Assembly: GCA_947505105.1 (NCBI GenBank)
Contig: CANNKG010000032.1
Span: 1 to 36,523 of the forward strand
From: Methylococcaceae bacterium
GTDB taxonomy: Bacteria; Pseudomonadota; Gammaproteobacteria; Methylococcales; Methylomonadaceae
Direction of reading: 5' to 3'
Length of the DNA: 36,523 nt
The translations under genes and the position numbers were made by a program. Below, one piece after another: positions 1 through 36,523 of the stretch. Each line of letters begins with the position of its first letter. Positions within the stretch are counted from its first letter, which is position 1. The notes beneath the pieces are model-generated. The model was not told where the DNA came from, did not search any database, and saw only the letters and a program-made list of their open reading frames with translations.

Positions 1-21
1 TCCGAAACTTGAAAGCTGATA

Positions 22-50
22 ATTATCTCTCGGTATAGCTAAATAGTCAA
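22..50 (-). promoter_or_regulatory. Candidate sigma-70 promoter downstream of pth
   Basis: On the minus strand there is TTGACT, a 17-base spacer and GATAAT, close to the TTGACA/TATAAT consensus at ideal spacing. It lies just after the pth stop codon and points out of the window, so it could drive the next gene leftwards. That gene is not visible, so the role is inference. Confidence 0.45.
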
Positions 51-69
51 CAAAAATTATTTATTTTTT

Positions 70-642
70 TTAATCAGCAACATGGAACTCATTTATCGCT
101 AAATCAAGCTCTTTTTCAAACAAAAGAGCCAATTTAGCTAATATTTTTTTATAAGATAATTCAATTTTTATTTGATCATCTCGGCTCGGCACATTTAAAA
201 CATAATCTGCAACCGGAACATTCCCATCCGGACGTCCAATCCCAATTCTTAATCGTAAAAAATTATTTGCACCTACCTGCGCAATAATATCTCTCAATCC
301 ATTATGACCAGCATGACCGCCATTTTTTTTCAATTTTACTACGCCAGGCACAAAATCGAGCTCATCATGAATAACCAATATTTCATCGATCTGCAACTGG
401 TGATAACGCATGTATGCAGCAACCGAAAACCCACTTTTATTCATGAAAGTCAACGGCTTCAATAAAACCACATCATGCCGATCAATTTTTACCAATGCAA
501 TATGCGCGTTATACTTTTTATTATTTTGCCACAATGCATTTGACGCACTAACCAGTTCATCAACAAACCAGAAACCAGCATTATGACGAGTATTCTGATA
601 CTGCTGACCCGGATTACCCAAGCCTACTATCAGCTTGATCAT
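70..642 (-). CDS. pth: Peptidyl-tRNA hydrolase
   Basis: Cytosolic enzyme that cleaves the ester bond of peptidyl-tRNAs released prematurely from ribosomes, recycling the tRNA. The 190 residues match the usual family length. The known active-site set is at the E. coli positions: Asn10 and His20 in the LGNPG...TRHN region, Asn68 in FMNKSG, Asp93 in IHDELD, and Asn114 in GHAGHNGLRD. It follows rplY by 19 bases on the same strand, the common rplY-pth pairing, so it is probably the last gene of the ispE-prs-rplY transcript. The start codon is ATG; only a weak ribosome-binding site is seen. Confidence 0.97.
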   Translation of the reverse strand: MIKLIVGLGNPGQQYQNTRHNAGFWFVDELVSASNALWQNNKKYNAHIALVKIDRHDVVLLKPLTFMNKSGFSVAAYMRYHQLQIDEILVIHDELDFVPGVVKLKKNGGHAGHNGLRDIIAQVGANNFLRLRIGIGRPDGNVPVADYVLNVPSRDDQIKIELSYKKILAKLALLFEKELDLAINEFHVAD

Positions 643-661
643 CTAAGAACACGCCCAATAT

Positions 662-1255
662 TTAGGCCGATGCAACCGAACCCGCAATTTTTACAACAGC
701 CAAATCATTTTCTTCATTATGCTCATGCAACAACTCGACAAACTGCACCCCCACTGGCGGCGTCACATCATGCAAGTGAACCGACTCACCCAAACCAAGA
801 GAAGCAATATCGATCTCAATAAACTCAGGTAAACTACCAGGTAAACAAACCACCTCAATATCACTCAATAAAGGTACCAGAATCCCGCCAGCCTTTAAGC
901 CAACACAAACAGACTCCCCTTTAAAATGAACCGGGACATGCACGCGAATCTGCTCCTGCATATCAACGCGCTGAAAATCCATGTGCAAAATTTGAGGTTT
1001 TGCAGGGTGGCGCTGCAGCCCTTTTAGAACCACTTTCTCGGTTTTGCCATCAACTTTTAAATCCAGCACATGAGAATAAACCGCTTCATGCACAAGATGC
1101 TTTAAAACTTCATTATGGCTCAATGTCAACATTTCCGGATTTGCATGCCCGCCATAAATTACTGCCGGAACAAGCCCTTGACGACGAATTGCTTTTACTG
1201 CATTTTTGCCTGACTGCTGACGACGCTCTGCGACAAACTCAAACACGCTTGACAT
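662..1255 (-). CDS. rplY: 50S ribosomal protein L25 (bL25, CTC type)
   Basis: Ribosomal protein that binds 5S rRNA. The 197-residue form has an N-terminal L25 domain (about residues 1-95) followed by the C-terminal TL5-like beta domain of CTC-type proteins, unlike the short E. coli L25. I chose the ATG at 1255 because GGAGA sits about five bases upstream and the product then begins MSSVFEF, as in relatives. A longer reading from 1291 would add 12 residues without a comparable ribosome-binding site. It lies between prs and pth on the same strand. Confidence 0.95.
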   Translation of the reverse strand: MSSVFEFVAERRQQSGKNAVKAIRRQGLVPAVIYGGHANPEMLTLSHNEVLKHLVHEAVYSHVLDLKVDGKTEKVVLKGLQRHPAKPQILHMDFQRVDMQEQIRVHVPVHFKGESVCVGLKAGGILVPLLSDIEVVCLPGSLPEFIEIDIASLGLGESVHLHDVTPPVGVQFVELLHEHNEENDLAVVKIAGSVASA

Positions 1256-1309
1256 TTTTCTCTCCAAAACCGTGCCTCTAAAAGCACTCACTACAAAATA
1301 AAAAATCTG

Positions 1310-2263
1310 TTAATCCACATAAAGAGAACTGACCGACTCACTAGCCGCAATACGCCTAATCGTCTCAGCCAACATCTCCGCAACACTCAATTGTCTAATT
1401 TTATCCGACGCAAGAGATTCCTCACTGAGAGGAATGGTATCAGTCACCACTAACTCATCCAAAACAGAAGCATTAATATTTGACAAAGCTTTACCAGATA
1501 AAACCGCATGCGTACAATAGGCAACCACTTTTAAGGCACCATGCTTTTTCAAAGCGGCCGCGGCGTGACATAACGTACCCGCAGTATCCACCAAATCATC
1601 TACCATAACACATGTTCTACCCTGAACATCGCCAATAATATGCATAATCTCAGAGACATTGGCTTTTGGCCGACGCTTATCAATAATTGCCAAATCAGCA
1701 TCATCCAGTCTTTTTGCCAAAGCTCTCGCCCTAACAACACCACCTACATCGGGAGATACGACGATTAAATTCGGATACTTCTGACGCCATACATCACCCA
1801 ATAAAATTGGCGAAGCATACACATTATCAACAGGGACATCAAAAAAACCCTGAATCTGATCAGCATGCAGATCAACCGTCAATACTCGGTGCGCACCCGC
1901 CTCTTCAATTAATTTTGCAACTAATTTTGCCGTTATAGGCACCCTCGCCGAACGCGAACGCCTATCTTGACGAGCATAGCCAAAATATGGCAATACCGCC
2001 GTAATTCTTGACGCTGACGCCCGCTTAACCGCGTCAATCATCACCAATAATTCCATTAAATTTTCATTAGTAGGCGCACATGTTGATTGAATAACAAAAA
2101 CATCCTTACCTCGGATATTTTCCTGAATCTCAACCTGCACCTCCCCATCACTAAAGCGCCCAACAACCGCCATTCCTAGGCGCATATTAAGCTTTTTTAC
2201 AATCCCTTGAGCCAAGGCTAGATTGGCATTACCTGAAAAAAGCATTAATGAGACATCACTCAT
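1310..2263 (-). CDS. prs: Ribose-phosphate pyrophosphokinase (PRPP synthase)
   Basis: Transfers pyrophosphate from ATP to ribose 5-phosphate to make PRPP, the precursor of purines, pyrimidines, histidine, tryptophan and NAD. The 317 residues fit class I enzymes. Visible motifs are the divalent-cation/ATP region [11 protein letters not shown] (131-141), the flexible-loop KRRPK (196-200), and the PRPP-binding DDLVDTAGT (222-230). An AGGAG ribosome-binding site precedes the ATG by about seven bases. The gene sits between tRNA-Gln and rplY, a standard gammaproteobacterial arrangement (ispE, tRNA, prs, rplY, pth). Confidence 0.97.
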
Positions 2264-2305
2264 TCAAGCACTCCTAATCAGTAGAATTTATTCAATGCAG
2301 AAAAA

Positions 2306-2380
2306 TGGCTGGGTCGCAAGGATTCGAACCTTGGTATGCGGGGATCAAAACCCCGTGCCTTACCGCTTGGCGACGACCCA
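2306..2380 (-). tRNA. tRNA-Gln (UUG anticodon)
   Basis: A complete cloverleaf can be drawn on the minus strand. The 7-bp acceptor pairs TGGGTCG with CGACCCA. The anticodon loop contains TTG in the GGTTTTGATCC context typical of tRNA-Gln, the T arm has GGTTCGAATCC, and the 3' CCA is encoded. It lies between ispE (23 bases upstream) and prs (42 bases downstream). It is therefore probably cut from the ispE-prs transcript. Confidence 0.96.
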
Positions 2381-2403
2381 AAAATTTGAATATTTACTAA
2401 ACC

Positions 2404-3273
2404 CTACAAAAATTGTTCAAGCTTAGAATATAACGGTGACTTATTATTTGCCTTAGCTATGTATACCTGCCAATCGCGACTGAGTAAGTTATACACATTC
2501 CTTGCCTCAACCTCGGAAGAAAACTCGGCAAATACACACGCCCCCGTACCAGTCAATCTTGCATTCGCATATTTTGACAATTCAGCTAATGCAATACGCA
2601 CTGGTTCATAACGCTTCTTAACAACTACAAGACAATCATTACCTATCTGCCCTGCTGTAAAGTCTGCTATTATGATCGGTTTGCTATCCCTTGTCAATTC
2701 TTTATCTAAAAAAATTTCTTTAGTGTCTACATGACAATCTGGTTTAATAATAACAAACCAGCGCTCCGGAAGCTCTATATCCGTTAACCGCTCACCAACC
2801 CCTTCCGCCCAAGCAGCCGTACCATGAATAAATATAGGCACATCAGCACCCAAACTTAAGCCAAGCTCCATTAACTGACACTTACTTAAATTAGTTTGCC
2901 ACAGCTTATTCAAAACAACCAAGGTTGTCGCAGCATCAGAACTCCCCCCGCCTAATCCTCCACCCATTGGTAGGTTTTTTTCTATCGAAATAACCACCCC
3001 TTGAGTCGTGCCGGTAAATTCCTTCAACAAATTAGCCGCGCGTACTGTCAAATCCTGCTGCGGCAATACCCCAGGAATAGGGGTTTCAAGCAATACCTGA
3101 CCATCATCAACCGACTTAAAGCTCAACCAATCGCAAAAATCCACAAACTGAAAAACGGTCTGTAAAAGATGATAGCCATCAGCTCGCCGCCCAACGATAC
3201 GCAACATCAGATTTAACTTTGCAGGCGCGGGCCACTTTTCGGACCAACCCACATCAATACCAAAATTAGCCAT
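2404..3273 (-). CDS. ispE: 4-diphosphocytidyl-2-C-methyl-D-erythritol kinase
   Basis: GHMP-family kinase of the MEP isoprenoid pathway; it phosphorylates the 2-hydroxyl of CDP-methylerythritol. The 289 residues are normal for the family. The N-terminal substrate motif PAPAKLNLML and the glycine-rich ATP loop PMGGGLGGGSSDAA are intact, and the C-terminal GHMP motif is recognisable in LTGTGACVFAEF. The ATG overlaps the end of lolB by eight bases (ATGGCTAA), indicating translational coupling. Pairing of lolB and ispE is typical of Gammaproteobacteria. Confidence 0.96.
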   Translation of the reverse strand: MANFGIDVGWSEKWPAPAKLNLMLRIVGRRADGYHLLQTVFQFVDFCDWLSFKSVDDGQVLLETPIPGVLPQQDLTVRAANLLKEFTGTTQGVVISIEKNLPMGGGLGGGSSDAATTLVVLNKLWQTNLSKCQLMELGLSLGADVPIFIHGTAAWAEGVGERLTDIELPERWFVIIKPDCHVDTKEIFLDKELTRDSKPIIIADFTAGQIGNDCLVVVKKRYEPVRIALAELSKYANARLTGTGACVFAEFSSEVEARNVYNLLSRDWQVYIAKANNKSPLYSKLEQFL

Positions 3274-3838
3274 TTACCACCTTCCATTGATCAAAAACCA
3301 GCTTTAACTTAACGCGTTTATTCTGTATATCGAGCTTGCGGGGCAACTGTTGATTATTTATAGACTGCCATTCTTTGTAATCAATTCGCCACCCATCTTG
3401 CTCAAAACCACGTTTCAATTCACTTACCGAACGATCCGGATCAGGCAAGCCAATAACCCAATATACCAAGGCTCGAACTGGTACAAATACGCCCAATTTT
3501 TGCATCACAAATGAATCTGCATCATCCGACTGTTCAACATTGCCATCGCCGTCATCAATGCTGACATGACTCCCATCAAGCTTAATAAGTAATGTGCCCT
3601 GCCCTAACGGTCCAGAAAGATTGATTGTGTCATGCTCTGGATCATGACGCCATTCGACATTGGCCGACCAAGAGTCTTCAGCACTGGTTATGGCCATTCG
3701 CCCCTCAAAATGCCACTGACGAATTTCGCTCAGCGCCTTATGCGCGGCAACATCATAAATTTCCTGCCCAGAAAATATAGGTGCCTCAGCACAAGCCTGA
3801 AGTAATAAAACAAGAATTAACGCAACAAATCTATACAT
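3266..3838 (-). CDS. lolB: Outer-membrane lipoprotein receptor LolB
   Basis: Outer-membrane lipoprotein that accepts lipoproteins from the periplasmic carrier LolA and inserts them into the membrane. From the ATG at 3838 the product has 190 residues, with a lipoprotein signal peptide ending in LLLQAC (cysteine at about residue 15). The remainder is a LolA/LolB-type beta barrel core with WSANVEWRHD and LSGPLGQG motifs. A TTG start at 3859 would overlap the upstream gene and push the lipobox further in, so I prefer 3838. It is flanked by a TPR lipoprotein gene and ispE. Confidence 0.92.
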   Translation of the reverse strand: MYRFVALILVLLLQACAEAPIFSGQEIYDVAAHKALSEIRQWHFEGRMAITSAEDSWSANVEWRHDPEHDTINLSGPLGQGTLLIKLDGSHVSIDDGDGNVEQSDDADSFVMQKLGVFVPVRALVYWVIGLPDPDRSVSELKRGFEQDGWRIDYKEWQSINNQQLPRKLDIQNKRVKLKLVFDQWKVVNG

Positions 3839-3848
3839 TAACAGAAAT

Positions 3849-5663
3849 CTAATTTGCAAATAATCGCTGCTTTAACTCAAGCAAATAATCATCTTTCGGG
3901 TCTGTTTTAAGAACCTTTTCGAAGAGCTCGGTTGCCTCGTGTTTATTCCCTAATTTCCACAACACCTCAACCAAATGTCCGCCAATTTCTGATTCGGCTT
4001 GCTTTTCATAAGCTCTCTGCAAATAATTTCTAGCTTCGTCATATTTACCTTGCTTGTACAATAACCAGCCATAACTATCCATAATCACCGCCGTATCAGG
4101 CTGCAAAGTCATCGCCTTTTTTAAATATTTCTCAGCCTCTACATATCGCTGAGTTTTGTTCGCAAGCGTATAACCCAAAGCATTAAGTGCGGCTGCATCA
4201 TCAGGATGGGTCTTTAAAATTTCCTTCAAATCTTTTTCCATTCCCACCAGATTACCCATACGTTCAGCGACTAAAGAGCGCGTATAAAGAAACTCTTTTT
4301 GCCCAGGCATCTCAATTAAAGCATCAGATAACACTTTATAGGCCTTAGCGAACTGCTTCTGCTCATTATAGAACTCAGCACGCATTGCTAACACGCGCAC
4401 CCGTTGCTGTGGAAACTTGACCTGAATTCGATCCAAACGATCGAGCGCTTCCTGATAACGTTGCTCTTCCATTAACAGCGACACTGCCGTTAAAGCTGCC
4501 TCCATCTCAAAAGGCCCACCCGTGACACTATCAAACCAAATCAACGCTTTTTTTAAATCCCCCTCTTTGGCTGCCAATTTACCCAGGTAAAAACCAGCCT
4601 GACCCGACCATTCAGGCCTACTCGACAACATTTCAAGATATTTTTTGGCCTCAGCATCCTGCTGCAATTGCAAATGAAGAAGCGCCAACGAAAACGCACT
4701 ATCCCCATCATCAGGATGCGCTTTTAATATTTCTTGATAAACGGCAATGGCCACCTGAAATTTACCTGCTTTTATTAAGGTCTGGGCGAGCATTCGTTTA
4801 AATTTCAAATCTTCAGGAAATTTAACAATCGCATCCCGCAAATAACGCTCTGCTTTATCAAACTCCCCCATCAAGACAGCCAATTGCGCCTGAGCCACCA
4901 GCGCTTTATCCCAAGAAGGCTGCAATGTTAGCGCACGTTGTAATTTTGCATCAGCAGCAGGATAATTCTTAGCTTGCATTGCCAATAATCCCTGAACAAA
5001 ATAAATCACCGCCTGATCTGGATTTTTTACAGCCAATTCATCTAATACGGAAACCACTAGACTGGTTTTTTCAGTTTCACCCAGTGATTTAAGCAACTCC
5101 AACAAGGTAGCTTCAAACCCCGCCGGATCCAATTTGAGTAGGGTTTGCAAGTGATCTATAGCCGCCTTTTTTTGACCAGCGCGCAAGGCAGTTAACGCTG
5201 CAAGCGTATGAGCATTAATATTTCCCGAATCATGTTTCAACCAAAGATGAACCGCTTCATCTGCTTTGGTATTTTCCTGCATGAATAATGCGATTTTGGC
5301 GGCACGTTCAGCAAGCCTAACATCATCAACCTGATTCGCGGCCTGCATATAACTTTCCAGCGCTACATCATACTGATTTCGCTGACCAGCTAATTCCGCG
5401 GTCAAAAGTAAATAGAGAACTTTCGAATCAATTGCAGTCGGCTTATCATTTTTGGTTTCTTTTTTATCGACTTTCTTAACCAAAGGTGCCTGATTTTTAT
5501 CACTATCAGATTTTTTCTGCAGGTTTGGAGCAGACGACTCCGATTCAATTTTATTTGCCGACTCGTCCGCTTCAGGAGGCTTTACAACCTCAGGACTGCA
5601 CCCCATCAGCAAACCAAGCACAACTATTGGTAATAATTTAAACATACGCACGCAAAAACCCAT
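3849..5663 (-). CDS. TPR-repeat lipoprotein upstream of lolB
   Basis: About 604 residues with a lipoprotein signal peptide (lipobox LLMGC, cysteine at 22 from this start), a Lys/Ser/Glu-rich low-complexity linker (about 25-80), and then tetratricopeptide repeats to the C-terminus. The repeats are visible as recurring A..Y..A/L..P motifs such as HPDDAAALNALGYTLA. Proteins of this kind are encoded next to lolB in many Gammaproteobacteria. TPRs imply protein-protein contacts, probably at the inner face of the outer membrane, but no specific function is established from sequence. An ATG at 5645 would shorten the signal peptide to MFKLLPIVV and is an alternative start. Confidence 0.85.
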   Translation of the reverse strand: MGFCVRMFKLLPIVVLGLLMGCSPEVVKPPEADESANKIESESSAPNLQKKSDSDKNQAPLVKKVDKKETKNDKPTAIDSKVLYLLLTAELAGQRNQYDVALESYMQAANQVDDVRLAERAAKIALFMQENTKADEAVHLWLKHDSGNINAHTLAALTALRAGQKKAAIDHLQTLLKLDPAGFEATLLELLKSLGETEKTSLVVSVLDELAVKNPDQAVIYFVQGLLAMQAKNYPAADAKLQRALTLQPSWDKALVAQAQLAVLMGEFDKAERYLRDAIVKFPEDLKFKRMLAQTLIKAGKFQVAIAVYQEILKAHPDDGDSAFSLALLHLQLQQDAEAKKYLEMLSSRPEWSGQAGFYLGKLAAKEGDLKKALIWFDSVTGGPFEMEAALTAVSLLMEEQRYQEALDRLDRIQVKFPQQRVRVLAMRAEFYNEQKQFAKAYKVLSDALIEMPGQKEFLYTRSLVAERMGNLVGMEKDLKEILKTHPDDAAALNALGYTLANKTQRYVEAEKYLKKAMTLQPDTAVIMDSYGWLLYKQGKYDEARNYLQRAYEKQAESEIGGHLVEVLWKLGNKHEATELFEKVLKTDPKDDYLLELKQRLFAN

Positions 5664-5683
5664 TTATAATCACACAAACATTC

Positions 5684-5711
5684 CATATAGATTACCAGAA
5701 AAAGCTGTCAA
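5684..5711 (-). promoter_or_regulatory. Candidate sigma-70 promoter for the TPR-lolB-ispE-prs-rplY-pth cluster
   Basis: The minus strand reads TTGACA, a 16-base spacer and TATATG. The -35 is perfect and the -10 matches at four of six. Transcription would start near 5677, giving a short leader to the lipoprotein gene. It lies in the 130-base divergent gap with hemA, beside a 12-bp palindrome TCAGCATGCTGA at 5713-5724. Confidence 0.5.
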
Positions 5712-5793
5712 TTCAGCATGCTGATTTATTCTAGTTGGATAATGCCATTATATTCCTTAAAATAAACACATTTAACAATTACTTATTAACGTT

Positions 5794-7053
5794 ATGACGC
5801 TGTTAGCCATCGGAATCAATTACAGTACCGCACCGCTCAGCATACGAGAACGACTTGCTTTTCCTACCGATATTCTTGAATCCGCACTCAAAGAACTCTG
5901 GCGGACTCATGAAATTAGCGAGGCTGCTATATTATCAACATGCAATCGAACAGAATTATATTGCACTTTGGAATCGGGCAGTCCTCAAATCCTGATAAAC
6001 TGGCTAGCACACAATCGTCAGCTAAAACCCGACGAATTTGCGCCACATCTCTATAGCCATAGTGACAGCGGTTTGATCCGTCACATGTGCCGAGTTGCCT
6101 GCGGTCTTGACTCGATGATTCTTGGCGAGCCTCAAATTCTCGGTCAAATGAAGACCGCCTATCAGATTGCCCTGCAAGCAGGTACGCTACGCAAACAACT
6201 TGGCCGATTGTTTCAACATACCTTCAGCGCCGCGAAAAAAGTGCGCACCGATACCGCAATCGGCTCTAGCCCTGTTTCTGTGGCCTTCGCAGCGGTACAA
6301 CTCGCACAACAAATTTTCGATCAACTCAGCGAACAAACCGCACTCCTGATCGGGGCAGGCGAAACCATCGAATTAACCGCTCGTCATTTGCATCAGCAGG
6401 GCATTAAACGTATCATTATCGCGAATCGGACCTATGATAAAGCCCATGCCTTGGCAATGCAGTTTAATGGCTATGCCATTGCTCTCTCCGAACTTCCCGT
6501 CCATTTGGCTGAAGCCGACATTATCATTTCATCCACCGGGAGCCAATTGCCTATATTAGGAAAAGGCCGCATCGAAAGTGCCATAAAATTACGCAAACAT
6601 AAACCCATCTTCATGGTTGACCTCGCAGTTCCACGCGATATTGAAGCCGAAGTCGGCCAACTGAATGATGTCTATCTATATACCGTAGATGATCTCCAAC
6701 ATACTGTCGATCAGAATATCCAAGCGCGTCGTATTGCCGCATTACAAGCCGAGGAAATCATTGAGACTCAGGTCGAAAACTTTCTAGCTTGGCTTCGGGC
6801 TCAGGGCGCTCAAAACACGATTACCGAATTACGCGCCCAATCCGAACAAGTGCGCGATGAAATGCTGTTCAAAGCCTTGACTGCCTTAAAAAATGGTCAA
6901 GACCCAGAACAAGCCTTAACAAAGCTTGCTCATACACTCACCAACAAAATAATTCATACTCCCTGTGTACAACTCCGAGAAGCCGGTAACAATGAAAGAC
7001 ATGATCTCATCGCGGCCACCCGGGAAATTTTTAAATTAAATAATACTCAATGA
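5794..7053 (+). CDS. hemA: Glutamyl-tRNA reductase
   Basis: First enzyme of C5-pathway tetrapyrrole synthesis: NADPH reduces glutamyl-tRNA to glutamate-1-semialdehyde. The 419 residues match the family. Catalytic Cys50 sits in [11 protein letters not shown], the signature [15 protein letters not shown] follows at about 105-119, and the NADPH-binding domain and the C-terminal dimerisation helices are present. It is divergent from the lolB cluster. Its last four bases (ATGA) are shared with the start of prfA, so the two are translationally coupled, as in E. coli hemA-prfA-prmC. No strong Shine-Dalgarno precedes the ATG. Confidence 0.97.
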
Positions 7054-8135
7054 AACCCTCTATAAAACTAAAACTAGAACAATTAAACGATCGTTTTGAT
7101 GAAATTGAAGCCTTGATGTCAACGCCTGAAATTCAGAGTGATCAAAATAAATTTCGCTCGCTCGGACAAGAATACGCCCAAATCGGCCCGGTCGTTGAGT
7201 GCTACCAAAACTACTTGAAAACTCAGGAAAATTTAAGCGTGGCCCAAGAGATGGCCAGCGACAGCGATCTTGAATTGCGAGAAATGGCTAAAGAAGAAAT
7301 CAAAGCTGCCGATCAACAATTGGAAGCCTTGCAACAGGAACTCCAAATATTGTTACTGCCGAAAGATCCGAACGATAATCGCAACATCTTTCTGGAAATT
7401 CGCGCCGGAACCGGCGGCGATGAAGCGGCCATCTTTTCGGGTGATTTAGCGAAAATGTATCAACGCTATGCTGAAAACCAAGGCTGGAAAATCGAATCGA
7501 TCAATGAGAGTCCAGGTGAGCATGGCGGCTATAAGGAAATTATTCTGCGAATCAGCGGTAATGATGTGTATTCACAATTAAAATTCGAATCCGGCGCCCA
7601 TCGAGTCCAGCGCGTTCCAGAAACCGAATCGCAAGGCCGGGTCCATACCTCAGCCTGCACCGTTGCCATTATGCCGGAAGCTGAAGCCATTGATGAATTT
7701 GACATCAATCCCGCAGACCTTAAAGTAGACACGTTCCGCTCTTCCGGCGCAGGCGGCCAGCATATCAACAAGACCGAATCAGCCATCCGTATCACGCATA
7801 TCCCGACCGGCGTAGTGGTTGAATGTCAGGATGAACGCTCGCAACATAAAAACCGCGCGCGTGCGATGTCACTATTGCAATCTCGCCTGCTAGCGGCCGA
7901 ACAAGAAAAGCATGCTGCCGAACAATCAGCCAATCGAAAACTACAAGTTGGCAGCGGCGATCGTTCGGAACGCATCCGAACCTACAACTATCCCCAAGGT
8001 CGAATCACCGATCATCGAATCAATTTAACGCTTTACAAACTTGAAGACATCATGCAAGGTTCGCTGGAGCATGTCATTCAACCCTTAATCAGTGAATATC
8101 AAGCTGAACTTCTCACCCAACTAGGCGATGATTAA
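7050..8135 (+). CDS. prfA: Peptide chain release factor 1
   Basis: Recognises UAA and UAG stop codons and triggers peptide release. It has 361 residues. The catalytic GGQ loop is at 235-237 within [15 protein letters not shown]. The stop-codon-reading PxT tripeptide is PET at 190-192, where E. coli RF1 has PAT; the middle residue is variable in the family. The Gln of GGQ is the substrate of PrmC, encoded five bases downstream. It overlaps hemA by four bases. Confidence 0.97.
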
Positions 8136-8140
8136 TTTCC

Positions 8141-9439
8141 ATGTCAAGCATTCAATTCATTCTTATCCGCGCAGCTAAAAGCTTGGCTGCAAGTTCAGAT
8201 TCGGCAACACTCGATGCCGAAATTCTACTTAGCCATACACTCAATAAAGATCGAAGTTATTTACGCTCATGGCCGGAACAAACTCTGACACCTGAACAGC
8301 TTGACATGTTTAACGACTATCTGGAGCAACGTCTCCAGGGCATGCCCATTGCCTACATTATTGGTTATCGCGAATTTTGGTCGCGTAATTTCATCGTCAA
8401 TCCAAGCGTACTGATTCCTCGACACGACACTGAACTATTGGTTGAACTCAGTTTAAAACGCATCCCACGCAACACCGCACTCAAAATTATTGATCTAGGC
8501 ACGGGCTCTGGCATTATCGCAATCACCCTTGCTGCGGAACGTCCCAAAACGGAAGTATTTGCCTGTGATATTAACGAACAAGCACTTAGTACCGCAAGGC
8601 TTAACGCCAAGAAACATCACACCAGTCGCATCAGGTTTTACCAAAGCGATTGGTTTGACGCCATTCCCGAAACGCATTTCGATTTCATCATCAGTAATCC
8701 ACCCTATATCGCGCCTGAAGACCCACATTTACAGACGGGTGATTTACGCTTCGAACCTCAAAATGCCTTAGTCGCCCCCAAACAAGGCTTGCAATATTTA
8801 AGCTGCATTATCGAAAGTTCGCGCCAACATTTAAATCATAAAGGATATCTGATTGTCGAACATGGCTACGATCAAAAAGTCCAAGTAAAATCACTGTTTA
8901 ATCAACATGGTTATCACCATGTCGAAACCTACCTTGATCTCGGTGGAAACCCGCGCGTCACCTGCGGCCAATGGCTCAGCCAAGATTCACTCATCCCGAT
9001 TGATCCACAAACCACGGCAACCCCAAATCCTCAAGAAGTGACGCTGCCACGGAAACTAGTTCAGAAAATTTTGTACGAAGCTCAGTTAACACCCTCGCTC
9101 GAAGTATGCGGTTTAATCAGCGCAATCAACAACGTTCCGGCTATCTGCTATCCGATCAATAATGTCGCTGAGCAACCGCAAACTCGATTTCTACTCGATA
9201 CCAAACAACAAATTGCCGTCTTAACCCACATGCGCGAACAAGGAGAATCCCTGTTCGCGATTTATCATTCACACCCGACCGGTCCTGCCACGCCATCCAA
9301 AACCGACGTACAGCTAACCGCGTACCCAGAAGCATTACACTTAATTGTATCCATGCAAACCAAAGGTGTTTTAGAATTACGCTGTTTTAAAGTGACTAAT
9401 AATCTCACTCAGGAAATTCCACTGAAACTGATCGATTGA
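8141..9439 (+). CDS. prmC: PrmC release-factor glutamine methyltransferase fused to a JAMM metalloprotease domain
   Basis: Residues 1-283 form a complete PrmC, the SAM-dependent enzyme that N5-methylates the GGQ glutamine of release factors. The SAM loop IDLGTGSGI is at 117-125 and the catalytic NPPY at 186-189. After a Pro/Thr-rich linker (about 284-300) the same frame continues into a JAB/MPN domain (about 301-432). This has Glu321 (EVCGLIS), His376 and His378 (YHSHP), Ser386 and Asp389, the full zinc-binding JAMM set. Prokaryotic JAMM proteins are metalloproteases, some acting on ubiquitin-like or sulfur-carrier proteins; the substrate here is unknown. PrmC alone is normally about 280 residues, so this is a real extension with no internal stop. 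Confidence 0.93.
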   Translation: MSSIQFILIRAAKSLAASSDSATLDAEILLSHTLNKDRSYLRSWPEQTLTPEQLDMFNDYLEQRLQGMPIAYIIGYREFWSRNFIVNPSVLIPRHDTELLVELSLKRIPRNTALKIIDLGTGSGIIAITLAAERPKTEVFACDINEQALSTARLNAKKHHTSRIRFYQSDWFDAIPETHFDFIISNPPYIAPEDPHLQTGDLRFEPQNALVAPKQGLQYLSCIIESSRQHLNHKGYLIVEHGYDQKVQVKSLFNQHGYHHVETYLDLGGNPRVTCGQWLSQDSLIPIDPQTTATPNPQEVTLPRKLVQKILYEAQLTPSLEVCGLISAINNVPAICYPINNVAEQPQTRFLLDTKQQIAVLTHMREQGESLFAIYHSHPTGPATPSKTDVQLTAYPEALHLIVSMQTKGVLELRCFKVTNNLTQEIPLKLID

Positions 9440-9497
9440 GTCACCATCATCCGGAAAATAATTTAAAACTTACCTCATTAATTAATATCTCTCACCC

Positions 9498-9770
9498 ATG
9501 ACGACAAATTTCGAAAATGAACGTCGACAGTTTGACCGACTTTACTTCCAAAGCCGGATTCAACTGTTTATTGAGAACCAAGACCCACTCGTTGCTTACA
9601 CGATGAATCTATCCGACGGCGGGTTATTGATTAAACATGACGCCAATCTTGTCCCCATTATTGGTCAAATCTTTGAAATCCAGGCCCAGGATTTTCCAAA
9701 TGCGCCAATCAAGAAAGTTATCGTCCGAAGGATCGGGGATGATCACCAGATAGGGGTTGAGTTTGTTTAA
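9498..9770 (+). CDS. PilZ-domain protein, putative c-di-GMP receptor
   Basis: A 90-residue protein made up almost entirely of a PilZ domain. The c-di-GMP-binding signature is present: ERRQFDR (an RxxxR-type motif at residues 8-14) and NLSDGG (38-43, the D/NxSxxG motif). Stand-alone PilZ proteins bind c-di-GMP and pass the signal to motility, polysaccharide or pilus machinery; the partner is not evident here. The gene begins 58 bases after prmC on the same strand and may be co-transcribed. Confidence 0.85.
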   Translation: MTTNFENERRQFDRLYFQSRIQLFIENQDPLVAYTMNLSDGGLLIKHDANLVPIIGQIFEIQAQDFPNAPIKKVIVRRIGDDHQIGVEFV

Positions 9771-9791
9771 TGATTTTCCGAATACTTATAC

Positions 9792-10580
9792 TTACCAAAG
9801 CATTTTTGTCGCCACTAGAACTAACAGCAACGCGAAGTAACGTTTCAATTTCTGAGTTGGTAAACGATGCGTCAATCTAGCGCCTAGCGGCACACTCAAG
9901 GTACTCAGCAATACAATCCCAAGAAAAGCCGGCAGATAAATATAGCCCACACTCCAAACCGGTAAACCAGGCACGTGCCACCCCAACCAAGCGTAACTAA
10001 ACGCCCCTCCCAAGGCTATCGGAAATCCACAAGCACTTGAGACCGCCACTGCGTTTTTGATCGACATCTGACCACTAGCAAGATAAGGCACAGTTAAAGT
10101 ACCTCCCCCAATTCCCACGAGTGCGGAAATAAAACCGATCAGGCTTCCTACCGCCCCATCAATATACTTATTTCGATGTCTAGCACCAAAATTAAGATTG
10201 ACTTTGAACGCCATCTGCAATGCAACCCAGATGAGAAAGACACAAAAAATCCACTTTAACTGCTTGGACGCCAAATGTTCGGCAAACAACGAACCCAATA
10301 CCGTTCCCACAATCAAACCAGGTGCCAGGTGAAAAACCGCTGGCCAAATGACTGCGCCCAAGCGATGATGCGCCCTAGCAGATGCTAACGAGGTCAACAT
10401 GATCGTCGCCAAAGAGGTTCCCAACGCCATTAACATAATTGAGCTTTCCGGAAACGCCTGTCGTTCAAACAGAATCACCAGCGCAGGAACAATCACCAAA
10501 CCACCACCAATCCCAAATAAACCCGCCAAAAATCCGGCCATCAACCCTATAAACAAACTGAATACCAATATCTCGATCAT
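9792..10580 (-). CDS. TauE/SafE-family membrane transporter
   Basis: A 262-residue hydrophobic inner-membrane protein with about eight predicted helices. It contains two copies of the family signature, GLFGIGGGLVIVPAL near the N-terminus and ALVGIGGGTLTVPYL in the middle, which shows the internal duplication of the TauE/SafE (DUF81) family. Members export sulfite, sulfoacetate and other small organic or sulfur anions; the substrate cannot be told from sequence. It is convergent with the PilZ gene and divergent from cca, so it is likely a single-gene transcript. Confidence 0.9.
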   Translation of the reverse strand: MIEILVFSLFIGLMAGFLAGLFGIGGGLVIVPALVILFERQAFPESSIMLMALGTSLATIMLTSLASARAHHRLGAVIWPAVFHLAPGLIVGTVLGSLFAEHLASKQLKWIFCVFLIWVALQMAFKVNLNFGARHRNKYIDGAVGSLIGFISALVGIGGGTLTVPYLASGQMSIKNAVAVSSACGFPIALGGAFSYAWLGWHVPGLPVWSVGYIYLPAFLGIVLLSTLSVPLGARLTHRLPTQKLKRYFALLLVLVATKMLW

Positions 10581-10595
10581 CTCACTTATCTCATT

Positions 10596-10624
10596 CTAAA
10601 TTAGCACTTGCAGAGTTGTATAAT
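10596..10624 (+). promoter_or_regulatory. Candidate promoter for cca
   Basis: A perfect TATAAT lies at 10619-10624, with a poor -35 (CTAAAT) 17 bases upstream, in the short divergent gap between the TauE gene and cca. Transcription would begin near 10632, 26 bases before the cca ATG. Only the -10 is convincing. Confidence 0.35.
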
Positions 10625-10657
10625 AGATTACCTTGAACTTCCATCGGCTCTAAAATT

Positions 10658-11890
10658 ATGCAAGCTTATCTGGTAGGTGGTGCCGTCCGCGATCATTTAC
10701 TCCAACTCCCCGTCATCGAACGTGATTGGGTCGTTATTGGAGAAACGCCGGATTCAATGCTTGCGCGCGGATTTCGCACGGTCGGAAAAGATTTCCCGGT
10801 ATTTCTCCACCCACAAACCCACGAAGAATATGCTCTGGCGCGCACTGAACGAAAAACCACCCATGGCTATAAAGGCTTTGCCGTTTATGCGTCTCCAGAC
10901 GTCACTCTGGAACAGGATCTACTACGTCGAGACCTCACTGTCAATGCAATGGCCATGACTGCTGACGGCACCATCATCGACCCCTTTAATGGCCAAATAG
11001 ATCTGGATCGGCGGATACTTCGTCATGTCTCACCAGCATTTTGTGAAGATCCGGTCAGAATATTGAGAATTTCACGTTTTGTCGCACGTTATCACGCGTT
11101 TAATTTCAGCATTGCCCCGGAAACCATGTCATTAATGCAAAATATGGTGAACTCAGGGGAGGTCGACTATCTTGTGCCGGAACGAGTCTGGACCGAGCTA
11201 GTGAAAGCACTAAACGAACCACATCCACGAGATTTTTTTGAAAGCCTGCAAAAATGTGGGGCCTTAGCCTTAATTTTTCCAGAACTTCACGCCTTATTTG
11301 GCGTACCACAACCGGCACAATATCATCCCGAAATAGATACTGGTCTCCATAGCTTGATGGCGTTAGATCAGGCAACTTTGTTGACGCCTTGCCCCAAAAT
11401 ACGTTTTGCGGCACTCGTACACGATTTAGGTAAAGCGTTATCTCCAAAAGATTTACTCCCACGTCATCATGGCCATGAAGTTAAAGGTTTAGAATTGCTT
11501 GACCGTATGCGTCACCGCTTGCATATACCAAATGCGTTTTATCAGCTAGCCCGACAAGTCATGCAATACCATACTCATGTGCATAAAGTTTTCGAACTGA
11601 AAGCGGCGACTTTAGTGGACATGCTCGCTGCTTTGGGCGCATTCAAACCCCATTATGCCCTCAATGATTTCTTACTTGCCTGTGAAGCCGATGCCAGAGG
11701 TAGAACCGGTTTTGAACAATCGGCCTATCCTCAGGCCGAATATCTTGCCCACATCGCCCAAGTAGCCAATCAGATTGATACATCAGTTCTGTTAAACGGA
11801 AACCTTCAAGGTCCAAAAATTGGTGAAGCAATAAGACTTTTACGCATAAATGCGGTAAACGACGTGATCAATAGTCACAAAGCATTGTAA
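10658..11890 (+). CDS. cca: CCA-adding enzyme (tRNA nucleotidyltransferase)
   Basis: Adds or repairs the 3' CCA of tRNAs using CTP and ATP. The 410 residues align over their length with the bifunctional E. coli type. They include GGAVRD (7-12), [10 protein letters not shown] (90-99), the [12 protein letters not shown] region (130-141) and an HD phosphohydrolase domain with His255-Asp256 (VHDLGK). The first catalytic carboxylate at position 21 is Glu (ERDW) where E. coli has Asp (DRDW). Asp23 is kept, so activity is likely but this is worth noting. Both tRNAs in the window encode CCA, which suggests a repair role. Confidence 0.95.
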
Positions 11891-11966
11891 AATAATCATC
11901 TGCCTCTTGAGCAACGACTAAACTGGTTATTTTCCACTCACTTATTAAACAACAATTTTATTTATT

Positions 11967-12449
11967 ATGCCTTCATTTGACATTATTTCTGAATTTGATA
12001 CCCACGAACTTAAAAATGCTATCGACCAAGCTAGTAAAGAGGTTGACACACGCTTTGACTTTAAAGGGACAAACTCAAGTTTTGAATTAACCGATAATAA
12101 AATTGTGATGATTTCCGAATCAACTTTTCAATTACAACAAATGTTCAGTATTGTCTGTAGTAAATTAAGTAGACGGGGCATTGATATCGCCTGCATGGAA
12201 GTTAGTGACGCCAAACCCAGCGGCAAAGGAATGCGCCAAGAAATCACGATGAAACAAGGTCTGGATTCTGCGCTTGCAAAAAAAATCGTAAAATTAATTA
12301 AAGATAAAAAATTAAAAGTACAAGCGGCTATCCAAGGCGATCAAGTCAGAGTGACTGGAAAGAAACGTGATGATTTACAAGAAGTCATTCAAATGCTTAG
12401 AAATGAGCAACTTGAAATGCCATTGCAGTATGAAAACTTTAGGGATTAA
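11967..12449 (+). CDS. yajQ: YajQ-family nucleotide-binding protein
   Basis: A 160-residue protein of the YajQ (UPF0234/DUF520) family. It opens with the hallmark [11 protein letters not shown] and has the conserved TRFDFKGT and [27 protein letters not shown] segments, the latter spelled out here only as a family landmark at about 115-140. It folds as two ferredoxin-like domains. Some homologues bind c-di-GMP (a Xanthomonas YajQ protein) and others RNA or nucleotides. The next gene is a diguanylate cyclase, which makes a c-di-GMP link attractive but unproven. Confidence 0.93.
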
Positions 12450-12706
12450 AATCTAGATAAGCGCGCGATGTGAAATTTGCGCTATCCCACAGCAGTAAAT
12501 TTCAATCTATCCATTTTAAATTCAAAATCACTCGAGTATTTCCAATTATCTGAATATCCATAAATATTTTAATCAGGCTACGATAACTCATCTCTCTGCA
12601 AATCCGATTTATTGCTAAATCTTTTCAAAGCCCCCCACCCTGAACAGTATCCCCGATTTTCTTAATTCGAGCTTAAATTCCCCTAAAACATGACAGATTA
12701 GACCTC

Positions 12707-12732
12707 ATATGTCATGACATGTCATGACATAT
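12707..12732. promoter_or_regulatory. Perfect 26-bp palindrome, probable regulator binding site
   Basis: Two adjacent copies of the self-complementary decamer TGTCATGACA, sharing flanking AT bases, make one perfect 26-bp inverted repeat centred between 12719 and 12720. Each half is itself a palindrome, which suggests two dimers of a dimeric regulator side by side. The site lies about 60 bases upstream of the sigma-54-like element and 245 bases before the cyclase start. The regulator is unknown. Confidence 0.6.
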
Positions 12733-12790
12733 AATAGAAATTACATCTGATTCAAATAAAAATTATGCATAAATTCAGTGATCTTTTAAT

Positions 12791-12806
12791 TTGGCACAAA
12801 ATTCGC
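12791..12806 (+). promoter_or_regulatory. Candidate sigma-54 promoter for the diguanylate cyclase
   Basis: TTGGCAC, five bases, then TCGC. The invariant GG (-24) and GC (-12) are ten bases apart, as sigma-54 requires. The -12 element departs from TTGC at one base. Transcription would start near 12818, leaving a leader of about 160 bases before the GGDEF gene. The upstream palindrome is at a distance typical of enhancer-binding-protein sites. Confidence 0.4.
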
Positions 12807-12976
12807 GTGTAATTATTTGTACTTTTTTACTATACTTTGATGCACATTAACTGCAATTTTTTCCTTTCAATACCTAAGAGTATAATTTGAAAAAAATGCA
12901 TTAATGAATCTCTGGATTGAATTTTTAAAAATGTGCCTAAACCTTATTTCCATAGTCAGTCTCACTATTCAATCTA

Positions 12977-13978
12977 ATGACTTTACAAACTATTTGTACA
13001 AACAAAATGTCTATTTACTCGAATGCAGAAGTCCATAATTTGCTTAAAATGTTAGGCAATTTACAAGATGCAATACTTAATGCGCAACGTGAACTTTCGG
13101 AGCAAAACAATTTTCTAAAGTCCATCATCTTAAGTGAACCTGACTGCGTCTGTGTAATTACGCTAAATGGACATTTGCTGGAAATGAATCCAGCCGGTCT
13201 TGCGATGCTTGAAGTTGATAGCCTGGAAGATATTTCCAACCAAGGCTTGAACAGCTTTATTGTTCCCGAGTTTATCGACGAATTCAATGATTTACTTAAA
13301 AATGTAATTGCCGGAGCAAGCGGCGTCATGGAATTTCCAATCCAAGCCAGAAAAGGAACCTTACGCTGGCTCGAAATTCATGCCAACGCTTGGCGTCATA
13401 CCAATGGCGAAATTACCGGTATTATCGGTTTGATCCGAGATATTACCGAACTCAGAAAATTACGCCACGATCTTGAACAACAAGCACGTATTGATTATTT
13501 GACAGGACTTGCAAACCGACGCCATTTCATGGAAAAAGCATCAATTGAACTTGCGCGAGTATCGAGATATAACTCACAACTATCATTGATTATAATGGAT
13601 ATTGATCATTTTAAAATCATCAATGACACCTATGGTCATCAAACTGGGGATAAAGTTTTGGAAAAATTGAGCGAGGTCTGTCGACATGCTTTAAGAGAAG
13701 CCGATATCATCGGTCGAATAGGTGGAGAAGAATTTGCTATTTTATTACCCGAAACGCCAACTCTTCAAGCTTATGAATCGGCAGAGCGTTTACGTGAATT
13801 GATCGCCGCAGCTGAAGTCTATGTTGAAAATGGTACACCGTTTCATTTTACTATTTCAATCGGAATTTCAAATACTGCCAACAATATTTTAAAACTAGAT
13901 CAACTGCTACACATGGCGGACCTTGCGCTTTATGAAGCTAAAAAAGAACGCAATAAAGTTTGCGTTGCACCGATGTGA
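12977..13978 (+). CDS. PAS-domain diguanylate cyclase (GGDEF)
   Basis: A soluble 333-residue protein: a short N-terminal helix (about 15-45), a PAS domain with PAC tail (about 46-165, ending IIGLIRDITELRKL), and a GGDEF domain (about 172-330). The active-site GGEEF is at 249-253, and the RxxD product-inhibition site (R240-D243) lies exactly five residues before it, so this looks like an active, feedback-inhibited maker of c-di-GMP. No transmembrane segment is seen, so the PAS signal is cytoplasmic (redox, oxygen or a ligand; unknown). The start is uncertain: ATG at 13010 would remove 11 residues, and neither start has a good ribosome-binding site. Confidence 0.93.
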   Translation: MTLQTICTNKMSIYSNAEVHNLLKMLGNLQDAILNAQRELSEQNNFLKSIILSEPDCVCVITLNGHLLEMNPAGLAMLEVDSLEDISNQGLNSFIVPEFIDEFNDLLKNVIAGASGVMEFPIQARKGTLRWLEIHANAWRHTNGEITGIIGLIRDITELRKLRHDLEQQARIDYLTGLANRRHFMEKASIELARVSRYNSQLSLIIMDIDHFKIINDTYGHQTGDKVLEKLSEVCRHALREADIIGRIGGEEFAILLPETPTLQAYESAERLRELIAAAEVYVENGTPFHFTISIGISNTANNILKLDQLLHMADLALYEAKKERNKVCVAPM

Positions 13979-14013
13979 ATACTATTTAAAAACTATAACT
14001 ACGGTACGTAGAT

Positions 14014-14913
14014 TTAATTATGACTATCAGCTATTGTTTGAAATCGGATTTTAACGACCATCAAATAAGCCAACACAACAAACAGCAACCAGCAACTCAC
14101 GAGCGGGCCAATCACACCATCGTAACGACTGACCAAATAGGCATAATCAGAAGAAAAATCGGTATTAAACAGATTTTTATTCATTTTTATCAACCATACC
14201 CAACAGCTATGGCAACCAATACACCAGCCCAAACTCGCTGGAATTCGAGTCCTTAACACCCCTAGAAAAATACCTACCATCAACAGCGCAAAAAAAGCTG
14301 GCAAAATTTCGACGCTCCACAAATTTTTCAAAGCCTCCCCAAGCAACTCAAAGCCACTCCAGAATGTCACTTGCTCAAGAGGTATATGGGTCTTAGTTTC
14401 CAAAAAATGCAGCAGCGCATAATAAAATGCACTGATCAGTATTGCGATTCCTACGCGAAATTTTTTTGCCAGTCCAGCGAGTAATATCCCTCGAAATATC
14501 GGTTCTTCAATCCATGAAATCACCAGCGCCATCAGTAAATTCAATAACGCTTTTTTCAACAATAATGCCCAGGTCCACGTTTGGGTCTGATCGACAGCAT
14601 TCACGCCAAGCAACGTCAACAGAATAAATACCGGCATCAGCGTTACAAATCCCAGACAAAAGCCCTTGGCGAGCTGAGAAAAAAAAAGCCTTCGCTGAGC
14701 GAAACCCAACTCCAAACAGCCAATGCCCAAATAGCGCATGGCCGGAAAAATACTCAAGACCAGAAAGAATTGAGTAGATTTGCTGATGATTTTGCGTAGC
14801 GGTAATTCACCATCGATTCCAAGCATAATGAAATAGCCGACAATACAAGCAAAGACGATGGCGCACAATAACACCCATAACGGTATTAAGGCATAAACCA
14901 TGCCCTTCAGCAT
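14014..14913 (-). CDS. CPBP-family intramembrane metalloprotease (Abi/Rce1-like)
   Basis: A 299-residue polytopic membrane protein with about eight hydrophobic helices. The CPBP motifs are present: EEPIFRG (EExxxR), a downstream HF in ALLHFLE, and a His in GCHSCWVW, which together would form the glutamate/histidine active site. Family members process CAAX-type proteins, bacteriocins or anti-sigma factors; no substrate is indicated. I chose the ATG at 14913 because GGGGAG precedes it by about ten bases and it forms an ATGCTGA overlap with the rsmE stop. A GTG at 14931 would overlap rsmE by 25 bases. It is the last gene of the long minus-strand run. Confidence 0.85.
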   Translation of the reverse strand: MLKGMVYALIPLWVLLCAIVFACIVGYFIMLGIDGELPLRKIISKSTQFFLVLSIFPAMRYLGIGCLELGFAQRRLFFSQLAKGFCLGFVTLMPVFILLTLLGVNAVDQTQTWTWALLLKKALLNLLMALVISWIEEPIFRGILLAGLAKKFRVGIAILISAFYYALLHFLETKTHIPLEQVTFWSGFELLGEALKNLWSVEILPAFFALLMVGIFLGVLRTRIPASLGWCIGCHSCWVWLIKMNKNLFNTDFSSDYAYLVSRYDGVIGPLVSCWLLFVVLAYLMVVKIRFQTIADSHN

Positions 14914-15641
14914 GAACCAAAATCTCCCCACAACATCTGAACTGCAGCTAAAGCGGTTAATGAAGCCGTCTCGGTCCTCAAAATACGCGCGCCCAAGCGA
15001 ACGGGAATAAAGCCTGCCACTTTGACATATTCACGTTCACGTTCAGCAAAACCTCCCTCGGGACCCGTCAATAGCGTCACTTGCATGGTTTCAGGTTTAA
15101 GTTCAGTCAAGGTATGCTGCGCAAAAGGGTCCAGAAAGATTCGTAAGCCTTGCTGTTGATCAACCCAATCGACCAGTTGTTCCATCGGACTTAATGTAGG
15201 CAAAATGGCGCGCCCACTCTGCTCGGCGGCATGCTGAACGATTCGCTGCCAATGCAGTAAACGCTGAGATTTTTTTTCATCCTTTAATTGGACCAGACAA
15301 CGTTCAGTCATGATCGGAGTTATCCTGGCAACGCCTAATTCTACGGATTTTTGCACCGACCAATCCATTCGATCCCCCCGAGAAACTCCCAACCCCAGAT
15401 TTACGTGCAAAGGCGATTCAACGTTACGCGGCAACCATTCGGAGATAATAACCCGAACACTCTGCCGACTCACTTCGAGCACCGCACAGCGATACTCGCC
15501 TCCGGAACCGTTAAACAAAACCAATTCAGCGGATTTTTTCAGGCGTAACACAGTACGGACATAATGCGCATTATCGTCATCCAGCTCCAGAGTGGAGCCT
15601 TTAGTAAGCGTCTGAGAGGTATACAATCTGGAAATTCGCAT
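14907..15641 (-). CDS. rsmE: 16S rRNA (uracil1498-N3)-methyltransferase
   Basis: SAM-dependent SPOUT-fold enzyme that methylates U1498 of 16S rRNA in assembled 30S subunits. The 244 residues match the family. The knot region that binds SAM is visible as LLTGPEGGFAERE and LGARILRTETASLTAL. An AAGGATTAAG ribosome-binding site overlaps the end of bioA, whose stop is one base upstream. The gene overlaps the following CPBP gene by a few bases, so bioA, rsmE and the CPBP gene are probably one transcript. Confidence 0.95.
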   Translation of the reverse strand: MRISRLYTSQTLTKGSTLELDDDNAHYVRTVLRLKKSAELVLFNGSGGEYRCAVLEVSRQSVRVIISEWLPRNVESPLHVNLGLGVSRGDRMDWSVQKSVELGVARITPIMTERCLVQLKDEKKSQRLLHWQRIVQHAAEQSGRAILPTLSPMEQLVDWVDQQQGLRIFLDPFAQHTLTELKPETMQVTLLTGPEGGFAEREREYVKVAGFIPVRLGARILRTETASLTALAAVQMLWGDFGSC

Positions 15642-15642
15642 C

Positions 15643-16992
15643 TTAATCCTTCACCGCTAAGACCAAACTCTGCCACGTCACTTTGGCAAGCAAAGCGAGT
15701 TCTTCTTCCGTTATGACATAAGGCGGCATAAAATAAATGACATTCCCCAAAGGTCTTAACAAAACCCCTTGCGCCAGCGCCTGTTGATAAACCCGATAAC
15801 CACGCCTTTCCTGCCACGGAAAAACTTGGCGCGAATACTTGTTTTTAACTAACTCTATTGCCAAAATCATCCCGGTTTGGCGCACTTCCGCAACATTCGG
15901 ATGCTCCTGAAAACATGCTGCGACCTTCCTCATAGCCTGCGCCAAATGATGATTGTGTGCCAGAACCTGCTGTTGCTCGAAAATCGCCAGCGTCGTTACA
16001 CCAGCGCGACATGCCAAAGCATTACCGGTATAACTATGCGAATGCAAAAAAGCGCTCATAGTTTGATAATCGGCATAAAAAGCCTGATAGACTTGATCGG
16101 TAGTCATCACCGCCGAAAGCGGCAAATATCCGCCGGTCAATCCCTTGGATAAACACATGAAATCGGGACTAATGTTTGCCTGTTCGCACGCAAAGAGCGT
16201 CCCAGTCCGACCAAAACCGACCGCAACTTCATCGGCAATCAAATGAACTTGATACCGATCGCAGGCCTCGCGTAATAACGTTAAATAAATTGGATCGTAC
16301 ATGCGCATATTACCTGCACACTGGACCAAGGGTTCGACAATTACCGCACAGACATGTTCTGCATGTTCTTGCAAAGCTTGCTCCATAAACGCAAACTGAC
16401 GAACCGAATAATCGTACCAGGTTTCGCCGGTTTCACACGCGTAACAATCAGGACTTGGTACACTGATCACCTCCATCAACAACGGTGCATAAGTTTGCTT
16501 ATACAGCGCCACATTGCCAACGGCCAATGCTCCTATAGTTTCACCATGGTAACTGTTTTCAAGAGTAATAAATTTGGTTTTGTTGATCTGTCCAAGATTG
16601 CGCCAGTAATGAAAGCTCATTTTCAAAGCAACTTCAACCGCTGCTGAGCCATTATCAGCTAGAAAACAACGTTTAAGACCATCCGGCGTAACTTCGACAA
16701 GTTTTTCAGCCAAGAGAATTGCAGCTTCATGCGAGAATCCTGCAAAAATCACATGCTCAAGCGTGTCCAGTTGATCTTTTAAGGCTTGATTGATAATCGG
16801 ATTAGCATGACCGAATAAATTGACCCACCAAGAACTGATCGCATCAAGATAGCGATTGCCCTCAAAGTCTTCAAGCCAAACGCCCTGGCCTTGTTTAATC
16901 GGAATAATAGGAAAAGTTTCGTGATCCTTCATTTGAGTGCAGGGATGCCACAACACTTGCCTGTCACGTAAAGCTAAAAGATGATTGGTCAT
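15643..16992 (-). CDS. bioA: Adenosylmethionine-8-amino-7-oxononanoate aminotransferase
   Basis: PLP enzyme of biotin synthesis; converts 7-keto-8-aminopelargonate to 7,8-diaminopelargonate using S-adenosylmethionine as amino donor. The 449 residues fit the family. The PLP lysine is Lys283 (LSKGLTGGYLP), Asp254 is in IADEV, and the substrate-site ISSWWVN (52-58) marks BioA rather than other class III aminotransferases. No other bio gene is nearby. Its neighbours are metF, ahcY and metK upstream and rsmE downstream, so it sits in a group of SAM-linked genes. Confidence 0.95.
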   Translation of the reverse strand: MTNHLLALRDRQVLWHPCTQMKDHETFPIIPIKQGQGVWLEDFEGNRYLDAISSWWVNLFGHANPIINQALKDQLDTLEHVIFAGFSHEAAILLAEKLVEVTPDGLKRCFLADNGSAAVEVALKMSFHYWRNLGQINKTKFITLENSYHGETIGALAVGNVALYKQTYAPLLMEVISVPSPDCYACETGETWYDYSVRQFAFMEQALQEHAEHVCAVIVEPLVQCAGNMRMYDPIYLTLLREACDRYQVHLIADEVAVGFGRTGTLFACEQANISPDFMCLSKGLTGGYLPLSAVMTTDQVYQAFYADYQTMSAFLHSHSYTGNALACRAGVTTLAIFEQQQVLAHNHHLAQAMRKVAACFQEHPNVAEVRQTGMILAIELVKNKYSRQVFPWQERRGYRVYQQALAQGVLLRPLGNVIYFMPPYVITEEELALLAKVTWQSLVLAVKD

Positions 16993-17046
16993 TTAAGTCG
17001 CCTGAATACCCGGCAGAATATCCAGGATTTGCTTGAGACTCACTCG

Positions 17047-17886
17047 TTAGAGTGAAAGTTGATCCAAAATTGCCAAGGTCGGTCCGGCCTGATTCATGGT
17101 ATAAAAATGTAATCCCGGCGCTCCGTTATCTAGCAATTGCTGACACAATTTCACAACGACTTCTAAACCAAAAGCTTGCACGGCCACTCTATCGTCACCA
17201 TAACTTTCGAGCCGTTTGCGCATCCAGCGCGGGATATCAGCGCCGCACATTTCTGAAAAACGAAACAGTTGCGTATATTGAGTAATCGGCATGATTCCAG
17301 GAACAATCGGAATATCGAGGCCATTTTGAAGACATTTATCGACAAAATGAAAATAGCTTTCGGCGTTATAAAAATATTGCGTAATCGCAGCATTCGCGCC
17401 TGCATCAACTTTACGTTTGAAATTCTTAAAATCATCGTTGGCATTGGCAGCTTGCGGATGAACTTCCGGATAGGCAGCGACATGAATGTCAAAATGCGAA
17501 CCGGTTTCATCACGAATAAATTGAACTAATTCATTCGCATACCGAAATTCTCCAGCCGATAGCGTTCCTGAAGGCATATCGCCGCGTAAAGCGACAATTT
17601 TGTGAATGCCTTGTTGCTGATAATCGCTGAGGATTGCGCGAATATTCTCTTTAGTCGAAGCGACGCAAGATAAATGCGGTGCAGCGGCATAACCTTTTGC
17701 CTGAATATCCATCACGGTCGAGAACGTTTTATCACGCGTCGATCCACCAGCGCCAAAAGTGACCGAAAAAAAATCCGGGTTACGTGTGGCAAGCTGACTC
17801 AGAACGACTTGAAGATTTGCGACGCCTTCTTCGGTTTTGGGTGGATAAAATTCAAAACTAAAAGGACGGGAGTGATTTATTTGCAT
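17047..17886 (-). CDS. metF: 5,10-methylenetetrahydrofolate reductase
   Basis: Flavin (FAD) enzyme that reduces 5,10-methylene-THF to 5-methyl-THF for methionine synthesis. From the ATG at 17886 there are 279 residues, beginning MQINHSRPFSFEFYPPKTEEG, with the catalytic Glu in FSFEFYPPK. The FAD-site region KIVALRGD and the ITQYFY segment are intact. A TTG five codons upstream is possible but less likely. It follows ahcY after a 105-base gap that contains two hairpins, so its expression may be modulated separately from ahcY. Confidence 0.95.
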   Translation of the reverse strand: MQINHSRPFSFEFYPPKTEEGVANLQVVLSQLATRNPDFFSVTFGAGGSTRDKTFSTVMDIQAKGYAAAPHLSCVASTKENIRAILSDYQQQGIHKIVALRGDMPSGTLSAGEFRYANELVQFIRDETGSHFDIHVAAYPEVHPQAANANDDFKNFKRKVDAGANAAITQYFYNAESYFHFVDKCLQNGLDIPIVPGIMPITQYTQLFRFSEMCGADIPRWMRKRLESYGDDRVAVQAFGLEVVVKLCQQLLDNGAPGLHFYTMNQAGPTLAILDQLSL

Positions 17887-17911
17887 GAGGCAATGACCCA
17901 ATTAATGCGAA

Positions 17912-17948
17912 ACCACACCGCTTCCGTTTCTAATGAAAGCAGTGTGGT
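17912..17948 (-). other. Hairpin in the ahcY-metF gap (metF-proximal)
   Basis: ACCACAC pairs with GTGTGGT, extended after one C-A mismatch by GCTT with AAGC, giving an interrupted 11-bp stem. On the minus strand it ends 25 bases before the metF ATG and lacks a proper U-run. It could be a weak terminator, attenuator or processing site. Confidence 0.4.
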
Positions 17949-17954
17949 AAATAT

Positions 17955-17980
17955 CTCACGATTCGAATAAAAATCGCGAG
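17955..17980 (-). other. Hairpin in the ahcY-metF gap (ahcY-proximal)
   Basis: On the minus strand CTCGCGAT pairs with ATCGTGAG (8 bp including one G-U) around an AT-rich ten-base loop, beginning 11 bases after the ahcY stop. It may stabilise the ahcY 3' end. No U-run follows it. Confidence 0.4.
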
Positions 17981-17991
17981 TATCAAGAGGA

Positions 17992-19284
17992 TTAATAACG
18001 ATAGTGATCGGCTTTATAAGGTCCTTCGATCGGCACGTTAATATATTTAGCTTGCTCTTCAGTCAACGTGGTCAAATGAACGCCGATTTGTTTGAGATGC
18101 AGACTTGCTACCTTCTCATCCAATTTTTTAGGCAGCACGTAAACCTTATTTTCATACTTGTCGGCATGATTCCATAATTCGATCTGCGCCATGACTTGGT
18201 TACAGAATGAATTAGACATCACAAAGCTTGGATGACCTGTCGCACAGCCCAAATTCACCAGACGACCTTCTGCCAACACAATTAAACGTTTGCCATCAGG
18301 GAAGATCACATGATCGACCTGTGGTTTAATATTTTCCCATGGGTACTGACGAATCGCCGCAATTTCAATTTCGGAATCAAAGTGGCCGATATTGCAAATA
18401 ATCGCCTGATCGCGCATAACTTTCATGTGCTCATGACGAATTACGCCGACGTTACCGGTTGCAGTCACAAAAATATTCGCAATTGGCGCGGCCTCTTCAA
18501 CCGTCACTACGCGATACCCTTCCATTGCCGCTTGTAAGGCACAAATCGGATCAATTTCGGTAATCCAGACCGTCGCACCTAAACCTTTTAACGATTGAGC
18601 ACAACCTTTACCGACATCACCATAGCCGCAAACGACTGCGATTTTTCCAGCAATCATCACGTCAGTCGCACGTTTAATACCGTCAACCAAGGATTCGCGG
18701 CAGCCGTATAAATTATCAAATTTAGATTTAGTGACTGAATCATTAACATTGAACGCTGGCACTTTCAGGGTACCTTTAGCGACCATTTCATAAAGGCGCA
18801 ATACACCCGTGGTAGTCTCTTCAGACAAACCTTTGACATCTGCCATCAATTCAGGGAATTTTTGATGCATCATGATCGTTAAATCACCACCATCATCCAG
18901 AATCATATTTGGACGCCAACCGTTCGGACCAATAATAGTCTGTTCGATACACCACTCAGCTTCCGCTTCGGTTTCACCTTTCCACGCAAATACCGGAATA
19001 CCGGCAGCTGCAATCGCAGCCGCTGCATGATCCTGCGTAGAAAAAATATTACAGGATGACCAACGAACTTCAGCCCCCAGCGCAGTTAAGGTTTCAATCA
19101 AAACCGCAGTTTGGATTGTCATATGTAAACATCCACCAATTCTGGCGCCTTGCAGTGGTTTCTGTTGACCAAATTCGGCACGTAGCGCCATCAACCCCGG
19201 CATTTCGGTTTCAGCAATATTGATTTCTTTACGGCCCCAAGCGGCTAACGCAATATCGGCCACTTTATAATCTTGTTGACTCAT
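17992..19284 (-). CDS. ahcY: S-adenosylhomocysteine hydrolase
   Basis: Reversibly splits S-adenosylhomocysteine to adenosine and homocysteine using bound NAD, removing the product inhibitor of methyltransferases. The 430 residues are typical. Visible features are the substrate region DDGGDLT, the [16 protein letters not shown] block with the catalytic Lys/Asp, the Rossmann loop [12 protein letters not shown], and the C-terminal [18 protein letters not shown] precedes the ATG. It starts 19 bases after metK, so the two are co-transcribed; that gap is too short for an SAH riboswitch. Confidence 0.97.
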
Positions 19285-19303
19285 GTTTTATCCTAACTTT
19301 AGT

Positions 19304-20464
19304 TTACAAGCCGGCTGCTTCACGCAGCTCAGCAACTTTATCGGTTTTTTCCCAGCTAAAAGTGTCTTCATGTCGACCAAAATGACCGTAAGAAGCCGTC
19401 GTTTGATAGATCGGTTTTAACAAACCGAGCATCGCAATCAATCCTTTAGGACGCAGATCAAAATGAGCGCGAACTATTTCAACCAAACGGTCTTCATTCA
19501 AAACGCCAGTACCGAAAGTTTCTACAGTAATTGAGGTGGGTTCAGCGACTCCAATTGCATAAGAGACTTGAATTTCGCAACGCTCAGCCAATCCTGCCGC
19601 TACGATATTCTTTGCCACATAGCGCGCCATATAGGCAGCCGAACGATCAACCTTGGAAGGGTCTTTACCGGAAAACGCGCCGCCACCATGACGCGCCATT
19701 CCGCCGTAGGTATCGACAATAATTTTACGCCCTGTTAAACCGCAGTCACCAACCGGTCCACCGATGATGAACTGTCCCGTTGGGTTAATAAAATATTTGG
19801 TGTCCTTATGTAGCCATTCTTTAGGCAATACCGGCAAAATAATTTCATCCATGACTGCTTCGTGCAGCGCTTTAGTGCTGATGTCCGGAGAATGCTGAGT
19901 TGAAAGCACGACAGCATCAATCGCAACCGGCTTATTATTTTCATAACGGAAAGTAATTTGGCTTTTAGCGTCAGGACGCAGCCATGGCAAAGTTCTGTTT
20001 TTGCGTACTTCCGCTTGACGTTTAACTAATAAGTGCGAATAGGTAATCGGTGCCGGCATAAACACATCGGTTTCATTGGTCGCATAACCAAACATCAAAC
20101 CTTGGTCGCCAGCGCCTTGCTCATGATTTTCGCTATCATTAACGCCCATCGCGATATCAGGAGACTGCTTGCCAATTGCATTTAATACCGCACAAGTTTT
20201 GCCGTCGAAACCAATATCACCGTCGTCATAACCGATATCACAGACAACCTTTCTAACCAAAGCTTCGGTATCTACCCACGCTTCGGTCGTGATTTCACCC
20301 GCCAACACCACCATACCGGTTTTGACCAGCGTTTCACACGCCACGCGCGAACGCGGATCTTGAGCGATTAACGCATCCAGTACCGCATCGGAAATTTGAT
20401 CTGCAACTTTATCAGGATGGCCTTCAGAAACAGACTCGGATGTGAAAATAAAATTGTTGCTCAC
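19304..20464 (-). CDS. metK: S-adenosylmethionine synthetase
   Basis: Makes S-adenosylmethionine from methionine and ATP. The 386 residues include the N-terminal [13 protein letters not shown] motif, the hexapeptide GAGDQG and the later GGGAFSGKD phosphate loop. The start codon is GTG (GTGAGCAACAAT), supported by AAGG about 11 bases upstream and by alignment of [12 protein letters not shown] with relatives. It lies downstream of tRNA-Ile2 and a terminator-like hairpin, and heads the metK-ahcY-metF-bioA-rsmE run. No SAM riboswitch fits in the 66-base leader. Confidence 0.97.
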
Positions 20465-20500
20465 TGTACTCTACCTTATCAATCAAATACATAGAAATGC

Positions 20501-20520
20501 AAAAGGCTGCATGCGCAGCC
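20501..20520 (-). terminator. Terminator-like hairpin between tRNA-Ile2 and metK
   Basis: On the minus strand GGCTGC, loop GCAT, GCAGCC is followed by TTTTGCATTT. This is a compact GC-rich stem with a short U-run, ten bases after the tRNA CCA. It probably ends the rpoD/tRNA transcript and could also attenuate metK. Confidence 0.6.
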
Positions 20521-20530
20521 CTTCTTCGAA

Positions 20531-20607
20531 TGGTGGGCCCTGTAGGACTTGAACCTACGACCTGCCGATTATGAGTCGGACGCTCTAACCAACTGAGCTA
20601 AGGGCCC
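20531..20607 (-). tRNA. tRNA-Ile2 (CAU anticodon, lysidine-modified type)
   Basis: Full cloverleaf with 7-bp acceptor GGGCCCT/AGGGCCC, anticodon loop CTCATAA and encoded CCA. A CAT anticodon could mean Met or Ile2. The acceptor C4-G69 and C5-G68 pairs, the anticodon stem CCGA/TCGG topped by a U-C mismatch at 27-43, and the overall match to gammaproteobacterial ileX-type tRNAs point to Ile2, which TilS modifies to read AUA. A TACAAT at 20616-20621 (minus strand), eight bases upstream of the tRNA, could be a -10, but its -35 is poor. Confidence 0.88.
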
Positions 20608-20636
20608 AAAGTTTTATTGTATCTTAAATAAAAAAA

Positions 20637-22433
20637 TTAATCATTATCCAAAAAACAACGTAATTGCTCAGAACGTGAAGGATGGCGCAATTTACGTAAT
20701 GCTTTGGCTTCAATCTGGCGAATACGCTCACGCGTTACATCAAATTGCTTACCAACTTCTTCAAGAGTATGGTCAGTATTCATGTTTATACCAAAGCGCA
20801 TTCTCAATACTTTAGCTTCTCTAGCCGTTAAACCAGCCAATACGTTTTGAGTTGACTCACGCAGTCCCGCAAAAGTAGCTGATTCAACGGGCGACAATAC
20901 TTTAGCATCTTCAATGAAATCACCTAAATGCGAATCTTCATCATCACCAATCGGAGTTTCCATCGAAATTGGCTCTTTAGCAATCTTCAACACTTTACGC
21001 ACTTTATCTTCGGGCATCTCCATGCGCTCAGCCAATTCTTCAGGTGTCGCTTCTCGCCCCAATTCTTGCAAGATCTGCCTTGAAACTCGATTCAATTTAT
21101 TAATCGTTTCAATCATATGCACTGGAATACGAATCGTTCTAGCCTGATCAGCAATTGAACGTGTAATCGCCTGCCTGATCCACCAAGTTGCATAAGTCGA
21201 AAATTTATAGCCGCGGCGATATTCGAATTTATCTACCGCCTTCATCAAACCAATATTGCCCTCTTGAATCAAATCAAGAAACTGAAGACCTCGGTTGGTA
21301 TATTTTTTTGCAATCGAAATAACCAGTCTTAAATTGGCTTCAATCATCTCTTTTTTGGCCCGTCTAGCTTTCGCTTCACCTACCGAAACACGACGATTAA
21401 TATCTTTCAACGCATTAATAGTCAACGCATTGGCATGTTCTATTTGAAGCAAAGCCTGTTGAGCTTTTTTAATTTCAGCCTCATGCTGCTTAAACGCTGA
21501 TGAGTAGCTATGTCCACCATTGATTAAATTATCCAGCCATTCAGGACTCAAACCGTTTTCAGTAAAGCTTTTGATAAAAAGTGCTCGCGGCATTTTGGCC
21601 TGCTCAACACAAATTTCCAGCAAAGTCTTTTCTTGCTTGCGAATTTCTACTAGAACATTCGCCATCATGCTGGTCATCTGCTTAAAATATTGCGGCGTCC
21701 ATTTGAAGACCAAAAAGCTTTCAGCAAGTGCTTCATAAGCCTCATCGGTTTTAGTATGCGAATAACCATGCGCCCGCACTACCTCGCACACAGCGTTAAA
21801 ATGCTCACGTAATTTTTCTACTTTATCTTTTACTTCCTGATAATCGAGACCTCGATCTTCCTCAATTTCATCCGTATCATTAGCAGGAGGCAAAGTTCCT
21901 ACAAACTGATCAGGATCTTCGAGATCGGCAAAACCTGAAATCAAATCATTAAGACGCGTCCCCCCCTCTTCATCAGAGAGATTATCAAACGCCTCCAAAA
22001 ATGCCGCCACGACACTATTAGAACGCGCAAGAGACTTAACGACTTGCTGCAAACCACTCTCTATGCGCTTCGCTATTTTTAATTCGTCTTCGCGCGTGAG
22101 TAATTCGACCGACCCCATCTCGCGCATATACATGCGAACCGGATCAGTCGTTCTACCGAACTCACTATCGACAGACGCAAGAGCGGCAACTTCTGCAACA
22201 TCCTCATCATCCGAAGAAGCAACGGTATCCTCGAGCAAAGTATCTTCGTCAGGCGCGACTTCATACACCTGAATGCCCATATCATTGATCATGCCAATAA
22301 TATCTTCAATTTGCTCGGGATCAACAATATCACTCGGCAAATGATCATTGACTTCAGCATAAGTCAAGTACCCCTGTACTTTTCCTTTTGCTATCAATTG
22401 TTTTAGTTGTGATTGCTGCTGTTCTTGATTCAT
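20637..22433 (-). CDS. rpoD: RNA polymerase primary sigma factor (sigma-70)
   Basis: Housekeeping sigma factor. It has 598 residues: region 1.1 and an acidic stretch (about 1-95), region 1.2 ([11 protein letters not shown]), a long non-conserved insert, region 2 with the -10-reading segment ([18 protein letters not shown]), region 3, and region 4 with the helix-turn-helix for the -35 ([19 protein letters not shown]). The insert of a few hundred residues is typical of proteobacterial RpoD. It follows dnaG as in the classical rpsU-dnaG-rpoD operon. Confidence 0.98.
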
Positions 22434-22519
22434 GATGGACTCGCGTAGTAATTTCAGTCTAACATAGTCACTGAACAGAGAATTTTAGCACACATTTAAA
22501 AAATTTCATCTGAATAATT

Positions 22520-24259
22520 CTATATTTTGCCTTTTAACTCCGCCCGCTCCTGCTCGGTTAACCCTGCCAACCCAACCGCTACTGCATGATCTAACAGACG
22601 ATTACGTTTGAGCGTCTTTGCCTGCGCTAACAATCTATCGAATGTCGCGCAAAACACATTTTCAACATCCTGATCGAGAACCAGCAATTCTAGATTGGTC
22701 AACGCAAGTATGGTCTTAAATTCAGAGGTATCACGGAACATTTCCAACAAAATAGCCGCATTGGCAGGATATTTTTGAATAATTTTATTAACAACCGTTT
22801 GCAGCAATTCAACACCAGGAAACTCCAACTCACCCCAAACAACCTCTCGTTGCTCGACAAATTCAATCAGTCGCGGATTTTGCAACAATAGTGCAATAAC
22901 CATGCGCGACGGCGTGATTTGCGTTTTACCCTGGACGAGCGGCCGACTTTGTCCTCGATTATTTTGTGAGTCAGATAACGCACCACTAGATAACATTTGC
23001 TTAACCGGCATTTTTGCAAGCTCATTTAACCTTGCAAACATCATTTGTTTAAAAATTCCCTCAGGTAATTTATTCAGAAACGGATGCGCAAGCTCAGCAA
23101 AATGAGCCCGCCCTTCAATTTCCCCCAAACTCGCCTGACTTGCCAATGTTTCAAAAAAATAATCCGACAAAGTCTGCGCTCCACTAATCCGCTGCTCAAA
23201 AGACTGACGTCCTTCTTTTTTTATCAGCGAATCCGGATCGTCACCTTGGGGCAATAGCATCACTCGAACCTGCCGCCCTTCTTTGATTGCTGCAAAAACA
23301 ACATCCATAGCTCTCCACGCTGCCTGCCTACCGGCAACATCACCATCAAAACATAATACTAATTCAGAAGTATACCGAAACAATAAATCCAAATGCGCTT
23401 TCGAAGTCGCCGTTCCCAATGTCGCCACTGCATAATCCACCCCCGCCTGAGCCAAAGCAATCACATCCATGTATCCTTCAGCGATCAAAATACGCGCCGG
23501 ACGCGCATTTTTTTTCAATAACTCATACAAACCATAAGCTTCACGATTCTTTTGAAAAACCACGGTTTCCGGAGAATTAAGATACTTCGGCACACTATCA
23601 TCCAAAACCCGCGCGCCAAATCCAACTACCCGCGCTCGCTTATCCCGGATCGGAAACATTAAACGGCCACGAAAACGATTGTAAGCACGCCCATCATCAT
23701 TGACGACCAACAAACCCGCATCAATCAGTTGCTGCTTACCAAAACGCGCTTCCAAGGAATTCCAATCATCCGGAGCAAAGCCCACTGCATAATTTTTGAT
23801 CGAACTTGAATTAACACCACGAATTTTCAGATATTCGACAGCTTGCTTGGCCTCAGGCGCAAAACGGAGTTGCTCAACATAATAATCCGCAACATTCTGC
23901 AACACCGAATAGACGGGAGCAACGGTTTGCTTATCGACATCAACTGAAATCCCCCCCGTGTCACGCAGCACCGGAACACCAACAAACGACGCCAAGTCTT
24001 CGATCGCTTCAACAAAATCCAGATGGTTAAAATCCATCAAGAAACCAATAGCATTACCACTGGCGCCACAGCCAAAACAGTAATACAGTTGCTTATTACG
24101 ATTGACCGAGAAACTCGGGGTTTTTTCGGTATGAAAAGGACAGCGGGCAACAAAATTGTTACCCGTTTTTTTGAGAGGAACGTGCGCGTCGACTAAGTCT
24201 ACAATATCGACCCGCACCAGGAGATCATCAATGAATGCGCGTGGAATAATTCCCGACAT
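22520..24259 (-). CDS. dnaG: DNA primase
   Basis: Makes the RNA primers for replication. From the ATG at 24259 (579 residues) the zinc ligands fall at Cys40, His43, Cys61 and Cys64, the same numbers as in E. coli DnaG. A TTG one codon earlier is a less likely start. The Toprim core shows IAEGYMDVIAL and the metal-binding LCFDGDVAG. The C-terminal part (about 435-579) would be the DnaB-binding domain. It lies 17 bases after yqeY, in the macromolecular-synthesis cluster. Confidence 0.97.
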   Translation of the reverse strand: MSGIIPRAFIDDLLVRVDIVDLVDAHVPLKKTGNNFVARCPFHTEKTPSFSVNRNKQLYYCFGCGASGNAIGFLMDFNHLDFVEAIEDLASFVGVPVLRDTGGISVDVDKQTVAPVYSVLQNVADYYVEQLRFAPEAKQAVEYLKIRGVNSSSIKNYAVGFAPDDWNSLEARFGKQQLIDAGLLVVNDDGRAYNRFRGRLMFPIRDKRARVVGFGARVLDDSVPKYLNSPETVVFQKNREAYGLYELLKKNARPARILIAEGYMDVIALAQAGVDYAVATLGTATSKAHLDLLFRYTSELVLCFDGDVAGRQAAWRAMDVVFAAIKEGRQVRVMLLPQGDDPDSLIKKEGRQSFEQRISGAQTLSDYFFETLASQASLGEIEGRAHFAELAHPFLNKLPEGIFKQMMFARLNELAKMPVKQMLSSGALSDSQNNRGQSRPLVQGKTQITPSRMVIALLLQNPRLIEFVEQREVVWGELEFPGVELLQTVVNKIIQKYPANAAILLEMFRDTSEFKTILALTNLELLVLDQDVENVFCATFDRLLAQAKTLKRNRLLDHAVAVGLAGLTEQERAELKGKI

Positions 24260-24280
24260 CAAATTTCCACAAAAAATCCC

Positions 24281-24727
24281 CTAAAGCGGAAGACTCGCTT
24301 TAATTTTGGCACTTACTACGGACATATCGGCACGCCCCTGCATCTGCGTTTTGAGCAGAGCCATCACCTTACCCATATCCTTGACCGAAGCCGCACCCGA
24401 TTGCTCAATCGCCGCCTGAATCATTGCATCAACTTCGACATCAGCCAGAGCTTGAGGCAAATATTCCTGCACAATCAACACCTCTGCCTCTTCAGACGAA
24501 GCCAGATCTTCGCGACCCGCATCTCGATACTGCCGAATCGATTCACGACGCTGCTTAAGCATCTTATCAAGCACCACAATCACTTGCTCATCATCCAATT
24601 CGATACGCTGATCTACCTCAATCTGCTTAATCGCCGCCAAAATCAGACGAATAACGCCCAAGCGAAACTTTTCGCCAGTTTTCATGGCGACTTTCATATC
24701 GTCCTTAATGCGCTCTTTTAATGACAT
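24281..24727 (-). CDS. yqeY: GatB/YqeY-domain protein
   Basis: A 148-residue helical protein, recognisable as YqeY from MSLKERIKDDMKVAMKTGEK, the RRESIRQYRDAGREDLA segment and the C-terminal MGKVMALLKTQMQGRADMS. The family shares the tail domain of the GatB amidotransferase subunit and may contact tRNA, but its role is not established. It is inserted between rpsU and dnaG, an arrangement seen in many Proteobacteria, and is read in the same direction. Confidence 0.93.
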   Translation of the reverse strand: MSLKERIKDDMKVAMKTGEKFRLGVIRLILAAIKQIEVDQRIELDDEQVIVVLDKMLKQRRESIRQYRDAGREDLASSEEAEVLIVQEYLPQALADVEVDAMIQAAIEQSGAASVKDMGKVMALLKTQMQGRADMSVVSAKIKASLPL

Positions 24728-24754
24728 AGCAAGGCTCTGAAAAAATAATATCGA

Positions 24755-24988
24755 TTAAAGCTGAGGACGACCACGGCGTAAATTCTTCAGCGCATAACGT
24801 TCACGCGCCAGTTTTTTTAAATGACGCTTAACAGCCGCAGCACCTTTACGTTTACGCTCTGCAGTTGGTTTCTCATAAAATTCGCGACGGCGAACTTCGG
24901 ATAAAACACCGGCTTTTTCACAAGAACGCTTGAAGCGACGGATTGCAATATCAAATGGTTCGTTTTCTTTTACTTTTACTGATGGCAT
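24755..24988 (-). CDS. rpsU: 30S ribosomal protein S21 (bS21)
   Basis: Small basic ribosomal protein that helps base-pairing between the mRNA Shine-Dalgarno and the 16S 3' end. I chose the ATG at 24988 (product starts [13 protein letters not shown], 77 residues). It fits the family start and has AGGT nine bases upstream; a longer frame from 25015 adds nine non-conserved residues. The protein is a few residues longer than the 71 of E. coli at its basic C-terminus. It is the first gene of the rpsU-yqeY-dnaG-rpoD cluster. Confidence 0.95.
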
Positions 24989-25053
24989 ATAATGACCTGA
25001 AATGATTAATAACAAAAAATGGACTTTACGTCCCGCAACAAAAAGAACCCTTA

Positions 25054-25082
25054 ATTATACCTTCACTTTTATAAATTTTCAA
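25054..25082 (-). promoter_or_regulatory. Strong sigma-70 promoter of the rpsU-yqeY-dnaG-rpoD cluster
   Basis: On the minus strand there is TTGAAA, a 17-base spacer and a perfect TATAAT. Transcription would begin near 25046, giving a leader of about 58 bases to rpsU. The -35 ends only eight bases before the tsaD start, so the divergent tsaD promoter must overlap it. Confidence 0.65.
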
Positions 25083-25090
25083 AAATCTTA

Positions 25091-26110
25091 ATGTACATTC
25101 TAGGCATTGAAACTTCTTGTGACGAAACTGGCGTAGCTATTTATCACTCAAAACAAGGCCTGATCACTCACTTGCTTTACAGCCAAGTCGAAATGCATCA
25201 GGAATATGGCGGCGTAGTTCCGGAACTCGCATCGCGCGACCATATCCGCAAACTCATTCCGCTAATTCAGCAATCACTCCAGAAAAGCGGAATAGTTAAG
25301 GGCGATATTAATGGCGTCGCCTACACAGCCGGTCCAGGGCTGGTTGGCGCATTACTCGTCGGCGCAGCAACCGCGCGGAGCTTGGCCTGGACTTGGCAAG
25401 TACCCGCAATTGCCGTGCACCACATGGAAGGTCACTTACTCGCACCAATGCTGGAGCCGAATCCACCCGAATTCCCATTTATTGCTTTACTCATTTCCGG
25501 AGGGCATACCCTGCTGATTGAAGTTGAACGAATCGGTAAATATCGAATTCTCGGCCAATCAATCGATGACGCAGCAGGCGAAGCCTTTGACAAAACTGCT
25601 AAAATTCTTGGCCTGGATTATCCGGGCGGCCCTAAACTGTCAAAACTAGCAAGCCAAGGCCAGGATCGATTCAAATTTCCGCGCCCAATGACTGACCGAC
25701 CCGGACTCGATTTTAGTTTTAGTGGACTGAAAACGCATACCTTAAATAAATTTTATGAAACGGCACAACGCCCCCAAGATAAAGCCGACATAGCTTACGC
25801 CTTCCAACAGGCCGTTGCCGAAACTCTCACTATAAAATGCAAACGGGCAATTAAGCAAACAGGACACAAAACCTTAGTAGTTGCAGGAGGCGTCAGCGCC
25901 AACCAAAAAATTCGTGAGCTACTGACCCAAATGACAATAGCGGAACACGCTAAAATTTACTTTCCTCGTTTAGAATTTTGTACCGACAATGGTGCGATGA
26001 TCGCTTATGCTGGTTGCCAACGTCTAGTTGCCGGCGAAGCATCAACTCTAGAAATCACAGCCAAACCACGCTGGCCGATAGATGCACTTAACACCATCAC
26101 GAAAGACTAA
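25091..26110 (+). CDS. tsaD: tRNA N6-threonylcarbamoyladenosine transferase
   Basis: Catalytic subunit that transfers the threonylcarbamoyl group to A37 of ANN-decoding tRNAs (t6A). The 339 residues match the family. The metal-binding histidines are His111 and His115 (HHMEGH), the N-terminal ASKHA signature is [10 protein letters not shown], and the late acidic ligand is in [12 protein letters not shown]. It is divergent from rpsU, as in E. coli. Its TAA overlaps the plsY stop on the opposite strand by a few bases (26107-26110). No clear ribosome-binding site is seen and the leader may be very short. Confidence 0.97.
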
Positions 26111-26679
26111 TCTTCACGCCCTTCCAGCAATTTCTTTATATTACTGCGATGCCGCCACAATAATACAACCGATATCAACCCAAAGACGCCAGTCACTAAG
26201 GGACTCCCAACCAAAAACCAAACATAAAAAGGTGTAAATACCGCCGTCACCATCGCGGAGAGCGATGAAATTTTACCCAACTTATAAACCAGCAACCAGG
26301 TTCCCAAAACCGCTAGACCGAAAATCCAGTTCACACCCAGCGAAACCCCAAAGGCTGTCGCCACCCCCTTACCTCCCTTAAAACCAAAAAAGATCGGATA
26401 CAAATGACCCAAAAAAGCCGCCAGAACAACTAAAACCAAAACGAACTCAGAAGCCCCCATCAATCTGGCTAAAACCACTGGCAACAATCCCTTCAACGCA
26501 TCGCCCGCCAACGTGATTGCGGCGGCTTTTTTTCCACCGATACGCATAACATTCGTCGCCCCCGGATTTCCGGAACCCTCTCCGCGGGGATCGGGCAAGC
26601 CCATTAAACGACAAACAATCACCGCACTCGAAACCGAACCAAATAAATATGCTAACGGAACCAACCACCCTTCAATCAT
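26107..26679 (-). CDS. plsY: Glycerol-3-phosphate acyltransferase PlsY
   Basis: Inner-membrane enzyme that acylates glycerol-3-phosphate from acyl-phosphate, the first step of phospholipid synthesis. The 190 residues have about five to six hydrophobic helices. The conserved cytoplasmic loops are seen as [15 protein letters not shown] and [13 protein letters not shown]. It is encoded tail-to-tail with tsaD, with overlapping stop codons, and divergent from folB, an arrangement common in Gammaproteobacteria. Confidence 0.96.
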
Positions 26680-26826
26680 TTTTTTTCCTCATCAAACAAT
26701 ACTTGTATACTCTGAAAAATTCCCTGATACTAAGCGGCACTTAGCCAGTGCTTACGTCAGTCGATGACGATTTTAATGCACACTCATTAGTTTATTTTCA
26801 ATGCGAACATAATAACCGGAAAAAGC

Positions 26827-27180
26827 ATGGATATCATTTTTTTAGGCGGTCTCGAGATCGAAACCATCATCGGCATCTACGATTGGGAGCGCTCAACCAA
26901 ACAAACCGTTGTACTGAACATTGAGATGGCCTACGACATTCAGAAAGCCTATGAAACCGATGACATTCAATACACTCTGGATTACAAAGCGGTTTCCAAA
27001 CGCATTATTTCATTTGTAGAACAAAGCCAGTATTTTTTAGTCGAAAAACTGATTGAAGAAATTGCACGCTTAATCCGTTCTGAATTCAACGTACCATGGG
27101 TCAAAATTACGCTCAATAAAAAAGGCGCGATTCGTGGAGCAAGTGACGTCGGCATCATCATCGAACGAGGCGAAAAATAA
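26827..27180 (+). CDS. folB: Dihydroneopterin aldolase
   Basis: Folate-pathway enzyme that converts dihydroneopterin to 6-hydroxymethyl-dihydropterin and glycolaldehyde. It has 117 residues, with the start MDIIFLGGLEIETIIGIYDWER typical of the family (catalytic-site Glu in that segment and Tyr in LDYKAVS) and a lysine near KITLNKKGA. GGAAAAAGC precedes the ATG. folK follows after three bases, so the product passes straight to the next enzyme encoded. Confidence 0.95.
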   Translation: MDIIFLGGLEIETIIGIYDWERSTKQTVVLNIEMAYDIQKAYETDDIQYTLDYKAVSKRIISFVEQSQYFLVEKLIEEIARLIRSEFNVPWVKITLNKKGAIRGASDVGIIIERGEK

Positions 27181-27183
27181 CTC

Positions 27184-27684
27184 ATGCCTACAGGCTATAT
27201 CAGTATCGGCAGCAACATTGAGAGAGATCACAACGTCCCCTCAAGTTTAGCAGCGTTGGCTGAAAAATTAGGTTCAATCACCTGCTCCAACGTTTATGAA
27301 ACCGCAGCGATTGGCTTCGATGGCGATGCTTTCTATAATCTGGTGGTGAGTTTTAATTCCGAACTGACCGCCAAAGAAGTTGCGAAAATTTTGCGGGAGA
27401 TTGAGCTAGACCACGGACGAACCCGAGATAGTCAAAAATTTTCCGCTCGAACCCTGGACTTGGATTTATTACTCTATGGCGATTTGATTATCAATGATGG
27501 TCGACTACAAATTCCACGCAAGGAAATAGAACATTATGCCTTTGTGTTAGAACCCCTTGCCGAAATAGCCCCCAATCTTATGCATCCAACGCTAAAAATC
27601 GACTACGCAACGCTATGGAAGCAATTTGATAAAACCAATGCACAGCAAGTACGCATTAATCCAACATGGCTTTCAACAAAATAA
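27184..27684 (+). CDS. folK: 2-amino-4-hydroxy-6-hydroxymethyldihydropteridine pyrophosphokinase
   Basis: HPPK; transfers pyrophosphate from ATP to 6-hydroxymethyl-dihydropterin. The 166 residues include the opening GYISIGSNI and the metal-binding motif ARTLDLDLLLYG with its two Asp residues. It is immediately downstream of folB. Its last twelve bases overlap the end of the convergent pteridine-reductase-like gene. Confidence 0.95.
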   Translation: MPTGYISIGSNIERDHNVPSSLAALAEKLGSITCSNVYETAAIGFDGDAFYNLVVSFNSELTAKEVAKILREIELDHGRTRDSQKFSARTLDLDLLLYGDLIINDGRLQIPRKEIEHYAFVLEPLAEIAPNLMHPTLKIDYATLWKQFDKTNAQQVRINPTWLSTK

Positions 27685-28410
27685 GCTTCGACCACCATCC
27701 ACTTTAAGAATCTGGCCGGTCACATAATCGGCATCTCGGCACAAATACAAAACTGCCTTCGCAATATCGACTGGATCCCCCTGTCGCTGTAAAGCAATGC
27801 GGCGTAAAATTTCCAATTGCCGATCAACCGTATTACCTTCAGTCGGCCACAAAATAGCTCCGGGCGAAACACCATTCACCCGAATTTCCGGCGCTAATTC
27901 CTTCGCCAACACCAGAGTCATTGCTTCCAGTCCAGCTTTGGCAATGCTGTAAACTGGATAACCCGGCAAGCCACGTTCAGAATGAATATCGATAATATTG
28001 ACGATACCCCCTTGTCGGGAACGTAAACTATTAGCCACAGCTTTTGCAAGAAAAAATGGCGCTTTAAGATTGCTACCCATCAGCGCATTCCAACTGTGTT
28101 CTGTCGTATCAGCAACCGTCTGCGGGAAGAATAGCGAAGCATTATTAATCAAGACATCCAGACCACCCCATTGATCTTGAGATTTAGCCGCTAATTGCAT
28201 TAACTCGGTGCTATTAAGTAAATCAGCTTGAATTCCAACGACTGATTCATGACGAAGCGCATTTAATTCCGCAACCAGTGCCAATGCGGCCTGCTCAGAG
28301 CTATTGTAATGCACAATGACATTGTATCCATGGGCATGCAATAATCTAGCACACGCCGCACCAATACGCTGAGCTGCGCCAGTAATTAGAACACTCCTAG
28401 AGCCACTCAT
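27673..28410 (-). CDS. Pteridine reductase / FolM-like short-chain dehydrogenase
   Basis: A 245-residue NADPH-type SDR. The cofactor loop is TGAAQRIG, where the Arg is typical of pteridine reductases (PTR1/FolM). NNAS follows at about 90 and the catalytic YSIAK at about 155, with a preceding Asp in IIDIHSE replacing the usual Ser. Such enzymes reduce dihydrobiopterin or dihydrofolate; adjacency to folB-folK supports a pterin role. I chose the ATG at 28410 because GAGGTGAT lies about seven bases upstream; the GTG at 28422 lies within that site. It follows tatC on the same strand. Confidence 0.87.
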   Translation of the reverse strand: MSGSRSVLITGAAQRIGAACARLLHAHGYNVIVHYNSSEQAALALVAELNALRHESVVGIQADLLNSTELMQLAAKSQDQWGGLDVLINNASLFFPQTVADTTEHSWNALMGSNLKAPFFLAKAVANSLRSRQGGIVNIIDIHSERGLPGYPVYSIAKAGLEAMTLVLAKELAPEIRVNGVSPGAILWPTEGNTVDRQLEILRRIALQRQGDPVDIAKAVLYLCRDADYVTGQILKVDGGRSLFC

Positions 28411-28430
28411 AATACTTATCACCTCATTAA

Positions 28431-29228
28431 TTATTGATCTGACAGATCAATTGGATGGGCAATAGTGTTTGAGTTATTTTCAGCCCCCGGATTCACCTTC
28501 GGCTCCCAAAATCTTGCGCAAAGTAAACCCAATTCAAATAATAAACACATCGGCAAAGCGAGCAATAACTGCGAAAGCGCGTCAGGCGGCGTTAAAAACA
28601 TTGCAATCACAAAAACCCCAACAATCACGTAGGGACGTTGCTCAGCTAACGTTTGCCGCGTCACCACGCCCATCCAAACCAGCACAATCGTCAATACCGG
28701 CACCTGAAAAGCTGCCCCAAAGGCCACAAACAAGGTCAGAACAAAATCAAAATATTTAGCTATATCAGTCATCATGGCCACACCCACGGGTGCAGTAGCG
28801 GTCAAAAACTGAAAAATTAATGGAAAAACCACAAAATAAGCAAAGGCAGCGCCCATATAAAATAAAGCAGTACTCGCTACCAGCAAAGGTAAAATCAGAC
28901 GCCGTTCATGCCGATATAATCCCGGCGCAATAAAAGCCCAGAACTCATACAAAACCACAGGTACCGCAACAAACAACGCCACGACAAACGTAAGCTTAAG
29001 TGGCGTTGTAAATGGTGTCGCCACATCAATTGCAACCATCTGGCTATTAGCAGGCATATGCTTAAGTAACGGTGTTGCCAAGTAGGTATAAATATCATTA
29101 GCAAAATACATAAGTCCAAGAAAGACCAAACTCACCCACAACACCACCACCAAAATTCGACTTCGTAATTCAATCAAATGGCTAATGAATGGCTGTTCAG
29201 TTCCGGTTTTTGAATCATCTGAATTCAT
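28431..29228 (-). CDS. tatC: Sec-independent protein translocase TatC
   Basis: Core Tat-translocase subunit that recognises twin-arginine signal peptides. The 265 residues have six hydrophobic helices, the N-terminal FISHLIELRSR motif, and the conserved FYEFWAFIAPGLY-like block (here VLYEFWAFIAPGLY) after helix 2. Usually tatA and tatB precede it, but the 505 bases upstream hold neither. It shares that gap, divergently, with a hydrogenase whose small subunit needs Tat export. Confidence 0.96.
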   Translation of the reverse strand: MNSDDSKTGTEQPFISHLIELRSRILVVVLWVSLVFLGLMYFANDIYTYLATPLLKHMPANSQMVAIDVATPFTTPLKLTFVVALFVAVPVVLYEFWAFIAPGLYRHERRLILPLLVASTALFYMGAAFAYFVVFPLIFQFLTATAPVGVAMMTDIAKYFDFVLTLFVAFGAAFQVPVLTIVLVWMGVVTRQTLAEQRPYVIVGVFVIAMFLTPPDALSQLLLALPMCLLFELGLLCARFWEPKVNPGAENNSNTIAHPIDLSDQ

Positions 29229-29733
29229 GACAACAAGTCCATATTTAAGCGAAGTAAAAAAATGACTGCATGGAAAAAAAGCTATTTTTCATCTACCATC
29301 TCTTCAAATACACTCCAAGGTCACAAAATAGTAAAATTGAAATATATGTACTACACATATCTTTAGATAAAAGTATTACTCGATTCCTTTCAACAGTATA
29401 GTAGGTTCACCATAATTGAGCACCCAAAACTCAAATGACGAGATGATCGTAAATTTCACTCTTTAGCTCTGTAAAGCACGAGATAACACCTTTAGCTTTA
29501 TCAAACATAACCATTTTACCTAGTTTCTTCAGTCAAGATTGAGATAGTACAAAATACTCTTAAGCAAATTGTTTTATCAAGCTAAAAAATAATTTATATT
29601 CTAAAATATCATCCCCTCAAATTGACATAATTTAGATGTGCGTCTATATTTTATTTTCAATTAAGTAAGAATCTAAGATTAATAGCGACTCAACCCACTT
29701 AATTTTCTTTAATGTCAACCCACAAAGTATCCT
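29229..29733. other. 505-base divergent region between tatC and hyaA
   Basis: AT-rich and with no credible gene on either strand; in particular no tatA or tatB. It holds the hydrogenase promoter at 29622-29650 and a small inverted repeat ATATGT-N5-ACATAT at 29344-29360 of unknown meaning. No sigma-54 -24/-12 element was found for the hydrogenase. Confidence 0.6.
29622..29650 (+). promoter_or_regulatory. Near-consensus sigma-70 promoter of the hydrogenase operon
   Basis: TTGACA (perfect -35), exactly 17 bases, then TATATT (five of six). Transcription would start near 29657, about 77 bases before the hyaA ATG. A strong basal promoter suggests that any H2, O2 or redox control acts by repression or by sites not recognised here. 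Confidence 0.65.
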
Positions 29734-30798
29734 ATGAACGAGACCTTCTATGATGTACTACGCAGACAAGGTATAAGCAGGCGAAGCTTTCTTAAATTTT
29801 GCAGCTTGACCGCCGCCTCACTTGGCTTAGGCAATACTTTTGCTCCGAAAATTGCCAATGCCATGGAAACCAAACCACGCACCCCTGTAATTTGGTTACA
29901 TGGTCTCGAATGCACCTGCTGTTCGGAATCATTCATTCGGTCAGCTCACCCATTAACTAAGGATGTGGTGCTCTCGATGCTTTCACTCGATTATGATGAT
30001 ACCTTAATGGCCGCAGCAGGGCACCAAGCCGAAGCGATTATCGAGCAAGTAAAATCAAAATACGACGGTAATTATATTGTCGCCGTAGAAGGCAACCCAC
30101 CCTTAGCTGAAGATGGAATGTTTTGCATCCACGGCGGTCGTCCATTTTTGGAAGTTTTAAAAGAAACTTGTGCAGGAGCAAAAGCCATCATTTCCTGGGG
30201 ATCTTGCGCAGCTTATGGATGTGTTCAAGCGGCCAAACCCAATCCTACCCAGGCAACCCCTATCCATAAAGTCATCAGCGACAAGCCAATTATTAAGGTT
30301 CCAGGGTGTCCACCGATAGCGGAAGTTATGACCGGTGTAATTGCATATATATTAACATTCGACCGCCTACCAGAATTAGATCGTCAAGGTCGCCCCAAAA
30401 TGTTCTATGGACAACGTATTCATGATAAATGTTATCGGCGCGGGCATTTTGATGCTGGACAGTTTGCCGAGATTTGGGATGATGAAGCTTCTCGTAAAGG
30501 CTATTGCCTCTACAAAGTTGGTTGCAAGGGCCCTACAACTTATAACGCCTGCTCATCAATGAGGTGGAATGGGGGAATTTCCTGGCCCGTTCAATCAGGA
30601 CATGGCTGCATCGGCTGTTCTGAAGACGGTTTTTGGGATAAAGGCAGTTTTTATGATCGCATTGTGGGAATGGATAATTTTGGAATCGAAGCCAGCGCCG
30701 ACAGAGTTGGCGGACCTGTTGCCGGTGTCGTAGCAGGAGCAATAGCTACCCACGCGGTCGTAACCGCTCTCTCTCGCTCGAAAAAGAAATCTGATTAA
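29734..30798 (+). CDS. hyaA: [NiFe]-hydrogenase small subunit, oxygen-tolerant Hyd-1 type
   Basis: Carries three Fe-S clusters that lead electrons from the active site to cytochrome b. A Tat signal (SRRSFLK at 15-21, cut predicted after ANA at 43) precedes 311 mature residues. The proximal-cluster cysteines are 60, 62, 63, 158, 163 and 192, which after cleavage become 17, 19, 20, 115, 120 and 149, exactly the E. coli HyaA set including both supernumerary Cys. Medial/distal ligands occur in [18 protein letters not shown] and GHGCIGC. A C-terminal hydrophobic helix (about 325-347) anchors it in the membrane. There is no good ribosome-binding site. hyaB follows after 34 bases. Confidence 0.97.
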
Positions 30799-30832
30799 TC
30801 ATATTACAAATTCAACGAAAGGTTTTACTCCT

Positions 30833-32623
30833 ATGACAAGTAACGAAGCCGAAGTATCCAAGATTGACAGCAAAGGAAGAAGAGTCGTCGTAGACCCTGT
30901 TTGCCGTATTGAAGGGCACCTACGTATCGAAGTCAATCTTGATAACAGCAACGTTATCCGCAATGCCGTATCAACCGGCACAATGTGGCGGGGGTTAGAA
31001 GTGATTCTTCAGGGGCGTGACCCGAGAGACGCCTGGGCATTTGCACAACGCATCTGCGGCGTATGCACCGGACCTCACGCACTCGCGTCAGTGAGATCAG
31101 TAGAAGATGCGTTATCAATCAAAATTCCGGAGAACGCCAATACTATCCGAAACATAATGCACCTTAATCTGTTCGTTCATGATCATTTAGTACATTTCTA
31201 TCACTTACATTCATTAGATTGGGTTGATGTCATTTCGGCACTCAAAGCAGATCCTAAAGCGACCAGCGAAGCAGCTCAGCGGCAGTCATCCTGGCCAATG
31301 TCTTCTCCAGGTTACTTTAACGACGTCCAAACGCGACTGAAAAAGTTTATTGAATCCGGCCAACTTGGACTATTTAGCAACGCTTATTGGGGCAATCCAG
31401 CTTACAAACTGCCGCCTGAAATTAATTTGCTCGCGGTAGCCCACTATCTTGAAGCACTAGACTTTCAAAAGGAAATCATCAAGGTTCATACAATTTTTGG
31501 TGGTAAAAATCCTCATCCAAATTGGCTGGTTGGCGGCGTTCCCTGCCCCATCAATCTTGAAGGAGCAGGGGGTGCCATCAACATAGAACGGTTGAACATG
31601 ATAAAAACCATCATTGATCGCTCGGCGGAGTTTGTTGAAAAAGTATACCTCCCTGATCTGTTGACAATTGCCAGTTACTATAAAGACTGGCTACACGGTG
31701 GAGGTATTGCTTCAAAAAACCTAATGGCGTACGGTGAAATTCCAATACGTGCCAATGATTACACTGCCGGTAATTTTCAATTTCCACGCGGCGCGATTAT
31801 TAATGGCAATCTTGCTGAAATTCATGATATCGATCTCTATGACCCGTCGCAGATCCAAGAATTCGTGACCCATTCCTGGTATAAATATCCGACAGAGAAT
31901 GTTGGTCTCCACCCCTTTGACGGCATCACTAATCCAGATTTTACCTTAGGTCCTAATACAGTCGGCACTAAAACCAAGGTTGAAAATTTTGACGAAAGCG
32001 CGAAATATTCATGGATTAAAGCCCCTCGCTGGAAAGGTCATCCGATGGAAGTTGGACCGCTAGCACGTATCGTTTTAGGCTATATGCAACCGAAGCAATT
32101 TCCGTTTTATAAAGAATCGGTAGACTCGGTACTCAACAAACTAGATTTACCATTTGAAGCTCTATTCTCAACGCTCGGTCGCACAGCCGCCCGTGGGATT
32201 GAAACCTTATATTGCGCAAAATTGCAACAAGAACAATTTGATAAACTCATGAGCAATATCAAAGCCGGAGATATCAACACCGCCAATACCGAAAAGTGGT
32301 ATCCATCCAGCTGGCCCACAGAAGCTCGCGGTGTAGGTTTTTCGGAAGCACCGCGTGGCGCTTTGGGACACTGGCTTAAAATCAAAGATACTAAAATCGA
32401 AAACTATCAGTGTGTAGTGCCTACGACCTGGAATGCAAGTCCGCGTGACCACCAAGGGCAAATCGGCGCTTATGAAGCGGCATTACTAAATACGCCAGTC
32501 GCGAACCCGGAACAACCACTTGAAATTCTGCGCACGTTGCATTCTTTCGATCCCTGTTTAGCCTGTGCGACCCACATTATTGATCCAAACGGCGCTGAAA
32601 TGTCGGTTGTCAAGATACTCTGA
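30833..32623 (+). CDS. hyaB: [NiFe]-hydrogenase large subunit
   Basis: Holds the Ni-Fe(CN)2CO active site that oxidises H2. It has 596 residues. The first pair of Ni ligands is in [10 protein letters not shown] (Cys75, Cys78) and the second in DPCLACATH (Cys575, Cys578). A 15-residue tail after His581 is the part removed by the HyaD protease once nickel is inserted. The proton-path Glu is in CRIEGH (Glu27). There is no signal peptide, so it is exported bound to HyaA through Tat. GAAAGG precedes the ATG. Confidence 0.97.
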
Positions 32624-32650
32624 AACTACGCTCGATAAGGAGAGTTAACC

Positions 32651-33364
32651 ATGAATGAAACCGATTCTTCTGCAAACAACAATGATGAAGCATTAGGCTT
32701 ACGACAAATAAAAGCCGTCTATGTCTACGATGCTCCGGTACGTTTTTGGCACCTAACCAATGGCGTTTCAATTGTCATCCTAATAATTACCGGTTATTTT
32801 ATTGGCACTCCGTTACCCAGTTCTCACCAAGGATCAACTGAAATTTATTCGATGGGCTGGATTCGATTAACCCACTTTGTAGCCGCCTATATTTTTGCCA
32901 TAGGTTTTCTCGGACGCTTATATTGGGTTTTCGCGGGCAATGCCCATGCAAAGCAGATTTTTTATCTGCCAATTCATAAATTACGCTGGTGGGGCGAAGT
33001 CATTTTTGAGCTTAAATGGTATATGTTCATGGTTAAGCAGCCCAAAAAGTACATCGCTCACAATCCTTTAGCTCGCGTAATGATGTTTACGTTTGCCGTC
33101 TGGGGTTCCATTTACATGATACTGACCGGCTTTGCTCTTTATAGCGAGGGTGAAGGCTCAGGTCATTGGAGCGATATTTGTTTCGGTTGGATTTTAGATT
33201 TATCGGGTGGTTCAATGGCAACCCATTCACTTCACCGAATAGGGATGTGGGTAACGCTGATTTTTGCAACAATTCATACCTATGCCGCAATCCGAGAGGA
33301 TATTGTCTCCCGTCAATCCATCCTCGCCACAATGTCTAGCGGTTGGCGCACCTTCAGAGACTAA
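32651..33364 (+). CDS. hyaC: Hydrogenase cytochrome b subunit
   Basis: Di-haem membrane protein that accepts electrons from HyaA and reduces quinone. The 237 residues have four main hydrophobic helices. Candidate haem histidines are in VRFWHLTNG, RLTHFVAAY, and SLHRIG with TIHTYAA, the usual HupC/HyaC pattern. An AAGGAGAG ribosome-binding site is well placed. It follows hyaB by 27 bases and is followed, unusually, by an MCP-like gene. Confidence 0.96.
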   Translation: MNETDSSANNNDEALGLRQIKAVYVYDAPVRFWHLTNGVSIVILIITGYFIGTPLPSSHQGSTEIYSMGWIRLTHFVAAYIFAIGFLGRLYWVFAGNAHAKQIFYLPIHKLRWWGEVIFELKWYMFMVKQPKKYIAHNPLARVMMFTFAVWGSIYMILTGFALYSEGEGSGHWSDICFGWILDLSGGSMATHSLHRIGMWVTLIFATIHTYAAIREDIVSRQSILATMSSGWRTFRD

Positions 33365-33385
33365 CCCTGATCAACGAGAATCCTA

Positions 33386-35083
33386 ATGAACACCAACGAA
33401 TTTAACAACCAAGCCAATCAAGCGCAGGATCAAATTTCACTCGAACGCCTAAAACCGATAGATTTGCGCCATAGCTCACAACTAGCATTGGCTAGCTTTG
33501 CCTTCACATCGTTATTTTTTGCTGGCCTTGGCGTTCTTACCCTTCTCGATATACTAAACGCTACCGCAGCAGCAGGTATATTAGCGGCACTTGGTTGTGC
33601 GCTTGCGTTGGGCGATGCTCTTTATATCAGAAACATGGACAATACGATGGAAGCGCTCGCTGACGCGCTGCAAAAAAGCACCACCGGCATTAATGACATT
33701 TCCAATGAGTTTATCCTGCCGGAAGGATCACCGGTAAAACTGATTGTCAAACTGATCGCGGAACGAGATCAACGCGTTAGAGAAATGATCGGAAGAATAC
33801 GAAAAGGAACAACGTTAGCTGCTCAAGATGCAACCAAACTCAATAATTTTCTTTACGATTCTAACGCCTTGGCGGACGACCAAAGACGTTTAGCAGAAAA
33901 CATTATCGAAGCCAGTAAACAATCGCGCGAAGTGGCAGAACAAGCGAGTAACAATGCACTTGACTTAAGTTCGACCACAAATCGCCATATCGAGCAAGCC
34001 CGAGCATCTGTCGCCCAATTACGAGAAACCGCCAAAGGTGTTGATGAGGTTGAGCAAGGTATTTGTGAATTCGAAAACAAAGTCAAAGAACTCGAAATGC
34101 ATTCTCAAGCGATTGGTGGGGTTGCTGAAATTATTAATGCCATCTCCAGCAAAACAAATTTATTAGCCCTGAATGCCTCCATTGAAGCTGCCCGGGCTGG
34201 CGATTCAGGTCGGGGATTTGCGGTCGTTGCGGATCAAGTGCGCGTTCTGGCGAGCCAAGTTCAGGAAGCAACTGCAACAATTGCAGAAAGCATTATCACC
34301 ATGGATACGCTTGTGGGTAACACCAGACAAGAAACCACGGTCATATTGGGTCATGTCAAAAAAACCGCCCAAGCGGTTCGAGATGCCACCGAACGTTTCG
34401 GTAAAATGGTCAGCGACTTTGATCTTATGGGACAACATATCAATGAAACCACCAGGGGTATCGGTTCAATGGACGAATCAAACATCAAAATTCAGGAAAA
34501 AGTATCATTAATTCATCAAAGTTGTGATCAAGTTTCCAAACGCATCACGGAAGCTGAAAAAAGTGTGGCTAAAGTGATCAGCACTACAAGTCGCATTCAA
34601 GAACTAGGCGCAAATTTCCGAATTGGCGACAATGCCTTAGAAACATTAATAGAAATATTAGAGAATACGAGACGAGGATGCGCCAAAGCACTAGCGTCAT
34701 GCGGCGACCCGGTATTATCCGGTGAAACCGCCGATGGCGCCGAAGAAGCTATTATCACACCGGAAATGCAAGAAAAATTATTCACAACTTATAAACGCCT
34801 CACTCAATCCTTAACCAAAGAAATCCCCGAAGCACATTACGCAATCATTGTTGACGAAAATGGCGAGGTAATACACGCTGAATTTAAAGGCATGCGCACT
34901 CGACTAATCGACGATCCGCATATATCCTTAAGAGCCATTAGAAACAAAAACAATGTATCAATCAATTCACTCACCGATGAAAATAGTACTTTAATTACCG
35001 AGCTTTCGTTACCCATCAAAGTGCGTGGTCGTAGTTTTGGTGCCATACGTATTGGCGTTCCTCCATCGCTAATCGCCAAATAA
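33386..35083 (+). CDS. MCP-like signal transducer inside the hydrogenase operon
   Basis: 565 residues. Two adjacent transmembrane helices (about 34-55 and 58-80) leave almost no periplasmic loop, so there is no external ligand domain. A long coiled coil follows, with a recognisable methyl-accepting-protein signalling tip ([19 protein letters not shown] at 254-272, then [15 protein letters not shown]). The C-terminus (about 460-565) is an extra alpha/beta domain with [17 protein letters not shown] and a closing [13 protein letters not shown], resembling PAS/Cache-type sensors. It lies 21 bases after hyaC and 8 bases before hyaD, hence co-transcribed. An energy- or H2-sensing role is inference. 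Confidence 0.88.
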
Positions 35084-35121
35084 TCTTTCTAATGGTCAAC
35101 TTTATTACGCAATCATCGCAT

Positions 35122-35688
35122 ATGATCGAAACACCCACTATTTTGGTATTAGGTATTGGCAATATATTATGGGCCGATGAAGCTTTTGGGGTTCGATGCC
35201 TAGAAGCGTTAAACCAATCCTGGTCTTTTGCCTCCAACGTTAGTCTGATGGACGGCGGAACACAGGGACTATACTTATTACCTCATGTTCAGAATGCTGA
35301 TCGCTTGCTGGTATTTGATGCCATCGACTACGGAGACACACCCGGTACTTTACGTGAGATCATAGGCTCTGAAGTACCACGCTTCTTTGGCGTAAAAAAA
35401 ATGAGCCTACATCAAACCGGTTTCCAAGAAGTATTAAGTGCTGCCGACTTTACCGGACAATATCCGAGTGAAATTGTTCTGATTGGTGTGCAACCTGAAG
35501 AGCTTGACGATTTTGGTTCCGGACTTCGGGAAAGTGTTATAAATCAGATACCCGCCGCAATAAAACTCGGTTTGGATTGGCTTTCCCGCTGGGATGCCAA
35601 ACCTACTCCTCGTGTGAATTCCAGCGCCATCCCTCATGACGCAAGAACTCACTGTCACCCAGAAATAACCGCCATCAATATCATTTAA
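35122..35688 (+). CDS. hyaD: Hydrogenase maturation endopeptidase HyaD/HupD
   Basis: Nickel-dependent protease that removes the C-terminal tail of the large subunit after metal insertion. From the ATG at 35122 there are 188 residues. The likely Ni ligands are Glu20 (GNILWADEAFG), Asp66 (LLVFDAIDYG) and His97 (MSLHQTGF), close to the family spacing. An in-frame ATG at 35092 would add ten residues and shift the motif away from the usual N-terminal position; neither start has a good ribosome-binding site. The region after about residue 150 is longer than in many relatives and ends in a His/Pro-rich tail. Confidence 0.93.
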   Translation: MIETPTILVLGIGNILWADEAFGVRCLEALNQSWSFASNVSLMDGGTQGLYLLPHVQNADRLLVFDAIDYGDTPGTLREIIGSEVPRFFGVKKMSLHQTGFQEVLSAADFTGQYPSEIVLIGVQPEELDDFGSGLRESVINQIPAAIKLGLDWLSRWDAKPTPRVNSSAIPHDARTHCHPEITAINII

Positions 35689-35693
35689 AGTTT

Positions 35694-36119
35694 ATGTCTC
35701 AATTATTACAACCAGCCTTGACTTCAATCACTAAACTAAATGAAGCGATAAGCAGAATGATTAATTTACATGGTTTTTCACCACTCAGCACAAACCATTT
35801 AGATGGAACTTTCTCATCCGGTCGCCACCTAGTACTGCTAACTCAAGATCCACTCTTAAGTCCCGAATCGCTGGATGCCTGCGTGATTTTGCCCGAAGCT
35901 TTAAAACGAAGACCATCCGACATCATTGTTAAATGGGTTGCCGATGCTGAAACCAGCCAACAATTGATGGCCAGCTGTCAAATTAATCGAGCTCCCGCCG
36001 TAATCTTTTTTCAAAATGGACAAATAACAAACTATCTGGAAGGCATTCGAGACTGGGGAAGTTATGAAGCCTCCATACTGGCACTTGTTGATTCATGCGC
36101 CGACCGATTCGAAGCTTAA
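35694..36119 (+). CDS. hyaE: Hydrogenase small-subunit maturation protein HyaE/HupG
   Basis: A 141-residue thioredoxin-fold protein without a CxxC active site. The family is recognised from LLTQDPLLSPES, the DIIVKWVADAETS strand, and INRAPAVIFFQNGQI with the conserved proline. HyaE-type proteins bind the Tat signal or precursor of the small subunit and help its maturation, especially under oxygen. It starts five bases after hyaD. A hyaF/hupH remnant follows after 34 bases. Confidence 0.88.
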   Translation: MSQLLQPALTSITKLNEAISRMINLHGFSPLSTNHLDGTFSSGRHLVLLTQDPLLSPESLDACVILPEALKRRPSDIIVKWVADAETSQQLMASCQINRAPAVIFFQNGQITNYLEGIRDWGSYEASILALVDSCADRFEA

Positions 36120-36153
36120 ATCAAGCCCTTAGTTATCGCCGAGAGAGACTACA

Positions 36154-36375
36154 ATGATGAGTTCAACACCCCAATACAAAGCCTTCCCAATCCCAGTGAT
36201 CGCCTATAATACTGAAAGTGAACCGGATGACACGGCGGAACTGATTGGTATCCCCATGGACATGGGCGTATTTTCCTTTCCCGGCGCCCCCTATGATACC
36301 GACCCGGACGTCATCAAAATAGCCATAGACTTGATCGACAATCTAATTGAAGGAATCTCTGCGGTACTCAATGAA
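36154..36375 (+). pseudogene. hyaF: hyaF/hupH 5' fragment, interrupted by an IS
   Basis: Readable HupH/HyaF N-terminus: FPIPVIAYN, an acidic E..PDDTAEL stretch, and PMDMGVFSFPGAP, which matches the P-M-P-x-x-M-x-x-F-x-P-P pattern of the family start. GAGAGA precedes the ATG. After about codon 74 the frame enters the terminal inverted repeat of an IS30-family element and runs on nonsensically to a stop at 36468 (104 codons in all), whereas the intact family is about 280 residues. HupH/HyaF assists small-subunit Fe-S maturation. Any 3' remainder would lie beyond the element, outside the window. Confidence 0.65.
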
Positions 36376-36523
36376 CGGCGGATTCAACTCCGAAGTGCAA
36401 TCCTAGTTGTCATGCGGCCTTCGGCAAAGATTCTGCAAAAAAGACTGAATGAGGTGTTTTATAGTTAAGGCTTTTCCGTGGTCGATGGTTAAGTTTTTTC
36501 ATCACCTCCTCGACATCCTTATC
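36376..36523 (-). mobile_element. IS30-family insertion sequence, right end (partial)
   Basis: The terminal sequence GGCGGATTCAACTCCGAAGT (36377-36396), followed by GCAAT, resembles IS30-type inverted repeats (GATTCAA...GAAGTGCAA), and the transposase C-terminus lies just inside it. The exact left boundary is uncertain by a few bases. The other end and any target duplication are outside the window. Confidence 0.75.
36410..36523 (-). CDS. IS30-family transposase, C-terminal 37 residues (partial)
   Basis: Read on the minus strand from the window edge, the frame stays open for 37 codons to a TGA at 36410-36412. It contains LNHRPRKSLNYKTPHSVFF, the conserved C-terminal signature of IS30-family transposases (LNxRPRKxLxxKTPxEVFF). 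The catalytic DDE residues lie further upstream, outside the window. The TGA sits about 35 bases from the element's end, as usual for this family. Its orientation is opposite to the hydrogenase operon. Confidence 0.85.
   Translation of the reverse strand, partial: DKDVEEVMKKLNHRPRKSLNYKTPHSVFFAESLPKAA

Follow-up and report, generated by a model that had tools for sequence, protein, structure and literature searches.

A chemoreceptor gene between hyaC and hyaD of a [NiFe] hydrogenase operon in a Methylococcaceae bacterium: genomic context, relatives and possible function

In the genome of a Methylococcaceae bacterium, a gene for a methyl-accepting chemotaxis protein (MCP) lies between hyaC and hyaD of an operon for an uptake [NiFe] hydrogenase of the Hyd-1 type, which raises the question whether this chemoreceptor serves the enzyme with which it is encoded or came to this place by chance. 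Connections between metabolic enzymes and taxis have been described in several forms. In Methylobacterium, three MCPs were reported to track the oxidation of methanol or what this oxidation yields (PMC10613068), CetABC of C. jejuni was proposed to read the effect of a dehydrogenase on NADPH (PMC10746189), and taxis to H2 was reported for a methanogen (Brileya 2013, cited in PMC4266047). A mixed precedent is TlpD of H. pylori, which binds catalase and aconitase, interactions that its authors reported being unable to tie to sensing (PMC4820699). The closest precedent in idea is [FeFe] hydrogenase group C2, termed 'chemotactic (putative)' in HydDB, for which a link between hydrogenase and MCP has been proposed; group C2 is described as a putative sensing enzyme, whereas the hydrogenase considered here is a respiratory [NiFe] hydrogenase of group 1 (PMC5037454). 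We found no report in the open-licence literature of a respiratory [NiFe] hydrogenase operon that contains a chemoreceptor gene. If the link to H2 is true, removal of single genes could test whether an uptake hydrogenase serves as a behavioural sensor; if it is false, the locus is a useful caution that operon position alone does not show function.

The window, i.e. the whole stretch of DNA that was analysed (36,523 nucleotides), is the complete contig C32 of a 5.1 Mb genome assembled in 307 contigs. According to Pfam and NCBIfam models, hyaA, hyaB, hyaC, the MCP gene, hyaD and hyaE follow each other on the plus strand from 29734 to 36119 (Table 1). Family matches of the large, small and cytochrome b subunits together with their conserved ligands assign the enzyme to the Hyd-1-type uptake [NiFe] hydrogenases, and the subunits look intact at the sequence level. 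HyaA contains the stretch ECTCC, which we take to be typical of O2-tolerant enzymes. The presence of an intact MCP gene of 565 codons in this operon, stated in a preliminary description of the locus, is confirmed by the agreement of the open reading frame and the family models; also, an MCP profile built without the focal receptor recovered it as positive control (E 1.5e-34). The gene order hyaA-B-C-(MCP)-D-E-F is otherwise that of the hyaABCDEF, hoxKGZMLOQ and hup operons, including a rubredoxin-like frame (by eye) beyond the remainder of hyaF on contig C83, from which the focal operon differs by the inserted MCP gene and an interrupted hyaF. For Dechloromonas aromatica, the published description gives HyaA to HyaF without an MCP, and HoxL/HypC between hyaD and hyaE, where the focal operon has no gene (PMC2907700).

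Table 1. Features of the hydrogenase operon and of the chemoreceptor encoded in it (positions in the window).
Feature	Position	Strand	Basis and remarks
Promoter-like site TTGACA-17-TATATT upstream of hyaA	29622..29650	+	11/12 consensus letters; such sites at chance number in the region
hyaA, small subunit	29734..30798	+	TIGR00391; 153/154 near-invariant columns and 14/14 conserved Cys kept
hyaB, large subunit	30833..32623	+	PF00374; 206/210 invariant columns kept
hyaC, cytochrome b subunit	32651..33364	+	TIGR02125; 37/39 near-invariant columns and 5/5 conserved His kept
MCP gene for the chemoreceptor of 565 aa	33386..35083	+	ORF with ATG start; PF00015; family models for the neighbours
Two adjacent membrane helices, residues ~34-79; probable hairpin with both ends cytoplasmic	33485..33622	+	Hydropathy
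MCP signalling domain with conserved tip, residues 221-373	34046..34504	+	PF00015; tip compared with relatives
Divergent C-terminal PAS/Cache-like domain, residues ~455-565	34748..35080	+	Profiles, low-confidence fold, alignment
hyaD, maturation protease	35092..35688 (start may be 35122)	+	TIGR00140; 36/39 near-invariant columns kept
hyaE	35694..36119	+	PF07449
hyaF/hupH, 5' part only, cut by insertion element	36154..36376	+	Resembles the beginning of HyaF-like frames of relatives
End of IS30-like element, transposase C-terminus	36377..36523	-	Repeat in the genome; boundary comparison

Between the end of hyaC at 33364 and the start of the MCP gene on the same strand lie 21 bases, as originally described, and the spacing of 8 bases given for the other side applies to the first ATG of the hyaD frame; since the match to the HyaD family covers this frame only from residue 17 onwards and an internal ATG is a possible start, this gap may instead be 38 bases. 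Terminator-like sites on the plus strand were absent from both gaps flanking the MCP gene, which says little because such sites occur at shuffle level in the region (9 versus a shuffle mean of 8.0). With a GC content of 0.446 and a GC3 of 0.392, the MCP gene is similar in base composition to the neighbouring genes, which makes a very recent insertion of foreign DNA appear unlikely. From its position inside the hydrogenase operon we infer co-transcription, and the receptor is probably made together with the enzyme.

The architecture of the protein suggests that it senses an internal state, from the cytoplasm or within the membrane. Hydropathy peaks at residues 34-52 (1.79) and 61-79 (1.88) with almost no loop between them, leaving no room for a periplasmic domain, and in a low-confidence single-sequence model of the whole receptor (pLDDT 52) helices were predicted at residues 30-53 and 59-108. 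The PF00015 match (E 3.7e-25; 89.2 bits against a curated cut-off of 34.6) places the protein among the MCPs, and the sequence of its signalling hairpin tip is conserved in comparison with relatives. The preliminary description was thus right about two near-contiguous membrane helices, the missing periplasmic sensor and the MCP signalling tip, while the C-terminal PAS/Cache-like domain it proposed can be upheld in a weaker form, as a distant relationship. The family sCache_3_2 (PF17203) matched residues 476-558 with 17.1 and 18.8 bits, below the curated cut-off of 28.4 and thus short of membership. A profile of ten related MCP C-termini, from which the focal sequence was excluded, gave 20.8 bits for the focal C-terminus versus 7.3 bits for the best of 5000 shuffles. 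The single-sequence fold predicted for this region (pLDDT 51, low confidence) consists of a helix followed by strands; in comparison with the PDB many of its weak matches were Cache sensors, GAF and Roadblock folds appeared too, and none reached E 0.001. Sequence searches of the PDB returned nothing in one case and only matches of E 0.68 or worse in another. The focal C-terminus appears as a divergent relative of an MCP C-terminal domain without family name. Among 24 relatives, which also defined these positions, 27 alignment columns were at least 85% conserved; each relative has at least 21 of them, the focal C-terminus just 10. Of the family motifs, it lacks the PTHN loop and RD.G, and in HWG the W is missing; no cofactor site was recognised in it. 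Given that so few of the conserved columns are kept, the signal input of this domain is probably altered.

Relatives of the receptor were searched in samples of 301 genomes of the order Methylococcales and 369 of the class (for the full protein in 161 and 171 genomes, respectively), with at most eight MCP candidates per genome scored for the full protein and at most 11 for the family profile in the order. The C-terminal sequence alone gave, own genome aside, weak matches in one of 300 order genomes and in one of 368 class genomes. The match in the class (L011) is an MCP with the architecture of the focal receptor; that in the order (L010) is by eye a methyltransferase-like frame and was taken as chance. 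A family profile that included the focal sequence matched in 13 of 301 order genomes, its own among them; nine of the 13 belong to two other families, two matches are marginal and in short broken frames, and several of the proteins share, by eye, the hairpin plan of the focal receptor. The nearest full-length match was an MCP in genome G461 (L251), aligned to focal residues 65-557 with 26.8% identity (E 2.6e-51 in a search of the ORFs at its locus) and adjoining, by eye, antiporter-like genes and another MCP. Together with, for example, Salinivibrio kushneri WP_269580484 (L109) and Methylococcales MCPs such as those at L208, L209, L212-L215 and L224, it resembles the focal receptor in its membrane hairpin (by eye), signalling coil and C-terminal domain, and additionally has the coil motif MVSDF..xG in common with it; these relatives keep the PTHN, RD.G and HWG motifs, which the focal receptor does not. 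The plan of the receptor is ordinary, with similar receptors in other Methylococcales and in Salinivibrio, and the unusual part is its location.

None of the 38 loci around receptor relatives (2-17 kb each; several with only distant MCPs, and L010 taken as chance) contained a hya gene. Homologues thus lie largely away from hydrogenases, an outcome that the preliminary description had itself named as speaking against its reading of a receptor tied to the hydrogenase. All three other genomes of the genus were without the receptor (at E 1e-40) and without a HyaB match. In 84,980 species, a scan with six exact 8-residue peptides, which misses distant relatives, found no MCP relative, and in viral contigs 13 stretches matched a pattern, none of them confirmed as a relative. 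Plasmid records gave 4277 matches to the whole-protein query, as expected of MCPs, none covering 80% of it.

One rival explanation is that of a passenger: an ordinary chemoreceptor of a common class would have inserted by chance at a spot where the operon tolerates it, and would respond to an unrelated signal or have lost its own, with co-expression as a by-product. The tolerance of this spot can be judged from other genomes. HyaB-like genes (E 1e-50) were present in 85 of the 301 order genomes, and 147 loci were surveyed, 40 of the order (two being further copies from the own genome), 27 of the class via HyaC matches, and the 80 best of 554 named matches. After removal of six duplicate loci (L082, L105, L108, L119, L159, L178), 141 unique loci remained, of which 126 had hyaC and 99 also hyaD downstream on the same strand; the 27 hyaC loci without hyaD in the sequence covered include 18 that extend 1.6 kb or less beyond hyaC. 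The gap between hyaC and hyaD measured <150 bases in 59 of the 99 loci, 150-600 in 25, 600-1500 in 7 and more in 8. The initial statement that Hyd-1-type operons run straight on from hyaC to hyaD does therefore not always apply: 40 of 99 gaps reach 150 bases or more, 19 loci have a HigA-like match in the gap, and the slot tolerates other genes. These counts, the 38 relatives' loci without hya genes, and the occurrence of MCPs near hydrogenases at about background density make a chance arrival a quite possible explanation, although we would rather not bet on it; the short spacing on both sides, the intact frame and the neighbour-like base composition of the gene argue against it.

An MCP in the slot was found in none of the 99 other measurable loci with the profile that recovers the focal receptor, so that the order hyaC-MCP-hyaD is a singleton among the loci examined and a conserved hydrogenase-MCP operon type was rejected. 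Over all 147 loci, the profile detected MCP frames in five, none between hyaC and hyaD and one (L150) a fragment; those upstream of hyaA in L128, L155, L163 and L165 are by eye periplasmic-sensor types (TarH in L163). Enrichment of MCPs near hydrogenases was likewise rejected, the 80 named loci having four full frames and one fragment in 1.16 Mb compared with 27 PF00015 matches (two being parts of one frame) in the 5.1 Mb of the own genome, which is a rough cross-genome comparison. An arrival of the receptor together with the hydrogenase was also rejected, as Azonexaceae and further Rhodocyclales, whose HyaB proteins are closest to the focal one, have mostly short hyaC-hyaD gaps and none with an MCP.

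Regarding other occupants of the slot, small HigA-like (XRE) genes lie between hyaC and hyaD mainly in betaproteobacterial operons (L042, 4052-4387; L129, 10522-10869; L145, 3981-4352; further L148, 3755-4141; L175, 5700-6041; L179, 10518-10838). At L160, L162, L166 and L168, which come from Azoarcus, Denitromonas and a Rhodocyclaceae MAG, hyaC and hyaD are ~3-4 kb apart; by eye, the gaps of L162 and L168 contain a LysR-like frame.

The origin and state of the hydrogenase genes bear on a further explanation. In a quick, midpoint-rooted HyaB tree of 107 rows, the focal protein falls in a clade of 40 rows (support 100), mainly Betaproteobacteria where named and including one Methylococcales row (L042). 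Its end branch of 0.41 is about ten times the median of 0.043, and its exact place is unsure due to this long branch. With nearly all invariant columns kept, HyaB appears to have evolved fast but under constraint. Two further HyaB-like genes were found in the own genome on contigs C146 and C170, the former with a second Hyd-1-type hydrogenase locus that has a HupH_C-bearing frame of 300 aa.

At the end of the window, hyaF is interrupted. The sequence closes with 147 bases from the end of a repeat, presumably of the IS30-like family to judge from its transposase motifs. For the final 60 bases, 40 matches in the genome were scored (63 candidates), 17 of which begin with the first base of a contig, and each of the 12 copies of the repeat end that were retrieved lies at a contig end; the repeat probably explains part of the fragmentation of the assembly. 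Of the 11 copies besides the window, nine diverge from it precisely at 36377 and the remaining two slightly earlier, by one or two bases. Contig C83 (L243, 18669-19481) has at its end a frame with two HupH_C matches, which is followed by the rubredoxin-like frame and borders on what, judged by eye, resembles the opposite end of an IS30-like element. The simplest reading of these sequences is that one insertion split hyaF between the window end and C83.

With hyaF disrupted, the operon may be losing function, and the receptor could simply be a gene not yet degraded in a locus on its way out. The long HyaB branch, the insertion in hyaF, the degenerate C-terminal domain of the receptor and the second Hyd-1-type locus with its HupH_C-bearing frame fit such decay. 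We nevertheless consider it improbable, as HyaB, HyaA, HyaC and HyaD keep almost all of their invariant or near-invariant columns (Table 1) and the function of hyaF could come in trans from C146.

Whether the receptor could act on motility depends on a chemotaxis pathway, and the preliminary description had named the lack of a chemotaxis kinase or CheW in the genome as speaking against its reading. Both are present: contig C4 carries fliA, cheZ, cheA, cheB, a motD-like gene and cheW (family models), the cheA frames on C91 and C97 also bear kinase and CheW domains, and there are 13 CheW-domain matches in the genome, five of them in frames of 644-747 residues. With these genes available, the receptor could signal to one of the several CheA proteins, to which it would couple via CheW.

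Internal sensing, as suggested by the architecture, and joint expression with the H2-oxidising enzyme, as suggested by the position, together favour energy taxis fuelled by H2. We regard energy or H2 taxis as the best single reading, to be held tentatively and at somewhat less than an even chance, and infer the link to H2. The focal receptor belongs to a class seen in several groups, in which a membrane hairpin of two helices is combined with a signalling coil and, at the C-terminus, a PAS/Cache-like domain; in this lineage it has come to sit between hyaC and hyaD of a hydrogenase operon of betaproteobacterial affinity. Oxidation of H2 would deliver electrons via HyaC into the quinone pool; the receptor would register the change by means of its membrane segment, the altered C-terminal domain or a partner, and report to CheA through CheW, so that the cell stays where H2-driven respiration pays. 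The hydrogenase-tied reading of the preliminary description is thereby retained in part. The intact gene in tight same-strand packing, the conserved tip, the conserved hydrogenase subunits and the chemotaxis genes including fliA count for energy taxis, as do the precedents for metabolism-linked taxis in Methylobacterium, C. jejuni and a methanogen, and the absence of a periplasmic domain, which is expected of an internal-state sensor. Against it stand the relatives without hya genes, the singleton gene order with no MCP in the other 99 slots and no receptor in the other genomes of the genus, the loss of most conserved C-terminal residues with no recognised cofactor site, the disrupted hyaF, the background density of MCPs near hydrogenases and the mixed precedent of TlpD. 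MtpA, MtpB and MtpC of Methylobacterium aquaticum are similar to the role proposed here in that either substrate oxidation by a dehydrogenase or the resulting product governs taxis; unlike the focal receptor, they were tested by knockout and sense methanol or formaldehyde, and the published account of them, which makes no mention of an operon, describes no embedding in that of an enzyme (PMC10613068).

Two variants of a closer connection were considered. A chemoreceptor can depend on other proteins for its input; CetA is not known to have a sensor of its own. Such partner-reliant receptors are known from CetA with CetB or CetC (PMC10746189), and the focal receptor might likewise be an accessory of HyaC that follows the cytochrome b state through membrane contact, its C-terminal domain being reduced to a scaffold. 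The adjacent hyaC gene, the membrane hairpin and the lost C-terminal motifs are consistent with this, but HyaC itself has no special change (Table 1), and we think a direct partnership very improbable. Rather unlikely, if less so, is a one-off fusion of metabolism and behaviour, in which a receptor placed in a [NiFe] operon of betaproteobacterial affinity would have shed its own ligand pocket and the enzyme itself would be the H2 sensor for swimming.

The searches also provided observations on related chemoreceptors. A C-terminal MCP domain with the pattern PTHN ... NR.R ... RD.G ... P..V.G.HWG is common to receptors of Alpha-, Beta- and Gammaproteobacteria and of Thermomicrobium (carriers at L011, L109, L110, L201-L207, L208-L216, L221-L224 and L251). 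In the three relatives scanned (L011, L109, L110), the C-terminal region had no Pfam match at E 0.1, and this domain is a candidate for a new domain family. In another Methylococcales genome (G097), an MCP of 410 aa with a membrane hairpin and without the C-terminal domain is encoded at L256 4196-5428, facing tatC- and tatB-like frames (by eye).
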